This document shows positions 1-64,000 of a stretch of DNA of 64,000 nucleotides, piece after piece. The translations under genes and the position numbers were made by a program. The DNA is from an uncultured Caulobacterales bacterium. GTDB taxonomy: Bacteria > Pseudomonadota > Alphaproteobacteria > Caulobacterales > Maricaulaceae. Position 1 is the first letter of the stretch, and the number at the start of each line of letters is the position of its first letter. The stretch covers positions 1 to 64,000 of the forward strand of contig CALFVT010000003.1 of NCBI GenBank assembly GCA_937928165.1, read 5' to 3'. The notes under the pieces are model-generated. The model saw only the letters and a list, made by a program, of their open reading frames with translations. It was not told the DNA's origin and did not search any database.

Positions 1-2
1 GT

Positions 3-119
3 GTTCCGAAGGCCCATTTTGGCCTATATTTGAAGGAATGTGAGTGGCGTTTTAACAACCCAGACCCGCTCAGCCAATTACAACAGTTAAAACAATGGGT
101 TAAAAAGAATATGAGCTAG
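3..119 (+). CDS. IS1595-family (ISXO2-like) transposase, C-terminal end only
   Basis: An open frame enters from the left edge and stops at 117-119, giving the last 38 residues. The stretch YLKECEWRFNNPDP followed by QLQQLKQW matches what I know of the end of the DDE domain in IS1595/ISXO2-type transposases, where a Y-L-x-E-x-x-W-R-F-N motif closes the catalytic domain. The enzyme would carry out cut-and-paste transposition. Only the C-terminus is inside the window, so I cannot say whether the element is intact. The family assignment rests on this short motif and is an inference. Confidence 0.6.
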   Translation, partial: VPKAHFGLYLKECEWRFNNPDPLSQLQQLKQWVKKNMS

Positions 120-325
120 TTATCTAGGACAGCCCCTAATAGAATTAGAAGAAACATTTCAATAAACGGAACGCCAGCTATCAGCGCGGGTATAACACCT
201 ATAGCTAAACCTATTGTCATGAATAAGAACCATAGACCAAATAGACATATATATATAACAACAATATTTTTCATCACATAAGCCCGCAAACCACCATTAT
301 TCCTAAAAGCGTTTAATGAGGGCAT
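116..325 (-). CDS. Small hypothetical membrane protein, apparently truncated by the IS end
   Basis: About 69 residues if translation starts at the ATG at 325; ATGs at 376, 346 and 274 are also possible and none has a convincing ribosome binding site. Two hydrophobic stretches, beginning near IVVIYICLFGLWF and GLAIGVIPALIAG, suggest one or two membrane helices. The last codons and the stop lie inside the presumed IS end, so the present C-terminus is probably artificial. The AT-rich composition differs from the genes to the right. No family recognised; it may not be expressed. Confidence 0.3.
   Translation of the reverse strand: MPSLNAFRNNGGLRAYVMKNIVVIYICLFGLWFLFMTIGLAIGVIPALIAGVPFIEMFLLILLGAVLDN
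117..136. repeat. Possible terminal inverted repeat of the IS1595-type element
   Basis: Directly after the transposase stop the sequence reads TATCTAGGACAGCCCC, ending near 136. Read from the other strand it begins GGGGCTGTCC, the GG-rich start expected for IS1595-group ends. The partner repeat would lie left of the window, so this is a guess from position and composition. Confidence 0.3.
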
Positions 326-524
326 CAACTTTACTATCAAGCTCATCAAAAATTTTCCAAAGCCCAAATGACGCAAGAAAAAATGAGGCGACTATTAAAA
401 GGTCTTCTGTCGGAAAATATTTAGAAAAGTAAAACCCCATAAATAACGCCATAATCACGAACCGTAAAAAGAACTTCGTAAAAACAGAGATGCAATGAAT
501 TGATATTTCAGCCCAAAAATTCAT
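303..524 (-). CDS. Small hypothetical membrane protein (73 aa)
   Basis: The frame encodes MNFWAEISIH at the start, two hydrophobic segments (around residues 18-34 and 42-58) and a charged tail ending in IKRF, so a two-helix inner-membrane protein is likely. It overlaps the next small frame by about 23 bases. The ribosome binding site is weak and the base composition is AT-rich like its neighbour, which suggests recently acquired DNA beside the IS. I do not recognise a family. Confidence 0.4.
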   Translation of the reverse strand: MNFWAEISIHCISVFTKFFLRFVIMALFMGFYFSKYFPTEDLLIVASFFLASFGLWKIFDELDSKVDALIKRF

Positions 525-653
525 AGTTTAATTACCACTTTCATTTTTTATAGTAAGAGATAACCTAACTTAAATGACGTTATCTGTTCACTTTATATGC
601 GGGGTGATCATGAGACTATCTCAAAGAACAACCGACGGCTTAAACCCAGTCTC

Positions 654-2333
654 TTACCGCTCATAAACAAATTGTCCGCCGATGATGGTTTTGAGCGCTT
701 TGACTTTGGGGATGTCTTTGGCGGGGATGGTCATGATGTCTGCGTCAAAAACAGAAAAATCTGCGCGTTTTCCGACTTCTATTGTGCCGAGAACATCCTC
801 TTGGAAACTAGCATAGGCCGGCCAGAGGGTGAACATTTTAAGGGCGTTCATGCGGGAGACCGCTTCGCTCGCGCCCCAATTATCTGCGCTATAGCCGTTT
901 AAATCCATACGCGCCGTAGCGGCGTAAAATTCAATCATCGGGTCGCCGCGCTCGACGGGCGCATCAGAGCCGCCCGCAATGATTGCTCCGCTGCCGATTA
1001 AAGACTGCCACGCATAGCCGCCTTTAAGCCGCTCATCGCCGAGCCTGTCGGGGGCAAAATGTAAATCACCAATGGCATGGCTTGGCTGCATGGAGGCAAT
1101 GACGCCCATATCCGCAAAGCGCGGAATATCATCAAGGTGAAGGATTTGCGCATGTTCAACCCGCCAGCGTTGATCGGCCGCGCTGTCGCCTAAAATATCC
1201 TCATACCAATCCAGCACGAGCTTATTACCCCGGTCCCCAATGGCGTGGGTATTGACCTGCACGCCGCCTTTTTGCGCCTTGCCCATGAGGTCATAAGCCT
1301 CTTCTTTGGGGAGTAAAATAAGCCCGCGGCTATCGGGTTTATCACGATAAGGCGCGGTCAAGGCCGCCCCGCGAGAGCCGAGCGCTCCGTCTACATAAAG
1401 CTTCACCGCACGGGTGATAACATGGCCATTTTGGCTCGCCCTCGACCCCGTAGCAATCAAGTCATCCAGCCCCGATTTATCAACGGAGTTATAAACGCGC
1501 AGGGTAATATCCCCGCTATCGGACATGGATTCGATCATGTCCAAATTGGCGGGGTCAACGCTCATATTATGGAGTCCCGTCCAGCCATAAGCGGTGTAAA
1601 CATCCGATGCGGCCTCATAGGCCCGCGCTTTTTCAGCGGCGCTTGGTGCGGATAACAGCGCAAAGACCGGCGCGCCGGCGGCGTCAATTAACATGCCCGT
1701 GGGCTCGCCATGCCCGTCCTTTTCTATACGCCCTCCCGCCGTATCAGGGGTTTCAGGCGTAATCCCCGCTGCCGTAAGGGCCGCACTATTGACCACCACC
1801 GCATGACCATCGGCGCGCTCTAGGATTACCGGATTATTCGGCGCAACCCCGTCCAGATCAGAGGCCATAGGAAAGCGCTGCTCCGGCCAGCCCGTTTCAA
1901 TCCAGCCGCGCCCGTAAAGCGCTTGCCCTGCCGGAATATCTTCAAGGGCGGCTTTAACCCGCGCGGTTAGCTCAGCCACCGAATTTGTGCCTTCAAGGTT
2001 TAGGTTCAGCTCTCTTTGGCCAAGGCCAAGTAAATGGGCGTGGGCATCCGTAAAGCCCGGATAAAGCGCCGCGCCGCCGAGATTATAACGCACCGCAAGA
2101 TCACCATATTGACCGAGGATATCATCTTCTGGCCCGACCGCGATAATTTTGCCATTTTTTACGGCGACTGCTTCAGCCATCGGGGCCGCGTCCACTGCCG
2201 TATAAATCGGCCCGCCGTAAATGACTAATGACGCTGATTTTTCAAATCTTGCTTTTCTATCGCTTTGCGCGAAATCTTGGCAAGCCGTTAGCACACTAAG
2301 GGCCAATAAGGATAGAAGGAAACGGCGAGCCAT
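654..2333 (-). CDS. Amidohydrolase family lipoprotein (YtcJ-like)
   Basis: A 559-residue metal-dependent hydrolase of the amidohydrolase 3 (YtcJ/exoenzyme) type. The N-terminus is a lipoprotein signal with lipobox LTAC at residues 15-18, so the mature protein should be anchored in the envelope. The TIM-barrel metal ligands are visible: H98-A-H100 in TDAHAH, the THAIGDRG segment, the RVEHAQ segment and GSDAPVE near the C-terminus. Substrates of this family are mostly unknown (amides, formamides, cyclic imides). It lies 24 bases downstream of the RibD-like gene and is probably co-transcribed with it. Length is normal for the family. Confidence 0.88.
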   Translation of the reverse strand: MARRFLLSLLALSVLTACQDFAQSDRKARFEKSASLVIYGGPIYTAVDAAPMAEAVAVKNGKIIAVGPEDDILGQYGDLAVRYNLGGAALYPGFTDAHAHLLGLGQRELNLNLEGTNSVAELTARVKAALEDIPAGQALYGRGWIETGWPEQRFPMASDLDGVAPNNPVILERADGHAVVVNSAALTAAGITPETPDTAGGRIEKDGHGEPTGMLIDAAGAPVFALLSAPSAAEKARAYEAASDVYTAYGWTGLHNMSVDPANLDMIESMSDSGDITLRVYNSVDKSGLDDLIATGSRASQNGHVITRAVKLYVDGALGSRGAALTAPYRDKPDSRGLILLPKEEAYDLMGKAQKGGVQVNTHAIGDRGNKLVLDWYEDILGDSAADQRWRVEHAQILHLDDIPRFADMGVIASMQPSHAIGDLHFAPDRLGDERLKGGYAWQSLIGSGAIIAGGSDAPVERGDPMIEFYAATARMDLNGYSADNWGASEAVSRMNALKMFTLWPAYASFQEDVLGTIEVGKRADFSVFDADIMTIPAKDIPKVKALKTIIGGQFVYER

Positions 2334-2357
2334 AGGTTTATCCTTTTAAGATAATAA

Positions 2358-2810
2358 TTAATTGCGGCTCATTCTAACACGGTTGAAAAATTCGTCCATA
2401 ATAATCACGGCCTCATCTTCGCGGCAGCCTGTGGTGACATCTATGCCCACCTCTTGGAGCATCGCCGCACCGCGCCAATTCACGCGCGGGTCGGGGTCAA
2501 TAGCGGCAATTACGCAGCGGGCAATTCCCGCGTCAATCAAGGCCTGCGCGCAAGGGCCGGTTTGGCCTATGTGGGAGCAAGGCTCTAGCGTCACATAGGC
2601 TGTGCATCCGGCCGCCGCTTCGCCTGCGGCTTCAAGGGCGCGGGTTTCCGCATGGGGGCGTCCACCCCGCGCCGTCACCCCTTGGCCAATTATGCGGCCA
2701 TGTTTCACCAAGACGCAGCCGACGGATGGGTTCTCCCCCGTTAGGCCTTTATGGGTTGCCGCAAGGCTGAGGGCTTTACCCATGAAGTCAATATCTTGGT
2801 CAGACAACAT
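2358..2810 (-). CDS. Riboflavin-biosynthesis RibD deaminase domain, stand-alone
   Basis: 150 residues matching only the N-terminal cytidine-deaminase-like half of RibD, which deaminates the pyrimidine intermediate made by GTP cyclohydrolase II. Zinc and catalytic residues are present: H53-A-E55, and C78 and C87 in EPCSHIGQTGPC. The frame stops right after FFNRVRMSRN, where normal RibD proteins (about 360 residues) cross into the reductase domain with a GFxxRxxxGRP motif. The 24 bases to the next gene leave no room for a reductase. It is either a dedicated deaminase with a separate reductase elsewhere, or a decayed paralogue. It starts 26 bases after gpmA. Confidence 0.85.
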   Translation of the reverse strand: MLSDQDIDFMGKALSLAATHKGLTGENPSVGCVLVKHGRIIGQGVTARGGRPHAETRALEAAGEAAAGCTAYVTLEPCSHIGQTGPCAQALIDAGIARCVIAAIDPDPRVNWRGAAMLQEVGIDVTTGCREDEAVIIMDEFFNRVRMSRN

Positions 2811-2836
2811 TGTTTTGGGTGGTTTATTTTAGCATC

Positions 2837-3703
2837 TTATTTTGCGGGTTGCCCGTCCAAAATTTTCTGCATCGTGTCGGCTTTCAAATCATCCGTAGAC
2901 GCCTCTATGCCCCGCGATTGGGCAAGCTTTACAAGCTCTGCTTCTTTCATCTTTTTCAGCGCGGTTTTTGTATAAACCGTATCAATAAAAGGCAGGTCTT
3001 TCGCTCGTTTTTCATCCAGATAACGCGCAGATTTCACATTCAATGTGCCGTCTTCTAGCTCAATTAACAACGGATTTCCTGTTGGAAATTCAAAGCCCGG
3101 AATGTCTTTATCGGCGACATTAAATATCTTTTTCATCAAGGCCCGCAGACTATTTCCATGAGCAGAGATAATAATATTCGTCCCGGCGCGGATAAATTGC
3201 ATGATCTGCCCATCAAAATAAGGCAGCACCCGTTCAGTGGTGATTTTAAGGCTTTCACCTGTCGGCAGTTCCGCAGGGTCAATTCCTGCATATTTAGGAT
3301 CATGGCTCGGGTGAAATTCGCTTTCTATATCGATTTGCGGGGGCGGTACGTCAAAGCTGCGGCGCCAGATATGCACTTGCTCATCCCCGTGTTTGTCGCG
3401 GGTTTCTTGCTTGTTTAGTCCCGTCAACCCGCCGTAATGGCGCTCATTCAAGTGCCAGTCTTTGGTGACGGGAACATGCATTTGATCGAGCGCTTCAAGG
3501 GTCAGCCAAAGCGTTTTAATCGCCCGCTTTTGATAGCTGGTAAATGCAATATCAAAGCTCACTTTTTCTTTGGCCAAAAGTTTACCGGCTTTTTTTGCCT
3601 CCCGCGTGCCTTCGGCGGTCAGGCCCACATCCACCCAGCCCGTAAACCGGTTTTGCAAGTTCCAATCGGATTGCCCGTGGCGCACAAGAACAAGATAGCT
3701 CAT
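2837..3703 (-). CDS. gpmA: 2,3-bisphosphoglycerate-dependent phosphoglycerate mutase with C-terminal extension
   Basis: Interconverts 3- and 2-phosphoglycerate in glycolysis and gluconeogenesis. The phosphohistidine loop LVRHGQSDWN is at residues 6-15 (H9), followed by NRFTGW; the second catalytic region is SAHGNSLRALMK. The ATG at 3703 is chosen over 3715 because GGGAGA sits at good distance. The protein is 288 residues, whereas the family is usually 230-250. The excess is a C-terminal segment of roughly 55 residues containing LVKLAQSRGIEAS, which resembles short SAP/Rho-N-like helical folds. First gene of a likely gpmA-ribD-amidohydrolase unit. Confidence 0.92.
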   Translation of the reverse strand: MSYLVLVRHGQSDWNLQNRFTGWVDVGLTAEGTREAKKAGKLLAKEKVSFDIAFTSYQKRAIKTLWLTLEALDQMHVPVTKDWHLNERHYGGLTGLNKQETRDKHGDEQVHIWRRSFDVPPPQIDIESEFHPSHDPKYAGIDPAELPTGESLKITTERVLPYFDGQIMQFIRAGTNIIISAHGNSLRALMKKIFNVADKDIPGFEFPTGNPLLIELEDGTLNVKSARYLDEKRAKDLPFIDTVYTKTALKKMKEAELVKLAQSRGIEASTDDLKADTMQKILDGQPAK

Positions 3704-3849
3704 AATTTCTCCCAAAATATCCGCGCCGCTTTTACCCCCCTACCGCGCCTCTGTCTATATCGGAATACGGCCCACAATCTATCGCCGTGAATATGCCGCA
3801 TTGCTAATCATTGATGCCGCTTTATACTCACCTTCAAAGGGAGGTTTAT

Positions 3850-4791
3850 ATGTTTAAGACGCCCGGTAAGTCCAGGTGGGTTTATCTCATCTTCTTCATT
3901 GGAATTTGCACCGTGGTTATGCGCGCCCTTCTTGATTCGCGCTTTGGTACAACCAGCGTAACTTATGTCCTGATACCCTTTTTAATTTCATTTTTGCTCT
4001 ATCATTTTATCCCCCCCATTGAGGACGGCACTCGGGTTAGGCGGGTCGCTCAGCATTTTATAAATGCGACCATTGTTATGCTTGGAACTTCGGTGTTTAT
4101 CTTTGAAGGCTTCCTATGCGTATTGTTCTTTATGCCGATTTATTACTTCGGTGTTTTAATCGCCTATCTGAATGCGGTGAGCGCTGACCGTTCAGATCGC
4201 AACAGCTTAAAAACATCTTTTGTGCCTTTAATCGCCATCATTGCCGCCACTGAAGGCCTCTCGCCATCAACAAGTTTCGAGCGTCAAAACAGTATAACCC
4301 GCAACGTTATAATTTCCGCCAATATCCAAAACTTACAAGAGAATATGGCGCAAAATATCGAGCTTTCACCCACGCGCCATTGGATGCTGAGCCTGTTCCC
4401 GCTCCCGCAAGATATTAAAGCCGGCGCACTCAAAGTCGGCGATATTCATAAAATGCAGTTTATTTACAAACGCTGGTTTTTCACCAATGTCAAACATGGT
4501 GAGTTTCACCTTAGGCTAGACAAAGTCACCCCTGAACATATCCAAACGCGGGTGGTGAAAAATGATAGTTATCTGGCGTCTTACATGGATATCAAAGGCA
4601 CGGATGTTCACTTCAAAGCCTTAGGCGGCGGGCAGACAGAATTATCTTTGACCATTCATTATGAGCGCAGGCTTGACCCTTATTGGTACTTCGGGCCGCT
4701 GCAAAAATTCACCATTGAAAAAAGCGCAGATTATTTAATTCAAAATATTATCGCTAAAGACAGCCGTATTATTACAAAAAGAAAGCTTTAA
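3850..4791 (+). CDS. Membrane protein with C-terminal SRPBCC-like domain
   Basis: 313 residues. I chose the ATG at 3850 because GGGAGG precedes it; an upstream ATG at 3811 lacks this. The first 130 residues contain about four membrane helices (around WVYLIFFIGICTVV, VTYVLIPFLISFLLYHFI, FINATIVMLGTSVFIF and VLFFMPIYYFGVLIAYL). The remainder is soluble and looks like a polyketide-cyclase/START (SRPBCC) fold, ending in a beta-rich stretch and a long helix. No enzymatic motif is visible. It ends one base before the desaturase start, so the two are probably coupled, which suggests a role with a hydrophobic ligand. Confidence 0.65.
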   Translation: MFKTPGKSRWVYLIFFIGICTVVMRALLDSRFGTTSVTYVLIPFLISFLLYHFIPPIEDGTRVRRVAQHFINATIVMLGTSVFIFEGFLCVLFFMPIYYFGVLIAYLNAVSADRSDRNSLKTSFVPLIAIIAATEGLSPSTSFERQNSITRNVIISANIQNLQENMAQNIELSPTRHWMLSLFPLPQDIKAGALKVGDIHKMQFIYKRWFFTNVKHGEFHLRLDKVTPEHIQTRVVKNDSYLASYMDIKGTDVHFKALGGGQTELSLTIHYERRLDPYWYFGPLQKFTIEKSADYLIQNIIAKDSRIITKRKL

Positions 4792-4792
4792 G

Positions 4793-5746
4793 ATGAGCGC
4801 AAATATAGACCGCATTCGTCCGACGCCCCTCAGCAATGCCGAAGATGCAGACGTGCGATGGAGCCCCGTAAAATCTTTATGGTGGAGCACCATGTGCCTC
4901 ACTTGGGTGATTGGCGGTTCATTATATTTTTCATGGCAAGCCCTTGGCGTTTTCCTCATGACATCCGCTATTACCCTGTGCGGTGGTCACTCGCTGGGAA
5001 TGCACCGCAAATTTATCCATGATAGTTTTGACTGCCCAAAGTGGCTAGAAATCATCGGCGTTTGGCTCGGAACCCTTGTGGGCCTCGGCGGGCCTTATAC
5101 CATGATTTACACCCACGACATCAGGGATTGGGCCCAGCGACAAGATCGCTGCCATCCCTTTTTATCCCACCAAAGCCCGATGTTAAAAGATTTCATCTGG
5201 CAAATTCACTGCAAGCTTTATTTCCGTAATCCGCCTAATTTTGACTATCCTGACAAGTTAACCCAAAGCCGCTTGCTCGGTTTTATTCAGGCCACCTCTA
5301 TGCTCCAGCAAATCCCCCTTGCTGCCGTTTTATATCTTTGGGGTGGTTTAGGTTTCGTATTTTGGGGCATCTGCGGGCGGGTAAGCGTGTCTATATTCGG
5401 TCACTGGTTGATTGGTTATTTCGCCCATAATCACGGCCCGCGCGATTGGCATGTCCAAAACGCCGCCGTGCAAGGCCATAATGTGAGGTTTTGCGGGCTG
5501 ATAACATTTGGGGAATGTTGGCATAATAATCACCACGCCTTCCCAGACTCAGCACGAATTGGACTTTATAAAGACCAAATTGATCCGGGCTGGTGGGTTT
5601 TATTGGCCTTGAAAAAGCTCGGCCTTGTTTGGGATATGAAAACACCCGAGGATTTAGATTTTAGGGCGGAGCTTTTGCCTGTTAAAGCGAAGAGTTCACA
5701 GCTGCCTATTTATAATCCACAAGCCAAGACGGCAGGTCATCTGTGA
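4793..5746 (+). CDS. Fatty acid desaturase family protein with an altered second histidine box
   Basis: 317-residue integral-membrane di-iron protein of the acyl-CoA desaturase (OLE1/SCD-like) type, expected to insert a double bond in an acyl chain. Box 1 is HRKFIH (71-76) and box 3 is HNNHH (244-248). Box 2, normally HxxHH, reads HDIRD at 108-112 followed by H121 and H126, so the ligand set differs from the textbook enzyme. HNHGPRDWH at 212-220 is an extra histidine cluster. Hydrophobic stretches lie before and between the boxes. The 3' end overlaps the convergent HAD gene by about 40 bases. Confidence 0.8.
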   Translation: MSANIDRIRPTPLSNAEDADVRWSPVKSLWWSTMCLTWVIGGSLYFSWQALGVFLMTSAITLCGGHSLGMHRKFIHDSFDCPKWLEIIGVWLGTLVGLGGPYTMIYTHDIRDWAQRQDRCHPFLSHQSPMLKDFIWQIHCKLYFRNPPNFDYPDKLTQSRLLGFIQATSMLQQIPLAAVLYLWGGLGFVFWGICGRVSVSIFGHWLIGYFAHNHGPRDWHVQNAAVQGHNVRFCGLITFGECWHNNHHAFPDSARIGLYKDQIDPGWWVLLALKKLGLVWDMKTPEDLDFRAELLPVKAKSSQLPIYNPQAKTAGHL

Positions 5747-6389
5747 TATAATCAACCCAGTCTGCTTTTGTGCTTGTCCCTGCGGGGCGGGCAGCTTCGG
5801 GCTCATGACTCCAATCTTCGCCGGACGTTACAAGGACGGTTGCCATGCCCATCTCTTTGGGGACTTTTAAATTCCGCAGGCTATCTTCAAACATCACCGC
5901 CGTTTGAGGATTAATATCAAAAGAATCACAAAACTTCACATAAGGCGAGCGTTGGGGTTTAGGGATATAATCCACATCATCAACGCCGAAACTACCGTTA
6001 AATAAATCCCATAAATTTATATGTGAGGCAATATTTTTAGCATGGGCCCGCGAGCCGTTAGTAAAGATAAACTTCCGCCCCGGCAGAGCCTTTATCGCGG
6101 CGCGCAAAGCGGGGTTGGGCGCAAGAGCCGATAAATCTACGTCATGAACGTAATCTAAAAACTCTGCCGGATCCATGCCGTGAACCGCCATGAGCCCCGA
6201 CAAAGTCGTGCCATATTCTGCCAAATATTCTTTTTGCACAGCCCGCGCCTTTACAGGCTGGAGCTGTAAGTAACGGCTCACGAAATCAGTCATTTTCCGG
6301 TCGATTTGACCAAAGAAATCAACATCCCCCCGGTAAAGCGTATTATCAAGATCAAAGATCCAGTTTTGTATATGGCTTAGCTTTTTCAT
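5706..6389 (-). CDS. HAD-family hydrolase, pyrimidine 5'-nucleotidase type
   Basis: 227 residues with motif I DLDNTLY at 13-19 (nucleophile D13), motif II IFTNGSRAH, and the acidic motif MFEDSLRNL. This is the SDT1/PHM8-like group, annotated as pyrimidine 5'-nucleotidase, which removes phosphate from UMP/CMP or similar nucleotides. In alphaproteobacteria this gene is commonly found beside argB; here a DUF1036 gene is inserted between them. It is the last gene of the rpmH-argB run and overlaps the convergent desaturase gene. Confidence 0.85.
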   Translation of the reverse strand: MKKLSHIQNWIFDLDNTLYRGDVDFFGQIDRKMTDFVSRYLQLQPVKARAVQKEYLAEYGTTLSGLMAVHGMDPAEFLDYVHDVDLSALAPNPALRAAIKALPGRKFIFTNGSRAHAKNIASHINLWDLFNGSFGVDDVDYIPKPQRSPYVKFCDSFDINPQTAVMFEDSLRNLKVPKEMGMATVLVTSGEDWSHEPEAARPAGTSTKADWVDYITDDLPSWLVDYK

Positions 6390-6404
6390 AAAATAATCTA
6401 TAGC

Positions 6405-7460
6405 TTACCGAAGACCGCCGCCCACAGCATCTGTAAAATCATTTTCAGATAAATTAACTTGCAAACCTTTTTCTGTTGTCACGACCGCTCTGAAATTTGC
6501 GGCACTATAGCCTTTATCTGTACAAAACTCTCGTCCAATCGCCGAGAATTTAGATTCCGCAATACAAAAGTTATTCTTTGTCTCCAGAGGGTTTTTTAAG
6601 ATCAAACTTTGGGTGTCGTCCAATATTTTATAAGCATAAATATGCATTTCCGTGCCAATTAAATCTTTTGTCCAGGGCCGTATACATTTGTTAGGCTCTA
6701 GTCCCCACCACCCGCGTGATTGCCATGCACCATCTTCGCGGTAGCCAATGGCCGTCCATGTTTTCTGGGCCATTTTATTACATAATGTCAGCCCAGTTAA
6801 GTCCTGCTGTGACAGAGCCGCATCCTCAAGCGCATCTATCTTTTCAAAGGCTGAAAGCTTAGAATTAATATCATAATCTTTTAAAAAAGCCTTTAGCGTA
6901 TCGCGCGTTCGCCGCCCGTCAATGCCATCTATGCGTGATATTTTATATCCTGCATCTTTTAAAAGGCGCTGCACGCCGGCCGTTTCGGCTTTAGCCTTAT
7001 AGTCATCAGGCTCAATTAAACTGGTGGTATTTTCTTCGGGGTTAATATGTAAAAACCGCCGAGTCTCAAGCCCTTGAAGCGCGCAAGACACGCTCATATC
7101 CACCGCAAAATTGTCATTGGGGTTTACGCATAAAGGTGCTTGCCCTGCCCATTCACGAATGCCGCCATTATGAACGGCGGCGCTTTCTGCATATAAAAAC
7201 CGCGGTATATTGGGCGTTATATCTTCTTGCTGGCATTCAGACGGCCGTAGTTTTTTCCAACCGCGTATTTTCACCGTTTCATTATCCGTATGGCCCGTTG
7301 CAATACGCAAAATGAAAGAGGTTTCATTACAAATTTTCCACGGCGCGCGGCTTGTATTCACATCACTCCGCGTTTGCGTTTCGGCTTCGTCTTGCGCCGC
7401 CGACATCCCCGCAAGACTATAACATAAACATAATAACAAAACCCGCATCACATTGATCAT
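6405..7460 (-). CDS. DUF1036 protein with two DUF1036 repeats around a peptidoglycan-binding-like helix bundle
   Basis: 351 residues with a cleavable signal peptide (about 1-22, ending SAAQ), so exported. The segment from APWKICNETSF through RGWKKLRPSEC (about 40-80) and the segment from CNKMAQKTWTAIGYR through RGWWGLEPNKC (about 225-255) are two copies of the DUF1036 signature, a W-x(n)-C-N-x-T stretch followed by GWxxLxPxxC. Between them VQRLLKDAGYKISRIDG with DGRRTRDTLKAFLKDY looks like a peptidoglycan-binding domain 1 fold. The start overlaps the argB stop as TAATG, implying translational coupling. Function unknown; a periplasmic wall-associated protein is an inference. Confidence 0.75.
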   Translation of the reverse strand: MINVMRVLLLCLCYSLAGMSAAQDEAETQTRSDVNTSRAPWKICNETSFILRIATGHTDNETVKIRGWKKLRPSECQQEDITPNIPRFLYAESAAVHNGGIREWAGQAPLCVNPNDNFAVDMSVSCALQGLETRRFLHINPEENTTSLIEPDDYKAKAETAGVQRLLKDAGYKISRIDGIDGRRTRDTLKAFLKDYDINSKLSAFEKIDALEDAALSQQDLTGLTLCNKMAQKTWTAIGYREDGAWQSRGWWGLEPNKCIRPWTKDLIGTEMHIYAYKILDDTQSLILKNPLETKNNFCIAESKFSAIGREFCTDKGYSAANFRAVVTTEKGLQVNLSENDFTDAVGGGLR

Positions 7461-8338
7461 TATTCAGGCGCATCCATAATTAATGTGCCTGCGCCTTGAT
7501 CGGTAAATAGTTCAACGAGAAGCCCGTGCGCCCGCCGGCCATCAAGAATAACAACCGCCTGCACCCCGGATTCGACAGCTGTAATCGCCGTACCAAGCTT
7601 CGGTATCATGCCGCCCTTGGCCGTCCCATCATCAATCAAAGAGCGTGCCTCGGGCAAGGATAAATCGGTCAAAAGGTTTTTATCTTTATCCATCACCCCT
7701 TCAATATCCGTTAGTAACATAAGCCGCACCGCCCCTAGGGCCCCAGCGATGACCCCAGCGGCGGTATCAGCATTAATATTAAAAGAGCCTCCGTCTGCGC
7801 CGCCGCTTATGGGGGAAATAACAGGAATGAACGCTCCGCCGCCCGCCGCTGTGACGGCCTCAATGAGGGCCGTATTCACCGCAACGGGCTCCCCCGTAAA
7901 GCCAAGGTCTTCACGGACGGCTTTGGCGGTGATAATGGCGGCGTCTTTACCGGACAGCCCAACCCCTTGCCCCCCGGCCTGGTTAATCGCCTGAACGATG
8001 GATTTATTAATCAGGCCCGATAAGACCATTTCAGCCACTTCAACCGTTTCCAAATCAGACACACGTAGACCATCGACAAATTTGGTTTCGATATTGAGCC
8101 GCGCCAGCATAGAGCCAATTTGCGGTCCGCCTCCATGAACAACAACGGGGCGAAGGCCAAATTGGCGCAACAGAACAACATCGCGGGCAAATTGGCGGGT
8201 CAACTCTGGATCACCCATGGCATGGCCGCCAAATTTCACAACAATCGTCTGGCCGGCATAACGCTGGATAAACGGCAAAGCCTCAGACAATGTCTGAGCG
8301 CTCGTCCATCCTGTTTCATTTTTGCGGCGTTTAAGCAT
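7460..8338 (-). CDS. argB: Acetylglutamate kinase
   Basis: Phosphorylates N-acetylglutamate in arginine biosynthesis (cytosolic, amino-acid kinase fold). At 292 residues it has the usual length. Signature segments are VVKFGGHAM near residue 34, [10 protein letters not shown] near 67, and KGGMIPKL near the C-terminus, which is the ATP-binding loop. It follows engB by 33 bases and is coupled to the DUF1036 gene. The engB-argB order is typical of alphaproteobacteria. Confidence 0.97.
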
Positions 8339-8371
8339 ACGGAGCTCTCATTTTAAAGGGCGGCGATAAAA

Positions 8372-9091
8372 CTAGCGCGTTTCGGCAAGCGTGGCAATCT
8401 CGGCCCGAAGCTCATCTAGCCCGTTTTTCTTTACAGATGATGTGCAGATCAGTTCCGGAAAAGCTGCGGGGCGTTTTTTCACCCGCCGCGCTGTCTTTTT
8501 TATAATTTTTTCAAGCTCGCCCTTTTTAAGCTTATCGGTTTTTGTCATGATAAGTTGATAGGTCACTGCCGCTTCATCGAGCATCTCCATGATATCAATA
8601 TCACTATCTTTAAGGCCGTGGCGGCTATCAATAAGCACAAAAACCCGGCGCAGGGGCGCCCGCCCGCGCAGGTAATCTCGGGTCAAACCCGTCCAATTCG
8701 CAATATCTTTTTTAGAGGCCCGTGCATAACCATAGCCCGGTAAATCCACCACGCGGATGCGCTCATCCACATTGAAATAATTCAGCTCTCGCGTACGGCC
8801 CGGCGTATTTGAAGCTCGGGCTAAATCCTTACGGTTCGTCAGGGCGTTAATCAGCGAAGATTTCCCAACATTTGACCGTCCCGCAAAACAAACCTCTGGC
8901 ATATTGGGCGGCGGCAAGGCCGAAAGCTTGACCACGCTGAGCATAAAAGTGACGTCCCGGGCAAATAAAAGCCGACCGGCCTCTATTTGCGCGCGGCTAT
9001 GGGCGGGTGTAATATTCACCGCAGCGTCATCCTTAGCTTCGCTTGAATCTACATCCACAGAAACACTGTCATCATCATGAGTCTCTGTCAT
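8372..9091 (-). CDS. engB: Ribosome-biogenesis GTPase EngB/YihA/YsxC
   Basis: 239-residue P-loop GTPase needed for 50S subunit assembly. G1 is GRSNVGKSS (71-79), the switch II region contains DLPGYGYAR, and G4 is TKTDK. An acidic, probably disordered extension of about 40 residues (DDDSVSVDVDSSEAKDD) precedes the GTPase core. Another ATG nearer the core would shorten it, but the open frame supports the longer form. It sits between yidC and argB. Confidence 0.96.
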   Translation of the reverse strand: MTETHDDDSVSVDVDSSEAKDDAAVNITPAHSRAQIEAGRLLFARDVTFMLSVVKLSALPPPNMPEVCFAGRSNVGKSSLINALTNRKDLARASNTPGRTRELNYFNVDERIRVVDLPGYGYARASKKDIANWTGLTRDYLRGRAPLRRVFVLIDSRHGLKDSDIDIMEMLDEAAVTYQLIMTKTDKLKKGELEKIIKKTARRVKKRPAAFPELICTSSVKKNGLDELRAEIATLAETR

Positions 9092-9127
9092 AAACTTGTC
9101 CTAAAGGCCTACCATTTAAGCGCTATC

Positions 9128-10960
9128 TTATGTTCCGTCGACAGGATCTGGTTTCCCCGTAATCTTACGGAAAAACTTATCAATCGGCGTATCCACTTTA
9201 AACTTACGAGTAATCACATATTGTTGGATGAAGGTGAGAATATTGCTCCATACCCAATAGACCAGAAGTCCGGCTGCGAATGATTTAATTACGAACATAA
9301 ATATCCACGGCATCCATTTGAAAATTTTTGCCTGCATCGCCATTGGATCAGGGGCATCGCCCGGCTGAGGCGGCGGCGCACCCGCCCCTGGCATGGTTTG
9401 CAAAGTCTGCATCATAGCAAATGTAATACCGTAAAGCAGCGCGAGAGGCCCAAGGGCTAAAAATCCCATAATCGTACCAAGGAGCGGTACATTTTCAAAC
9501 GGAATACCCGCCCATGGGAATAAACTAAAGCCGTTCAGAATGGAGAGCGGGTCCATAGCGGACAAGTCTTTAATCCAGCCAAAGAACGGCGCATGGCGCA
9601 TATCCACATTAATAAACACCGTTTTGTATAGGGCAAAAAAGATAAAGATCGTCGGGATAATCGGCAGGCAGCCCGCCATAGGATTAACCCCTTCTTTTTT
9701 GTAAAGGCCCATCATCTCTTGCTGGAGCTTAACCCGATCATCCTTATAGAGCGCTTGGATTTTCTTTAATTTGGGTTGCACTTTTTTCATCTTTGCTTGA
9801 GAGGCATATTGTTTATTATAAAGCGGGAACATCAAGGCCTTAAGGATAAAAGTCAGCACCATAATCCCAAGGCCAAAATTACCAATCGCTGCCCCAAAAT
9901 AAGACAAAGCAATGGTCATGGGCCGAGATAATAATCTTAACCGGCCATAATCAATCGCCCGTTCTATCTCTGAAATGCCGTGAGTTTTTTCATAACTGAC
10001 GAGCAATTCTCTATCTTTGGCCCCGACAAAAATATGCCCAACGGAATCCACAGAACTTCCTGCCGTTAAGGTGAGCGGCGCTGTGTCATATCCTGCTTCA
10101 TAAACATCGCGGTTATTTCTATATTCATAGTTAAAGCTTGACGTTGCCCGTGAAGCCTGCGGACTAATTGCCGCTTGGAGCCAATATTTACTGGTTAGGC
10201 CGCTCCAAATACCACTGCCTTGGTGAACTTCGCTGCCGGTTTTCGCGAGCTTTGCATATTTTTTCTTATGCAAGCGCTTATCCACAATCGACAGCGCCCC
10301 TTGGTGTAAGATGAAATCATTTCTTTGTTCAAAATCATCCGGCAAGCCATGTTGCCGCGAGGCGCCTTTTCGGGTCAGGATAATCTCTTGGCCGGAGGTG
10401 TTAACGACTTTATCTGTAAGTGTGATGAGATAACGCTCATCCACTGTTACGGTGCGCTCAACGGTGAACCCCTCCCCTTGATGTATAAGTACAATCGGCG
10501 CGCCGGGGGATAAAACATCACCAGATTTTACGCCCCACTGCGTATCAGCGCCGGAGCCGCCTTCTGCGCGGGTCCAGTTATCAAACACATAGGCGGCTTT
10601 ATCGGCGTTCTCTGGGGTTAGCAGCACAACATTGCCGCTATCATCGTCAAGAGTTGCTTTGTAGTTTTTAAGCTCAATATCATCAAAGCGGGAGCCTTTA
10701 ACACGAAAAGAGCCTTTGAGGGAGGGTGTGTCAATTTTAATACGGTTTATGCCTGTATCCGCCAGTGCTTCTTCGCGGGTGATAATGACCTGCTCAACGG
10801 GTGTGGTAACGGCTGGGCCTTGAGCCTCTACGCGGGCTTGCTCTGCAGCGATATCAAGCTGGGCCGCTTTTTGCGCCGGCGCAAGATAAAAATACCAATA
10901 GCCGACTAAAAGTAAGCCCGAAAGCACCATTGCTGTCAAAAAATTCTTTTGTTCATCCAT
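9128..10960 (-). CDS. yidC: Membrane protein insertase YidC
   Basis: 610 residues, full length for a Gram-negative YidC. It inserts inner-membrane proteins with or without SecYEG. The N-terminal helix (about 8-27) is followed by the large periplasmic domain (to about residue 340), then the conserved 60KD_IMP core with five helices: FGLGIMVLTFILKALMFPLY, the cytoplasmic coiled region KMKKVQPKLKKIQ, NPMAGCLPIIPTIFIFFALY, and the last helices ending in LVYWVWSNILTFIQQY. Directly downstream of rnpA (49 bases). No yidD gene lies between rnpA and yidC, unlike many bacteria. Confidence 0.98.
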   Translation of the reverse strand: MDEQKNFLTAMVLSGLLLVGYWYFYLAPAQKAAQLDIAAEQARVEAQGPAVTTPVEQVIITREEALADTGINRIKIDTPSLKGSFRVKGSRFDDIELKNYKATLDDDSGNVVLLTPENADKAAYVFDNWTRAEGGSGADTQWGVKSGDVLSPGAPIVLIHQGEGFTVERTVTVDERYLITLTDKVVNTSGQEIILTRKGASRQHGLPDDFEQRNDFILHQGALSIVDKRLHKKKYAKLAKTGSEVHQGSGIWSGLTSKYWLQAAISPQASRATSSFNYEYRNNRDVYEAGYDTAPLTLTAGSSVDSVGHIFVGAKDRELLVSYEKTHGISEIERAIDYGRLRLLSRPMTIALSYFGAAIGNFGLGIMVLTFILKALMFPLYNKQYASQAKMKKVQPKLKKIQALYKDDRVKLQQEMMGLYKKEGVNPMAGCLPIIPTIFIFFALYKTVFINVDMRHAPFFGWIKDLSAMDPLSILNGFSLFPWAGIPFENVPLLGTIMGFLALGPLALLYGITFAMMQTLQTMPGAGAPPPQPGDAPDPMAMQAKIFKWMPWIFMFVIKSFAAGLLVYWVWSNILTFIQQYVITRKFKVDTPIDKFFRKITGKPDPVDGT

Positions 10961-11009
10961 CGGGAGAATCTCGCCTCTTTAGCTCAGTATATAGCTATCA
11001 TATTTTGAA

Positions 11010-11387
11010 TTATAAGGCCTTGTGAACGTCACAGACCGCGTCTTTCGGCGCGAGCTTTAACAAGGCCTGCCGCACATCGTCAAGAAGCCGTTTAAACTCT
11101 CTTAGGCTTGTGCCTTGGCGCGCAATAAAAACATAATCAAACCCCGGCGCCCCAAGTTCCGGTAGAACCGCCCGTGCGGCTTCGCGAAGGCGGCGTTTGG
11201 CGCGGTTACGCTGCACCGCATTGCCGATTTTCTTCGTCGCTGTAAAGCCGACTCTTATACCGTCATGGTTAGGATTAGCGCGGGCCTGTATCACAACGCC
11301 GCCAATGGCGCGGTACGCCCCGTCCCGCACAAATAAAAACTCGGTGCGGCGTGTCAGCCGACCGAGTCGCTTGTCTTTAACAGTCAC
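11010..11387 (-). CDS. rnpA: Ribonuclease P protein component
   Basis: 125-residue basic protein that partners the M1 RNA in 5' maturation of tRNA. The RNR signature is present as NRAKRRLREAAR, preceded by GFTATKKIGNAVQ. It follows rpmH by 43 bases on the same strand, as in nearly all bacteria. The M1 RNA gene itself is not in the window. Confidence 0.95.
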   Translation of the reverse strand: MTVKDKRLGRLTRRTEFLFVRDGAYRAIGGVVIQARANPNHDGIRVGFTATKKIGNAVQRNRAKRRLREAARAVLPELGAPGFDYVFIARQGTSLREFKRLLDDVRQALLKLAPKDAVCDVHKAL

Positions 11388-11391
11388 GGCG

Positions 11392-11421
11392 CAAAAGAAA
11401 CATCACGGCAAAGAACCGTGA
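11392..11421 (-). terminator. Hairpin with T-rich tail between rpmH and rnpA
   Basis: TCACGG (11403-11408) pairs with CCGTGA (11416-11421) around a seven-base loop. On the - strand the hairpin is followed by a T-rich stretch. It lies between rpmH and rnpA, where a partial terminator would lower rnpA expression relative to rpmH. The stem is short, so attenuation is only a suggestion. Confidence 0.45.
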
Positions 11422-11430
11422 GATTTACAT

Positions 11431-11565
11431 TTAAGCAGATAGGACTTTACGGCCTTTGGCGCGGCGACGCGCTAAGACTAGACGGCCAGATTTTGTGGCC
11501 ATGCGCGAACGAAAGCCATGACGGCGTTTGCGAACAAGCTCTGATGGCTGAAATGTACGTTTCAT
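11431..11565 (-). CDS. rpmH: 50S ribosomal protein L34
   Basis: 44 residues, beginning [19 protein letters not shown] and ending GRKVLSA, a textbook L34 that binds 23S rRNA in the large subunit. Its start at 11565 and stop at 11431 were read directly from the reverse complement. First gene of the rpmH-rnpA-yidC-engB-argB run. Confidence 0.98.
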
Positions 11566-11898
11566 AATAGGCTCCAAGACCGCGCAGAGGCGGTAAATTC
11601 CACTAAGCCGCGGCTATTACGGCGGCAATCGGCGCAAGTCAAGCGATTCTGATGTCTTTTCACAAAATTGGTATAATCTTTCATCTAAATCACATGCCTT
11701 AATATATCGCCTTATTTTATCACATATATTATCACTTAATCGCGAAAACATCACGAAATTGTAAGATTTATAAATCAAAACGCTCTCCAAATCTCGACGT
11801 TTTGTGAACAGGGGTGAAAAGCTTTTTGAGACTCGCCATGCTAACAGCACCGTGACACCCATGCCAAAACATATTTGGCCGCTTTAAAGAGGAATAAA
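11566..11898. other. Divergent intergenic region, rpmH / DUF547 gene
   Basis: 333 bases without a convincing gene. The rpmH promoter occupies the left part. The middle is AT-rich and carries an 81-codon frame on the - strand (11617-11862) with no ribosome binding site and no protein-like features, which I do not call. The right part presumably holds the promoter of the + strand gene at 11899. Confidence 0.5.
11614..11642 (-). promoter_or_regulatory. Sigma-70-type promoter of rpmH
   Basis: On the - strand TTGACT (11642-11637) and TAATAG (11619-11614) are separated by exactly 17 bases, and the -10 box is about 49 bases before the rpmH start. Position and spacing fit a housekeeping promoter for this operon. 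Confidence 0.6.
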
Positions 11899-12711
11899 AT
11901 GACACGTATTTTACGCAAAATTTTAACACATTCGATGGTTGCCGCGAGTCTTATGGCTGTTGGAACGATCGGCATGACATCACTTATCACGGCGGCTCCG
12001 GCTGCGGCGCAAGATAGTTCTGTCTCCGCCCGCTGGGATACAGCCCTAAAAGGCTATGTTCAGCCCCTTGACGCAAACGGCGTTGCCCGATTTGATTATG
12101 CCGGATTAACGGCCAATGCCGCAGACCGCCAACTCCTTAAAGATTACATTGCTTACCTGGAGACTAAGAATCCTGATAGCATGAGTGAAAATGACGCCTT
12201 AGTTTACTGGGCAAACCTTTATAACGCCGTTACTGTCGATGTTGTCATTAACAAATACCCGGTCAGTTCTATTCGTAAAATTCGCACCGGCTTCTCAATC
12301 GGGCCCTGGAAAGAAGACCGCGTCACCATTAACGGCGTTCGTATGAGCCTTGATGATATCGAACATGGCACAATGCGAAAGAAATACCCCTCACCGCTTG
12401 TGCATTACATGGTTAATTGCGCGTCTATTGGCTGCCCGAATCTTAAAGACGGTTTATGGAAAGCCGAAACCCTTGAGGCAGACCGCACCGAAGCAGCCCG
12501 CACATTTATCGCATCACCGCGCGGCGTGCGGATGACAAATAAAGGCTTGCAAGTTTCGTCCATTTATAAATGGTTCCAAAGTGACTTTGGCGGCAGTAAA
12601 GACGGCGTGATTGCACATATTCGTGAATATGCTGGCCCTGAGCTTGCAAAAGCGATAGACGACGGCATAAAAATACGTGGATTTGAATATGATTGGGACC
12701 TTAACGAATAG
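11899..12711 (+). CDS. DUF547 protein, secreted
   Basis: 270 residues; the ATG at 11899 has GAGG 9 bases upstream and is preferred to a frame opening at 11875. A signal peptide of about 35-40 residues ends near APAAAQ. The body is a DUF547 domain, with the conserved ALVYWANLYNAVTVDVV, HYMVNCASIGCPNL and a C-terminal YEW-like motif (FEYDWDLNE). The conserved Cys pair (NCASIGC) suggests a papain-like or redox fold, but the biochemistry is unknown. It is followed by a TVP38 membrane protein and a flavin disulfide reductase, a recurring neighbourhood. Confidence 0.85.
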   Translation: MTRILRKILTHSMVAASLMAVGTIGMTSLITAAPAAAQDSSVSARWDTALKGYVQPLDANGVARFDYAGLTANAADRQLLKDYIAYLETKNPDSMSENDALVYWANLYNAVTVDVVINKYPVSSIRKIRTGFSIGPWKEDRVTINGVRMSLDDIEHGTMRKKYPSPLVHYMVNCASIGCPNLKDGLWKAETLEADRTEAARTFIASPRGVRMTNKGLQVSSIYKWFQSDFGGSKDGVIAHIREYAGPELAKAIDDGIKIRGFEYDWDLNE

Positions 12712-12751
12712 GTCTCAATCGATTAGGGAATATATTAAAGAGAGATTTGTC

Positions 12752-13510
12752 ATGACAGACACAGTAATTGAAACAGAAAAAAAGCCATCTACGCTGAAAA
12801 AGTTTTTACCTTTAATCGTGATTGCTGCAGGCTTTGCCTTCGCCTATTTCATGGGCTGGACAAAATACCTTAATCCGCAACTACTTGTTGACAATGCTGA
12901 TTATTTGCAAAACCTTGTGAATGACAATTTCTTATTAGTACTGATTGGCTTTATCGCGCTTTATGCGGTTCTAACGGTATTCATGTTACCCGCCAGTATC
13001 CTGACAGTTGCAAGTGGTTTCTTATTTGGTGTTTATGTCGGTGCGCCCGCTGTCGTGGTCGGCGCAACCCTTGGCGCATGCGGTCTATTCCTTGCCGCAA
13101 AGACTTCCCTTCAAGACACACTCAAGGGTATTGCAGGGCCGTTTGTGTCTAAAATGGAAGCCGAGTATAATGAGAGCCCGTTCTCTTACCTCTTCACATT
13201 GCGCCTCATTCCCGTATTTCCATTCGCCGTTGCAAATATTGCGCCGGCCCTATTAGGCGCCAAGTTTCGTGACTATGTCATCACAACAGCCATTGGTATT
13301 ATTCCCGGTACAGTTGCTTACTCTTTAATTGGTGATGGACTGCGTAAAACCATTATCGAGGCGGGCGCGAATACTGATGACATTAATGTCGGTGAACTCA
13401 TGGGAGCTACTTTTATTAACATGCTTCCTGCCTTTGGCATGTTAATTCTCGTCGCCCTCATTCCTGTTGTCTATAAAAAATTCATTAAGAAAACACCGAA
13501 TGAAGCTTAG
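12752..13510 (+). CDS. TVP38/TMEM64-family (DedA-superfamily) membrane protein
   Basis: 252 residues, start chosen at the ATG at 12752 behind AAAGAGAG. It has an N-terminal helix (about 20-38), a second near 65-90, and the SNARE-associated/VTT core with GFLFGVYVGAPAVVVGATLGA and the re-entrant signature LRLIPVFPFAVANIAPALLGA. Proteins of this superfamily act in lipid scrambling or membrane transport. The gene sits between a DUF547 gene (40 bases) and a flavin disulfide reductase, so a shared envelope redox or lipid role is likely but unproven. Confidence 0.88.
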   Translation: MTDTVIETEKKPSTLKKFLPLIVIAAGFAFAYFMGWTKYLNPQLLVDNADYLQNLVNDNFLLVLIGFIALYAVLTVFMLPASILTVASGFLFGVYVGAPAVVVGATLGACGLFLAAKTSLQDTLKGIAGPFVSKMEAEYNESPFSYLFTLRLIPVFPFAVANIAPALLGAKFRDYVITTAIGIIPGTVAYSLIGDGLRKTIIEAGANTDDINVGELMGATFINMLPAFGMLILVALIPVVYKKFIKKTPNEA

Positions 13511-13652
13511 GCTCCTCAAAATAAATTGCAGATTAAATAATGACTCTTTTGAGGCTTGCTAAAACCCAGCCTCACATTTAGCACATAAAAAAAGGGGGCT
13601 TGCACATTTATGCGGCTTTTCCTTTTACCAGATCAAAAAAGAGAGGACAGAC
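13511..13652. other. Structured spacer with two mutually exclusive hairpins
   Basis: CCTCAAAA (13514-13521) can pair with TTTTGAGG (13547-13554), while TGAGGC (13550-13555) can pair with GCCTCA (13569-13574). The two stems share bases and cannot form together. No clear U-tract follows the second stem. This may be a leader of the next gene or chance. Confidence 0.25.
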
Positions 13653-15086
13653 ATGTCTAAGAAACAATATGATGTAGATTTATGCGTAATCGGCGCAGGT
13701 TCTGGCGGTTTATCCCTCGCATGGGTTGCGGCCAATCTTGACCTGAATGTCGTCTTGTTTGAAGCTGATAAAATGGGCGGTGACTGCCTTAACCATGGCT
13801 GCGTTCCGTCCAAAGCTATGATTGCGGCCGGTAAACATGCACAGGCCTTTAGAAACGGCGCAGCCTTTGGCATTACCCCCGCCGAGCCCGAAATTGATTT
13901 CGCCAAGGTTAAAGAACATATTGCCGGCGTGATTAAAACCATTGAGCCCGTTGATAGTGTTGAGCGCTATGAAAGCTTTGGCACGCAAGTCATTACTGAA
14001 CGGGCCCGTTTCAAAGACGCCAATACGGTCGAATCAGACACAACAGAAGTGCGCGCAAAACGCTTTGTTGTCGCCACAGGCTCCCGCGCTGCTGCGCCGC
14101 CTATTCCCGGCCTTGATAAAGTCGATTACCTGACCAATGAAAACATCTTCTCCGTCCCTGATTTGCCAAAACATTTATTGGTCATTGGCTCTGGCCCAAT
14201 CGGTCTTGAGCTAGGGCAATCATTCCGCCGTTTTGGTTCGGAGGTAACTATTTTTGATATTTCAACATGCCTCAGCCGCAGCGAGCCTGAACATGCAGAG
14301 ATCATGCAAAAATCACTCGAAGCCGAAGGCATAACCTTCCATGCTCCGGTCAATATTCAAGAGGTGAAATCAACAAAAACGTCGGTCACGATTGTCCTTG
14401 AAGGCGGGGAAGAAGTTAAAGGCTCCCACCTTTTGGTCGCTGCCGGACGCCGCCCTGTTATGGACGGGCTCAACCTTGACGCCGCCGGAATTGAACATGG
14501 CCGCGGCGGAATAGTCACAGATGATTACCTACGTACAACGAATAAAAAAGTCTGGGCGATTGGGGATGTTTCCGGCAAGGGCGGACTCACCCATGCGGCG
14601 AACTTCCACGCTGGACAAATCTCTAAAAACTTTTATTTCACCCCTCCTGGCATGAATGTCAAAGCCACGACCGACCGCATGCCCGCCGTTATCTACGCCG
14701 AGCCTGAGCTGGCTACCATTGGCATGAGCGAAGCCCAAGCCCGTGAAGCCGGAACCTTTGACCGGGCCGTGCATTGGGAGATGGAAGAAAACGACCGCTC
14801 CATTGCCGAGTTAACGACTCACGGCGCCGTTAAAATCATTTGCGGTAAAAAGGGCAAAATCCTTGGCGCATCTATTGTCGGCCCGCAGGCCGGTGAAATG
14901 ATTCACATGATTTCTGTTGCTATGGCCAATAAAGTCAAAATCAGCGGCCTATCCCAAATTATCTCCCCCTACCCAACCCGCTCAGAAGCGGTTAAACGGG
15001 CTGCGAGTTCCTATTACACGGAGATGCTTTTTGGCGAAGGTAGTAAGTTTAAAAAACTTGCTAAGTTTTGGACTCGCTTCCACTAG
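13653..15086 (+). CDS. Flavin disulfide reductase, mercuric-reductase/dihydrolipoamide-dehydrogenase-like
   Basis: 477 residues with FAD-binding GAGSGG (14-19), redox-active GGDCLNHGC (C45 and C50), an NAD(P)-binding GSGPIGLELGQ segment near residue 180 and GDV of the second FAD site near 310. The dimerisation domain ends with SPYPTRSEA in place of the His-Pro dyad of true lipoamide dehydrogenases. There is no C-terminal vicinal cysteine pair and no N-terminal metal-binding domain, so mercury reduction is unlikely. Such proteins often accompany TVP38 genes. The electron acceptor is unknown. Confidence 0.85.
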   Translation: MSKKQYDVDLCVIGAGSGGLSLAWVAANLDLNVVLFEADKMGGDCLNHGCVPSKAMIAAGKHAQAFRNGAAFGITPAEPEIDFAKVKEHIAGVIKTIEPVDSVERYESFGTQVITERARFKDANTVESDTTEVRAKRFVVATGSRAAAPPIPGLDKVDYLTNENIFSVPDLPKHLLVIGSGPIGLELGQSFRRFGSEVTIFDISTCLSRSEPEHAEIMQKSLEAEGITFHAPVNIQEVKSTKTSVTIVLEGGEEVKGSHLLVAAGRRPVMDGLNLDAAGIEHGRGGIVTDDYLRTTNKKVWAIGDVSGKGGLTHAANFHAGQISKNFYFTPPGMNVKATTDRMPAVIYAEPELATIGMSEAQAREAGTFDRAVHWEMEENDRSIAELTTHGAVKIICGKKGKILGASIVGPQAGEMIHMISVAMANKVKISGLSQIISPYPTRSEAVKRAASSYYTEMLFGEGSKFKKLAKFWTRFH

Positions 15087-15108
15087 GTTTTTTGTCTAAT
15101 AAGCGCCT

Positions 15109-16569
15109 ATGCTAGGCTCTTTAAGTCCCAAACGATTATCCGGCAAGCTCCTGCTCATGACGATTGGTTTCGTCATGCTCGCAGAGCTTGTTATTTTCGT
15201 GCCTTCCGCCGCGATTCATCGGCAAAACTGGCTTAGCGAGCGAATCAATCAAGTTGATATTTTAAATCTAGCTCTACAAGGCGTCGAGGACTTCCAAGCC
15301 AGTAACGAGCTAACCCAGCGGGTTATGAATGATACAGATATTGTCATGGCCGCAGAACGCCATGACGGGATGAGCCAATTACTCCTAGGCGCACCTCCAA
15401 CGGATGATCAAACCATCGTTGTCATTGATATTACCAAGACAAGAAAAATCCCTAAATTTATAGACTTCTTCAAAACATTTTTCGGTCCCAGTCACGGTTA
15501 TTACCGCGTCATAGGCAATGCCAGTATTCCCAAAGACGGGAATATTGAAATTATTATTCCCCGTGAAAATATTAAACTCGACCTGCGGGCTTATTTTAAA
15601 AACATCTTTTTTATCTCCCTTGCCATTGCCATTATCACAGGCAGTTTGATTTATTTAACAATGGCCCTTCTGATTATCCGGCCCATACAATCTATCGCTC
15701 AGAATGTTGCAAGCTTCCAAAATGCCCCTGAAACAGCGCCGCTTGACCCCATCCCTTCACAGCGCGGCGATGAGATTGGTGATTTACAGCGGGCCGTCGC
15801 CGATATGAAGCAAAGCGTTCGCGGCTCCCTTAAACAACGGCAACGCCTTGCAACTTTAGGCCTAGCCGTGGCTAAGATTAATCATGATCTTAGAAATGTT
15901 CTCACCTCCGCTCAGCTTATTTCAGACCGCCTTACAACGGTTGAAGACCCCAAAGTTGCGCGTATGGGCGACCGGCTCACCCGCGCCATTGACCGCGGCG
16001 TCAAGCTAACGCGTGACGTGCTTAATTTCTCCAACCCAGTGAACGAACCGGTTAAAAGCGAGCCTATGCGAATTTCATTCCTGCTCGGTGAAGTAGCAGG
16101 AGACGTACTGCCTAATTTTGGCACGGGCCCGCGTAGGATTAAATTTATGAATGATGTTCCCAGTGATCTACAAGTCGCAGTGGACGGGGATCACAGCTAC
16201 CGCATCTTTCATAACCTTATGCGAAATGCCGCGCAGGCTATGGCTGCCTTAACCGATGATAACGCCGAACGACTCCTTCGCGTTTATGTGGATACTGGCG
16301 AAGATTACGTCAATATTCATGTCGCTGACACAGCCGGAGGCTTACCCGATAATGCCAAAGACAAGCTGTTTCGCGCCTTTGCATCTGGCGGTGGACGGGG
16401 CAGTACAGGGCTTGGCCTAACGATTGCAAAAGAACTTGCGCAGGCCCAAGGTGGAGATCTACGCCTTGAGCGGACAAGCCAAAGCGGAACCGTCTTTACA
16501 GTCACCCTTATGCGCTATCAAGATAATAGTAAAAATAAAGCAAAAAATTCTGCGGCGACCCCTGCTTAG
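15109..16569 (+). CDS. Orphan sensor histidine kinase
   Basis: 486 residues: helix 1 (about 14-34), a periplasmic sensor region of about 130 residues, helix 2 (about 165-190), HAMP-like linker, then the kinase. The H-box is KINHDLRNVLTSAQ, the N-box NLMRNAAQAM, the G1 box VADTAGGLP and the G2 box TGLGLTIAKEL. The H-box reads NHDLRN rather than SHELRT, as in a subset of alphaproteobacterial kinases. No response regulator gene is next to it. It lies 22 bases after the flavin reductase gene. Signal unknown. Confidence 0.9.
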   Translation: MLGSLSPKRLSGKLLLMTIGFVMLAELVIFVPSAAIHRQNWLSERINQVDILNLALQGVEDFQASNELTQRVMNDTDIVMAAERHDGMSQLLLGAPPTDDQTIVVIDITKTRKIPKFIDFFKTFFGPSHGYYRVIGNASIPKDGNIEIIIPRENIKLDLRAYFKNIFFISLAIAIITGSLIYLTMALLIIRPIQSIAQNVASFQNAPETAPLDPIPSQRGDEIGDLQRAVADMKQSVRGSLKQRQRLATLGLAVAKINHDLRNVLTSAQLISDRLTTVEDPKVARMGDRLTRAIDRGVKLTRDVLNFSNPVNEPVKSEPMRISFLLGEVAGDVLPNFGTGPRRIKFMNDVPSDLQVAVDGDHSYRIFHNLMRNAAQAMAALTDDNAERLLRVYVDTGEDYVNIHVADTAGGLPDNAKDKLFRAFASGGGRGSTGLGLTIAKELAQAQGGDLRLERTSQSGTVFTVTLMRYQDNSKNKAKNSAATPA

Positions 16570-16689
16570 CTCCCTATATATTTAAACCGCAAAACTATAC
16601 TAAACCTTGCCAAGAGCGCCGCAGCAGGCTTGTTCTTAACGCCGGAATAGCCTATGCGGGAAGCCGTTTCATTTTTAAGGACACGCGCC

Positions 16690-17475
16690 ATGTCGGCTCA
16701 TTTAGAACTTTCATATCGCCCCAATAGTTTTGCAGATGGGGAGCAAGTTAAACTGTCAAGCGACCTTATGGCCGCCAAAGACGGGCGGGCCCGCCTGTTA
16801 ATCGCGCGTTGTCAACTTACTGAAATGTCCCAAGACACATTGGACGTTATGCTTTCGGCGGTTCTGTTGACCAATTATTTATTGATGGGAAGCAGCTCTG
16901 GCCGGGTTGTTAAATTAATCGACATCCTTGGTGCCGGTGAGCGCTTTAATGATATTCAGTCCTATGCCGCCGTGAATTATTTGCGCGCACTTTTAACCGG
17001 CGGATATGCCGCCTTTAATCATGTCGGCACATGGTGCGAAACATTAGGGCTAGAAGGCCATAATCACATCGCCGGTATGAGCCGGTTTTCCGATGTAGAA
17101 AATTTCCTAAAAACCTGTTCCAACCAAGTCCTATCCTCGAAAGACCTCGAAGTCGCCGAAGCCAGTATTGCTATGGGACATGTACTTAATACAGATGAGC
17201 GGTTTAAGCCTTTTGACCTTCAGCAAAGCTCATCCCTGCGTAGCACTCTAAATTGCGGGGAGCTTGTAATGCCGATTTATTTTGACCAGGTCTCTGATTT
17301 TGACCGGGTCATTATACGGACAACTAAAGACCGTAATATCGTACAACTTGATATGAACTTCACAGATATTGATGCCTTTAGGGATTCGTTTACGCCCGCT
17401 TCAAAACACCTTTATGATTTAAATTTCATGCGCCAATATCCTGCGATGAACGCACAGAAACCTTTTCTAAGCTAG
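16690..17475 (+). CDS. Hypothetical cytosolic protein (261 aa)
   Basis: Starts at the ATG at 16690, which has AAGGA upstream; a frame opening at 16654 is possible. No signal peptide or membrane helix. The sequence is a mixture of helices and ends with a beta-rich part containing IIRTTKDRNIVQLDMNF. I do not recognise a family. It lies between an orphan histidine kinase and tyrA, 6 bases before the latter, and is probably co-transcribed with tyrA. Codon use looks normal for the window, so it is a real gene. Confidence 0.7.
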   Translation: MSAHLELSYRPNSFADGEQVKLSSDLMAAKDGRARLLIARCQLTEMSQDTLDVMLSAVLLTNYLLMGSSSGRVVKLIDILGAGERFNDIQSYAAVNYLRALLTGGYAAFNHVGTWCETLGLEGHNHIAGMSRFSDVENFLKTCSNQVLSSKDLEVAEASIAMGHVLNTDERFKPFDLQQSSSLRSTLNCGELVMPIYFDQVSDFDRVIIRTTKDRNIVQLDMNFTDIDAFRDSFTPASKHLYDLNFMRQYPAMNAQKPFLS

Positions 17476-17481
17476 GCAGTT

Positions 17482-18369
17482 ATGCGGCTCGTCATTACCG
17501 GATTTGGACTGCTTGGCGGCTCTATCGCCCGCGCGGCAAAACGTGCGGCGGCCCAGCAAGGCAGCCCGCTCCATATTACAGCCATTGATCCTTCAAGACA
17601 TGTTTTAAAAACCGCGCAGGATTTAGGCCTCGCCGATGAATATGCCGCCAATATCGAAGCTATTCCCCCCGATAGCGACTGGATTATCCTCGCGGCGCCT
17701 GTTGCCGTGAACCAGCAGATATTAAGCCAAGTCATCGCCCGCGCCGGCGCGCGCACCCGCCTCACAGATGTCGGGTCTACCAAGGCTCATCTCACCGCAA
17801 AGCTTGAGCATGATTACCCGAAATTTACCCGCTTTATCCCCGCACACCCCATGGCTGGGCGCGAAGTTTCAGGGCCGGAGAATAGCGCGGAGACTTTATT
17901 TGACGATAAGCTCGTGATTTTAACGCCGCCCAAAACCGCCAATAAAGATGACATTGATGCAGCGGCAAGACTTTATACATCACTTGGCGCACGAATTTTA
18001 ATAATGGATGATGCACAGGAGCATGACCGCCTTATGGGCTATGTTTCTCATCTACCTCATCTTTTGGCCTTTGCGTTTGTGAACCTCGCCGCGAGCCGCC
18101 AAAATGGGGACGTTGATTATCAGGATTTAACCGGCGGCGGTTACCGGGATTTTACGCGCATTGCTGCCTCTGACCCGGTCATGTGGCATGATATTTTCAC
18201 TGAGAATAAAGATAATATTTTAGCGCAATTAGATGAATTTGAACATATCCTTAAAGATTACCGACGCGCTATTGAAACCGGTCAATCAAGCGCGTTAAAA
18301 GCATTTATAAATGAGGCACGCGGGGAGCGCTTACGGCTCCACCCCGGCAGTAAAGGGCAAATATTATGA
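17482..18369 (+). CDS. tyrA: Prephenate/arogenate dehydrogenase
   Basis: 295-residue monofunctional TyrA of tyrosine biosynthesis, oxidatively decarboxylating prephenate (or arogenate). The N-terminal Rossmann motif is GFGLLGGS (residues 6-13). The catalytic region holds DVGSTKAHL and FIPAHPMAGRE, and the helical dimerisation domain contains SHLPHLLAFA. Its stop overlaps the start of pheA by four bases (ATGA). Cofactor preference cannot be judged by eye. Confidence 0.93.
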   Translation: MRLVITGFGLLGGSIARAAKRAAAQQGSPLHITAIDPSRHVLKTAQDLGLADEYAANIEAIPPDSDWIILAAPVAVNQQILSQVIARAGARTRLTDVGSTKAHLTAKLEHDYPKFTRFIPAHPMAGREVSGPENSAETLFDDKLVILTPPKTANKDDIDAAARLYTSLGARILIMDDAQEHDRLMGYVSHLPHLLAFAFVNLAASRQNGDVDYQDLTGGGYRDFTRIAASDPVMWHDIFTENKDNILAQLDEFEHILKDYRRAIETGQSSALKAFINEARGERLRLHPGSKGQIL

Positions 18370-19253
18370 GCTTTGGCGCACACAGCATCGGCTATTTCGG
18401 CGTTCCCGGATCTTACACCCACCAAGCCGCAGAAGAGCTATATCCACAGGCAAAATTAATTGGCTATAGCAGCATATTTGACGTGGTTCGTAATATTGAA
18501 CTAGGTGAGGTTTTAGCCGGCGTTGTCCCCGTTGAAAACTCAACCGCCGGGCGGGTTGCGGAGCTTTACCAGCTTTTAGATATTATTGACCTCTCCATCA
18601 CCGCCGAGCATTTCGTAGAAATCCAGCACTGCTTAGCCGCGCCGCAGCTCGGGGATGACACCCCGGCTGATCTCAACCATATTGAACAAGTTTTATCCCA
18701 TAAACAGGCGATTATGCAGTGCCGTGACTGGCTCGGGGATCACCTTAAACAGGTCAAACTTAGCGAAGCTGCCAATACAGCCGATGCCGCCGAGCGCGTC
18801 TCTGCGGAAGGCAATCCGCGCAAAGCCGCTATCTGTTCAGCCCGCGCGGCCGAGATTTACGGCCTATCTATTCTGCGCCGCAATATTCAAGATTTTGATA
18901 AAAACGTCACCCGCTTTCATGTGCTACAAAAAAAAGCTGCCCCTGCGGACAGCATAGGACAAAACGCCATTACGACGGTTATTTTTCAGGTGCATCACAC
19001 CCCCGGTGCTCTGCTCAAAGCCCTCGGCGCTGTCGCGGCCCATGGGGTGAATATTATCAAACTGGAGACATATATGGTGTCCGGCATGCGCGCCGCGCCG
19101 ACATTTTATGTTGATATTGCCACTAACCGCTTTTCAGACGCGGGCGAGGCCGTTTTATCCGACCTCGTTGACGCGACATCTTTTCTTAAAGTCATAGGTT
19201 GTTATAGCGCCAGCGAGCAGCGCGGCGATATAACTGGCTTCCTGCCCGTTTAG
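18366..19253 (+). CDS. pheA: Prephenate dehydratase
   Basis: 295 residues, converting prephenate to phenylpyruvate for phenylalanine synthesis. GVPGSYTHQAA opens the catalytic domain, GVVPVENSTAG follows, and the catalytic TRFHVL motif is near residue 185. The C-terminal ACT domain (HTPGALLKAL, then KLETYMVSG) has the alphaproteobacterial variant of the ESRP phenylalanine-binding motif, so feedback inhibition is likely. There is no chorismate mutase domain. Coupled to tyrA by a four-base overlap. Confidence 0.95.
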   Translation: MSFGAHSIGYFGVPGSYTHQAAEELYPQAKLIGYSSIFDVVRNIELGEVLAGVVPVENSTAGRVAELYQLLDIIDLSITAEHFVEIQHCLAAPQLGDDTPADLNHIEQVLSHKQAIMQCRDWLGDHLKQVKLSEAANTADAAERVSAEGNPRKAAICSARAAEIYGLSILRRNIQDFDKNVTRFHVLQKKAAPADSIGQNAITTVIFQVHHTPGALLKALGAVAAHGVNIIKLETYMVSGMRAAPTFYVDIATNRFSDAGEAVLSDLVDATSFLKVIGCYSASEQRGDITGFLPV

Positions 19254-19262
19254 GAGATAAAC

Positions 19263-20072
19263 ATGAGCAACGCCCCCCGTGTTTGCCTGATTACTGGTGC
19301 GTCCGCCGGAATCGGCGCGGCCATTGCCCGCGAATATGCCGCCCGCGGCTGGAACCTCGCCCTCACCGCCCGCCGCGAAGCCCCGATGATCGAACTAGCG
19401 CTTGAGCTTAAAGATCAATTCGGCACCACGTCGCATATTTTCCCCCTCGACCTTGCAGACCCGAAAGCCCCGCAAGAGCTCTATGGGCGCATTCAAAAAA
19501 AAGGGCTGTTAATCGACGGGCTTGTGAATAATGCAGGCTTTGGCCATCCGGGGCATTATCTGGATAGTGAGTGGGAGGATCATGAGCGCTCTTTACAAGT
19601 CATGCTCCGCGCCCCGTGTGAGCTTGCCCATATCTTCTCACGCGGCATGGCAAAGCGCGGTTTTGGCCGAATTATCAATGTCGCGAGCCTTGCGGGGCAT
19701 ATCCCCGGCAGTAAGGGCCATACCACTTATGCGGGAATTAAAAGCTTTCTGATTAAATTCTCCCAAAGTCTGCACGCAGAGCTACGCGCGGACGGCGTCC
19801 ATGTCAGCGCCCTTTGCCCCGGCTTTACTTATTCCGAATTTCACGATGTGAATGACACCCGAACCTCCGTTAGCCGCCTGCCGGATTATATGTGGATGTC
19901 TGCCGAAGATGTGGCCGAAAGCGGCGTTGAAGCCTGTGAAAAGGGACGCGCCGTTCATATTACGGGCCGCGTCAATAAAGGGCTTGCGGTTTTAACGCGG
20001 CTCTTGCCCGAATCCCTCGCCGAGAAAATTATTGCCTCCAACTCACACCGCATTCGTAAAGGCGCAGAATAA
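19263..20072 (+). CDS. Short-chain dehydrogenase/reductase
   Basis: 269-residue classical SDR with cofactor loop TGASAGIG (residues 11-18), the structural NNAG motif, the catalytic serine in NVASLAGH and YAGIK for Tyr and Lys. The class includes DltE/YqjQ-like acyl or ketone reductases; the substrate cannot be deduced. It follows pheA by nine bases and precedes pyrF by one base, so it is part of the same transcript. Confidence 0.9.
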   Translation: MSNAPRVCLITGASAGIGAAIAREYAARGWNLALTARREAPMIELALELKDQFGTTSHIFPLDLADPKAPQELYGRIQKKGLLIDGLVNNAGFGHPGHYLDSEWEDHERSLQVMLRAPCELAHIFSRGMAKRGFGRIINVASLAGHIPGSKGHTTYAGIKSFLIKFSQSLHAELRADGVHVSALCPGFTYSEFHDVNDTRTSVSRLPDYMWMSAEDVAESGVEACEKGRAVHITGRVNKGLAVLTRLLPESLAEKIIASNSHRIRKGAE

Positions 20073-20073
20073 T

Positions 20074-20772
20074 ATGACCTTATCCGCTGATCCCCGCCTT
20101 TATGTGGCGCTTGATTTGCCCTCGATTGAAGCGGCGCGAGATATGGTCAAGACTCTTGCTGATTCTGTTACATCTTACAAAATTGGCTTACAGCTTTTGC
20201 CCCTCGGCGGAGCAGAATTTGGCCGTGAACTCACCGCCCAAGGCAAAAATGTCTTTCTTGATTTCAAGCTTCACGATATTGACGCAACAGTCGAAAAAGC
20301 AGCGCGCTCGATTGCCGGGGTCGGCGCGGATTTTTTAACTGTCCATGCCCGCCCAGACGTCATGCGCGCCGCCGCTAAAGGCAAAGGCGATAGCGACCTT
20401 AAAATACTGGGAGTGACGGTCCTGACCTCCCTCGATCAAGCAGCGCTGAATGATATTGGCTACGCTATGAGCCCCGAAGCGCTTGTCATGCGCCGCGTGC
20501 AGCAAGCCCTTGATGCGGACATTGACGGCGTTGTCGCCAGCGCCAAAGAGGCCGCAAAAATTCGCGCCGCTGTGCCTAATGACTTTATCGTCCTCACCCC
20601 CGGCATTCGCATGGCAGGAGACGACGTCGGCGATCAAAAGCGCGTCGCGACCCCTGCGCGGGCTTTTAAAGACGGCGCCTCCCATATCGTGATTGGCCGC
20701 CCGATTACCCAAGCCCCCGACCCCAAAGCCGCCGCCGCGCGGATATTAGCCCATATTGCCTCTGGCGGCTAA
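20074..20772 (+). CDS. pyrF: Orotidine 5'-phosphate decarboxylase
   Basis: 232 residues; the ATG at 20074 directly follows the SDR stop (TAATATG) and gives the standard N-terminus DPRLYVALDLPS. The catalytic Lys-Asp array is in LDFKLHDID, and the phosphate-binding motif appears as VIGRPI near the C-terminus. It makes UMP in de novo pyrimidine synthesis. It converges on the aromatic-transporter gene. Confidence 0.96.
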   Translation: MTLSADPRLYVALDLPSIEAARDMVKTLADSVTSYKIGLQLLPLGGAEFGRELTAQGKNVFLDFKLHDIDATVEKAARSIAGVGADFLTVHARPDVMRAAAKGKGDSDLKILGVTVLTSLDQAALNDIGYAMSPEALVMRRVQQALDADIDGVVASAKEAAKIRAAVPNDFIVLTPGIRMAGDDVGDQKRVATPARAFKDGASHIVIGRPITQAPDPKAAAARILAHIASGG

Positions 20773-20819
20773 ACAAAGCGGCATGAAATAACTTAAATAA
20801 ATCCAAGCCCCCTATCACT

Positions 20820-22130
20820 TCAGCGTTTCTGTACTCGCCATAATCCAAAAGCCGCGATGGATGCGAGGCCTGCGGGCAATGCAAATAGCGCAAAGACATT
20901 CTGCGCCGACCAACCTTTATCAAATAAATACCCCGCAAGCGCCGGTCCCATAACCGCGCCGAAACGGCTCAGTCCAATCGCCCAGCCTGTCCCGCTGGCC
21001 CGTAATTGCGTCGGATAAAGGCTCGGCACGGTGGAGTATAATCCAATCATCGAGCCATGAACGAAAATCCCAATCAATGACACTATGAGGATCACGGCGG
21101 ATAGACTTTGCCCGACATAGCTAAAGATAATCAGTAATAATCCCGCCAGACATAGGTAAAGCGAGGTTATCAAAGCCGGGCGAATTTTATAGCCTAACAC
21201 GCCAATAATGACGATGCCGATCATGCCCGCCAAATTAATCAACCGCCCGCCGCGATTTCCGTCTGCTTCGGTAAAGCCCATATCAATAATCATCTTCGGC
21301 GTCCAAGACAGGAGGAAATAAAGGGTCGTTAATAACAGAAAGAAAGCCGTCCAGATTAAGAGTGTCGATAATCTAAAGCGCGGGCTTAATAATTGCGCGG
21401 CGCTTTGAACCATGGATTGTTTTCCTGCCGCCGCGCTCACCTCGGGTAAAGATAACAGCGGCGCGCGTCCAAATTTCTTTTGTACCGCATTGATTTTTTC
21501 GAGCGCGCCCGCCCCGCCCCGCGCGGCTAGAAAAGCGGTAGATTCCGGCAAAATTAAAATAAACGGAATAAAGAAAAAAGATGTAAACGCGCCAAAGGCA
21601 AAGACATATCGCCAACTCGCAGCTCCGCCGCCGTCAAAGCCGAGTAAATAAGCCGCAATAAAACCCGATAAAAACGCGCCAAAAGGAAAGCCGAGCTGAA
21701 AGAAGGACACGGCGGCCACGCGGTATTTCGGCCCCGCATATTCCGACACAAGCGTGTTCACACTGGCGAGAATACCGCCGACGCCAAAGCCCGTAATGAC
21801 GCGCCCGAGGACTAAAATATTTAAATCCGCGGCGGCCATTGACACAAGCATGCCTGTTCCCGAGAGGGTCAGTCCTGTGATTGTGATAATCTTGCGGCCA
21901 AATTTATCTGCAAGGGCCGCAAGAAAAATTGCGCCGAGCATCATGCCAAACAGCCCCGCACTAAACACAATGCCAAGCTCTGCACGGCTCATGGCCCAAT
22001 CGGCCGAAATCGCATTGGCAGCAAAAGAAATCGCAAGGATATCAAAGCCGTCCTGCATATTGACCATAGCCAATATAAACAGTGCAAAAATTAGATAAGG
22101 CGTCGGCCTGTCGGGATTTATTTCTTTCAC
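20820..22130 (-). CDS. MFS aromatic-acid:H+ symporter
   Basis: 436 residues with 12 predicted helices. The inter-helix motif ADKFGRK between helices 2 and 3 and the helix-1 motif DGFDILAISFA are typical of the AAHS family (PcaK/HpaX/MhpT relatives), which take up aromatic carboxylates with protons. It is the last gene of the hpaF-hpaE-SSADH-MFS operon, 31 bases after the dehydrogenase. By context its cargo is a hydroxy- or methoxy-phenylacetate. Confidence 0.88.
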   Translation of the reverse strand: MKEINPDRPTPYLIFALFILAMVNMQDGFDILAISFAANAISADWAMSRAELGIVFSAGLFGMMLGAIFLAALADKFGRKIITITGLTLSGTGMLVSMAAADLNILVLGRVITGFGVGGILASVNTLVSEYAGPKYRVAAVSFFQLGFPFGAFLSGFIAAYLLGFDGGGAASWRYVFAFGAFTSFFFIPFILILPESTAFLAARGGAGALEKINAVQKKFGRAPLLSLPEVSAAAGKQSMVQSAAQLLSPRFRLSTLLIWTAFFLLLTTLYFLLSWTPKMIIDMGFTEADGNRGGRLINLAGMIGIVIIGVLGYKIRPALITSLYLCLAGLLLIIFSYVGQSLSAVILIVSLIGIFVHGSMIGLYSTVPSLYPTQLRASGTGWAIGLSRFGAVMGPALAGYLFDKGWSAQNVFALFALPAGLASIAAFGLWRVQKR

Positions 22131-22161
22131 GGTTTATCTATCTGTAAATCCATCCACCTCG

Positions 22162-23526
22162 TCAAGATATAGACACGGTCTTCACATTACAAAAAGCGCG
22201 AAGCCCTTCGACCGCCAATTCCCGCCCATAGCCGGAGCGTTTCACCCCGCCAAAAGGTAAGGCCGGATGAGAGGCGGTCATAGAATTAACAAAAGTCGCC
22301 CCCGCTTCAATGCCGTTAATCGCCAGATCTTGCTCTGATAGGTCTTGCGTGAAAATAGACGAACCCAATCCAAAGGGACTGTCATTCGCCAGCTCAATCG
22401 CCGCCTCAATCGAATCCACCTTAAATAAAATCGCGACCGGGCCAAAAATTTCTTCATAATAGGCCTTTGACGTTTTCGGCACATTTTCCAATATGCCCGG
22501 ACGGTAGAAAAACCCGGGACCGTCAATGGGCTCGGCCCCTGTCACGCGGGCTGCGCCGTCTTTCAGCGCGGCCTCGACTTGGCCGATGATTTCTTGCCGC
22601 GCACGCTCTGTGACAAGCGGGCCGATGTCCGTAGATGGATCATTCGGATCACCGACCTTTAAGCCCTCAAAGGCGGCTTTAAGTTTGGCTTTAAATTCAT
22701 CATAAATATCGCCGTGAAGGATAAAGCGTTTTCCGGCAATACAGCTTTGGCCGCAATTTTGCGTGCGCGCCGTGACGGCGGTGGATACCGCTTTGTCTAT
22801 ATCCGCGCTCGGCATAACGATAAAGGCATCGGAACCGCCAAGCTCAAGCACGGTGGGTTTAATTTCCGCTCCGCAAATAGAGGCGACGCTCGCCCCTGCC
22901 CGCTCAGAGCCGGTCAATGTCGCCGCTTTCACGCGGTCATCACGAAGCATCTCGCCGACTTGGTCTGTGGTGACGAAAATATTTTGCAGCGCCCCGTCTG
23001 GGAAGCCGGCACGGCGCACAACATCTTCGACGGAGAGCGCACATTGCGGCACATTGGACGCATGTTTAAGCAGCCCCGTATTCCCTGCCATCAACGCAGG
23101 GCCAACAAAGCGGTAAACCTGCCAGAGGGGGTAATTCCACGGCATGACCACCATGATCGGGCCTAAGGGCAGATAGCGTTTGAACGTTCTCGCCGCTGTC
23201 GCCTGAACCGGTTCATCTGCCATCATCACGGCCGCATTATCGGCGTAATAACGGCAGCCAAGCGCGCATTTTTTAACTTCAGCAATAGCGGATTGAAGAG
23301 TCTTTCCCATTTCTAGCGTAATGATCGCCCCGAGGCGCTCCGCTTCATCGTCAAGGATATCGGCAATGCGGTGCATTGCGGCCCGGCGTTTTCCCAGTAG
23401 CCATGTTTTCAGCGTGTTATGGGCCGCCATTGACGCCGTAAGAGCCGCCTCAACTTGCGCATCTGACATATTATCAAAGCGGGCAATAATCTCGCCCGTA
23501 GCCGGGTTCTGTGTTTCAAAGGCCAT
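22162..23526 (-). CDS. NAD(P)-dependent succinate-semialdehyde dehydrogenase
   Basis: 454-residue aldehyde dehydrogenase. Catalytic C262 lies in NCGQSCIAGKR and the general base E228 in LELGGSDAF; PWNYP at 129-133 is the cofactor region. SSADH-type enzymes oxidise succinic semialdehyde to succinate. That is exactly the second product of the HpaI aldolase encoded in the same island, which supports this role over a generic label. It starts two bases after hpaE. Confidence 0.88.
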   Translation of the reverse strand: MAFETQNPATGEIIARFDNMSDAQVEAALTASMAAHNTLKTWLLGKRRAAMHRIADILDDEAERLGAIITLEMGKTLQSAIAEVKKCALGCRYYADNAAVMMADEPVQATAARTFKRYLPLGPIMVVMPWNYPLWQVYRFVGPALMAGNTGLLKHASNVPQCALSVEDVVRRAGFPDGALQNIFVTTDQVGEMLRDDRVKAATLTGSERAGASVASICGAEIKPTVLELGGSDAFIVMPSADIDKAVSTAVTARTQNCGQSCIAGKRFILHGDIYDEFKAKLKAAFEGLKVGDPNDPSTDIGPLVTERARQEIIGQVEAALKDGAARVTGAEPIDGPGFFYRPGILENVPKTSKAYYEEIFGPVAILFKVDSIEAAIELANDSPFGLGSSIFTQDLSEQDLAINGIEAGATFVNSMTASHPALPFGGVKRSGYGRELAVEGLRAFCNVKTVSIS

Positions 23527-23528
23527 AA

Positions 23529-25061
23529 TTATTTTCCAAGCTTGGGTATGCTATGGGTGCCGTAAGCGATGCAGGTGTTTTTCGTTTCCATATAGAAATC
23601 AAACGACCAATCCCCGCCGTCGCGGCCAATGCCCGATGCCTTCATGCCGCCAAAGGGGGCCGGAAGGTGACGATTGTTTTCCGAATTAATCCAGATCATC
23701 CCGGCTTCGAGCTGCCGTGCGACCCGCATGCCCTTGGCAGAATTTTCCGTCCAAATATATCCGGTTAGGCCATATTCAATGTCATTAGCGATTTTAATCG
23801 CATCGGCTTCATCTTTAAACGGAATGGCCGTCAGTACAGGGCCGAAGATCTCCTCTTGAGCAATGCGCATGGCGTTATTCGCGCCCGTAAATAGCGTCGG
23901 TTTCACATAGCAACCTTCTTTACCTTTACGCGCGCCGCCAACCGCAATCTGCGCACCATCTTCTTTGGCAATATCGAAATAACTCATGACTTTTTCATGA
24001 TGCGTCGGATGGATAAGCGGGCCGATTTCTGTGCTGGCGTCGAGCGGATGACCGACTCTAATCTTTTTAATCCGCGCCGCGACTTTGGCGGTAAAATCAT
24101 CGTAAATATTCTCTTGCACCAATAGCCGCGTGGAGGAGGTACAGCGCTCCCCATTAAGCGAGAACTGCATGAATACCGCCGCATCCAAGGCGTGGTCCAT
24201 ATCCGCATCATCAAACACAATACAGGGGTTTTTCCCGCCAAGTTCCAAATGCAGCCGTTTGAGTGTCGGTGCGGCTTGTTTTTGAATCAGTGAACCCGTG
24301 AAGCTTTCCCCAACAAAGGCAATGGCTTTAATCAGCTCATGTTCCGTTAAGGCTTTACCTGCGCTTTCGCCAAGGCCGTTAACCACATTCAGCACGCCTT
24401 TGGGCAGGCCTGCCTCATAGGCAATTTCGGCCAAAAGCATAGCGGTATAAGGCGAGAACTCTGCCGGTTTTTGCACCACCGTACAACCGCTGGCGAGCGC
24501 CGGCGCAATCTTCCATGTGGAGAGCATAAAGGGCGTATTCCACGGGGTAATTACCCCCACCGCGCCGAGGGGATGGCGGGTCGTGAAATTATGATGATGC
24601 GCGGCAGGTAGACTCAGCCCCTTGCCCGCTTCGACGGCTTTATCGCCAAAAAAGCGAAAGTTTGCCGCGCCGCGTATGGCCGCCTTTTGCATGAAGCGGA
24701 TAGGCTGCCCGGTGTCCATGGATTCGGTCATGGCGATTTCTTCAGCGCGCGCTTCAATGCCCTCCGCTATGGCATACATGATTTCCCGCCGCGCCGCGCC
24801 GTCCATATCGCGCCACCCGCCGAGGAAGGCTTTATAAGCGGCTTTCGCGGCTATATCAATATCGGCCGCTGTGCCAGACCAAACATCACCCAAGCGCGAA
24901 TTATCAACGGGCGTAATATTCTCAAAGGTCTCTTTGGATTTGCCTTTCACCATACGGCCATTGATAAAATGACCTAGCGGCGCTTTCTTAAAGCGGGACA
25001 TATGACGGCGCGCTTTAGTGATGCGTTTATCCAAATCTGACTTTTTCGGAGTTTTAGCCAT
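23529..25061 (-). CDS. hpaE: 5-carboxymethyl-2-hydroxymuconate semialdehyde dehydrogenase
   Basis: 510-residue aldehyde dehydrogenase with LELGGKNP (catalytic Glu) and NGERCTSSTR (catalytic Cys), and the TPWNTPFMLSTWK segment that is typical of HpaE/XylG relatives. It oxidises the ring-cleavage semialdehyde of homoprotocatechuate to the tricarboxylic acid. About 20 extra basic residues precede the usual N-terminus. The start overlaps the hpaF stop by eight bases. Naming relies on position between hpaF and SSADH as well as on sequence. Confidence 0.88.
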   Translation of the reverse strand: MAKTPKKSDLDKRITKARRHMSRFKKAPLGHFINGRMVKGKSKETFENITPVDNSRLGDVWSGTAADIDIAAKAAYKAFLGGWRDMDGAARREIMYAIAEGIEARAEEIAMTESMDTGQPIRFMQKAAIRGAANFRFFGDKAVEAGKGLSLPAAHHHNFTTRHPLGAVGVITPWNTPFMLSTWKIAPALASGCTVVQKPAEFSPYTAMLLAEIAYEAGLPKGVLNVVNGLGESAGKALTEHELIKAIAFVGESFTGSLIQKQAAPTLKRLHLELGGKNPCIVFDDADMDHALDAAVFMQFSLNGERCTSSTRLLVQENIYDDFTAKVAARIKKIRVGHPLDASTEIGPLIHPTHHEKVMSYFDIAKEDGAQIAVGGARKGKEGCYVKPTLFTGANNAMRIAQEEIFGPVLTAIPFKDEADAIKIANDIEYGLTGYIWTENSAKGMRVARQLEAGMIWINSENNRHLPAPFGGMKASGIGRDGGDWSFDFYMETKNTCIAYGTHSIPKLGK

Positions 25062-25452
25062 TATGTTTATCTTTCAATATTTGGTGGATATTATTGTGTT
25101 TCCACGTCCACTCTTTTTCGATCTCTTGAATTTCTAGGCCCAATGACAACGGCTTACCCGCGTCAAAATGGTGTTGCGTAAAGTCTTTCAAAACGGCGAA
25201 AATGACGTCGCCAATTTCTTTTTTAACCGCCGCGCTACGCCCCTGCCCAAGGCGGATAGTGATATAAATGAAGCCGTTCTCATCGGCACCGTCGCCGACT
25301 TTAGCGGCGTCAGTTTTATGCCCGCGCGTCCTAATTCCCCCGATCGGCAAGGCCTGCAGATTCATGGCCGCGCCGTGGATGGACGTAATTAATTCATCCA
25401 TTTTGAGCGCCTGTGACACGGCATGGTTATATTCAATTATAATATGCGGCAT
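25054..25452 (-). CDS. hpaF: 5-carboxymethyl-2-hydroxymuconate delta-isomerase
   Basis: 132 residues beginning MPHIIIEY, the CHMI/tautomerase signature in which the proline exposed after methionine removal is the catalytic base. Length fits the family (about 125). It isomerises 5-carboxymethyl-2-hydroxymuconate to the 2-oxo-3-ene form in the homoprotocatechuate meta-pathway. First gene of the leftward operon, transcribed divergently from hpaG. Confidence 0.92.
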   Translation of the reverse strand: MPHIIIEYNHAVSQALKMDELITSIHGAAMNLQALPIGGIRTRGHKTDAAKVGDGADENGFIYITIRLGQGRSAAVKKEIGDVIFAVLKDFTQHHFDAGKPLSLGLEIQEIEKEWTWKHNNIHQILKDKHNG

Positions 25453-25459
25453 AAAGCAC

Positions 25460-25515
25460 TTGACCTAACAATTTAACATGTTAAATACATTTCTAATTAT
25501 AAAAGTCAAGGTCAA
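25460..25515. promoter_or_regulatory. Symmetric divergent promoter region between hpaF and hpaG
   Basis: TTGACC at 25460-25465 on the + strand and its inverted copy at 25510-25515 (TTGACC on the - strand) face each other, as expected for the -35 boxes of two divergent, overlapping promoters. The -10 boxes are not clear. The palindrome at 25471-25486 lies between them. Confidence 0.45.
25471..25486. promoter_or_regulatory. Perfect 16-bp palindrome, candidate HpaR operator
   Basis: ATTTAACATGTTAAAT is a perfect dyad in the 67-bp hpaF/hpaG divergent promoter. Its core TTAACATGTTAA recurs at the start codon of hpaH. A MarR-family regulator of the HpaR type is encoded two genes away, and MarR proteins bind palindromes of this size. 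Binding is inferred. Confidence 0.55.
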
Positions 25516-25519
25516 GAAA

Positions 25520-26380
25520 ATGAAATTTGTTACTTTTTTATCCGGCGGCCAAGAACGGCTTGGCGGCATACCATCAGCTAGTGGCAAGAACGTCGTTGAC
25601 CTCACGCCATCATTTAAAAGCCTGCATGATGTGCTAAGCCATGGGCAATTAAATGACGCTATTGCCGCCACAGAAAACGGCGAGGCCGCCCTTGCGCTTG
25701 AGACCCTTGAGCTTTTACCGCCCATCACAACAGCCGAGAAATATTTCTGTATTGGGGTGAATTACGCCAATAGAAACGCCGAGTATAAAGATGGTTCGGA
25801 GGCGCCGAAAAATCCGTCTGTATTCATGCGCTCCCGCGAGAGCTTTGTGGGGCACGGCCAGTTTATTGAACGCCCGCCTGAATCACATCAGCTTGATTAT
25901 GAAGGCGAGATTGTTGTCATTATCGGCAAAGAAGGCCGCCGTATTAAGCGCGAAAATGCCCGCGACCATATCGCCGGGCTTTGCGTCATGAATGAAGGCA
26001 CCCTTCGCGACTGGGTACGCCATGCCAAATTTAATGTTACACAGGGCAAAAACTTTGAACGCTCCGGCGCGCTTGGCCCGTGGATGGTGCCGCTGACGGA
26101 TGATATTGACCTGACCGATTTAACGATACAAACCCGCGTCAATGGTGAGCTTCGGCAAGATGATCACACATCAAATATGATGTTCCCGATTGAATTTCAA
26201 ATCGAGTATTTGTCTAAATTCGCCCGCCTTAAGCCCGGAGACGTTATCGCGACCGGTACGCCCAACGGCGCAGGCGCACGGTTTGATCCACCAAAATATC
26301 TCGTCCCCGGAGATGTTGTCGAAGTCACTTGCCCTGTCGTTGGAAGCCTGCGAAATGAAGTCCGTGACGAAATCACCTAA
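25520..26380 (+). CDS. hpaG: Fumarylacetoacetate-hydrolase-family decarboxylase/isomerase, HpaG-like
   Basis: 286 residues from the ATG at 25520, preferred over 25478 because AAGG lies upstream and the upstream extension would cross the operator palindrome. FAH-fold features: the metal ligands in DYEGEIVVIIG and the C-terminal GDVIATGTPNGAG. In the homoprotocatechuate route this family decarboxylates 5-oxopent-3-ene-1,2,5-tricarboxylate. E. coli HpaG is a tandem duplication of about 430 residues, while this is a single domain. It is coupled with the hpaR-like gene downstream. Confidence 0.85.
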   Translation: MKFVTFLSGGQERLGGIPSASGKNVVDLTPSFKSLHDVLSHGQLNDAIAATENGEAALALETLELLPPITTAEKYFCIGVNYANRNAEYKDGSEAPKNPSVFMRSRESFVGHGQFIERPPESHQLDYEGEIVVIIGKEGRRIKRENARDHIAGLCVMNEGTLRDWVRHAKFNVTQGKNFERSGALGPWMVPLTDDIDLTDLTIQTRVNGELRQDDHTSNMMFPIEFQIEYLSKFARLKPGDVIATGTPNGAGARFDPPKYLVPGDVVEVTCPVVGSLRNEVRDEIT

Positions 26381-26424
26381 CCGCGCAAACACGCCGCCGC
26401 GACCATCAAGATAAGGCCAAAATT

Positions 26425-26862
26425 GTGACAGATTCAGAGCTTAGAGCTTATCGGCGCAACCTGCCCATGGCCCTGCTGCGGGCGCGGGAATATGTCATGG
26501 GACATTTTCGCCCGCTCCTGCGCGAGATGGATCTCACTGAGCAGCAATGGCGCGTCATTCGGGCCTTGCAAGGCCATGAAGATGGCCTCGAAGCCACGGC
26601 CCTCGCAGAGCGGACTTTACTGCTCATGCCAAGCCTAACACGGATTATTAAATCCCTCGAGGAGCAAAAACTTGTACGCCGCGAAGCGGTTAAAGGCGAT
26701 AACCGCCGCAAGCTTATTCGCCTTGCTCCGCGCGGTTATGATATCTACGCGAAAATGGCCCCGCTCAGTGAAGCGGAATATAAGAAAATTGAAACTCGTA
26801 TCGGCGCAGACAAGCTAGACCGGCTCTATGCGCTACTCGACGATATTAGGCAGGAAGACTAG
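26425..26862 (+). CDS. hpaR: MarR-family regulator, HpaR-like
   Basis: 145 residues starting at a GTG. The winged helix-turn-helix includes MDLTEQQWRVIRAL, LLLMPSLTRIIKSLEE (recognition helix) and the wing DNRRKLIRL. The opening RNLPMALLRAREYVM and overall length match HpaR, the repressor of homoprotocatechuate operons, which releases DNA when the aromatic ligand binds. It ends six bases before the convergent ligB gene. The likely operators are the TTAACATGTTAA palindromes at 25471-25486 and 29672-29683. Confidence 0.82.
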   Translation: MTDSELRAYRRNLPMALLRAREYVMGHFRPLLREMDLTEQQWRVIRALQGHEDGLEATALAERTLLLMPSLTRIIKSLEEQKLVRREAVKGDNRRKLIRLAPRGYDIYAKMAPLSEAEYKKIETRIGADKLDRLYALLDDIRQED

Positions 26863-26867
26863 CCTCT

Positions 26868-27716
26868 TTACTCCGCCGCCATATCATTAACATGCGGAAT
26901 AATATCCATGCTCGCCACCGTGCAGCCGACGCTAAAAATCGGGATCGGAGCATAGAACCACAGATCGCCGCGTGCGCCTTCACAAAGGCCACTTATAGCC
27001 GTTAAGGTACGAATTTCAAATCCGCCTTGGCCCGCGTCTTTCAAGGTGTCTTCATCACTATAAGCCAAGAGCCGGTCTTTATCATTGGCGACCCAGGCAT
27101 CAAGATAATCCCGGTCCCAGTCTTCGACGATTTTGCCGCTATTGGGAGTTGCGGGCCAATGGCTAATGCCGCCGGTTCCGACCACTGCAATTTTCTCAGG
27201 CACGGCATCACAGGCACGGCGCAGGGCGCGGCCAAATTCCCAGACGCGCGATAGCGGCGTTAAGGGCGGGCCTTGGCAATTAATATTCACCGGAATAATA
27301 TCAAGGTCATATTTCGGGGTGAGGAAATGCAGCGGCACCATAATCCCGTGATCCATTTTCCATTCTTGCGCATAGGCCACATCAACGCTTTGCATCACCT
27401 CGGTAATTATCCGCTTCGATAAATCGGGATTTCCGGGAATTGTCGTGCGCGGAATACCAAGCCAGTCCGGGTCTTCAATCGGGCCTTCATAGTCTTCGCC
27501 CATGCCCATGGCGTAGGCAGGCATATTATTCATGAAAAAATTGGCAAAATGCTCAGCCGCAACGACCACAAGCGCTTCTGCGCCGCTGTCTTCTATGGCG
27601 CGGCGCATACGGTCAAGCTCCGCGTAAAAGGCGTCCCTAATAGTAGGTTCAGCCCGCTCTGCGCGGCCTGTAATCCCGGGGGCATGGGAGCAAATCCCTG
27701 CAAAAACTAAAGCCAT
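26868..27716 (-). CDS. Extradiol ring-cleavage dioxygenase, LigB-type catalytic subunit
   Basis: 282 residues of the class III extradiol family (LigB, PF02900 type). Iron ligands are apparent as H11 (CSHAPG), H56 (AAEHF) and E234 (GGFEIRT), with H123 (MDHGIMVPLH) and H186 (GISHWP) as acid/base residues. The sequence resembles protocatechuate 4,5-dioxygenase beta rather than E. coli HpaD, and a LigA-type gene lies upstream, 27 bases away. By context it should open homoprotocatechuate or a close analogue; 2,3- versus 4,5-cleavage cannot be read from the sequence. Confidence 0.85.
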   Translation of the reverse strand: MALVFAGICSHAPGITGRAERAEPTIRDAFYAELDRMRRAIEDSGAEALVVVAAEHFANFFMNNMPAYAMGMGEDYEGPIEDPDWLGIPRTTIPGNPDLSKRIITEVMQSVDVAYAQEWKMDHGIMVPLHFLTPKYDLDIIPVNINCQGPPLTPLSRVWEFGRALRRACDAVPEKIAVVGTGGISHWPATPNSGKIVEDWDRDYLDAWVANDKDRLLAYSDEDTLKDAGQGGFEIRTLTAISGLCEGARGDLWFYAPIPIFSVGCTVASMDIIPHVNDMAAE

Positions 27717-27743
27717 AATTAAATGTCCTTTCCGTAAAAAACG

Positions 27744-28064
27744 CTAAACCGCGCCGCCTGCGCCGCCGTCAACAGCGCGGTAAATCCCGTCTCTAACTTG
27801 GCCGTGTTTTTCCAGCCCGTCTTTCATCGCCTGAATATATTCATCCCACTCATGGCCAATAAAAGCCGCGTAGTGCATGAGGATTTGGCCGTTCACCCCG
27901 TGGATATAAAGCTCTCCAACATCACCATTTTTAAGCCAAGATTTCTCATCATCCGTTAATTTATATTGACCCAATAGCGCATCAATATCCGTACGAAACA
28001 AGCTCTGCACCGCCGTGTCGCGGTTGAGATTATATAATAATTTTTGCACGTAATAGAGGCTCAT
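27744..28064 (-). CDS. LigA-type small subunit of ring-cleavage dioxygenase
   Basis: 106 residues starting MSLYYVQKLLYNL at 28064, one base after the hpaI stop; a longer in-frame opening to 28160 lies inside hpaI and is not used. The YxVQKLxYxLNRD...F..D motif and GELYIHGVNGQILMHYA match the alpha subunit (LigA, PF07746 type), which caps the active site of LigB. It ends in a Gly/Ala tail. Its presence identifies the enzyme as the two-component LigAB kind. Confidence 0.82.
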   Translation of the reverse strand: MSLYYVQKLLYNLNRDTAVQSLFRTDIDALLGQYKLTDDEKSWLKNGDVGELYIHGVNGQILMHYAAFIGHEWDEYIQAMKDGLEKHGQVRDGIYRAVDGGAGGAV

Positions 28065-28065
28065 T

Positions 28066-28878
28066 TTAATACTCCCCTTTACCGCCGCCGCCCGATGCGA
28101 AATTTTCATAGAGCCGCTGTACGCCTTTGGCGAGAACGCCGCAATCACTGCCCACGCCAATAAAGCTCGCGCCGCTGTTCACGTAGATTTTTAGCACATC
28201 CGGATCAACCACAAGGCAGCCTGCGGGCTTACCGCAAACGCGGATATCTTTCAGGGCTTGACTGACGGTTTCGACCACATTTGGGTGATGGGGCTGCCCG
28301 GGATAACCCAGCGCCGCGCCGAGGTCAGACGGGCCAATAAACACCGCGTCAACACCGTCAACTGCGGCAATGTCTTTGAGGTTCTTAAGCCCCTCTTTGG
28401 TTTCGATTTGCAAGATTACGCACATCTCTTCATTGGCGCGGGCGAAATAATTCGGCGTCATATTCCACTGCGCCGCCCGGGCCATAGACGTACCCAGCCC
28501 GCGTACGCCGCCGCCGCTTTGGCCTTTGGCCGCCGGATAGCGCACGGCACTAACGATCGCTGCGGCCTCTTCGGCGGTATCAACCATGGGCACAAGAAAG
28601 CTTTGCACGCCCACATCACACAGCCGTTTCAGAACAGCTTTATCCCCGTTTACAGGCCGCACGATTGGGTTCACATCATAAGGCGCAATCGCTTGGAGAC
28701 AGGCAAGCACATCCTTATCAGATAACGGCGAGTGTTCCGCGTCTAGCACCATCCAGTCAAAACCGCTTTGGGCGCAAATCTCTGCGGCGATATTATTGGC
28801 AAGGCCAAACCAGAGGCCATGGGTGACGCCGCCTTCAGTGAGGCTTTGTTTAAATTTATTGGTTAGATTATCGGTCAT
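28066..28878 (-). CDS. hpaI: 4-hydroxy-2-oxoheptane-1,7-dioate aldolase (HpcH/HpaI family)
   Basis: 270-residue metal-dependent class II pyruvate aldolase. Features are WMVLDAEHSP (catalytic His near 48), RYPAAKGQSGGGVRG, LQIETKEG and GPSDLGAALGYPG. It splits the 4-hydroxy-2-oxo acid into pyruvate and succinic semialdehyde, the latter taken by the SSADH in this island. It overlaps hpaH by four bases (ATGA). Confidence 0.92.
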   Translation of the reverse strand: MTDNLTNKFKQSLTEGGVTHGLWFGLANNIAAEICAQSGFDWMVLDAEHSPLSDKDVLACLQAIAPYDVNPIVRPVNGDKAVLKRLCDVGVQSFLVPMVDTAEEAAAIVSAVRYPAAKGQSGGGVRGLGTSMARAAQWNMTPNYFARANEEMCVILQIETKEGLKNLKDIAAVDGVDAVFIGPSDLGAALGYPGQPHHPNVVETVSQALKDIRVCGKPAGCLVVDPDVLKIYVNSGASFIGVGSDCGVLAKGVQRLYENFASGGGGKGEY

Positions 28879-29678
28879 GAAAAGCCCAATTCAACAATTC
28901 CAAGCGGGCCGAAATCGGCTTTAAAATGATCCCCTGCCCGCGCGATGACCGGACGGGTGAAACTGCCGGACATGATATATTGCCCTGCATCCAGTTTAAT
29001 CCCGTGAGGCGCAAAACGTTTGGCAAGCCAGACAATGCCCTTTGCCGGATGATCGAGAATCCCTGCCCCAAGGCCGGTTTCCTCGACAATCCCGTTGCGG
29101 TATAAAATCGCCCCCGCCCAACGCAGGTCGATATCTTGCGGCTTCATGCGTACATCCCCAACGATAATCCCCGCATTGGCAGCATTATCAGAAATCGTAT
29201 CATAGACTTTGCGGGTATAGCCCGTTTCAGGGTCAATTCGGTGACTGCGCGCGGCAATTAATTCAAGGGAGCCGACGACGTAATCTGTTGCCTCTAAAAC
29301 ATTATCCACGCTCAGGTCATCACCGAATAAATCATCTTTGAGGACAAAAGTAATTTCCACTTCAAGTCGCGGATCAATAAAGTCTTTGGCCGGGATCACC
29401 GCGCCGTTTTCAAACAGCATATTATCTAAAAGCGTGCCAAAATCAGGCTCATCAATATTCATGGCAAGTTGCATGGCGCGGGAGGTCAGACCAACTTTAC
29501 GGCCAATGACTTTACGTCCTTCGGCTTGTTTAATTTTTATCCACTCCGCCTGCACCGCATAGCCATCTTCAATACTCATATTGGGATATTGCAAGGAGAA
29601 GGCGCGCATAGGAGTGCGCGTTTTCTCCGCCTTATGATGACGGCGGGCAGAGTCTTTTATCTGTTCTTTAGTTAACAT
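28875..29678 (-). CDS. hpaH: 2-oxo-hept-4-ene-1,7-dioate hydratase
   Basis: 267 residues of the MhpD/HpaH hydratase-decarboxylase family. It contains GRKVGLTSRAMQ, EVEITFVLK with acidic metal ligands, GSLELIAARSHRI and GIKLDAGQYIMSGSF. The enzyme adds water to the dienoate before the aldolase step. The start ATG at 29678 is embedded in the TTAACATGTTAA palindrome. It begins nine bases after the reductase gene. Confidence 0.92.
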   Translation of the reverse strand: MLTKEQIKDSARRHHKAEKTRTPMRAFSLQYPNMSIEDGYAVQAEWIKIKQAEGRKVIGRKVGLTSRAMQLAMNIDEPDFGTLLDNMLFENGAVIPAKDFIDPRLEVEITFVLKDDLFGDDLSVDNVLEATDYVVGSLELIAARSHRIDPETGYTRKVYDTISDNAANAGIIVGDVRMKPQDIDLRWAGAILYRNGIVEETGLGAGILDHPAKGIVWLAKRFAPHGIKLDAGQYIMSGSFTRPVIARAGDHFKADFGPLGIVELGFS

Positions 29679-29683
29679 GTTAA
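29672..29683. promoter_or_regulatory. Second TTAACATGTTAA palindrome, over the hpaH start codon
   Basis: The 12-bp core of the hpaF/hpaG palindrome is repeated exactly, with the ATG of hpaH in its centre. A TATATAA stretch just upstream could be a -10 box. This suggests a second HpaR site controlling an internal promoter, or a roadblock on translation or transcription. Confidence 0.5.
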
Positions 29684-29687
29684 TCTT

Positions 29688-30908
29688 TTATATAATCGCA
29701 TCTTTGAGCGCAAGAGTTTCATCTGCGACTTTTTGGGGGTTAAGGGATTGGCCCTTGGTTAAAATCATACGGCTCATGGCAAAGTCTCGCGGGGCATTCA
29801 CCGCATCTACCGCGAGGAATTTATCGCCTTTAAAATAAAACGCCGAGAAACTACGGCTGGCCAGGCGGTCACCGCGAATAACAACATGGTCATAATCCGT
29901 CGATAACCCCGCGATTTGGAGTTTAAGATCAAATTGATCCGACCAAAACCACGGCAAGCTGTCATAGGCTTTCCCCTTACCGCAGATATGGGCCGCCGCC
30001 GTCTTGGCCTGCTCCGTCGCATTCGGTACAGACTCGAGCCGAATATGGCGCTCATATTTAATATTATAATGCCGCGTCACATCACCGGCCGCATAGATAG
30101 CCGGGTCAGATGTTTGGCAAAATTCATTGACAATAATCCCGTCTCCGCAGTCCAGACCGGCCTCCGCCGCGAGTTCTATATTGGGGATAACGCCAATGCC
30201 AATAATAATAAAATCAGCCGTAAAATCACGCCCTGATTTACTGCTCACCATAAGGCCATCATCTGTTTGTAAGATTTTATCTGCAATCGTGTCTTCGACA
30301 ATTTCCACGCCTTCTTCGCGGTGAACGCGCCTATAAAACTCTGATAGCTCCGGCGCAGTCACCCGCTGCAAGATACGCGGCATGGCTTCTAGGACGGTGA
30401 CGTCAAGGCCGAGTTTTTTCAGCGACGCCGCCGTTTCAAGGCCGATATAGCCGCCGCCGATAATCACCGCGCGCTTACCCGCCGCGATTTTATCTTTAAT
30501 TGCGGTTACATCAGCCATATCACGCAGGTAATAAACCCCCGGCAAATCTGCACCCTCTATGGGGAGTTTACGCACCCGCGCGCCTGTGGCTAAAACGAGC
30601 TTATCATAGGCGATCACCTCGCCCGCCGTGCTCGTCACCGTTTTCGCGCGGCGGTCAATTTTTTCAGCCCGCACTCCGAGTTTAAGGGTGACATTGGCCG
30701 TTTCATAGGCCGCTTTGGGGCGGATTAATAAATCATCAGCTGATTTCTCGCCGGAAAGATAATCTTTTGACAAGGGCGGATGATGATAGGGTAAATGGGC
30801 TTCATCGCCGATCAGGGTAATATCCCCCGCCCAGCCCGCTTGGCGCAGGCTAACCACAAGCTGCCCCGCCGCGTGAGACGCTCCGATAATGACGCAATTT
30901 TCTGACAT
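29688..30908 (-). CDS. FAD-dependent ferredoxin/rubredoxin reductase-like oxidoreductase
   Basis: 406 residues of the BphA4/PdR type: FAD loop VIIGASHAAGQL (residues 6-17), NAD loop VIIGGGYIGLE and the FAD ribityl motif PAIYAAGDVTR. The C-terminal reductase domain is complete. It should pass electrons from NADH to a [2Fe-2S] ferredoxin and from there to an oxygenase. The Rieske oxygenase gene lies 29 bases upstream, but no ferredoxin gene is in the island. Confidence 0.88.
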   Translation of the reverse strand: MSENCVIIGASHAAGQLVVSLRQAGWAGDITLIGDEAHLPYHHPPLSKDYLSGEKSADDLLIRPKAAYETANVTLKLGVRAEKIDRRAKTVTSTAGEVIAYDKLVLATGARVRKLPIEGADLPGVYYLRDMADVTAIKDKIAAGKRAVIIGGGYIGLETAASLKKLGLDVTVLEAMPRILQRVTAPELSEFYRRVHREEGVEIVEDTIADKILQTDDGLMVSSKSGRDFTADFIIIGIGVIPNIELAAEAGLDCGDGIIVNEFCQTSDPAIYAAGDVTRHYNIKYERHIRLESVPNATEQAKTAAAHICGKGKAYDSLPWFWSDQFDLKLQIAGLSTDYDHVVIRGDRLASRSFSAFYFKGDKFLAVDAVNAPRDFAMSRMILTKGQSLNPQKVADETLALKDAII

Positions 30909-30937
30909 TTAAAACCCTATAGCTTACAGCAGCGCTT

Positions 30938-32071
30938 TTACTCCGCCGCCTGTTTTTGACCCGCAAAATAGGCCGCTTCTTCCGCGAGGGCTTTGGCAAG
31001 GGTCTTACGCCCTGCCGACACGCCGCGGTCAAAATGAATATAGGCAAAGGGAATATCAGGGTTTTCATCAACAATAATTTGCTGTGCCTCGATCATTTCT
31101 TTGTCTTCTTCAAAGCCTTCTGCGATACGGTCAGTTAGCATAGTCGTAAATTTCGGATCACCAAGATTAAAATTATGGGCGTAGCTCCAGAAGAAGTGAG
31201 AGCTTTTTTCTGTCTCCGGCGTAATAATTTGCGTGGCATGAAATAACATAGCCTCAGGGACAAAATTGCCTTCCGGCGCTCCGGAACCCGCAGGCGCTGA
31301 GCCGCTGTCCATGTTAAAAATATTGCCCCGCGTTTCAAGATCATAAATATTCCAGCGGTCAACGCGGCCTTCAAAGGTTTCAAAACCGCGCAGGTAAGGC
31401 GCAATTTTTTCCTCATCTAAATACCAGCGCGTAATCCGCACGCCTTTATCGTAAATTTCTGTTTTGGGCTTAATATCGGCAATCTTCGCCGAGCCGCCCA
31501 AAGTGTTCTCATGAACAAATGTCAGGTGAGAGAAATCGAGCAGATTATCAACAATCAGGCGGTAATCGGCGTTAAAATAGCGGTAGCGCGGCTCCCAATC
31601 CCATGTCCCCGGCTGGCTTTGATAGGAACAATCCGGAATAAGCTCAGGTTTCGCAAGGGCCGCATCGCCCATCCATATCCAGATAAATCCGTCTTTTTCG
31701 GCTACAGGGTAAGAGCGTATATCCGTGCCTTTGGACACGCCCTTCACGCCCGGTTCTTCTGTGCATTGACCCTTGCCGTTAAAAACGAGGCCGTGATACA
31801 TGCAGCGCACGCCGTCGCCCACATGACGCCCAATGGAAAGCGGCGCAAACCGGTGAGAACAGCGGTCTTCGAGGGCCGAGACAATGCCTTGATTATCCCG
31901 AAAGAAAATCACGCGCTTGGATAATAATTGCCGCGCGAGGATGACATCATCTTTAACTTCATGTTTCCACGCGCCCACATACCATGAATTAAGCAAAAAC
32001 GGATTACCGCTCAGATGGTCATTACAATTCATCGGGGTCTTTGGGACGTTATTAATTAAGGTCGTGGCCAT
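30938..32071 (-). CDS. Rieske non-heme iron oxygenase, terminal subunit
   Basis: 377 residues from the ATG at 32071, preceded by GGAG. The Rieske cluster ligands are C71-x-H73 and C90-x2-H93, and the catalytic iron site contains D179, H182 and H187 in NLLDFSHLTFVHE. The size and the N-terminal Rieske/C-terminal VanA-like arrangement resemble vanillate O-demethylase and phenoxybenzoate dioxygenase subunits. In a homoprotocatechuate island it may demethylate homovanillate or hydroxylate a phenylacetate. Promoter-distal partners: reductase, hpaH, hpaI, ligA, ligB. Confidence 0.88.
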   Translation of the reverse strand: MATTLINNVPKTPMNCNDHLSGNPFLLNSWYVGAWKHEVKDDVILARQLLSKRVIFFRDNQGIVSALEDRCSHRFAPLSIGRHVGDGVRCMYHGLVFNGKGQCTEEPGVKGVSKGTDIRSYPVAEKDGFIWIWMGDAALAKPELIPDCSYQSQPGTWDWEPRYRYFNADYRLIVDNLLDFSHLTFVHENTLGGSAKIADIKPKTEIYDKGVRITRWYLDEEKIAPYLRGFETFEGRVDRWNIYDLETRGNIFNMDSGSAPAGSGAPEGNFVPEAMLFHATQIITPETEKSSHFFWSYAHNFNLGDPKFTTMLTDRIAEGFEEDKEMIEAQQIIVDENPDIPFAYIHFDRGVSAGRKTLAKALAEEAAYFAGQKQAAE

Positions 32072-32125
32072 ATGGATCTCCAAAACTATATTCACGGCTT
32101 TCATGACCTGTCACAAAATTTTTAT

Positions 32126-32145
32126 TGTACCCCTCAAGGAGTACA
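32126..32145. promoter_or_regulatory. 20-bp inverted repeat resembling a LuxR-type box
   Basis: TGTACCCCTCAAGGAGTACA is a 20-bp dyad in which eight of ten base pairs match, including the outer TGTAC/GTACA. It lies in the 88-bp gap between the Rieske gene and the divergent LuxR-type gene. LuxR-family proteins often bind 20-bp dyads at such places. Binding is inferred. Confidence 0.5.
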
Positions 32146-32159
32146 GTTATAAGAAATCT

Positions 32160-32960
32160 ATGACAACTCATTCAGCATCCAAAAGTTCGAATTGGCGTTC
32201 CTTTGCAGAGCGGCTTACCTCCCTATCGCAAAGTGAAGGGCAACCGCATTTCTTAAACGAGGCTTTTTTACTTTTGAATGATTTAATCACCGTTGATAGC
32301 TGCGCGGTGTTTAAAGTCGCCGCCGATAAGACAAGTGGGGCGCAGCATCTTTGCACTTTCGGACTGCTTAAGGATGATTTGGCCGCCCTCTTGGCAAAGG
32401 ATTATGTCAAACATGGGTTTAAAAATGACCCCATGGTGCAAACGGCTCTATTGTCGCCCAATGCCCGGGTTCGCCGCCTGCCCAATACCCATTATAGCTC
32501 TTTATATCGCAGCCAATATTTTCAAAAAGCCAAGCTTATTGACAAAGTCTCTTCCATTCATGCGTCGAAAAATGTTTTGTTTTTGGTCAATTTTTACCGC
32601 CTCGAAACGACAGGGCCTTTTGATACGAAAGAGTTTGAAGACCTACAACGCCTCGCCCCGATTATTGGGCGTTTTGTGCTCCGCCATATGCGTTTAGCGC
32701 AAGACCCGCCATTAGGCCGCCATCAATTAAGCCATAAAATAGACCAAACTATGCATGATAACACCCAAATTTTCTCTTGCCTGTCCGCGCGGGAGCGGGA
32801 GGTCTGCCGCTATAGCCTTCTTGGCAAAGAAGAAAAAGATATTGCCGAAATAATGCAAGTCAGTAAAAATACGGTCATCACCCACCGCCGCCGAATTTAT
32901 GCCAAGTTAAATATAGGCTCTAAGACAGAACTCTTTCAAATTGCCCTTATGAGTCTGTGA
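32160..32960 (+). CDS. LuxR-type (GerE HTH) transcriptional regulator
   Basis: 266 residues from the ATG at 32160; an ATG at 32103 gives a longer form that would read through the operator, and the AAGGAG at 32136-32141 is too distant for either. The C-terminal GerE helix-turn-helix is clear (LSAREREVCRYSLLGKEEKD followed by VSKNTVITHRRRIYAKL). The N-terminal 180 residues look GAF-like, with NDPMVQTALL; the Trp/Tyr/Asp set of acyl-homoserine-lactone receptors is not evident. It probably senses an aromatic and activates the divergent Rieske operon. Confidence 0.8.
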   Translation: MTTHSASKSSNWRSFAERLTSLSQSEGQPHFLNEAFLLLNDLITVDSCAVFKVAADKTSGAQHLCTFGLLKDDLAALLAKDYVKHGFKNDPMVQTALLSPNARVRRLPNTHYSSLYRSQYFQKAKLIDKVSSIHASKNVLFLVNFYRLETTGPFDTKEFEDLQRLAPIIGRFVLRHMRLAQDPPLGRHQLSHKIDQTMHDNTQIFSCLSAREREVCRYSLLGKEEKDIAEIMQVSKNTVITHRRRIYAKLNIGSKTELFQIALMSL

Positions 32961-32971
32961 TACACGCCCAT

Positions 32972-32999
32972 AAAAAAGCGGCTAAATATATCAGCCGCT
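32972..32999 (-). terminator. Hairpin with U-tract on the - strand
   Basis: AGCGGCT (32977-32983) pairs with AGCCGCT (32993-32999) around a nine-base loop. Six A residues precede it, so the U-tract is on the - strand. It may still help end the + strand LuxR-type transcript at 32960, but its polarity points to a leftward transcript. Confidence 0.5.
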
Positions 33000-33122
33000 C
33001 AGACTGCTAACCAAGTCCTCGCTTTTTGCAGGGGTTTTTGATTCAATAGGCTATATTACGCGAGCCTTACCCCAACAGACAGCTTTAAGGATTGTGACGC
33101 TTGAGAGTTTGCTGCCACCCCC

Positions 33123-33333
33123 TCACGGATTGTGGAGCAAGCCATCTATAAGCGCCGTAAAGAAACCGTTGAGCCCTCCTTCGCCAACGCTCAACAACTC
33201 CATGGTCATCAGTATGCCCGTTATCGGGGCTTTATACATATGAAAGAGCCGTTTTATACATATGAAAGAGCCGTGTCTGCTCGCCGCCACCGCCCAAACC
33301 ATACCGCAAACCATGCCGCAGCCTCGTTCTTAG
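33123..33333 (+). pseudogene. Decayed IS1182-family transposase, C-terminal remnant with a frameshift
   Basis: The segment YKRRKETVEPSFANAQQLHG continuing into HQYARYRG is the typical end region of an IS1182-family (DDE_Tnp_1_6) transposase. A 22-bp tandem duplication at 33231-33274 then breaks the frame. If one copy is removed, the reading continues RGFIHMKEPCLLAATAQTI and stops at 33331-33333, matching the usual RGxxxVxEQCLLxAAxQNIKKIA ending. A stop also precedes the remnant (33102-33104). Only the last 60-70 codons remain; no terminal repeats were found. Confidence 0.7.
33231..33274. repeat. 22-bp perfect tandem duplication
   Basis: Two adjacent identical 22-bp copies, 33231-33252 and 33253-33274, each starting TTTATACATATG. 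The length is not a multiple of three, so it shifts the frame of the transposase remnant. Confidence 0.95.
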
Positions 33334-33360
33334 CGATTAAAAATATACAACACCCTAACA

Positions 33361-33391
33361 AACAAAACCCCGCCTCAATTAAGGCAGGGTT
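33361..33391 (-). terminator. Terminator of the TonB-dependent receptor gene
   Basis: A ten-base stem with one mismatch (33366-33375 with 33382-33391, arms AACCCCGCCT and AGGCAGGGTT) is followed on the - strand by TTTTGTT. It lies 64 bases beyond the receptor stop. Confidence 0.75.
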
Positions 33392-33454
33392 AGTCAGCCG
33401 TCTGAAACCGCCCATTATAGCGGCCTTTTTAAATATATGAGGGTTACTACAGCC

Positions 33455-36226
33455 TTATTGTGCGCCAAAGTTATAACGTAGCGAGACGCCATAGGTACGC
33501 GGTTCATTTGGATAGGCATTAACCGTTCCCGCCTGAATCACGCCCGGAAAGGCGCTTGTAAAGGAACGGTCATCCGATAAGTTACGGCCCCAGAAACGAA
33601 CGCCGACTCCATTTTCAAAGTTAAAGCCGACCGCTGCATTAAAAATATTCGTCGAGCGGTTTACGCCGGGAATATTATCAACCACTTGGACATCATCTTC
33701 ATATTGATAATCACCGCGCAAGAAGGCTTTAATCCCATTTGCAAACTCATATTTAAAGGTGGCAGACGTTGAGAATGAAATCTCGTTAATGCCCGCAGGG
33801 CGCTCACCGGAGAGATCACCCACACCATCAGCTACGCCGTCGGCCAAATCAAGCTCGCCGCCTGTCACAACAGGCGCGCCGGTAAAGTCAGCAAATTCAG
33901 GGTCTTGAATAACACCCGCCGCCGTCACCGTTAGCCAATCTGTGACATCAAATGTACCGTCAAATTCAAAGCCCTGGGTCGTTTGCTCACCCGCGTTGGA
34001 GAGAACAAAACCAGTGCCTTGGAAAATTGTTGATTGGAAGTTTTCAACAGATTGGTCAAAGGCCGCAATGTTAAACGCACCGCGCGCAAACCGGGCTTTG
34101 AGGCCAATTTCAAAGACTTCAATATCTTCCGGCTCTGCAAAGCGGGTTCCAAAATTTCGCCCATTCGGAAAGGCCACATTATTCGCATTCGGCAGTGAGA
34201 AGTTATTGGGCAGAAGACCTGCTGCTAGAAGCGCAGGGCCATCCGCAAGGAAAGGCCGCGAATCCCGCGTCAGGTTAAAAGATGACGCCTTAAAGCCTGT
34301 GGCATAGCTACCATAGACATTTAAATTATCATTCACTTCATAAGCCCCGCGAATTGTATAGGTAAACTTATCATCGTCCGTGCGGCCATCTTCAACCGCA
34401 TTGGGGAAGCCTAAGAATTGAGGCTGGAATTGGAAGGCGGTTAGGCCAACGAGCGGATTTTGCGCCGGATCGGTCAGATCAAGCGCAGCCACCCCTGCGG
34501 CAACTTGAGCTTGAAAACCCGGAAAGACAACAGAGCCCGGAGCCGTATTCCCTTGCGCGTCAATGAAACAGGCCGGCGCTGCTAAGACCGCGCCGACATT
34601 GGCTGGATTGAAAGGAAGCGCGCCAAGACCGCAAGACGCCGCCACAGCCGGGAAGTTAGCCGAGAGGCCGCCAACGGTTAAAACTGTCGCCCCATCTGCG
34701 CCCAAAAGATCAAGATTACTAAAGGCATCATTATTCACAGTGCTAACAGCGACCTCTTTAGAGTCATCTGTATAATTACCGCCAAGCGTAATCGTAAAAC
34801 GATCTGTGACGTCAAAATCAATCGTACCAAAGATTGAAAAACTCTCATTATCTTGGGTGAAAGTCTCATTAATTTGCACATCATCCCCGAAGAAGGTTCC
34901 TGGCGCAAATTGAAGCGCAGCTTCAACACCGGCGAGGGGTGAATTTGCTGGATCAAATGGGTTAAGGGGAGGTTGGCCGGCAGCAATCAATGCTGGATTC
35001 CCCGCAGCAACGCCAAGGGCATCAAGGAACGGACGCGCATCAGCGCCGAAATCAATACCGGAGTCCAAATCAATAGTCTCGTCAAAATATGTCGCGCCGA
35101 TTTGCCAGTTAAACCGTCCATCATAATTTGATGTTAGGCGAAGTTCTTGGGTGAATGTATTGATATCCGCCGCTTGAAAAACATTTTCAAGAATATCAAG
35201 AAATGTAAAATCACTATCACTATCAAAACTGGAATCATTACTCCGGTAAGCCGAAATAGACGTGAGGGTAATATCATCGGTTATATCCCAGTCGATTTGC
35301 GCTGAAATACCTTCATCGGTGATAGAGTTCGGGTTAGACCGGTTGAGTGATGTTTCCTGGGAGAACGGGTCGGGGTTTTCACCGGCGGCTTGTCCAGGGT
35401 TTACACTCGCAAGATTACCGCCAAGGCCCTGCACTAGAGCTGATGTTGGGCCGACAATCGCTGTGGTTGTACCGCAGCAGTTCTCGTCAATCTCGCTACG
35501 ATCCGCAATCAGGCGAAGGCTAAAGGTTTCCGTGGGCTGCCAGAGCGCTTGGGCGCGAAGATTATAGCGGTTACGCTCATTAAATTCACCGCCTGTTGTA
35601 CCAGCTGCCGGCTCAAATAAGCCGTCTCTTTGCTGGAACCCTCCGCCAAGACTGACGGCAACCGTATCAGAAACCGCACCGGTAATATAGCCACGCCCAA
35701 AGGTCGCATTAAAATTACCATATCCGGCTTCAACATGTCCTTTGGTTTCAAATTGCGGGGCTTCGGTGACAATACTGACAACACCAACAGAGGCGTTTTT
35801 ACCAAAAAGCGTGGTTTGCGGTCCAGCCAAAACCTCAACCCGTTCAAGGGCGGGAAGGTCAGAAATCTGCGCCCCAGCCCGTGAGCGGTAAACGCCATCG
35901 ATAAACAAACCAACTGCAGGCTCAATCCCCAAATTATTACCACCATTACCAAAACCGCGAATCGTTAATGTCGTATTCGCTGTATTTTGAAGTTGGGAGA
36001 CACGGAATGTTGGAATAATGCTTTGCAGCGATAAAATATCCAAAATCTGTGCTTGCTCAATGGCTTCTGCCCCGACAACTGCCACAGAAATAGGCGTATC
36101 TTGGAGCGTTGTTTCACGCTTTGTCGCCGTAACAATAATTTCGTCGTCGACCTGCGCCGCAGCGGGCACAGCAAAAAGCGTTGACGCGGCAAAAGCAGCG
36201 CCGAGCAGTAAGGATTGTTTTGTCAT
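33455..36226 (-). CDS. TonB-dependent outer-membrane receptor
   Basis: 923 residues from the ATG at 36226 (GAGG upstream), preferred over 36241. A signal peptide ends near VPAAAQ. The plug starts with DEIIVTATKRETTLQDTP and contains TIRGFG, VGLFIDGVYRSR and ERVEVLAGPQTTLFGKNA; the 22-strand barrel follows and the C-terminus is YGVSLRYNFGAQ. These are the features of the proteobacterial receptors that import siderophores, glycans or aromatics. Its place beside the aromatic island suggests uptake of that substrate, but a promoter of its own is likely and the link is inferred. Confidence 0.92.
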   Translation of the reverse strand: MTKQSLLLGAAFAASTLFAVPAAAQVDDEIIVTATKRETTLQDTPISVAVVGAEAIEQAQILDILSLQSIIPTFRVSQLQNTANTTLTIRGFGNGGNNLGIEPAVGLFIDGVYRSRAGAQISDLPALERVEVLAGPQTTLFGKNASVGVVSIVTEAPQFETKGHVEAGYGNFNATFGRGYITGAVSDTVAVSLGGGFQQRDGLFEPAAGTTGGEFNERNRYNLRAQALWQPTETFSLRLIADRSEIDENCCGTTTAIVGPTSALVQGLGGNLASVNPGQAAGENPDPFSQETSLNRSNPNSITDEGISAQIDWDITDDITLTSISAYRSNDSSFDSDSDFTFLDILENVFQAADINTFTQELRLTSNYDGRFNWQIGATYFDETIDLDSGIDFGADARPFLDALGVAAGNPALIAAGQPPLNPFDPANSPLAGVEAALQFAPGTFFGDDVQINETFTQDNESFSIFGTIDFDVTDRFTITLGGNYTDDSKEVAVSTVNNDAFSNLDLLGADGATVLTVGGLSANFPAVAASCGLGALPFNPANVGAVLAAPACFIDAQGNTAPGSVVFPGFQAQVAAGVAALDLTDPAQNPLVGLTAFQFQPQFLGFPNAVEDGRTDDDKFTYTIRGAYEVNDNLNVYGSYATGFKASSFNLTRDSRPFLADGPALLAAGLLPNNFSLPNANNVAFPNGRNFGTRFAEPEDIEVFEIGLKARFARGAFNIAAFDQSVENFQSTIFQGTGFVLSNAGEQTTQGFEFDGTFDVTDWLTVTAAGVIQDPEFADFTGAPVVTGGELDLADGVADGVGDLSGERPAGINEISFSTSATFKYEFANGIKAFLRGDYQYEDDVQVVDNIPGVNRSTNIFNAAVGFNFENGVGVRFWGRNLSDDRSFTSAFPGVIQAGTVNAYPNEPRTYGVSLRYNFGAQ

Positions 36227-36523
36227 AAGTCCTCGTTTCATAATTTATTTCTCCCCGAATGTTCCCTGCTTAACACGGCGTGCCAGCTTTGGGCGGCATT
36301 AACTTTAGTGTTTCTTGTTAATATGATCTATCGCTAGCGCGAGATAACGCAAATTTCAAGCGGAGCTTATGCAATTTTTTGCTTATGTGGCAATCATAGC
36401 ACAATCAAAGACGGTTTATATAATGGCGGATAGGTTCAGGTGAACCAGCGGCAAAGATCAAGAATGACGCCGCGCCTCTAAAAATAATTTGCATCCCGTG
36501 AAACTTTAGGCTTATTCCGCCCT

Positions 36524-37600
36524 ATGACCACGCCAGATATCTCACTTAACACGCCGCAACTTGCGCAAAAAAGCCATTGGGTGACGGCGCAGGCTGATGA
36601 ACATGAAAAATCTATGCGGCTGGATAAATGGCTCGCCAGCAAAATATCACTGTCCCGCGCCCGCCTTCGCACACTCATTGAGAGCGGCGAGGTGCGTATG
36701 GACGGGGACATTATTACAAATCCATCCGCCAAAGTGCGGCTAGATATTGAATATGCGGTGCATATTCCGCCCCCCATAGACGATACACCTCACCCCGAAG
36801 ATATTCCTCTTGATATCTTATTTGAAGATGATCACTTGATTGTTGTCCATAAACCGACGGGCATGACCGTTCACCCTGCGCCGGGATCACGCAACGGCAC
36901 ATTAGTCAATGCGCTGCTTTATCATTGCAAAGATAGCCTATCGGGAATTGGCGGAGTGCTGCGACCCGGCATTGTTCACCGCATTGACAAAGATACTTCG
37001 GGTATTTTGGTCGTCGCTAAGACCGACCGCGCCCATCAATATCTCTCGAAGCAATTTGCCAAACATAGTATTCACCGCCGCTATATCTGTTTTGCCCGCG
37101 GCGGGCCGAACCCGCGCGAAGGACGGATTGAAACGCGCTTGGCCCGCTCGGCTCATGACCGCAAAAAAATGGCGGTTGTCCGCGGCACGTTTGGCAATAT
37201 TGAGGCCTCTGAGCATGGCCGCCATGCGGTGACCAATTATAAACGGCTAAAAGGCTATGGGCAGCGGCCCAATGCGGCGATCGGCAGCCCGTTGATTAGC
37301 CAGATTGAATGCCGCCTTGAGACCGGGCGCACCCATCAAATCCGCGTGCATATGGCCCATATTGCTTGCCCCCTGCTCGGTGATCCACTTTATGGGAAAC
37401 AGCGGGCATTTAAGACGGCTAAAAGCGAGGCGGAGCTACAGCTCCAAGCCGCCCTCGCCAATTTAAAACGTCAAGCCCTCCACGCCGCAGAGCTTGGCTT
37501 TATTCACCCGATCAGCAAAGAGGAAATGATCTTTCAAGCCCCTTTGCCGGATGATCTAAAAGCCCTGAAAACCGCGCTAGAAGGGCTAAAGGCGGATTAA
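36524..37600 (+). CDS. rluD: Ribosomal large-subunit pseudouridine synthase RluD type
   Basis: 358 residues: an S4 RNA-binding domain (about 35-90, with RLDKWLASKI and SRARLRTLIESG) followed by the RluA-family catalytic domain, with catalytic Asp in HRIDKDTSG and the GRTHQIRVH motif. It makes pseudouridines in helix 69 of 23S rRNA. The protein has a 30-residue N-terminal extension and is otherwise of normal length. It directly precedes rpoH, an order common in alphaproteobacteria. Confidence 0.92.
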   Translation: MTTPDISLNTPQLAQKSHWVTAQADEHEKSMRLDKWLASKISLSRARLRTLIESGEVRMDGDIITNPSAKVRLDIEYAVHIPPPIDDTPHPEDIPLDILFEDDHLIVVHKPTGMTVHPAPGSRNGTLVNALLYHCKDSLSGIGGVLRPGIVHRIDKDTSGILVVAKTDRAHQYLSKQFAKHSIHRRYICFARGGPNPREGRIETRLARSAHDRKKMAVVRGTFGNIEASEHGRHAVTNYKRLKGYGQRPNAAIGSPLISQIECRLETGRTHQIRVHMAHIACPLLGDPLYGKQRAFKTAKSEAELQLQAALANLKRQALHAAELGFIHPISKEEMIFQAPLPDDLKALKTALEGLKAD

Positions 37601-37609
37601 AACCGTAGA

Positions 37610-37641
37610 TTTGACGTGGAATATAAGGAATGCCCCCTTTA
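37610..37641 (+). promoter_or_regulatory. Candidate sigma-32-type promoter of rpoH
   Basis: TTTGACG (37610-37616) and CCCCTTTA (37634-37641) resemble the heat-shock consensus CTTGAAA ... CCCCATnT with plausible spacing, and lie about 65 bases before the rpoH start. The same TTGACG could serve a sigma-70 promoter. Confidence 0.4.
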
Positions 37642-37704
37642 AACCGCCGCTAAATATCCTATATCTAATCATTCACATTCATCATTGGCTTAATGGGAGT
37701 TCAC

Positions 37705-38673
37705 ATGACGAAAGCAAAAACTAGCTTGCCCGCAAAGGCCGCCGGCACATCTGCCTCCAAAGCCGATGCGAGTTACTCTGGGAATATGAGCCTGTCGATG
37801 ACGCTCTCCCCTGAGCAAGGGCTGAACCGTTATTTGTCCGAAATCCGTAAATTCCCCATGCTAGAGAAAAATGAAGAATTTACCCTTGCTAAGAAATGGC
37901 AGCAAGAGGGCGATACCAAAGCGGCAGAGCGAATGGTGACCTCTCATCTGCGGCTTGTGGCGAAAATTGCTATGGGCTACCGAGGCTATGGCCTGCCTAT
38001 TGGCGAGGTGATCTCCGAAGGCAATGTCGGCCTGATGCAGGCGGTGAAGAAATTTGACCCGGATAAAGGCTTTCGTCTCTCGACTTATGCCATGTGGTGG
38101 ATTCGCGCCGCCATACAGGAATATGTACTGCGCTCTTGGTCCTTGGTTAAAATGGGGACAACGGCGGCACAGAAAAAGCTATTTTTCAATCTCCGCCGCC
38201 TGAAAGGCGAAATGAAAGCCATTGATGACGGAGCCCTACATCCAGATAAGGTCAAGAAAATCGCCACGCGGCTGAACGTGAAAGAAAGCGAAGTCGTATC
38301 GATGAATCGGCGCATGGCGTCCGGCGGAGACGCTTCGTTGAATGTCACCATTGGCGGTGAGGACGGCGGCAGTGAATGGCAAGACTGGCTGGAAGACGAT
38401 ACTGCATCCCAAGAAACGCAAATGGGCGAGAGCCAAGAATTTGATGCCCGTATGGAGCTTTTGCAAGCGGCCATGTCAGACCTCAATGAGCGGGAGCGGG
38501 ATATTATCTCAAAACGCCGCCTTGCGGATAAACCGAAAACCCTCGAAGAACTCGCTGCTGTTTATAACGTGAGCCGCGAGCGCATTCGCCAAATCGAAGC
38601 CCGCGCCTTTGAAAAGCTACAGCAAGCCATGATGGTCGCCGCAGGGCAGACGGGGTTGATCGAAGCGGGCTAA
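37705..38673 (+). CDS. rpoH: RNA polymerase sigma-32 factor
   Basis: 322 residues from the ATG at 37705 (GGGAG upstream), preferred over 37693. Region 2 contains NVGLMQAVKKFDPDKGFRLS and TYAMWWIRAAIQEYVLRSW, the RpoH box is QKKLFFNLRRLKG, and region 4 is VSRERIRQIEARAFEKL. These identify the heat-shock sigma factor rather than RpoD. A candidate sigma-32-like promoter upstream suggests autoregulation. Confidence 0.96.
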   Translation: MTKAKTSLPAKAAGTSASKADASYSGNMSLSMTLSPEQGLNRYLSEIRKFPMLEKNEEFTLAKKWQQEGDTKAAERMVTSHLRLVAKIAMGYRGYGLPIGEVISEGNVGLMQAVKKFDPDKGFRLSTYAMWWIRAAIQEYVLRSWSLVKMGTTAAQKKLFFNLRRLKGEMKAIDDGALHPDKVKKIATRLNVKESEVVSMNRRMASGGDASLNVTIGGEDGGSEWQDWLEDDTASQETQMGESQEFDARMELLQAAMSDLNERERDIISKRRLADKPKTLEELAAVYNVSRERIRQIEARAFEKLQQAMMVAAGQTGLIEAG

Positions 38674-38980
38674 CCGCACCTTCGCCGTCAAACTCTTGCT
38701 ATAACGCCTATTGTCACCCCGGGCTTGTTCCGGGGTCTGGGGCTTTTGCTGGTTTAGATTCCCGCTTTCACGGGAATGGTAGTAATGCGGCAGGAATGAC
38801 AAAAGCGCGGCAGGAATGACAAAAGCTCCGCAGGCATAGCCGAAAGATTACAAAGTCGTTTAAGGCAGGTTAACACGCGCCTCACACAGATTTGACGTTA
38901 ACCTTCAAGGTCGTGACATCACGGCTTTTCTTTATGCGCTATATATACCCTATAAGTTAGAGACAAAAAATGGTGCCCCA
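38674..38980. other. Intergenic region rpoH / DUF3179 gene
   Basis: 307 bases. The first half is filled by the palindromic repeat element described separately. The second half is AT-richer and contains TTTGACG at 38891 and a TATATATAC stretch near 38940, which may be parts of the promoter of the downstream gene. No ORF is supported. Confidence 0.5.
38711..38850. repeat. Palindromic intergenic repeat (REP-like) with duplicated tail
   Basis: Two hairpins follow each other: CCCCGG...CCGGGG (38717-38735) and ATTCCCG...CGGGAAT (38758-38777). The layout GTCACCCCGGGCTTGTTCCGGGG plus a TTCCCGCTTTCACGGGAA arm is the pattern of dispersed repeats known between genes in many alphaproteobacteria. A 20-bp unit is tandemly repeated at 38787-38806 and 38807-38826, with a degenerate third copy after it. 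Confidence 0.75.
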
Positions 38981-40399
38981 ATGAAACGTGCTATTATCCT
39001 GAGCAGCCTTGCGGCTGCAGCTTTTATGACGATAAGCCTCAGCCCAACACAGGCCCGAACCCGAGTAGCGCCGGTACAGCAAACCTTTGTTGAATCGGGA
39101 CTTGAATTAACCGCCCGTGATAAAGATGTTTTATTATCCACGCTTGAGCCGCAAATTTTTCGCCAAGGAGATGTGGCCGCAGATCTTCGCGCCTTTTGGA
39201 CCGCCGCCTATATCCCCCCTGCGATTGAAATGTTTAATTTCATCCCTGACCGCCAAACACGCTCTATTATTTTAGAAAAACTTAGGGACAGTACGGGGCA
39301 AGATTTCGGCGATAACATGACCGAATGGTACCGTTGGCTGTGGAATGAGCCAGAGCTTAAAATCAAAGGCTATGCGGATTTTAAATCTGAATTTTACCGC
39401 GAGATTGACCCTAAATTTGGGCGCTATTTCTTTGGCCGCGACAATCAATCTAATATACGCCTTGATGAAGTGCGCTGGGGCGGGGTTGTCCAAGACGGCA
39501 TTCCGCCGCTGCGCGGGCCTGAGATGATATCGGCTAAAGAGGCGGATTATCTGGACGATGATAATGTGGTCTTTGGCATTGAAGTCAATGGTGATGTGCG
39601 GGCCTATCCCAAACGGATTTTAGCTTGGCATGAAATGTTCGTCGATACTGTTGGCGGCGTTGATTTCGCCGGCGTATATTGCACACTCTGCGGCACAGTG
39701 ATTTTATATGAAACCAAAGCCGGCGGTATAGATCATAAAATGGGCACAAGCGGATTTCTCTACCGCTCCAATAAACTTATGTATGATCAAGAAACCCAGT
39801 CTTTATGGAACACCCTTAAAGGCGAGCCTGTGATTGGACCCCTCATTGGAAAAAATATTGCTTTGGATCACCGCAGTGTTGTCACAACCACATGGGGGAA
39901 ATGGAAAAAACTCCATCCAGATACAAAGGTCTTATCGCTCAATACGGGTCATCGCCGTAATTACGGCGAAGGAGTGGCTTATCATGAATATTTCTCTACG
40001 GATGAGTTGATGTTTCACACGCCGTTTTCCGATTACCGCCTAAAAAACAAGCAAGAAGTTTTGGCCCTACGGTTTAAAAAATACCCCCATGAACCGGTTG
40101 CCATTGCCGCCGATTTTCTACGTAAAAACCCCGTTTACCGCAATAATATTGGCGCGCAAAAATATGTGGTTTTAACGGACGAAACAGGTGCAAACCGGGT
40201 GTATGATCCTGAAGATGTTGTGTTAACACAATTTGACGGCTCGCAAAAAGCTGTTGATCTTTTAGGGCAGACATGGGCCGTATCAGAAAGCAAGCTAGTG
40301 GCTGCTGACGGGCGCGAGCTCAAGCGATTACCTTACCATCGCGCCTTTTGGTTCGGATGGCATGCAAGCTATCCGAATACCCGGCTTATTAAAGAGTAA
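38981..40399 (+). CDS. DUF3179 protein, secreted
   Basis: 472 residues with a signal peptide of about 25 residues (SLAAAAFMTISLS, then TQA). The DUF3179 domain, roughly 150-440, shows FGIEVNGDVRAYPKRILAWHE, then VYCTLCGTVILYE with a CxxC pair, and GTSGFLYRSNKLMYD. Its function is unknown; the conserved CxxC and His residues suggest metal binding or redox. It stands alone behind the repeat element. Codon use is ordinary. Confidence 0.85.
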   Translation: MKRAIILSSLAAAAFMTISLSPTQARTRVAPVQQTFVESGLELTARDKDVLLSTLEPQIFRQGDVAADLRAFWTAAYIPPAIEMFNFIPDRQTRSIILEKLRDSTGQDFGDNMTEWYRWLWNEPELKIKGYADFKSEFYREIDPKFGRYFFGRDNQSNIRLDEVRWGGVVQDGIPPLRGPEMISAKEADYLDDDNVVFGIEVNGDVRAYPKRILAWHEMFVDTVGGVDFAGVYCTLCGTVILYETKAGGIDHKMGTSGFLYRSNKLMYDQETQSLWNTLKGEPVIGPLIGKNIALDHRSVVTTTWGKWKKLHPDTKVLSLNTGHRRNYGEGVAYHEYFSTDELMFHTPFSDYRLKNKQEVLALRFKKYPHEPVAIAADFLRKNPVYRNNIGAQKYVVLTDETGANRVYDPEDVVLTQFDGSQKAVDLLGQTWAVSESKLVAADGRELKRLPYHRAFWFGWHASYPNTRLIKE

Positions 40400-40404
40400 A
40401 CCGC

Positions 40405-40632
40405 TTAAGCCCAGGTATCACCATGGGCAATCGGCATTTTAACGGAGCTATACTCATTGACATTGTGAAACCAAGTTAAATACTCGCTCGGTGTCATATG
40501 GCTTTTTAAGAAATTAAGGGCATCATCACGCGAATACCCCGTCACATAACAAATAGATGCAAGCCCCGTCGCATCATTTTTTGCAAAATTTATAATATCA
40601 TTAATCTCAGCTTTGGTTAGAAAACTGCTCAT
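40405..40632 (-). CDS. Small hypothetical protein (75 aa)
   Basis: Starts at 40632 behind AGGA. Reads like a small helical, soluble protein (LTKAEINDIINFAKNDATG, YSRDDALNFLKSH). No signal, helix span or known motif. It fills the gap between two convergent/divergent genes and converges on the DUF3179 gene with five bases between the stops. I do not recognise a family. Confidence 0.55.
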   Translation of the reverse strand: MSSFLTKAEINDIINFAKNDATGLASICYVTGYSRDDALNFLKSHMTPSEYLTWFHNVNEYSSVKMPIAHGDTWA

Positions 40633-40727
40633 GTTAACATCCTATTTTTGTTTTATTATAAATTACCGTTATACTTAGCTACGAAACTGTTGGTTGTTTC
40701 AGATTTAAAAAGTTAAAAAGATTTTCT

Positions 40728-41231
40728 ATGCTCACAAATTTACTCATCATGCGTCATGCAAAATCCTCTTGGGGTGATGAGGATTTATCCGATCATGACC
40801 GCCCTTTAAACAAGCGCGGACAGGCCGCCGCCGATATGATTGGGCAGGTCTTAACGGCTAAAAACTATCCGCCAGACATTATCTGGGCCTCTGACGCCCA
40901 GCGGACAAAAGAAACCGCCCAGCGCATAATTCGCGTGACCCCAGGCGCGCAAGACCTGCGATATCAGCCGGAGTTTTACTTGGCCGGGGCCATTCATGTT
41001 TTAAATTTGCTCCGCAGCGTCGATGAGCCAAGCGGGCGGCTTATGCTCCTCGGCCATAACCCGGGATGGGAGGGATTATTTGAACATTTCAGCGGCCATC
41101 CAGAAAATTTTCCCACTGCAGCCTGCGCTATATTTACGCGCAAAGACCCATCCGCCCATTGGCTCACCGCGCAAGCTTGGCAGTTTCGTGACTTCTTGCG
41201 CCCCCGTGACTTAACGCCTGAGCCGCTATAA
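40728..41231 (+). CDS. SixA-like histidine phosphatase
   Basis: 167 residues of the phosphoglycerate-mutase-like superfamily. The phosphohistidine loop MRHAKSSW (8-15) is followed by DHDRPLNKRG, and the second catalytic His is in LLGHNPGWE. SixA proteins remove phosphate from histidine phosphotransfer domains or from small substrates. Coupled to a small membrane gene four bases downstream. The substrate is not deducible. Confidence 0.88.
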   Translation: MLTNLLIMRHAKSSWGDEDLSDHDRPLNKRGQAAADMIGQVLTAKNYPPDIIWASDAQRTKETAQRIIRVTPGAQDLRYQPEFYLAGAIHVLNLLRSVDEPSGRLMLLGHNPGWEGLFEHFSGHPENFPTAACAIFTRKDPSAHWLTAQAWQFRDFLRPRDLTPEPL

Positions 41232-41235
41232 GCGC

Positions 41236-41454
41236 ATGCGCGTCAATCCAAAACTAAAAGCGGTTTTAAGGATTTATTGGCGCTTTCTGCGCCTATTTCT
41301 ATTTTACCCCGCTATGATCGCCGCATTTTTCTATGTTTATTTTAAAGGCTATCACTGGATTTGGGGCGTTTTAATTATTGCCGCCATTTTATGGGTTGAT
41401 CCCACATATCGCCTCTTATGGCGCGGGTTTCGCCGCCATTTTAAAGATAAATAA
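41236..41454 (+). CDS. Small basic membrane protein (72 aa)
   Basis: Two hydrophobic spans (LFLFYPAMIAAFFYVYF and WIWGVLIIAAILWV) flanked by basic ends RVNPKLKAVLRIYWR and WRGFRRHFKDK. Probably an inner-membrane protein with both termini in the cytoplasm. It starts four bases after sixA and ends on the terminator at 41456-41475. Family unknown. Confidence 0.7.
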   Translation: MRVNPKLKAVLRIYWRFLRLFLFYPAMIAAFFYVYFKGYHWIWGVLIIAAILWVDPTYRLLWRGFRRHFKDK

Positions 41455-41455
41455 A

Positions 41456-41475
41456 AAGGGCCATTCAAGGCCCTT
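41456..41475. terminator. Bidirectional terminator between the small membrane gene and gltX
   Basis: AAGGGCC (41456-41462) and GGCCCTT (41469-41475) form a perfect seven-base stem with a six-base loop. The U-tract is best on the - strand (gltX); the + strand gene stops just before it. Confidence 0.75.
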
Positions 41476-41502
41476 ATCCACAATCATAGCCCCGTTAAAC
41501 CT

Positions 41503-42843
41503 TTAGCCTTTTTCGCCTAATAGCCGTTTTTTCGCCTTTTCACGCCCAAGCAGCAGCAAAACCTTGCCCATATCCGGCCCGTAATTTCGCCCGGTTAAAG
41601 CAAGGCGCAGGGGCATAAATAGTCCCCGCCCCTTACGGCCCGTTTCGGTTTTCAGTGCGCCCGTTAGGGTTTGCCAACTCTCTTCATTAAGCTCATCGGG
41701 CAAAAGCTTTGCCGCCGCCGCGCAAAATTCTTTATCTTCATCAGCAATTTGCCCGGCCATTGGCGCATAGATCATGGTTGACCATCCGGCCATATCTTCA
41801 AGCTTTTCGATATTGGTCCGCATCAGCGTCCACAGGGCTTCCCCGCCGCCCACGCCCATAGCGCCGAGGCGGTCTTTCACCTGCGCATAATCCATCTCAT
41901 GCAAAAGCCGCGCATTAATCAGCGCCAGCTCATCTTCGTCAAACCGGGCGGGCGCGCGGCCAATTTTACCAAAATCAAACCCGCCAATAAGCTTCCCCAT
42001 ATCCGGTTCAGCAGCCACTGGATCGGAGGTGCCGATTTTTGCCAGTAAAGACGCCACCGCTTGCGGCTCAATCCCTTGCGCTTTCAGCTCTTGCATAGAC
42101 AAGGAGCCAAGACGCTTTGACAATCCCTTGCCGTCTTTGCCCACTAATAAAGGCGTATGGGCAAATTCGGGTAGGTGATCTGATAGGGCCCTGAAAATTT
42201 CAATCTGCGCGCCGGAATTAGTCACGTGGTCTTCCCCGCGAATAACATGGCTAATGCGGGCATCAATATCATCAACGACGCTTGGAAGTGTGTAAAGGAA
42301 ACTCCCATCCGCACGAATAAGTACGGGATCGGAAATCGAGCTCGTGTCTATGCTTTGCTTTCCGCGCACCATATCCGTCCATGTCACCACCCCGCCGGAG
42401 AGTTTAAAGCGCCAGTGAGGCTTGCGGCCTTCCGCTTCATAAGCGGCGATTTGCTCTTCTGTGAGGCTTAGTCCCGCGCGGTTATAAATCGGCGGCTGGC
42501 TTTGCACCCGCAGCAGCTTTCTTTGGCGGTCAAGCTCCTCTGCGGTTTCATAGCAGGCATAAAGCAGGCCGTCTGTGCGGAGCTTATTCGCCGCCTCATT
42601 ATACATATCAAACCGGCGGGATTGGTTAAACGTCTCATGATGGGTCATGCCCAGCCAAGCGAGGTCTTCTTTAATTCCGTCCTCATAGGCTTGGGTGGAA
42701 CGCTCAAGATCTGTGTCGTCAATACGCAGGATAAACGTGCCCGCATTTTTCTGCACAAATAGATAATTCATCAAAGCTGTGCGGACATTTCCGACATGAA
42801 GCCGCCCGGTTGGGGACGGCGCAAAGCGAACACGTATCGTCAT
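41503..42843 (-). CDS. gltX: Glutamyl-tRNA synthetase
   Basis: 446 residues from the ATG at 42843, behind AAAGGA; a longer frame to 42867 adds MCLKKDRV and is not used. Class I signature HVGN is within SPTGRLHVGNVRTA, and the KMSKS-like motif is LSKRLG. The length (usually 460-500) and Glu-specific features suggest charging of tRNA-Glu; alphaproteobacteria often carry two gltX copies, one of which may charge tRNA-Gln. This one is a normal-looking enzyme. Confidence 0.94.
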   Translation of the reverse strand: MTIRVRFAPSPTGRLHVGNVRTALMNYLFVQKNAGTFILRIDDTDLERSTQAYEDGIKEDLAWLGMTHHETFNQSRRFDMYNEAANKLRTDGLLYACYETAEELDRQRKLLRVQSQPPIYNRAGLSLTEEQIAAYEAEGRKPHWRFKLSGGVVTWTDMVRGKQSIDTSSISDPVLIRADGSFLYTLPSVVDDIDARISHVIRGEDHVTNSGAQIEIFRALSDHLPEFAHTPLLVGKDGKGLSKRLGSLSMQELKAQGIEPQAVASLLAKIGTSDPVAAEPDMGKLIGGFDFGKIGRAPARFDEDELALINARLLHEMDYAQVKDRLGAMGVGGGEALWTLMRTNIEKLEDMAGWSTMIYAPMAGQIADEDKEFCAAAAKLLPDELNEESWQTLTGALKTETGRKGRGLFMPLRLALTGRNYGPDMGKVLLLLGREKAKKRLLGEKG

Positions 42844-42861
42844 AACTCTATCCTTTTTCAA

Positions 42862-42898
42862 ACACAAAAACCGCGCCCGGATGTAACCTTGGCGCGGT
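42862..42898 (-). terminator. Terminator of the outer-membrane barrel gene
   Basis: ACCGCGCC (42870-42877) pairs with GGCGCGGT (42891-42898). On the - strand the stem is followed by TTTTTGTGTTTG. It lies between the barrel gene and gltX and should stop read-through from the barrel gene. Confidence 0.8.
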
Positions 42899-42985
42899 CA
42901 TAAGTCAGATTACGGTTTAATCCAAGAGGTAAGCTTTATTTTTTACCGCCTGTCCCAGATATAGAGATATAGAACCCTTAAAGCC

Positions 42986-43660
42986 TTAGAATTTAAAACC
43001 ATAGGATAATGAGATAAATTGCACGTCGCTATTAATCGCAGAGCCATCAAGCCGGATCGATTGCCGATTTGATATATGATATTCTGCGCCGACCCCGTAA
43101 GCAAAGCCGTCAATGCTCGCTGAGTCTTCTGCTGTCACATTGGCCCCGCCCAATAAAGCCGTCGTCGCCGCCAGATTTGCTTCCGCCTGCGCCGTGCCGT
43201 AGCCGCCGCGGATAAAAAGATCAAACTTATCAGTGAGCGGTAAAATCGCGCGGGCAAATCCGGCAATATAGTTTTCAACGTTAATATCCGCGTCAAGATC
43301 TACATTAACGGTGCCAAACCCATCAACCGGCACCGGAAGATTGCGGGAAAGACTATCACCGCCAAGCCCGAAGCCGCCCTCCACTTCGGCGGCAAAGAAC
43401 TTATTCACCCGATACCCTAAACGGCCATTTAGAAGAAAAATACTCGCATCTTCCTCGCCGAGGTCAACATTATTACCCTGAACGTCTAAATTACTCAGAT
43501 CAAGGTCAGCGGATAAAAGCGCTATGCCGATACTGGCATAGGCTCCTTGATCGGAAGTTTGCGCCGCCGCCATTTGCGGCCCCATCATGCCCGCCGCGAT
43601 TAAAGCCGCGCTTGAGATAATATATTTTGCGCTGCGGTTTTGTGAAGAAAAATTGACCAT
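42986..43660 (-). CDS. Outer-membrane beta-barrel protein
   Basis: 224 residues; the ATG at 43660 with GGGGGA upstream is preferred over 43678. A signal peptide of about 34 residues ends in MAAAQ. The mature part has alternating hydrophobic strands (GAYASIGIALLSADLDLS, FAYGVGAEYHI) and a final strand ending QFISLSYGFKF, as in OmpA-like/Omp25 eight-stranded porin-fold proteins. It may serve structure or adhesion. It has its own terminator. Confidence 0.85.
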   Translation of the reverse strand: MVNFSSQNRSAKYIISSAALIAAGMMGPQMAAAQTSDQGAYASIGIALLSADLDLSNLDVQGNNVDLGEEDASIFLLNGRLGYRVNKFFAAEVEGGFGLGGDSLSRNLPVPVDGFGTVNVDLDADINVENYIAGFARAILPLTDKFDLFIRGGYGTAQAEANLAATTALLGGANVTAEDSASIDGFAYGVGAEYHISNRQSIRLDGSAINSDVQFISLSYGFKF

Positions 43661-43780
43661 CAGGTCCCCCTTTGACAAACGTTGCGCCTTAAGCCTGTGG
43701 TAAAATTGCGCAGGTGACTAGGATATGAATAGCCTTAAGTTTTTACAGCTGCGGCCCGCCGCACAATGACATTCGCCCGT

Positions 43781-45643
43781 CTAAGCGGCGGTAATAATCT
43801 CTAAAAATACCGCGCCAAATTTTTCGAACTTCACCGCGCCGACGCCCGATACATCTAGCATCTCCGCCTCATTTACGGGCCGTTTTTGCGCCATATCCAT
43901 AAGGCTTGCATCGGAGAACACCACATAAGCGGGCTTACCCATAGCGCGGGCCAATTCCATGCGCTTGGCTTTAAGCTGCCGAAATAAATCTTGGTCTTGC
44001 TGTGATAAGCGGCTGTTTTGCGCCGCCGTTTTACGGGCCGCCTTCTCACCACGCTCTGCCGGCCGCGCCCGAATGGCCTTACAGTGAAAATTTTCCGTCC
44101 CGCTTAAAACAGCGCCGCCTTTCGCCGTGAGTTTAAGCGCGCCAAACCGTTCGATATCCATATCAATATGGCCGCTTGCGAGAGCTTGCCGCGTGAGCGC
44201 CTGTAGATAGGCCGCGCTTTTATCTTGTGCGCCCCCGTAGCTTTCAAGACTGTCATGGCCAAATTGACGGATGCGCTCTGTGTTTGCCCCGCGCGCCACC
44301 GCAATCACATGAGCCTGCCCAAAGCGCGAACCTGTCTCAGTGACCGCCCGCATGAGCGCCCGCAAATCTTTGCTGGCATCAATCATTTGCGGCGGGTCTT
44401 CGCAATTATCACAATTCCCGCAAGGGGCCGCCGCTTCGCCGAAATAAGATAGCATCACTTGGCGGCGGCACGTCGAGGCCTCGCAATAGGTCAGCAAAGC
44501 ATCAAGCCGTTTCATCTCGCGGATTTGGTGATCGCGCTCACTGCTTTCTTGGGTGATAAATCGCCGGCGCAAGGCGACATCATCAAGGCCGTAGCACAGC
44601 GCCGTCAAGGCCGGCCCGCCGTCTCGCCCCGCGCGGCCAATTTCTTGGTAATAGGCCTCAAGGGAGCTGGGCAGGTTCGTATGATATACAAAGCGGATAT
44701 CCGGCTTATCTATGCCCATGCCAAAAGCTATGGTGGCCACAATAACAAGCCCCTCTTCGGCCATAAAGCGCTCTTGGGTCTCAAAACGGGTCTGCGCATC
44801 TAGCCCCGCGTGGTAAGGCAAAGCCTTATAACCCGCGCCGCTCAGGGTTTGCGCAAAGTCTTCGGTATTTTTACGCGAGAGCGCATAGATAATCCCTGAT
44901 TGTCCGCGAACGCTCTCCATGAAGCGCAAGAGCTGGGCTTTACGGTCAGTTTTCGGTGCAATGGCCAGCGATAAATTTGGGCGGTCAAAACCTTGGACGA
45001 TAATTTGACCTTTTTGGTCAAACAGGCGCTGGGCAATATCACTGCGAGTCGCTGCATCGGCTGTGGCGGTAAAGGCCGCAATACGGGCCTTGGGAAAGTG
45101 ACGTTTTAAATCTGAGAGCTGGGCATATTCAGGGCGAAAAGACGGCCCCCATTTTGACACGCAATGGGCTTCGTCAATCACAAACATGGCCGGATCAAGC
45201 CGCTCTAGGGCGCGTAGCATACGCGGGGTCATCAGCCGCTCTGGGGAGAGGTAAAGCAGCTTAGCCTGACGGCCAGACGCCTGTCCGCCAGACGTCTGTC
45301 CACTCGATTCTTGCCGCCCCGAAACCTTCCTCCATTGCGCAATATTTTCATCACGGCTTTGGCCAGAATGTATCGCCGCCACATCAACCCCGTTCGCCCG
45401 CAATCCGCTCACTTGGTTATCCATCAGCGCCACAAGCGGAGAGATAACCACCGTTAAATTTTCAAATAATAAAGCCGGCACTTGATAGCATAATGACTTC
45501 CCCGCCCCGGTCGGCATAACCGCGAGTATATTCTCACCCGCCATTAACCGCGTAATAATACCCTCTTGGCCAGGGCGAAAATCGTCAAAGCCAAAAACGG
45601 ACTTCAGCACGTCTCTAGGTGCCTTTTGAGTGAGCGTTAACAT
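43781..45643 (-). CDS. recQ: ATP-dependent DNA helicase RecQ
   Basis: 620 residues: helicase domain with Walker A PTGAGKSLCYQ and DEAH box (DEAHC), RecQ-C zinc-binding cysteines (CEASTCRR and CGNCDNC), and a C-terminal HRDC domain. It unwinds 3'-5' in recombination and repair. The N-terminal domain contains an unusual Ser/Gly/Gln-rich insertion (SGRQESSGQTSGGQ and continuing) at about 110-125. It lies 12 bases downstream of nadE on the same strand. Confidence 0.95.
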   Translation of the reverse strand: MLTLTQKAPRDVLKSVFGFDDFRPGQEGIITRLMAGENILAVMPTGAGKSLCYQVPALLFENLTVVISPLVALMDNQVSGLRANGVDVAAIHSGQSRDENIAQWRKVSGRQESSGQTSGGQASGRQAKLLYLSPERLMTPRMLRALERLDPAMFVIDEAHCVSKWGPSFRPEYAQLSDLKRHFPKARIAAFTATADAATRSDIAQRLFDQKGQIIVQGFDRPNLSLAIAPKTDRKAQLLRFMESVRGQSGIIYALSRKNTEDFAQTLSGAGYKALPYHAGLDAQTRFETQERFMAEEGLVIVATIAFGMGIDKPDIRFVYHTNLPSSLEAYYQEIGRAGRDGGPALTALCYGLDDVALRRRFITQESSERDHQIREMKRLDALLTYCEASTCRRQVMLSYFGEAAAPCGNCDNCEDPPQMIDASKDLRALMRAVTETGSRFGQAHVIAVARGANTERIRQFGHDSLESYGGAQDKSAAYLQALTRQALASGHIDMDIERFGALKLTAKGGAVLSGTENFHCKAIRARPAERGEKAARKTAAQNSRLSQQDQDLFRQLKAKRMELARAMGKPAYVVFSDASLMDMAQKRPVNEAEMLDVSGVGAVKFEKFGAVFLEIITAA

Positions 45644-45655
45644 AGAGGCTGCGCT

Positions 45656-47311
45656 TTAAATCTTATCTCTATATTTATTCGTGATCGGATAGCGGCGATC
45701 TTTACCGAAATTCTTCGAGCTTATTTTAACCCCCGGCGGAGACTGGCGGCGTTTATATTCCGCAATATAAAGAAGATGCTGTATGCGTTTCACATCCGCT
45801 TTGCTATGGCCTCGCGCTAAAATATCCTCAACGGGGAGTTCCTGCTCTATAAGGCCTAAAAGAATATCATCCAGCACGTCATATTCTGGCAGGCTATCGC
45901 TGTCTTTTTGGTTATCCCGAAGCTCCGCCGTGGGAGGCTTCGTAATAATCACAGGCGGGATAGGCGCATCACCGCCGAGCAGGTCATCTGGGTTATGCGC
46001 ATTGCGCCATGACGCCAGCGCAAAAACTTCGGTCTTATATAAATCTTTCAGCGGATTATATCCGCCGCACATATCCCCGTAAAGCGTCGCATAGCCCACG
46101 GCCATTTCGGATTTATTGCCAGTCGTTACAAGCATGGGCCCAAACTTATTCGACAGAGCCATAAGGGTCACAGCGCGAATGCGGGACTGCATGTTTTCCT
46201 CAGTCGTATTGGGCTCTAGCCCTTTAAATAAAGGCGCAGTCATCGATAATAGCGCGTCAAACCCAGCTTTGATCGGGACAATATCATAACGGCAGCCCAT
46301 GCGGGCAATACAGTCTTTAGCGTCTTTCAAGCTATCATCCGAAGTATAGCGCGACGGCATCATCACGCACCAAACCCGCTGCGGCCCTAAAGCATCGACT
46401 GCAATGGCGGCGGCCATGGCGCTATCAATCCCGCCAGATAGGCCAAGCACCACATCTTTAAAACCGTTTTTATTGACGTAATCTCCAAGCCCAAGACAAC
46501 AGGCCCGCCAGTCCGCTTCAGGGCCTGTAAGCTGCGCTTCTTGTTTGGCGGAGCGGCACGTCCATACGCCGCCCTGTTTCTCCCACACGGCTAGGTCATA
46601 ATCTTCAACGAAGGATTTAAGCGCCTGAACAATGGCGCCGTCTGCGGCCATAGAAAAGCTTGAACCGTCAAACACCAGCTCATCTTGCCCGCCAATTTGA
46701 TTGACGTAAATCAGCGGCAAACCTTCGTTATGAACTTTCGCGCCAAGCGCCTCGATACGTTCACACATAGCCGTGCGCCGCCACGGGGAGGCATTAGGCG
46801 AGATAAGAAGCTCTGCGCCTTGACTGGCCAAGTGGCTCGCCACTCCCGGCTGCCAGAGGTCTTCACATATGGGCAGACCCAAACATATGCCTTTGAACAT
46901 GACGGGCTTGGGCAAAGGGCCAGATTTAAAAATGCGGTATTCATCAAACACGCCGTAATTGGGCAGATGATGTTTATAACGAATATCTGTAATTGCCCCG
47001 CCGTGCATAAAGAGTAGCGCATTATAAAGCGCCTCTCCGTCATGCCACGGCAGATTAAACACCACCGCTGGGCCGTCTTGGGTCTCTTTGGCAAAGTCTT
47101 CCGCAAAGGCTTTGCAATCACTTACGGCGGCGGGTTTCAACACTAAATCCTCTGCTGGATAGCCAATGATACATTGCTCTGGCAGAACGAGAATATCTGC
47201 GCCGTCCGCTTTGGCGCGGGCATAGGCCGCGCGAATATTTTTCATATTCCCCTCAAGATCACCCAAATGAGCATTTAACTGAGCCGAGGCAATTTTAAGG
47301 GTCTGAGTCAT
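45656..47311 (-). CDS. nadE: NAD+ synthase, glutamine-dependent
   Basis: 551 residues combining a nitrilase-like glutaminase domain (Glu in VLPEQC near 44, Lys in YKHHLPN, and Cys in PICEDLW near 150) with a C-terminal NAD synthetase domain whose ATP loop is GLSGGIDSA (about residue 290). It amidates deamido-NAD at the last step of NAD synthesis using ammonia from glutamine. Length is typical of the two-domain form. It precedes recQ. Confidence 0.95.
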   Translation of the reverse strand: MTQTLKIASAQLNAHLGDLEGNMKNIRAAYARAKADGADILVLPEQCIIGYPAEDLVLKPAAVSDCKAFAEDFAKETQDGPAVVFNLPWHDGEALYNALLFMHGGAITDIRYKHHLPNYGVFDEYRIFKSGPLPKPVMFKGICLGLPICEDLWQPGVASHLASQGAELLISPNASPWRRTAMCERIEALGAKVHNEGLPLIYVNQIGGQDELVFDGSSFSMAADGAIVQALKSFVEDYDLAVWEKQGGVWTCRSAKQEAQLTGPEADWRACCLGLGDYVNKNGFKDVVLGLSGGIDSAMAAAIAVDALGPQRVWCVMMPSRYTSDDSLKDAKDCIARMGCRYDIVPIKAGFDALLSMTAPLFKGLEPNTTEENMQSRIRAVTLMALSNKFGPMLVTTGNKSEMAVGYATLYGDMCGGYNPLKDLYKTEVFALASWRNAHNPDDLLGGDAPIPPVIITKPPTAELRDNQKDSDSLPEYDVLDDILLGLIEQELPVEDILARGHSKADVKRIQHLLYIAEYKRRQSPPGVKISSKNFGKDRRYPITNKYRDKI

Positions 47312-47368
47312 AAAAGCGGTCTAACTTGCACAGCAGAGCTTCGCAAGGGGTCGCATAGAAGGACGCGC

Positions 47369-47417
47369 ACTTTAAGGGCCGTAGATAAATTTAAAAAAAG
47401 AGACTTTAAGGGCCGTA
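47369..47417. repeat. 15-bp direct repeat upstream of nadE
   Basis: ACTTTAAGGGCCGTA occurs at 47369-47383 and again at 47403-47417, 34 bases apart, in the 127-bp gap between the Gfo/Idh gene and nadE. Each copy is followed by an AT-rich run ending TTTAAA. It may be a duplicated regulator site or a small duplication. Confidence 0.6.
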
Positions 47418-47438
47418 AAATTTAAATATCGCAGCAGG

Positions 47439-48362
47439 TTATCTGTCTTTCCCCAAAATAAGCGCATCAATATCAAGCGCCCATTTTAAAGCTTGAAGAC
47501 CGTCTTTCGCAGGAATAACGGGTGATTTATCGGTCTTAACCGCGCCGTAAAAATCATAATCCGACGCCGCCAGAGCATCCTTGCCGCGCAGATCATTCGT
47601 AAAGTTTTCATTGAGCATAAAAGGGGTTTTATGCGTTAGGCGGCGGCTCATAAAATCAATATCAATCACCCCTTCATCATATGATAATTGCATTGAACGA
47701 TGCGGCGTTGTCGCAACCCGGCTTGTATGGATAATCACTTTTGTTTCACTAAAAATTAAAACGGCGCGGGACTTATCAATATAATCTGTTTTCACCGCCT
47801 CTCCGCTCGCCATAAGGCCGATCGGTTCTTCTTTGAGCAGCCACATAACCATATCAAGATCATGAACCGTTAAATCCAGCGTCGCCGACACATCCGTTCC
47901 GCGCTCGCTAAATAAGGTCTCCCGGTATATCTCAATCAACTTCGGTTTGACTGTAATTGTATCCAGCCCAATCGCGGCCAAGACATAACGCTCTTGATGG
48001 CCCATATGCACAATGAGCTTTTTATCTTTGGCTTTATCACAGATTGCCTGCGCATCCTCAAGGCTATGGGCAATCGGCTTCTCAATCAGGCAATGCTTTC
48101 CGGCATCCAGTGCCATTAACGCCAGTTTGGCATGATCCACAGCCGGAGCCGCAATAACAACCGCGTCGCACATATCTATGGCTGCCTGCGCCGTAGGCAT
48201 GGCGGTAATATTAAATTCATCAGAAAGGCGCTTCGCGCGGTGTGCATCGGGCTCATAAAAACAGACAGAGCCGACCCCCTCATGGCCAAGCGCTTTTTGG
48301 ATATGATAACGCCCGAAAACACCGCCGCCAAGAATAGCTATCTTAAATAAATGAGTGGTCAA
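47439..48362 (-). CDS. Gfo/Idh/MocA-family oxidoreductase
   Basis: 307 residues. N-terminal Rossmann motif GGGVFGRYH (12-20), and the EKP motif in LIEKPIAHS. The C-terminal substrate domain has HDLDMVMWLL. These NAD(P) enzymes act on sugars or sugar-like alcohols, but the substrate cannot be inferred. It is upstream of nadE, 127 bases apart, so may have its own transcript. Confidence 0.88.
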   Translation of the reverse strand: MTTHLFKIAILGGGVFGRYHIQKALGHEGVGSVCFYEPDAHRAKRLSDEFNITAMPTAQAAIDMCDAVVIAAPAVDHAKLALMALDAGKHCLIEKPIAHSLEDAQAICDKAKDKKLIVHMGHQERYVLAAIGLDTITVKPKLIEIYRETLFSERGTDVSATLDLTVHDLDMVMWLLKEEPIGLMASGEAVKTDYIDKSRAVLIFSETKVIIHTSRVATTPHRSMQLSYDEGVIDIDFMSRRLTHKTPFMLNENFTNDLRGKDALAASDYDFYGAVKTDKSPVIPAKDGLQALKWALDIDALILGKDR

Positions 48363-48510
48363 ATTAGAGCTCCAAATTCAGCCCACGGCCTACGCGGCTT
48401 TGCTGCAAAAGGGAAATATTTTTATCTGCGATGTCACAAACTGATTCTTTATTTGATTATTAACGTCAATTATTAGCCTCAGTTTTATGAACCCAAACCA
48501 AGTTTTAACA

Positions 48511-48540
48511 CTGAAAACCCCATAAAACTGCGGGTTTTTG
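48511..48540 (+). terminator. Intrinsic-terminator-like hairpin in the HU leader
   Basis: AAAACCC (48514-48520) pairs with GGGTTTT (48532-48538), followed by T-rich sequence on the + strand. No + strand gene ends upstream, so it is either an attenuator in a long HU leader or the 3' end of a small RNA. The stem is modest. Confidence 0.35.
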
Positions 48541-48647
48541 GCGTTTTTCGACCTGTTTTTCATTTTATTTACCACTTGTTAATTCTATCCGTTAGGATTG
48601 CATTAATACCCATTTTCAGGGGCGAACCGTATTTAAGGAGAGGTTTC

Positions 48648-48914
48648 ATGAACAAAAAAGAACTCATAAACGCATTAGCTGGGCAGTGCGATGCATCACA
48701 GGCACAAGCCAGCCAATTTGTTGACGCATTTTGCTCAACAGTTGTCAGTGAACTTAAAGACGGTAATCAAGTTGCAATTCCCGGATTTGGTCAATTTGTT
48801 GCAAAACATCGTCCATCACGAGAAATGCGTAATCCAGCCACAGGACAAATGATGATGAGCAAAGCGAAAACATCATGCCAGTTTAAGCCCTCCGTCGGCC
48901 TCAAAGATCTCTAA
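48648..48914 (+). CDS. HU-family DNA-binding protein
   Basis: 88 residues starting MNKKELINALA behind AAGGAG. HU/IHF fold features are clear: FVDAFCSTVVSEL, VAIPGFGQF, and the arm RNPATGQMM. HU binds and bends DNA in the nucleoid. It ends with its own intrinsic terminator. The upstream frame to 48576 is not used because it lacks a binding site. Confidence 0.93.
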   Translation: MNKKELINALAGQCDASQAQASQFVDAFCSTVVSELKDGNQVAIPGFGQFVAKHRPSREMRNPATGQMMMSKAKTSCQFKPSVGLKDL

Positions 48915-48944
48915 AAGACTTACTCCCACGTTTGTTTATAGAGT

Positions 48945-48971
48945 AAAACCGCCGGTAACGGCGGTTTTTTT
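48945..48971 (+). terminator. Terminator of the HU gene
   Basis: AAAACCGCC (48945-48953) and GGCGGTTTT (48960-48968) form a strong stem followed by T residues to 48971. It lies 31 bases after the HU stop. Confidence 0.9.
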
Positions 48972-49018
48972 ATGATCGGTCATCGGGGCATTCAGCCCCT
49001 TTCAAGTCCGCCTTTTGA

Positions 49019-50422
49019 CTAGGCAATCGCTTGGCGAAATCCTTCGTTTTTACGATAGGCTTTCAGCTCCTCCGCCACAAGAAACGCGAGCTCCAGAGCC
49101 TGATCGGCGTTCAGGCGTGGGTCGCAATGGGTGTGATAGCGCGAGGATAAATCCGCTTCGCGCACTGCACGGGCCGTCCCGCCAATACACTCAGTCACGT
49201 TTTGGCCGGTCATTTCAAAATGCACACCGCCGGGCCAGCAGCCCTCGGAATGGAGCACTTGCATAAAACCTTTTACCTCTTTGAGGATACGGTCAAAGGG
49301 GCGCGTTTTAAAGCCGCTATCGGTTTTATGGGTATTACCGTGCATCGGGTCACAGGACCAGACCACATGGCTGCCTTCGCGCTTCACCGCGCGCGCAAGC
49401 TGGGGCAAGCCGCTAACAACTTTATCATGGCCATAACGGGCAATCAGGGTAAGCCGCCCCGCTTCATTATGGGGGTTGAGCACATCAATAAGGCGCAAAA
49501 GCTCATCCGGTGATAAGCCTTCACCGATCTTCATAGCGATCGGGTTTTGAATGCCGCGAAAATATTCCACATGGGCATGGTCAAGCTGCCGCGTGCGGTT
49601 GCCAATCCACAGCATATGACCGGATGTGGAGAACCATTTGCCGCTAACATGATCCATACGGGTCATGGCTTCTTCATAGCCGAGTAGCAAGCCTTCATGG
49701 CTCGTGTAAAACTCCGTTGAGGCCATTTGCGGTGTATTATGCGCATTCACCCCACAGGCCTGCATAAACTCCATAGCGTCTGTAATTTTATCGCAAAGCT
49801 CTTGATAGCGTTTCGAGGTTTCAGACCCGCCGACAAACCCAAGCGTCCAGTTATGAATATTACGCAAATCCGCAAGCCCGCCATTACTAAAGGCACGCAC
49901 AAGGTTTAATGTCGCCGCCGATTGCCCATAAGCTTTTAAAAGCCGCTGCGGGTCGGGAATACGGCTCTCCTCAGTAAAATCCATGCCGTTAATATTATCC
50001 CCCCGGTAGCTCGGTAGGGTTATGCCATTTTTCTCTTCAACAGGTGAGGAGCGCGGCTTACCAAATTGCCCGGCAATGCGGCCCACTTTCACAACCGGCT
50101 GCCCCGCGCCGTAAGTCAGCACCACCGCCATTTGCATCATCACCCGAAAGGTATCTTGTATATTATCCGGATGAAATTCTTTAAAGCTCTCAGCACAGTC
50201 CCCGCCTTGTAGCAAAAAAGCCTCGCCGCGCGCGACGCGGCCAAGTTTTTCTTTCAACCGAATAGCTTCGCCGGGGTAAACCAACGGCGGCAAGCTTTTC
50301 AAATTATGCTCTACATCCAAAAGCGCTTGCGGGTTAGGGTAATCATCCGGGATATGTTTCGCCGGTAAACGCCGCCAACTTGCAGGCGTCCACCTCGCTT
50401 TGGGTGTCTGTGATATGGCCAT
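49019..50422 (-). CDS. 3-deoxy-7-phosphoheptulonate synthase, class II
   Basis: 467 residues of the plant-like type II DAHP synthase, the first enzyme of the shikimate pathway. Characteristic segments: FLLQGGDCAESF near 75, VVKVGRIAGQFGKPRS, HVVWSCDPMHGN near 365, and GVHFEMTGQNVTEC. Class II is the usual single DAHP synthase in many alphaproteobacteria. It supplies the tyrA and pheA branch on this contig. Confidence 0.95.
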   Translation of the reverse strand: MAISQTPKARWTPASWRRLPAKHIPDDYPNPQALLDVEHNLKSLPPLVYPGEAIRLKEKLGRVARGEAFLLQGGDCAESFKEFHPDNIQDTFRVMMQMAVVLTYGAGQPVVKVGRIAGQFGKPRSSPVEEKNGITLPSYRGDNINGMDFTEESRIPDPQRLLKAYGQSAATLNLVRAFSNGGLADLRNIHNWTLGFVGGSETSKRYQELCDKITDAMEFMQACGVNAHNTPQMASTEFYTSHEGLLLGYEEAMTRMDHVSGKWFSTSGHMLWIGNRTRQLDHAHVEYFRGIQNPIAMKIGEGLSPDELLRLIDVLNPHNEAGRLTLIARYGHDKVVSGLPQLARAVKREGSHVVWSCDPMHGNTHKTDSGFKTRPFDRILKEVKGFMQVLHSEGCWPGGVHFEMTGQNVTECIGGTARAVREADLSSRYHTHCDPRLNADQALELAFLVAEELKAYRKNEGFRQAIA

Positions 50423-50573
50423 GATCCTTGCCTAACCTGTTTTCGAGACGTCTTTTAGCATAATGTCCTAAAAAACTACCAGATAAAACCTTTATATAGG
50501 TAAATGTTTCTATCCATCACCTTAAAAGGCTTTATCTATGGCGCGGCATAAAGCCCCAAAAACCGCCCTGACC

Positions 50574-51938
50574 TTAACTCCGCAAAGTTAAGGTCACTAT
50601 TTCTTCGGCCAACGTTGGGTGTACCGCGCAAGTGCGGTCAAAATCCGCCTTCGTCAGTCCTGCCTTCACCGTAATGCCCAAGACTTGTATCAGCTCTCCA
50701 GAGTAATCTCCGACCATATGAATACCAATCACCTGCTCATTATTGCCCATCGTAATTAATTTCATAAAAATACGGTGCTCGGAGCCATTGAGGATATTTT
50801 TCATCGGGCGGAAATCTGTTTGGTAGACATGGATATTATCTGCGCCAAATTTTGCCGCCGCATCTGTTTCCGAATAGCCCACGCTGCCAATCGGCGGCTG
50901 GGTAAATACAGCGCTCGCAATATCGCTATGATCATAAGCGGTCGGATTATCTTTAAACAGGGTTTCAATAAAGGCGGCCCCTTCGCGGATCGCCACAGGA
51001 GTCAGGTTCACCCGGTTGGTCACATCGCCAACTGCATAGATATTTTTGATCGAGCTTTGTGAAAACTCATCCACTTTCACAGCGCCGAGGTCATCCATCT
51101 CTACCCCCGCCTTTTCAAGACCAAGCCCGGCCGTGTGGGGCCGCCGGCCCGTCGCCATCATCACAAGATCTGTGCCGATTTGTGTGCCGTCATCAAAAGT
51201 CACTTTATAGCCGCCGCCGACTTTTGTGATCTCTTTTGGCGAGACATTAAACCGGTTTTCAATGCCGTTAATGTCTTGGAGTTTATTGGCCCGGTCTCTG
51301 ACATCTTCGTCAAAGCCTTTAAGATATTTACTGCCTCTGTAAGCCTGTACGGTTTTCACGCCAAATCCAGCAAAAATACCGGCAAACTCACAGGCAATAT
51401 ACCCCCCGCCAATCACCAACACCCGCTCGGGCAGGCGATCAAGCAGAAAAGCCTCATCAGAGGTGATCGCATATTCTGCGCCCTTAAGGTTCGGCATCCA
51501 AGGCCGCCCGCCGACAGCCACTAAAATCGTCTCGGCGGTAATTTCTTTGCCCGATGTGGTAAGGCGTATCTTGTGGGCATTGACAAATTCCGCCCGCTCC
51601 GTGAAAAAATCAACGCAGTTTTTCTCTAATATACCGGCATAAAGTCCCGATAAGCGGCTCACTTCATCTTGCACGGCGTCGCGGAGCTTCGGCCAATTAA
51701 ACCGGGGGTTTGCATCCACCTCCCAACCATAGCCTTCGGCTTGTTTGACCGATTTCCCATATTCCGCGCCGAAAACGAGATATTTCTTCGGCACGCAGCC
51801 CCGCACAACACAAGTCCCGCCTGGGCGGCTCTCCTCAGCCACCGCAACGCGCTTGCCAAGCTGCCCGGCCAAACGCGCAGAACGCACCCCGCCAGAGCCC
51901 GCGCCAATAATAAAAAGATCATAATCATATTCGGCCAT
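50574..51938 (-). CDS. gor: Glutathione-disulfide reductase
   Basis: 454 residues with FAD loop GAGSGG (12-17), redox-active GGTCVVRGC (C43 and C48), NADPH loop IGGGYIACEFAG and the His-Pro base in CAVHPTLAEE. These match glutathione reductase rather than lipoamide dehydrogenase. It lies just after a lipoprotein gene (one base between start and stop), so is probably in the rpiA transcript. Confidence 0.94.
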   Translation of the reverse strand: MAEYDYDLFIIGAGSGGVRSARLAGQLGKRVAVAEESRPGGTCVVRGCVPKKYLVFGAEYGKSVKQAEGYGWEVDANPRFNWPKLRDAVQDEVSRLSGLYAGILEKNCVDFFTERAEFVNAHKIRLTTSGKEITAETILVAVGGRPWMPNLKGAEYAITSDEAFLLDRLPERVLVIGGGYIACEFAGIFAGFGVKTVQAYRGSKYLKGFDEDVRDRANKLQDINGIENRFNVSPKEITKVGGGYKVTFDDGTQIGTDLVMMATGRRPHTAGLGLEKAGVEMDDLGAVKVDEFSQSSIKNIYAVGDVTNRVNLTPVAIREGAAFIETLFKDNPTAYDHSDIASAVFTQPPIGSVGYSETDAAAKFGADNIHVYQTDFRPMKNILNGSEHRIFMKLITMGNNEQVIGIHMVGDYSGELIQVLGITVKAGLTKADFDRTCAVHPTLAEEIVTLTLRS

Positions 51939-51939
51939 A

Positions 51940-52500
51940 TTACTTCTCTGCCTGTTGTTTTATAAGGGCTTCATATCGCGGAGCGACATGTTCAGTTCCC
52001 CATTTTTCCGCTCCCGGAAGCAGTTTTTGCTGCAGCGATACAGTTTCTTGAGTATATTTTTGCATGATCGGGTTAGTAAATATAGCTGTTAATTGGCTAA
52101 TTTCTTCTGGCGTAAAAACCGCATCATAAACCGCCGCTGTCTTTTCGACGAAAATACTCATTGTTTCATCGGCCGCTTGCACTAAAAGCTTACGGTTTTC
52201 CCGCAAAGCATCGGCCTGTTTCTTATTTCCTGCCGCATCAAAACTATCAATCTGCGCATCTAAGAAAATAAGAATACCCGACTTCGTCGCTGTCGGCACG
52301 CCAATGAGGTATAGAAACTTCTCGGTCTCTGTCTTGCCCGGCAAATCCGCGATATTGACAGGCGCGCCGCCTTTCAGGTCTTCTAATTGCTCGGTCAGGC
52401 TCGTGTTATCAGCCTTCGATTTTGGTTTGCCCCCTTGATTACCGCAGGCCAAAAGCGCCGCCAAAGGCAGCGCGTAAGCCGTCTTAAACCATCTATTCAC
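51940..52500 (-). CDS. DUF2059-like lipoprotein
   Basis: 186 residues from a GTG at 52500 (MNRWFKTAYALPLAALLAC), giving a compact lipoprotein signal with cysteine at 19; GGA lies upstream. An ATG at 52524 also works. Both overlap the rpiA end. The rest is helical, with AVYDAVFTPEEISQLTAIF resembling the DUF2059 pattern of short periplasmic proteins. Function unknown. Coupled between rpiA and gor. Confidence 0.65.
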   Translation of the reverse strand: MNRWFKTAYALPLAALLACGNQGGKPKSKADNTSLTEQLEDLKGGAPVNIADLPGKTETEKFLYLIGVPTATKSGILIFLDAQIDSFDAAGNKKQADALRENRKLLVQAADETMSIFVEKTAAVYDAVFTPEEISQLTAIFTNPIMQKYTQETVSLQQKLLPGAEKWGTEHVAPRYEALIKQQAEK

Positions 52501-53197
52501 GGGTAAGTTCCATAACTTTGGCATGATCGTCTTCACCGACAACAATGGCGCTTGCAATATCAATAAACAGGCCATGTTCCATCACCCCCGGAATTTGGCT
52601 GAGAAGATGCGCTGTATCCGCGGGGGACGGAATAAGGCCGCATTTACAGTCTAAAATATAATGCCCGCCATCCGTAATCAACGGGCCGTCACTGGCTTTA
52701 TTTTGGCGCAAAGTCGTCTGCGCATTTTCACAGCCAGATCGCTTCAGCGCCGCATAAATTTGCTCGGCCGTAATCGCCATACCAAAAGGGTCAACCTCCA
52801 CGGGGAGCGGAAAAGCGCCCAGATTTTCGACCATTTTATTCCCGCCCACAATCACCACCATTTTATCAGAGGCATGGGCGATAATCTTCTCCCGCAGGAG
52901 ACACGCCCCCCCGCCCTTAATCAGGTTAAAGGCCGGGTCCACTTCATCGGCCCCGTCAACGGTCAGGTGAATGCGCGAGACGCGGTCGGCCTCTATGAGC
53001 GGCACGCCGTTTTCACGGGCGCAAGCGGCAGTGGCCTGAGACGTCGGCACCCCTTGAAGTTTAAGCCCGCCCGCGACCTTCTCGCCGAGCATTTCAATAA
53101 AAATTTCCGCCGTCGAGCCAGAGCCCAGACCAATGGTCATGCCGTCTTTGACAAATTCCAGCGCTGCGGAGGCTGCGTTTTCTTTGGCTTGTGACAT
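52493..53197 (-). CDS. rpiA: Ribose-5-phosphate isomerase A
   Basis: 234 residues. It interconverts ribulose- and ribose-5-phosphate in the pentose phosphate pathway. GLGSGSTA near 22, VDGADEVDP near 87 and KGGGACLLREKI near 100 carry the substrate loop and catalytic acids. Overlaps the lipoprotein gene. Normal length. Confidence 0.95.
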   Translation of the reverse strand: MSQAKENAASAALEFVKDGMTIGLGSGSTAEIFIEMLGEKVAGGLKLQGVPTSQATAACARENGVPLIEADRVSRIHLTVDGADEVDPAFNLIKGGGACLLREKIIAHASDKMVVIVGGNKMVENLGAFPLPVEVDPFGMAITAEQIYAALKRSGCENAQTTLRQNKASDGPLITDGGHYILDCKCGLIPSPADTAHLLSQIPGVMEHGLFIDIASAIVVGEDDHAKVMELTRE

Positions 53198-53267
53198 CTT
53201 CTGTCCTTCTTATGTTTTTATTTATTTTGCGGGCTCTCGGCCCGATTAAGGATATGTTTGTAAATTT

Positions 53268-54620
53268 TTATTTTTTAGCTTTACGCTTTTTTTGCGCCGC
53301 ATGATAGCGCGCCGCCCAGCCCTCTTTATTCACTTGCTTAGCCCGCCCGAGGGCAAGCGCGTCAGCCGGCACATTATCAGTGATGACCCCGCCAGAGCCT
53401 AAAAACGCGCCCGCCCCAAGAGTTACTGGTGCAACAAGGGATGAATTTGTCCCAACAAAAACCCCGTCTTCAATAGTGGTAACATGTTTGAAATACCCAT
53501 CATAATTACAAGTAATCGTTCCTGCACCAATATTTACGTCCTTACCTACCACGGCGTCGCCAATATAGGATAAATGATTAATCTTAGAGTTTTTCCCGAT
53601 CTTAGTTTTTTTGGTTTCGACAAAATTACCAGCTTTACTGCCTGCGCCCATCTCCGTGCCGGGCCGCAGCCGCGCAAAAGGGCCAATCTGCGCCGCCTTA
53701 CCAATTTTACTCCCCTCTATGTGGCAGAAAGGATGGATCACCGCATCACTGGCAATATTTACGCCTGGGCCAAAAACAACATTAGCGCCAATATCTGCAT
53801 CCGCCTCTATGACTGTATCATAGGAAAAATACGTGCTGGCCGGGTCGCGTAAAGTGACGCCCTGCGCCATCATTCGCCTGCGCATACGGTTTTGAAAGGC
53901 GGTCTCCGCTTCCGCCAGGTCCGCGCGGCTATTCACCCCTAGCACGTCCTCAGCGGCAGCTTTAACAGCCACGCCTTTTTTTCCATCGCCGCGCAGGATT
54001 TCAATGATATCCGTTAGGTAATACTCCCCTTTGATATTATTATTTCCAACCTGGTCCAAAGCCGAGAACATATCCGCCGCAGAGGCCGCCATGACGCCGC
54101 TATTGCAAAAGCCCACAGCCAGCTCCTCAGGGCTCGCTTCTTTGGCTTCGATAATCGCGGTTAAATCTTCGCCGTCCATAATCAACCGCCCATAAGCGGC
54201 CGGCTCTTCAGGTTCAAAACCAAGCACGCAAACATCCCCGCCGCTTTCAAGAGCGGAGAACACATCTTCTAGGGTGCGGGTTTCAATCAGCGGCGTGTCC
54301 GCGTATAAAACTGCCAAATTACCTTGGAAATCTTTTAGAGCCGCTTTCGCTGCTAATACCGCATGGGCCGTCCCAAGCTGCGGTTCTTGCACGGCAATAG
54401 TGAGGCCAAGGCGTTCCGCATGGGCGCGCACATCTTGGTTGGCTTCCCCGACCACGCAAACAATGGGGGATGCACCCGCAGATCGTGCTAAGTCTGTCAC
54501 CCAATCCATCATCGCCCGTCCACCGACCTTGTGAAGGACTTTGGACGTATGTGACTTCATCCGCGTGCTTTTACCTGCCGCCAAAATAACGGCCGCGCGA
54601 GAGGACTGCTGCTTACCCAT
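53268..54620 (-). CDS. glmU: Bifunctional GlmU: UDP-N-acetylglucosamine pyrophosphorylase / glucosamine-1-phosphate acetyltransferase
   Basis: 450 residues. The N-terminal uridylyltransferase domain has LAAGKSTRM (residues 13-21) and the C-terminal left-handed beta helix contains repeated hexads (IGPFARLRPGTE, NIGAGTITCNYDGYFKH). It supplies UDP-GlcNAc for peptidoglycan and lipopolysaccharide. A lysine-rich C-terminus (KKRKAKK) is present. It is divergent from gph. Confidence 0.95.
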   Translation of the reverse strand: MGKQQSSRAAVILAAGKSTRMKSHTSKVLHKVGGRAMMDWVTDLARSAGASPIVCVVGEANQDVRAHAERLGLTIAVQEPQLGTAHAVLAAKAALKDFQGNLAVLYADTPLIETRTLEDVFSALESGGDVCVLGFEPEEPAAYGRLIMDGEDLTAIIEAKEASPEELAVGFCNSGVMAASAADMFSALDQVGNNNIKGEYYLTDIIEILRGDGKKGVAVKAAAEDVLGVNSRADLAEAETAFQNRMRRRMMAQGVTLRDPASTYFSYDTVIEADADIGANVVFGPGVNIASDAVIHPFCHIEGSKIGKAAQIGPFARLRPGTEMGAGSKAGNFVETKKTKIGKNSKINHLSYIGDAVVGKDVNIGAGTITCNYDGYFKHVTTIEDGVFVGTNSSLVAPVTLGAGAFLGSGGVITDNVPADALALGRAKQVNKEGWAARYHAAQKKRKAKK

Positions 54621-54730
54621 TATAAAACCTTATCTTCCACATAAAACAGGCCTATAGCCGCTATTTTACATTCATCACAACAGAGACTATCCGATCACGA
54701 GGGAAAACACACGATTCGATTGCGCTTTTT

Positions 54731-55408
54731 ATGGAAAATTTTCACCGCCTAAGTTTTTGTTTTGATCTGGACGGAACCTTAATTGATACGGCCCCTGATC
54801 TTGTGCGCGTTCTTAATGAAATCATCGCCGCCGATGACGTCCCTCCGGCCAATTTTGCCCGCGCGCGCAATTATGTCGGTTATGGCTCTATGGCCTTGAT
54901 TAAGCTGGCCTATAAAGATGCAGGGCGGGAGCTTGGCGCAGATAAAGCCGCCGTATTACAAACAGAATTTCTATCGCGATATGCCGATACGATTGACCAA
55001 CTGAGCCGCCCCTTTCCCGGAGTTGTCAAAACCCTTAGCCGCCTTAAATATCACGGCGCAGCCCTGTCTATTTGTACCAATAAACCCGGCTGGCTCGCAC
55101 GGCCCTTGATTGAGAAGCTTGGCCTCACTTCATTATTCACCCGCATCATTGGCTCTGATGATGCGCCGATTAAAAAACCCCATCCCAGCCACGTCTTTAT
55201 GGCCGCAGGTCACCAAGACAATGCGCGCATTATTATGGTCGGGGATAGCCGCCCAGACCTCGGCGCGGCGCAAAATGCGGGCGTAATATCTGTGATGATG
55301 GATTACGGCTATAGCCCAGAGCCCGTGCGCGGCATGGGCGGAGATATCACCCTCTCTCATTTTGCAAATTTACCACAAGCCGTTCAAAGCTACCGAAAAT
55401 CATTATAA
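54731..55408 (+). CDS. gph: Phosphoglycolate phosphatase (HAD)
   Basis: 225 residues with motif I DLDGTLIDTAPD (13-24), motif II ICTNKPGWLA, the conserved Lys in PIKKPHPSH and motif IV VGDSRPDLGAAQNAG. These mark Gph/PGP, which detoxifies 2-phosphoglycolate from DNA repair. It starts 110 bases from glmU, divergently. A terminator of the convergent small gene abuts its stop. Confidence 0.9.
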   Translation: MENFHRLSFCFDLDGTLIDTAPDLVRVLNEIIAADDVPPANFARARNYVGYGSMALIKLAYKDAGRELGADKAAVLQTEFLSRYADTIDQLSRPFPGVVKTLSRLKYHGAALSICTNKPGWLARPLIEKLGLTSLFTRIIGSDDAPIKKPHPSHVFMAAGHQDNARIIMVGDSRPDLGAAQNAGVISVMMDYGYSPEPVRGMGGDITLSHFANLPQAVQSYRKSL

Positions 55409-55435
55409 AAAAAAGCAAACCGGTTAAAGCTTGCT
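55406..55435 (-). terminator. Terminator of the small gene at 55477
   Basis: AGCAA (55414-55418) and TTGCT (55431-55435) form a short stem around a 12-base loop, and on the - strand eight T residues follow. It probably also helps stop gph. Confidence 0.55.
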
Positions 55436-55438
55436 CTT

Positions 55439-55454
55439 AGAGAGAGAGAGAGAG
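55439..55454. repeat. (AG)8 dinucleotide microsatellite
   Basis: Eight perfect AG units lie between the gph terminator and the stop of the small gene. It is not inside a coding frame, so phase-variable translation is not expected. Confidence 0.95.
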
Positions 55455-55476
55455 AAGAACTATGTTTGCGTAAATT

Positions 55477-55677
55477 TTACGCGAAATTTTCGACAGATTT
55501 TGTCGGCACCCCATTAATCATATTCGAGCGCACATCTGTACGCGCGGACCGCATTGAGGCAAGAAATCCCCCTTGAATGAGGTTCACTGTCACCGTCTGG
55601 CCGCGATCTGCCCAATAGGCTTCGATCTGTTCTTTGAGACGCTCTGCGCCTTCCCGTGTGCAATAATCACCTTTCAT
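55477..55677 (-). CDS. Conserved small hypothetical protein (66 aa)
   Basis: A compact soluble protein: GAERLKEQIEAYWADRG, VNLIQGGFLASMRSARTDVR, then SNMINGVPTKSV. I recall similar 60-70 residue proteins with an AYWxxRG...MRSARxDVRSxMxNG pattern in alphaproteobacteria, with no assigned function. Start at 55677. It has a terminator close downstream on the - strand and looks monocistronic. Confidence 0.65.
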   Translation of the reverse strand: MKGDYCTREGAERLKEQIEAYWADRGQTVTVNLIQGGFLASMRSARTDVRSNMINGVPTKSVENFA

Positions 55678-56021
55678 TGCGTTTTCCTTTCTGCAAAGCC
55701 GGCCGCCTGCGTAGCGGTTAACGGCTAGGTATAATCTATAACTTCTAATTATGAGAATGAAGCTGAATACTATCTGAACACATCAGTTTAGTTTATAAAA
55801 GTCTGGTAAGAATAAACTAAAGCAATATAAATTTGCTCTTTAGAGCAGAAAACGCGCCCATTTAATCATAAATTTTGGCATTAACTCCTATATTTAAGGG
55901 GTCAACACAAGAAAAATCTTTGATTTATTGCTAATAATTAAAAAGCTATAAAATTAGATTGTCTTAACTTTTATTATTAATATATAAGTTTTACTTATAA
56001 TTCAATCTGTGGGGGAATTTT
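55678..56021. other. AT-rich divergent promoter region of the XRE regulator
   Basis: 344 bases with no ORF, markedly AT-rich compared with the rest. It separates the small - strand gene from the XRE gene. The dyad TATAAGT/ACTTATA at 55983-55999 lies just before the XRE start. Low GC suggests a curved regulatory region or a different origin. Confidence 0.5.
55983..55999. promoter_or_regulatory. 7-3-7 dyad, candidate operator of the XRE regulator
   Basis: TATAAGT (55983-55989), three bases, ACTTATA (55993-55999): a perfect inverted repeat 22 bases before the start of the XRE gene. Repressors of this class usually bind such dyads at their own promoter. Confidence 0.45.
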
Positions 56022-56573
56022 ATGACAATTTATAATCGGCTTAAACAGATTCGCCTTGAACATAATTTATCGCAAACAGATTTTGCCCAATTAGCCAATG
56101 TTTCCCAGCCAACAATCGCGAATTGGGAGCGCGGCAGTCATATTCCGCGCCGCGAAAAACTAGAAAGCCTTGCAGAGCAACTTGGCTTTGATTTATTATG
56201 GCTCCTGAGCGGGGACGGCGATGCAACGCGGCGCCTCGCCACCCCTTACCTCACCCTTGCCATACATCATGTTCCGATTTATCACTGGCCAGATGGCTCT
56301 CAGGCGATTGAAAGTTTAACCGCCATTGGGCACTTTCCCTTTGCCGCCCGTAAGCCCCCCGCTTTTGCCCTGCGGCGGCCCCGCGCAGGGTCAGTCGGCG
56401 CGCGGGTATGGATTATAGATTCGGATAATAACGCAGAACCCGGCCAGCCTTGTTTAATTATTCGCGGCGGCAATTACCAGATTGAGCCGCACCAAGACAT
56501 CACATATAGGGATGACATTATCGGCCCCGTTCTCGCCAGCGTCTATCTCTACCGCATCACCGATCAAGGATAG
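56022..56573 (+). CDS. XRE-family regulator with a LexA/S24-like C-terminal domain
   Basis: 183 residues behind GGGGGA. N-terminal helix-turn-helix (about 5-60): LSQTDFAQLANVSQPTIANWERG. The C-terminal half (about 80-180) has the beta-rich layout of phage CI/LexA domains (PIYHWPDGSQ, ARVWIIDSD, PCLIIRGGNYQIEP). The peptidase catalytic Ser and Lys are not clearly present, so autocleavage is doubtful. It may be a prophage-like repressor that became a host gene; no phage genes are adjacent. It converges on the lipid operon. Confidence 0.8.
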   Translation: MTIYNRLKQIRLEHNLSQTDFAQLANVSQPTIANWERGSHIPRREKLESLAEQLGFDLLWLLSGDGDATRRLATPYLTLAIHHVPIYHWPDGSQAIESLTAIGHFPFAARKPPAFALRRPRAGSVGARVWIIDSDNNAEPGQPCLIIRGGNYQIEPHQDITYRDDIIGPVLASVYLYRITDQG

Positions 56574-56616
56574 GCAAAATAAAACCCCACCAAAGCGAGG
56601 TTAAAGGCCATATCAT

Positions 56617-57432
56617 TTATGCTGGGTTTGCTGGGTCGCTCATTTTTTCAAAATTAGCATCATTTTGACGAATCGCTGCTTCGAGCCGTGCTTCGGCGTC
56701 TTGGAGATTTTTCTTCGGGTCTTGGTAAAAGGCCGTTAATTTCATGATTTGCAAGAAAGCTTTATTGAGGAAACGGCCCCAGAATTTCATCGGACGGTCA
56801 AAATCATAAAGCAAGATCACCCGCTCTTCATCGGTCTCGTTCCAGACTTCATGCTCATAGGTATCATCAAAGACAAAGATCTCGCCTTCTTTCCACGCGG
56901 TGATTGTATCATCAACCCGGATGCGGCATTTCTCCCGGTCTTTCGGAATAATCAATCCTAAATGAGAGCGTAAAATCCCCTTAGTCACCCCCTTATGGGC
57001 GGGAATGTGATAGCCGGGGGCCAAAATAGAAAACATCGCCGTTTGTAGATTAGGTACATTTTCTAAAATTTCGGCCGTTCGCGGCGTTAGCACGGTGTTT
57101 TTCTCAAGCCGCTGCCCAAACCCATAAAGCACAAAGGTTTTCCAGTTTTGCTCCGTTGACAGGCGATATTGATCTGGAGAGATTTCATGAAAGCTTGGAA
57201 TATTATTACGAAATTTCAAAACCTCCTGCGCTTCGGCGCGGATGACGTCCCAATTATCTGTAAAGGCCGAGAGAAATTCAAAATGCTCATTACCGATTTT
57301 AGGGGTATCTGGCACTTTGGATTGTTTGGCCTGAAAACTCGCAATTTTGCGCACGAGTTTTTTGCCCGTCTTCTTCACAAAGGCGCGGCGGGGGTTCTTA
57401 AGTTGTTTCGGTTTTTCAGCGGCAGGTGCCAT
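56617..57432 (-). CDS. Aspartyl/asparaginyl beta-hydroxylase family dioxygenase (LpxO-like)
   Basis: 271 residues. A basic N-terminus (residues 1-45: KKTGKKLVRKIASFQAK) precedes the double-stranded beta-helix core. Metal and 2-oxoglutarate residues appear in PAHKGVTKGILRSHLGL, FDDTYEHEVWNET and RVILLYDFDR. In Gram-negatives this family includes LpxO and ornithine-lipid hydroxylases, which put a 2-hydroxyl on acyl chains. It is the last gene of the probable lipid operon, 51 bases after cfa, which supports a lipid substrate. Confidence 0.82.
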   Translation of the reverse strand: MAPAAEKPKQLKNPRRAFVKKTGKKLVRKIASFQAKQSKVPDTPKIGNEHFEFLSAFTDNWDVIRAEAQEVLKFRNNIPSFHEISPDQYRLSTEQNWKTFVLYGFGQRLEKNTVLTPRTAEILENVPNLQTAMFSILAPGYHIPAHKGVTKGILRSHLGLIIPKDREKCRIRVDDTITAWKEGEIFVFDDTYEHEVWNETDEERVILLYDFDRPMKFWGRFLNKAFLQIMKLTAFYQDPKKNLQDAEARLEAAIRQNDANFEKMSDPANPA

Positions 57433-57483
57433 AATCTGAACATCCTAAATTATCTTGTTTGCGGCCCTTAAGGCCCCTTAGAG

Positions 57484-58809
57484 TTATGAGCCTTTGGCCT
57501 TTGTTGTCTTTTTAGCAGTTAGTTTCTTAGGGGCAGCCTTTTTAACCAATCCCTTTTTTGGAGCCGCCTTTTTAGCCGGTGCTTTTTTCGGGGCCGTAAT
57601 GGCCTGTTCTGTCTCGCGCATATAATCTCGGGCCATGGGCAGAGCATTGACATCTTTGGCGAGTTGAATTTGGAAATTCATATGTTTACCGTGGCGAAAA
57701 GAGAACTCGGATACGATCAAATAAAACTCCCACATACGGGCGAATTTTTCGTCAAACATCTCAATGACTTTATCGCGGTTCGCTTGAAATCGTTTATCCC
57801 ATTCAAGCAAGGTTTCGGCGTAATGCAGCCGCAAAATTTCCGTATCAGTCACCCAAAGTCCGGCTTTTTCAATCTCCGCAAAAGTTTCTGACAACGCCGG
57901 AGAATAACCGCCGGGGAAGATATATTTGCGAATCCACGCGCCCGTCGTGCCCGGCCCGCCCTTACGGCCAATGGAATGAATCAGTGCGCAGCCATCATCG
58001 GTGAGCAGCTCTCGGATTTTAGAAAAATACTCCAAATAATGAGTAATACCGACATGTTCAAACATGCCCACAGAGACGACTCGGTCAAAAGACTCGGTTA
58101 ATGTACGGTAATCCTGAAGGCGCAAATCGACTTTACCCTCTAGGCCAAGGGTCTTCACCCGATCACGTCCTAAGGCGAGCTGTTCATCAGAGAGGGTCAC
58201 GCCAACAACTTCGCAGCCAAAGGTCTGCGCCAGGTAAATCGCCATACCGCCCCAACCGCAGCCGATATCAAGCACTTTCATGCCCGGCCCCGTCTCTGGC
58301 GTCATATTCAGCTTAGCGGCAATATGCGCCTTTTTTAGGCGCTGTGCTTCCTCAAGGGAGATATCAAGGCGCGGCCAATAAGCGCAGCTATATTGTAAGT
58401 CTTCATCTAAAAACAGGCGGTAAAAATCATTAGACAGATCATAATGATGCTGCACATTTTTACGCGACGCCGATTTTTTATTCCGCTGATGCCAGCGGCG
58501 AATTTTCTTAAGGTAACCTTTAAGCGCTTTTTGCACCGGATGCCCCCGAAGCCCGCCGCGGTTATGGGCAAAGACCTCAAGCAGGTTTCGAATGCCGTCT
58601 TCACAAATCAATGTGCCGTCCATATAGGCCTCGCCGGCACGAAGCTCTGGATTTAAAAATAAACTTTTGTAAAGGGTCTTATCGGTCAGGCGGATAGTTG
58701 CCGACGGATGCCCGCCAGGACCGTGAACATGTTTATTCCCGTCCGCATCAATAATTGTGAGCTGGCCGGTTTTCACAAACCGTTCCATCATAGAGTTTAA
58801 AAGTTTCAT
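57484..58809 (-). CDS. cfa: Cyclopropane-fatty-acyl-phospholipid synthase with lysine/alanine tail
   Basis: 441 residues. SAM-binding motif VLDIGCGWGGMAIYLA near 165, preceded by QHHYDLSNDFYRLFLDEDLQYS, the CFA synthase signature, and followed by GMFEHVGITHYLEYF. It methylenates unsaturated acyl chains of membrane phospholipids. The last 35 residues are almost only Lys, Ala, Pro and Thr with PAKKAAPKKGL-type repeats, absent from typical CFA synthases. It lies 19 bases after the GMC oxidoreductase gene. Confidence 0.9.
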   Translation of the reverse strand: MKLLNSMMERFVKTGQLTIIDADGNKHVHGPGGHPSATIRLTDKTLYKSLFLNPELRAGEAYMDGTLICEDGIRNLLEVFAHNRGGLRGHPVQKALKGYLKKIRRWHQRNKKSASRKNVQHHYDLSNDFYRLFLDEDLQYSCAYWPRLDISLEEAQRLKKAHIAAKLNMTPETGPGMKVLDIGCGWGGMAIYLAQTFGCEVVGVTLSDEQLALGRDRVKTLGLEGKVDLRLQDYRTLTESFDRVVSVGMFEHVGITHYLEYFSKIRELLTDDGCALIHSIGRKGGPGTTGAWIRKYIFPGGYSPALSETFAEIEKAGLWVTDTEILRLHYAETLLEWDKRFQANRDKVIEMFDEKFARMWEFYLIVSEFSFRHGKHMNFQIQLAKDVNALPMARDYMRETEQAITAPKKAPAKKAAPKKGLVKKAAPKKLTAKKTTKAKGS

Positions 58810-58828
58810 TGCCTGTGGCCTTTACGTC

Positions 58829-60430
58829 TTACACTGACAGCTTTTGCCCTAAATGTTCCCCTAAACGCAAGGCCAAAGCCATAATTGTGACTGTTGGATT
58901 GGCCCAGCCCCCTGTTGGGAAGACGCCGCTCCCGGCGACATAGAGGTTTGTGCTTTCAAACAGGCGGCAATCGCGGTCAACGACCCCCGTCTGCGTCGTC
59001 TCGCCCATCCGCAGCCCGCCCATATGGTGATAGCCGCCAATGGGGTGCGCGGAAATCAACGGGTCTGTGCGCCACGCGGCGCTCTCATCCGATAGCCACG
59101 GCGAGGGCAGAACTTCCCCCCAGCCCAGACGTTTATAATCATCAGCCAGCGCCTCCATGAGCACTTTGACGCTGCGGCGATCAATATCCAAGAGCTGCCA
59201 ATCCAGCGCGGCGCGGCGCATGCCCAGCGCGTCAGTTTCGCGGCTTAAGGTAATGCGGCTATCGGGGTTAGGTGCTTGCTCCGCGCGGACAACAGCAAAC
59301 ACGCCGACCTTATCCCCTTGTAGCTTCATGGCGAGCATGGAGGATTTCGGGTCTGTCCATTCAAGCCCTTTAATCGCAAGGCCTTTGGCTTTTTTATACA
59401 GCATACGCCAGAACTTACTGCTCGGCAGGCTATGTTTAAGCTCATGGGTAAGATGACGGTGCATTTCCATCGCCTCCCCTGCGCGGCGGCGGGCAGCGAA
59501 ACTAATGGAGGTATTTAAGATGCCCGCTTCGCGCTGTAACTGCGGGGCGGGACGCATATAGGCGGCATAGCGTTTCCCCGCCACCCGCAAAGCGCGGGGC
59601 AAAACGGTCAAAGCATGAGCTAAATCATTGGGAATAATCTCGCCGCCTCGGGCATGGGGATGTTCCATAAAATAGCGGCCAAGATTATCGGCCTCATTCC
59701 CAAACCCCTTGGGGCGGTTTGGCACGGCGGCCATCAGGATACGCGCTGATTCGATCGCCCCGGCAGCGAGAACAAAACTGCGCGCGCTCACTGTTAGGGT
59801 CTTGCCGTTTAAAGATTTCGCTGTCACCTGCGTAACTTCACCGCCTGAATTGACCGTAATATCTGTGACGGTTGCCCCTAATATGATATCAGCCACTTCA
59901 AGCCCTTGCCGGGATAGATTGGTAAAGCGCTCCCCATCTTCGTCAAACACCCAAAAGTCTGTGTCGAGTTTTTGGGGATCAAACTCCGGTTTTTTTTGCC
60001 CTATGACGTCCCAAAGACGTCCTTCACCGGGGCGCTTTAGTCCCAATGAAGCAAAGGCTTCATCGTAATAGGGGTCAAGTTCATCTTTTTGAAATGGCCA
60101 GCCGCTATGGGCGAGATACTCGCGTTTCTCAAAGTCGATCGGGTCAAGCTCTGCGCAGCGCCCACCCCAAATCGCGGCCGTACCCCCAAAGAGACGCAGG
60201 CGTGAGCTTTCAAGGGGGTAATAATCCTCACCAATATTATCACCAGCGGCAAGGCTTTGGACATCTTTTTGAAAATCCGCTTCGCCGCTTTCAAGGATAA
60301 GGGTTTTAAGATTAAATTTAGATAGCTTTATAGCGAGGCTCTGCCCCGCTACGCCGCCGCCAATAATGCAAACATCCGCCTGCATAGTCGCGGGTAAATC
60401 GGATTGGCTTAAAGAGGCTCTGTGTGCCAC
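58829..60430 (-). CDS. GMC-family FAD oxidoreductase
   Basis: 533 residues starting at a GTG behind AGAAGGGGG. The FAD Rossmann motif is CIIGGGVAGQSLAIKLSK (residues 21-38). The middle domain has GGTAAIWGGRC. The C-terminus contains the GMC signature with HPIGGYHHMGGLRMG (catalytic His region) and VAGSGVFPTGGWANPTVTIMAL. GMC enzymes oxidise alcohols or sugars, but the lipid neighbours suggest a lipid alcohol or headgroup polyol. No signal peptide, so cytosolic. Gap to the next upstream gene is 29 bases. Confidence 0.85.
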   Translation of the reverse strand: MAHRASLSQSDLPATMQADVCIIGGGVAGQSLAIKLSKFNLKTLILESGEADFQKDVQSLAAGDNIGEDYYPLESSRLRLFGGTAAIWGGRCAELDPIDFEKREYLAHSGWPFQKDELDPYYDEAFASLGLKRPGEGRLWDVIGQKKPEFDPQKLDTDFWVFDEDGERFTNLSRQGLEVADIILGATVTDITVNSGGEVTQVTAKSLNGKTLTVSARSFVLAAGAIESARILMAAVPNRPKGFGNEADNLGRYFMEHPHARGGEIIPNDLAHALTVLPRALRVAGKRYAAYMRPAPQLQREAGILNTSISFAARRRAGEAMEMHRHLTHELKHSLPSSKFWRMLYKKAKGLAIKGLEWTDPKSSMLAMKLQGDKVGVFAVVRAEQAPNPDSRITLSRETDALGMRRAALDWQLLDIDRRSVKVLMEALADDYKRLGWGEVLPSPWLSDESAAWRTDPLISAHPIGGYHHMGGLRMGETTQTGVVDRDCRLFESTNLYVAGSGVFPTGGWANPTVTIMALALRLGEHLGQKLSV

Positions 60431-60459
60431 CCACGCCCCCTTCTAAGATTAGGGCTGTT

Positions 60460-61215
60460 TTAAACAACAGCAAAGCGTTTACGGGTCTGGTCTTCGCCGC
60501 CAAAGATAGCGCGGCAGACTTCATAATCTTCCGGCGTATCGAGTTCAGCCCAATTATAACCTTTAATCAGTGTTGTGTTAATCTCAACACCATTTTGTGC
60601 AAGGCCATGTATCGCAGATAAGAACCAACTGCGCGTACCTTCTTTTGTGCGAAGCAGGCGTTCAAGCTCATCCGTGAAAATCTTCGTACCCTCACCCATA
60701 AACCGGAGCATACCGATCGATTCGCCGTTTGTGGCTTCGGCGGAGAGTGTCTTTCCAATCGCCGTCAACCGAGAACCATCTAGCGTGACTTTCATATCAT
60801 CACCGTCATAATGGGTTTTCTGGTCAATCGTCACAGCAATATTAGACTTAGGCGCATCAAGGACGGTTTTAAGGACGCGGGGACTAAATAGCGTATCACC
60901 ATTGATGAGGAGAAAATCCTCTTTCATAGACTCGCGCGCCATCCAGCAAGAGGCCAGATTATCCGCGACCTGAAAAAAAGGATTGAACAAGGTGCGTGTC
61001 TCTGGGCCTTTTTTACGTTTATCAAGCTCGGCCTCAACCATTTCGCTATTAAAACCCGTGACAATCGTTGCAGATGTAATACCCGCCGCATGAAGCGTAT
61101 CAAGCTGCATACCAAGCACAGTTGTCAGGCCAATGGGTAAAAGACATTTTGGAAGATTTGTTGTTAGCGGTAAAAGGCGGGATCCGCGTCCCGCGCTGAG
61201 TATAATAGCGTGCAT
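60460..61215 (-). CDS. Nucleotidyltransferase, LicC/IPCT-like
   Basis: 251 residues from the ATG at 61215 (GGAG upstream; the 61260 start is rejected because it overlaps the HAD gene). The nucleotide motif is LSAGRGSRLLPLT (6-18) and the acidic metal site is LINGDTLFS. The overall form, with NPFFQVADNLASCWMARESM, resembles phosphocholine and inositol-1-phosphate cytidylyltransferases. In its operon it should make the CDP-activated alcohol used by the CDP-alcohol transferase. Exact alcohol unknown. Confidence 0.82.
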   Translation of the reverse strand: MHAIILSAGRGSRLLPLTTNLPKCLLPIGLTTVLGMQLDTLHAAGITSATIVTGFNSEMVEAELDKRKKGPETRTLFNPFFQVADNLASCWMARESMKEDFLLINGDTLFSPRVLKTVLDAPKSNIAVTIDQKTHYDGDDMKVTLDGSRLTAIGKTLSAEATNGESIGMLRFMGEGTKIFTDELERLLRTKEGTRSWFLSAIHGLAQNGVEINTTLIKGYNWAELDTPEDYEVCRAIFGGEDQTRKRFAVV

Positions 61216-61238
61216 GTGTCTGCTCCTATTTTGCTTAT

Positions 61239-61928
61239 CTACCACATTTGGATCGTCCATCCTTGATCCAATGCGTAACGTGATAATTTCTTATCAGGGT
61301 TCACAGGCACGCATATATGAGCAGCATTGAACATAGCAAGGTCAGAAATGCTGTCTGAATAAAAAGTGACTTTTGTGTGATATTGTTTCAATATAAGGTT
61401 TTCACTGATTAGTCTATTGAATCTATTCACCTTTTCATGTGAATAACAATTCGGCGTTTTGAAGTTTAATTTCAATTTGTTGCAATTATCATAGTCCATT
61501 TCAGTCGACAGCACATAATCAAAGCCAAGCGCCTCCCCCATAGGTTTTGCAATCACATCAACGGCGGCGCTGATAATAATTAATTTATCTTTGCGGGATT
61601 TATGAAACTCAATAAGTTTCAATGCGCCCGGGCGCAAACCTGTGCGTAGTTCTTTTTGTGCAAAGTCATAGCCTCTTTGTTTAACCCTGCCGCGCGGCGC
61701 ATCTTTCATCGCCCAGCGCATCATGGACAGTTTAACATCCACACGCGGACATTTGCCCCGCTTATAGGCGAGCTGCGTCCAGCCTGCAGTCAATAATAAC
61801 GGCAGCCATACATGCGGGCGAAATTTGACCCATTGCCAAATAAATCGCCCCCATGTGCCGCGCCGCGTTAAGGTATAATCAAGATCAAAAACAGCCAATC
61901 CGGGCGGATGAGGTGGCGCCGTGCTCAT
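61239..61928 (-). CDS. HAD-IB family phosphatase
   Basis: 229 residues starting at 61928, where the ATG overlaps the stop of the CDP-alcohol transferase gene by four bases (ATGA). Motif I is FDLDYTLTRRG, motif II ISAAVDV, the motif III Lys lies in SHEKVNRF, and motif IV is FYSDSISDLAMF. A SerB-like cap is present. In this context it may dephosphorylate the transferase product, as PGP phosphatases do. It precedes the nucleotidyltransferase by 23 bases. Confidence 0.85.
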   Translation of the reverse strand: MSTAPPHPPGLAVFDLDYTLTRRGTWGRFIWQWVKFRPHVWLPLLLTAGWTQLAYKRGKCPRVDVKLSMMRWAMKDAPRGRVKQRGYDFAQKELRTGLRPGALKLIEFHKSRKDKLIIISAAVDVIAKPMGEALGFDYVLSTEMDYDNCNKLKLNFKTPNCYSHEKVNRFNRLISENLILKQYHTKVTFYSDSISDLAMFNAAHICVPVNPDKKLSRYALDQGWTIQMW

Positions 61929-63037
61929 CCAGCCGGATCCATCCAAGAGCTTATTCTCCCGCGCTTAAAGCTTGCGGTTATAACAACGCCAATATTAAAG
62001 GCGATACACAGCCATGTCCAAATTGCAACGGCGTAAAACCCTCCCCGCCCTGCCTGGGGCCACATTCCCATAAGCATGATACCGATCATAAAAATAAACA
62101 TATTTGGGTTTCGCCGAGCAATAATAAAGCGCAGGGCCGAATTAATTGGCCGCCAAACATGGATATGAAATCCGTGCTGCGCGATAAATATGCCCTCAAT
62201 AATACGGTCAATCACATAACCGGCCAAGATCGCAACAAGGGCAAATGTCATTGGGTCAGCCGTAAAGTTTGGCCATGCAAAGACGCCGCCGAGCCCGATA
62301 AACCACGCCCAATACCAAAAGGGCGGGTGAATAAGATCTATACCATGATCGTAAACATTACCCCAAGCAGAAAAGGTCATAGTTGTCCGGGCGAGCTTTC
62401 CGTCCACCGTATCTAAAAATGTCATGACCCAACCTGTAGCAAAACCTAGCGCCCATTGCCCTGTCCAGAAAAAATATAGCGCCGCAAACATTAAAATAAG
62501 ACCGATTGTTGTCACCATATTCGGCGTGAGGTGAAGATTTGCACAAAGCCGCGTGACATAATAGGCAGGACGCGGCCAAATAAATTTTGTGACAAAATCC
62601 GTAATACCCTTATAGGATCCGGCAAATTGCGTCTTCATAATATCATCTGCAGGGGTTACGCGGCTATCGAGGGCATAAGGACGCTCAGACTTTCGTAAGG
62701 CTTTATCATAGGCCGATACAAGGTCTTGCGGGCGGACTATGCGTAAGTCTCCAGCCGCATCCGCTGGCTGCCCAATAAGCTGCGCAGCCCCGCCGGCAAC
62801 CCCAATGATAAGGCCGCCTTGCACTAAAACTATGGACTCGCAGGCGGTAAAAGCTTTGAGAAGATTATTCGATAATATAAAATTAGCGTCAAAGGCGTGA
62901 CTCGCCCCGACTTCATCATGGGTGACACCAAGACCAAATTTTTTAAAGGCGCGGGTCTGCCATTCCATCAAAGACAGTCCCCAAAGCCGCGCTGTCGGCG
63001 CACCGATTAAAAAAACCTGCCGATTAGATTGCAACAT
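61925..63037 (-). CDS. CDP-alcohol phosphatidyltransferase with N-terminal nucleotidyltransferase-like domain
   Basis: 370 residues. The transferase signature D-x2-DG-x2-AR-x8-G-x3-D-x3-D is fully present (DTVDGKLAR, eight residues, then GNVYDHGID, around 210-235) and lies between membrane helices. The first 150 residues are soluble (FLIGAPTARLWGLS, AFKKFGLGVTHDEVG), resembling the degenerate nucleotidyltransferase domain of IPCT/DIPP synthase fusions, but no active-site motif is evident. It joins an alcohol phosphate to a lipid or CDP-lipid. Five bases after the flippase gene. Confidence 0.85.
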   Translation of the reverse strand: MLQSNRQVFLIGAPTARLWGLSLMEWQTRAFKKFGLGVTHDEVGASHAFDANFILSNNLLKAFTACESIVLVQGGLIIGVAGGAAQLIGQPADAAGDLRIVRPQDLVSAYDKALRKSERPYALDSRVTPADDIMKTQFAGSYKGITDFVTKFIWPRPAYYVTRLCANLHLTPNMVTTIGLILMFAALYFFWTGQWALGFATGWVMTFLDTVDGKLARTTMTFSAWGNVYDHGIDLIHPPFWYWAWFIGLGGVFAWPNFTADPMTFALVAILAGYVIDRIIEGIFIAQHGFHIHVWRPINSALRFIIARRNPNMFIFMIGIMLMGMWPQAGRGGFYAVAIWTWLCIAFNIGVVITASFKRGRISSWMDPAG

Positions 63038-63042
63038 AAAGC

Positions 63043-64000
63043 TTATCCCTCCGACGCCTTTACGCGCTGCTCTAATGTATATTTAGCCATGAGTGTGACG
63101 ATGACAACGGTGAAACCATTCCCAATTAGAACCGCCCAAGCCGCCGCCATAGGCCCAATAATTTTAGCCATAATAAGAAGCGCGGCAATATAGATAAACA
63201 CCCCTGCCCCCCGCCCCATAATCGCCCGCTCCGGGCAATCAGCAGCAAAAAACACCGGATAAAGCGGGGCCGCAGCCCCCATTAATGCGGCGGCCGGGAC
63301 TAATATTGTAGCAAAGGGAATAGCCGCTTCAAAACCTTCAATTTTAAGAAGCTGCAAGATAGCCTCGCCAAAGATAAAAAAAGCGGCGGACATGAAACAG
63401 CCAAATAATAATAAAATCGTCGCCGCCCGCGTCGTTAACCGCCAAATCTTATCGACCTGCCCTTCGGATACCATACGCGCAAGCTCAGGGTAAATCACTT
63501 GGTCTAGCAATTTAAATCCTTCTGATAAGAGTTTTGCAACTTCCTCTGCGATCTTATAGAGCGCATTCCAAACAGGACCAAATATAGCAAAAACAAGCAA
63601 GGACGGCAGATGAAGCGTGGCCGCTCCAAGTGTCGCATCAATATTAGATTTAAACACAAACGCCCATAGCCCTTTGCGTTCTGGCTTAAAGAATTTCACC
63701 TTAGCCCTTATGACATGACCAAGCATATTGCGGCGTTTCAGCTCAATAATCGCCATAACCGGCAAGAAAATATAAGCGCAAAACGAGCCTGCAAACCATG
63801 CTAGTAAAAATCCTTCAAATCCGGCTCCTGTAAGCGCCGCAATGACAGCGCCAATAAGGCGTATAATCGGCATAATTACCGCTTTGACGGCTAAAACATT
63901 GAACTTATCAAACAGCCTAAAAATCCCGACCGATGCGCCGCGTTGGCGAATTAAAACCAAGATACAATATAAGGTGAGATAATGTTTAAATTGCTCAAGG
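63043..64000 (-). CDS. Oligosaccharide/lipid flippase (Wzx/MATE-like), partial
   Basis: The frame stays open to the right edge with no stop, so the gene continues beyond 64000; a possible start at 63960 (TTG) is rejected. About 318 residues of a polytopic protein are seen, with at least eight hydrophobic spans such as IIRLIGAVIAALTGA, FLLAWFAGSFCAYIFL, ATILLLFGCFMSAAFF and AAWAVLIGNGFTVVIVTL. This fits the MVF/Wzx flippase superfamily, which moves lipid-linked intermediates across the inner membrane. First seen gene of the lipid operon. Confidence 0.78.
   Translation of the reverse strand, partial: LEQFKHYLTLYCILVLIRQRGASVGIFRLFDKFNVLAVKAVIMPIIRLIGAVIAALTGAGFEGFLLAWFAGSFCAYIFLPVMAIIELKRRNMLGHVIRAKVKFFKPERKGLWAFVFKSNIDATLGAATLHLPSLLVFAIFGPVWNALYKIAEEVAKLLSEGFKLLDQVIYPELARMVSEGQVDKIWRLTTRAATILLLFGCFMSAAFFIFGEAILQLLKIEGFEAAIPFATILVPAAALMGAAAPLYPVFFAADCPERAIMGRGAGVFIYIAALLIMAKIIGPMAAAWAVLIGNGFTVVIVTLMAKYTLEQRVKASEG

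Follow-up and report, generated by a model that had tools for sequence, protein, structure and literature searches.

Seven closely spaced genes at the end of the window, i.e., the whole 64,000-nucleotide stretch of DNA analyzed, raise the question of which polar lipid they produce and whether the pathway is already known. All seven reading frames are open on the minus strand within positions 56617–64000 at the coordinates given in the first-pass annotation, and its gaps of 5, -4, 23, 29, 19 and 51 bases are reproduced when the two ATG starts listed in Table 1 are used. The assigned families likewise agree with Pfam, with E values of 9e-54 (Asp_Arg_Hydrox), 5e-92 (CMAS), 2e-23 (GMC_oxred_C), 4e-12 (NTP_transferase), 5e-28 (HAD) and 1e-7 (CDP-OH_P_transf). 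For the flippase portion within the window, a Pfam search gave no match and NCBIfam a weak O-unit-flippase-like one (E 0.003).

Table 1. Genes of the lipid locus within the window, with predicted functions.
Feature	Coordinates	Strand	Basis or remark
Lipid flippase (CC_1166-like), cut by window end	63043..64000	-	Complete: L002:3044-4417, 457 aa
CpgA-like CDP-alcohol phosphotransferase, N-terminal domain as in AF2299	61925..63037	-	PF01066, 41% to L097
HAD-IB phosphatase, proposed CC_1158 stand-in	61239..61946	-	Likely ATG start 61928; TIGR01490
CpgD-like CTP:phosphoglycerate cytidylyltransferase	60460..61260	-	Likely ATG start 61215; 47-48% to L097
GMC oxidoreductase, accessory	58829..60430	-	Pfam; in 6/80 loci
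Cfa-type cyclopropane synthase, accessory	57484..58809	-	Pfam/NCBIfam; in 14/80 loci
OlsC/LpxO-like hydroxylase, accessory; proposed ceramide acyl 2-hydroxylase	56617..57432	-	OlsC model 229 bits

Extent of the locus and its counterpart in Caulobacter

The earlier description as a seven-gene operon is right as to the clustering, but the operon is cut within the flippase by the window end and the same-strand run is longer on the same contig, where a second nucleotidyltransferase, a GNAT-like protein and a DUF2141 protein are encoded ahead of the flippase. The genes for LptF and LptG, for a lipid kinase and for a 320-aa protein run divergently from these. For comparison, about 10 kb on either side were examined at 80 loci. 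Outside the Hellea-type group, 58 named loci (L051–L108) were each retrieved through the transferase alone; in 51 of them the nucleotidyltransferase lies near the transferase, whereas eight control genes taken from around the window never do. Three of these controls are weak, as DAHP synthase and M28 peptidase fall outside the 10-kb flank when the window itself is considered, and ispG sits at the flank edge. Hence, the clustering is not due to chance.

Very probably, this is a ceramide phosphoglycerate (CPG/CPG2) locus of the Caulobacter type, encoding the headgroup half of the CPG2 pathway. The reference is the CPG/CPG2 phosphosphingolipid region CC_1152–CC_1168 of Caulobacter crescentus (PMC11324152; for CpgD, PMC12275187 and PMC13228409). 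Nine genes of the locus, three of them inside the window, have matches lying in the same neighborhood in C. vibrioides L097, whose genes received their CC_ numbers via gene order and family, not accession: CpgD (47–48% identity), a CC_1153-like protein (38%), the GNAT-like CerS candidate (42%), LptG (23%), LptF (30%), CpgA (41%), the lipid kinase CpgB (30%), CpgC (34%) and the flippase (29%), the latter being matched in 53 of the 80 loci. By best match and by the order of the genes, the core set is apparently orthologous to the CPG2 locus of Caulobacter; the polar-lipid pathway of the first-pass annotation thus stands, but not as an undescribed one.

As in Caulobacter, genes for ceramide synthesis are present in the window's genome (spt, 48%; cerR, 38%; aasR, 44%), here however on a separate contig (G000:C23), with an 81-aa reading frame between spt and cerR that looks acyl-carrier-like by eye and is likely acpR. 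Further differences are a HAD-IB gene between cpgA and cpgD, at loci without a CC_1158-type gene, and the added GMC, Cfa and OlsC-like genes. In Caulobacter, CpgB and CpgD activities as well as mutant lipids have been shown (PMC11324152, PMC12275187, PMC13228409), whereas the activity of every enzyme in the window's organism is predicted from sequence. CpgA has a patchy distribution: 61 genomes, including that of the window, gave 14 with a match, two of them weak.

Predicted headgroup activation and transfer

In an alignment of six sequences, the nucleotidyltransferase residues G12, R16, K26, N90, N110, G111, D112, M147, K161, S170 and W201 are invariant, corresponding to 11 of the 13 active-site residues given for CpgD, the CDP-glycerate synthase (PMC12275187, PMC13228409), and both remaining positions are changed conservatively (T93 to Ser and T88, a backbone contact, to Ala). 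This active site makes phosphoglycerate the most likely lipid head and speaks against the inositol or choline proposed in the first-pass annotation, which are rejected on this basis. A phospholipid with one of these or another polyol head, built by CDP-polyol transfer, is altogether highly improbable. Matches to the IPCT-DIPPS model (55 bits for the nucleotidyltransferase, 30 bits for the transferase) could be taken in its favor but are far under the curated cut-off of 580. Similarly, the best PDB sequence match of the nucleotidyltransferase is a CTP:phosphocholine cytidylyltransferase. Among the best 25 of 30 families listed, there is no phosphocholine model. Against a polyol head stand the 47–48% identity to the Caulobacter CpgD counterpart, the conserved active site and a neighborhood of CPG2 genes in a genome also possessing ceramide genes.

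PIP synthases, which might likewise speak for a polyol head, are among the fold neighbors of the transferase: the predicted CpgA structure (pLDDT 89) resembles Archaeoglobus AF2299, IPCT-DIPPS and actinobacterial PIP synthases, including the N-terminal domain. Identity to CpgA, however, is only 14–20% among the 19 best matches, and CpgA is predicted to differ in both donor and acceptor. The DG-x2-AR motif reported earlier is indeed intact, as part of the CDP-alcohol signature D-x2-D-G-x2-A-R-x8-G-x3-D-x3-D at residues 209–234, invariant in 21 aligned sequences.

The HAD-IB phosphatase and the proposed pathway

New here is the HAD-IB phosphatase gene following cpgA in loci that lack the unrelated CC_1158-type phosphoesterase of Caulobacter. 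The protein scores 98.6 bits against TIGR01490 (cut-off 98.3), and a comparison with the L097 protein of CC_1158 type revealed no significant similarity. Among the 80 loci, 43 carry HAD, 31 the CC_1158-type gene, six neither and none both; accordingly, no CC_1158-type gene was detected within flanks of about 10 kb in any of the 43 named HAD loci. These observations suggest HAD-IB as a stand-in for the CC_1158 dephosphorylation and thus as a concrete candidate for this step. A general phosphatase that owes its place between cpgA and cpgD solely to descent and does not replace CC_1158 appears somewhat unlikely. Such an enzyme would fit with the CpgA tree (75 rows with state), on which a single change separates the two gene types so that the loci are not independent, and with the C. 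crescentus CC_1158 mutant still producing CPG2, albeit somewhat less (PMC11324152). On the other hand, HAD comes after cpgA, on the same strand, in each of the 43 carriers, from Hellea-type loci via Parvularcula, Henriciella, Hyphomonas, Roseovarius and Nitrotoga to Kiloniellales, and the catalytic motifs (D21, D23, T25, K172, D198, D202) are invariant in 17 sequences. Because CPG2 synthesis in C. crescentus does not require CC_1158, absence of this gene would not bar a locus from belonging to the CPG2 type, and missing orthologues have already been reported for Hyphomonas neptunium and other bacteria (PMC11324152).

With HAD-IB as CC_1158 stand-in, a pathway can be proposed in which Spt, AcpR, AasR and CerR, encoded on the other contig, together with the GNAT-like CerS would form dihydroceramide. 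The lipid kinase CpgB would give ceramide-1-phosphate, and CpgC, the 320-aa protein, would probably activate it to CDP-ceramide, as the fold predicted for its Hellea homologue (L030) resembles Tam41 with CTP (E 1.7e-8). After addition of the first phosphoglycerate by a further transferase, CpgD would convert CTP and 2-phosphoglycerate to CDP-glycerate, from which CpgA would transfer phosphoglycerate onto CPG, yielding CPG2 and CMP. HAD-IB might perform the dephosphorylation done in Caulobacter by CC_1158, and flippase and LptF/LptG pair could move the lipid outward, with probable acyl-chain 2-hydroxylation by the OlsC-like enzyme and optional tailoring by Cfa and GMC. The general logic, in which a polar lipid is made by CDP activation and transfer, dephosphorylated, flipped and perhaps modified in its acyl chains, had been correctly recognized before.

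Accessory genes

Scattering in related genomes, named in the first-pass annotation as a refutation of its reading, applies in part: while the core genes mostly stay together in relatives (at the G001 locus, L019, a cpgD match is absent from the 20 kb retrieved), the GMC, Cfa and OlsC-like genes come and go. They are patchy add-ons, found in 6, 14 and 22 of the 80 loci and changing state 5, 6 and 8 times on the CpgA tree, respectively, and GMC lies apart from cpgA in G001, G003, G078 and G356. Their products may tailor the CPG2-type lipid. It is well possible, however, that around a true CPG2 core these three genes are simply neighbors whose products act on bulk phospholipid, the usual substrate of Cfa enzymes, or on lipid A, for which the optional occurrence and the presence of LpxC would speak. 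In contrast, CPG2 loci repeatedly include OlsC-like genes, in three arrangements, and GMC adjoins cpgD in all six loci carrying it and, in G078, a CPG2-type flippase away from cpgA. If CPG2 is tailored, marine relatives may be varying the chemistry of this outer-membrane sphingolipid, which partly underlies survival of Caulobacter without LPS (PMC12275187). Decidedly doubtful is the full version, a tailored and not yet described CPG2 in which GMC oxidizes a lipid hydroxyl (the phosphoglycerate primary alcohol or the sphingoid 3-OH), the amide-linked chain receives a 2-hydroxyl from the OlsC-like enzyme and a cyclopropane from Cfa, and HAD-IB has replaced CC_1158.

The OlsC-like protein has the Asp_Arg_Hydrox domain over its full length, as in the ornithine-lipid hydroxylase OlsC and in LpxO. 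Of the two models OlsC fits better (Table 1; LpxO, 142 bits), but at about half its cut-off of 450. PF13444, which we take to be the ornithine-lipid acyltransferase domain, is unmatched in the window's genome, unlike what would be expected for OlsC, and ornithine lipid is therefore rejected as substrate for this organism only; another one is needed. Among 12 genome handles, PF13444 was matched in one, the Roseovarius genome of L062, whose OlsC-like enzyme may thus act on ornithine lipid. LpxC was found in all 12 handles, the window's genome included, corresponding to 10 distinct genomes (G011/G124 and G036/G125 share coordinates). This makes lipid A an alternative hydroxylase substrate and rules out an LPS-free organism. 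Probably, the OlsC-like enzyme 2-hydroxylates the ceramide acyl chain. In Hellea-type loci the OlsC-like gene follows cpgD or cfa; in Roseovarius L062 (three more with the same gap) it comes behind cpgD plus two Lpt-like genes, and in L083 (same gap in L092) it lies ahead of an ABC transporter and cerS, Lpt and ABC names being assigned by eye. A replacement of the Caulobacter hydroxylase CC_0202 by the OlsC-like enzyme was also considered; CC_0202 is either the desaturase-family gene G123:C8 or a second gene. In an FA_desaturase comparison covering part of the matched places, in which the second gene gave no row, G123:C8 has relatives in four OlsC-like carriers (G011, G027, G036, G018) and, unlike in Caulobacter, none among five places compared in the window's genome.

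The nearest solved sequences to the GMC oxidoreductase are glucose and fructose dehydrogenases, and H468, H469 and N511, presumably the catalytic residues, are invariant in seven sequences. At E<=1e-100, three of the 387 class-draw genomes carry GMC, that of the window being one (at most three candidates scored per genome); another of the three, G298 (39% GMC homologue), lacks CpgA. Among 37 genomes of the same family covered by both the CpgA and the GMC search, CpgA occurs in all three GMC carriers versus 7 of the 34 others (Fisher test, 0.015, kinship ignored) when the weak CpgA hits in G005 and G026, at loci without most of the cluster, are excluded, and in 9 of 34 when both are counted (about 0.03, by hand).

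The operon and its continuation past the window edge

All seven open reading frames reported by the first-pass annotation are present in the window as described, and their domain assignments agree with Pfam and NCBIfam searches. Its proposal of an undescribed polar-lipid pathway was right in the lipid logic but not in the novelty, as this is the known Caulobacter pathway to ceramide phosphoglycerate and diphosphoglycerate (CPG2), seen through a window that cuts the locus. The window covers the first 64,000 of the 129,783 bases of contig G000:C3 in its own genome, and the same-strand gene run extends beyond the window edge (Table). Genes for LptF, LptG, a DAGK-type lipid kinase (CpgB) and a 320-aa protein (CpgC), for which no Pfam or NCBIfam match is listed, diverge from this run. 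DUF2141 has the cerS-like gene on one side and the divergent lptF on the other.

Table. Genes past the window edge and other genes placed by coordinates
Feature	Position	Strand	Remarks
Flippase, complete form (gene cut by the window edge)	past window edge	same as operon	457 aa
MobA-like nucleotidyltransferase	past window edge	same as operon	253 aa
GNAT-like protein (CerS-like)	past window edge	same as operon	382 aa; Pfam E 0.002, below cut-off
DUF2141	L002:6399-7031	-	210 aa
gor, rpiA, glmU, phosphoglycolate-phosphatase-like and HTH genes	window 50574-56573		
HIT-domain gene	L097:8452-8889	-	CC_1157 position
FA_desaturase-family match	window 4931-5548	+	335-aa open frame

In Caulobacter vibrioides DSM 9893 (reference locus L097), gene order is that of C. 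crescentus CC_1152-CC_1166 in the accessible text of PMC11324152; gene names were assigned from order and best match. For comparison across relatives, the best 80 of 585 confirmed CpgA relatives, obtained with an 11-sequence alignment, were taken as named loci, and neighbourhood matches were counted at E ≤ 1e-4, with short contigs depressing the counts. Among these 80 loci, the CpgD-like nucleotidyltransferase and a second nucleotidyltransferase were each found at 71, LptF at 70, the CerS-like protein at 69, LptG at 64, the lipid kinase and the 320-aa protein each at 61, the flippase at 53, DUF2141 at 51, the HAD-IB phosphatase (HAD) at 43, the OlsC-like hydroxylase at 22, Cfa at 14 and the GMC oxidoreductase at 6. 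Eight control genes from the window surroundings (glmU, rpiA, gor, pgp, HTH, DAHP synthase, ispG and M28 peptidase) reached at most 16 of the 80, all within L029-L050 (Hellea, Litorimonas and uncultured Caulobacterales, the Hellea-type group), and 0/58 elsewhere; ispG and the M28 peptidase, which like DAHP synthase sit at the limit of the examined flank or outside it, gave 0/80. The five genes tabulated next to the operon were near it in 9 to 16 of the 80 loci, only in L029-L050. The HIT-domain gene is matched in 55/80 loci, L097 included, and may therefore belong to the CPG2 pathway; the available portion of PMC11324152 regards it as probably unrelated.

The window's genome belongs to the same family group as G011 (Robiginitomaculaceae, Maricaulales). 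Of 61 genomes, 14 have a CpgA match, counting that of the window. Two of the 14 are weak matches at loci without most of the cluster, no cpgD match was found at the CpgA locus of G001, and the copy in G020 has an internal stop. The pathway is thus patchy even inside the family.

Proposed replacement of the phosphatase

The L097 gene in the CC_1158 position encodes a calcineurin-like phosphoesterase, to which the window HAD shows no significant similarity. HAD occurs at 43, the CC_1158 type at 31, neither at 6 and both at none of the 80 loci (26, 24, 2 and 0, respectively, of the 52 loci that span 20 kb or more). On a CpgA tree of 81 rows built by a quick method, the phosphatase state, assigned to 75 rows, requires one change and, hence, one replacement event, not many. 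In all 43 HAD loci the gene lies at most 139 bases from cpgA (between BLAST matches), and in 42 of them cpgD comes next, no more than 136 bases on, the remaining one being at a contig end. According to the accessible text of PMC11324152, Hyphomonas neptunium is among the bacteria without a CC_1158 orthologue. The locus set does not include H. neptunium itself, but HAD is present at the Hyphomonas loci that it does include L056, L057, L065 and L066 among, four in number. No paper combining "ceramide phosphoglycerate" and "phosphatase" was found in the openly licensed literature.

Headgroup and ceramide anchor

CpgD has been characterised in PMC12275187 and in the preprint PMC13228409, each available in part. 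From 13 residues taken from these portions, 11 are invariant in L097, the window protein and four relatives, which predicts CDP-glycerate as the product; in the window protein, T93 is replaced by Ser and T88, a backbone contact, by Ala. Here, L097 numbering is assumed to equal that of the papers, with the residue type agreeing at each named site. The CpgA model (pLDDT 89) resembles AF2299 and PIP synthases in fold. The CpgC profile gave no good match to PDB sequences; a CpgC model from Hellea locus L030 (pLDDT 91) folds like Tam41, a CDP-diacylglycerol synthase, and this modelled fold supports the idea, put forward in the accessible text of PMC11324152, that CC_1161 activates ceramide phosphate.

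Queries from L097 located spt, cerR and aasR together on contig C23 of the window's genome, where spt and cerR enclose a small ORF that by eye is likely acpR. Counting the operon's cerS-like gene, the dihydroceramide gene set appears complete.

Accessory genes

The proposed HAD replacement together with the putative accessory oxidase, hydroxylase and cyclopropane synthase makes this a variant of the known pathway that deserves testing. GMC adjoins cpgD in the window and, among the 80 loci, at two Hellea, three Henriciella and one Rhodobacteraceae locus. In the alignment it keeps the His and Asn which we take to be catalytic. It is rare in the class draw of genomes; CpgA is present in 5/6 GMC genomes tested, and the GMC gene of G078 adjoins a CPG2-type flippase. 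GMC relatives in G001, G003, G356 and G298 (L178, L180, L181 and L182) lie outside CPG2 loci. At L125 of G001, a UvrA-like gene was seen by eye upstream.

The OlsC-like gene occurs in three layouts at CPG2 loci. PF13444, the ornithine-lipid acyltransferase domain, has no match in the window's genome; as it is matched in the Roseovarius genome of L062, the OlsC-like enzyme may have an ornithine-lipid role in Roseovarius. The terms "haloacid", "GMC", "oxidoreductase", "cyclopropane" and "OlsC" are absent from the accessible main text of PMC11324152, and no bacterial ceramide hydroxylase of the OlsC-like kind was among the matches listed from titles and abstract openings of the openly licensed literature. 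Besides, the window carries the tabulated FA_desaturase-family match, which has a 39% relative elsewhere in this genome, on contig C10.
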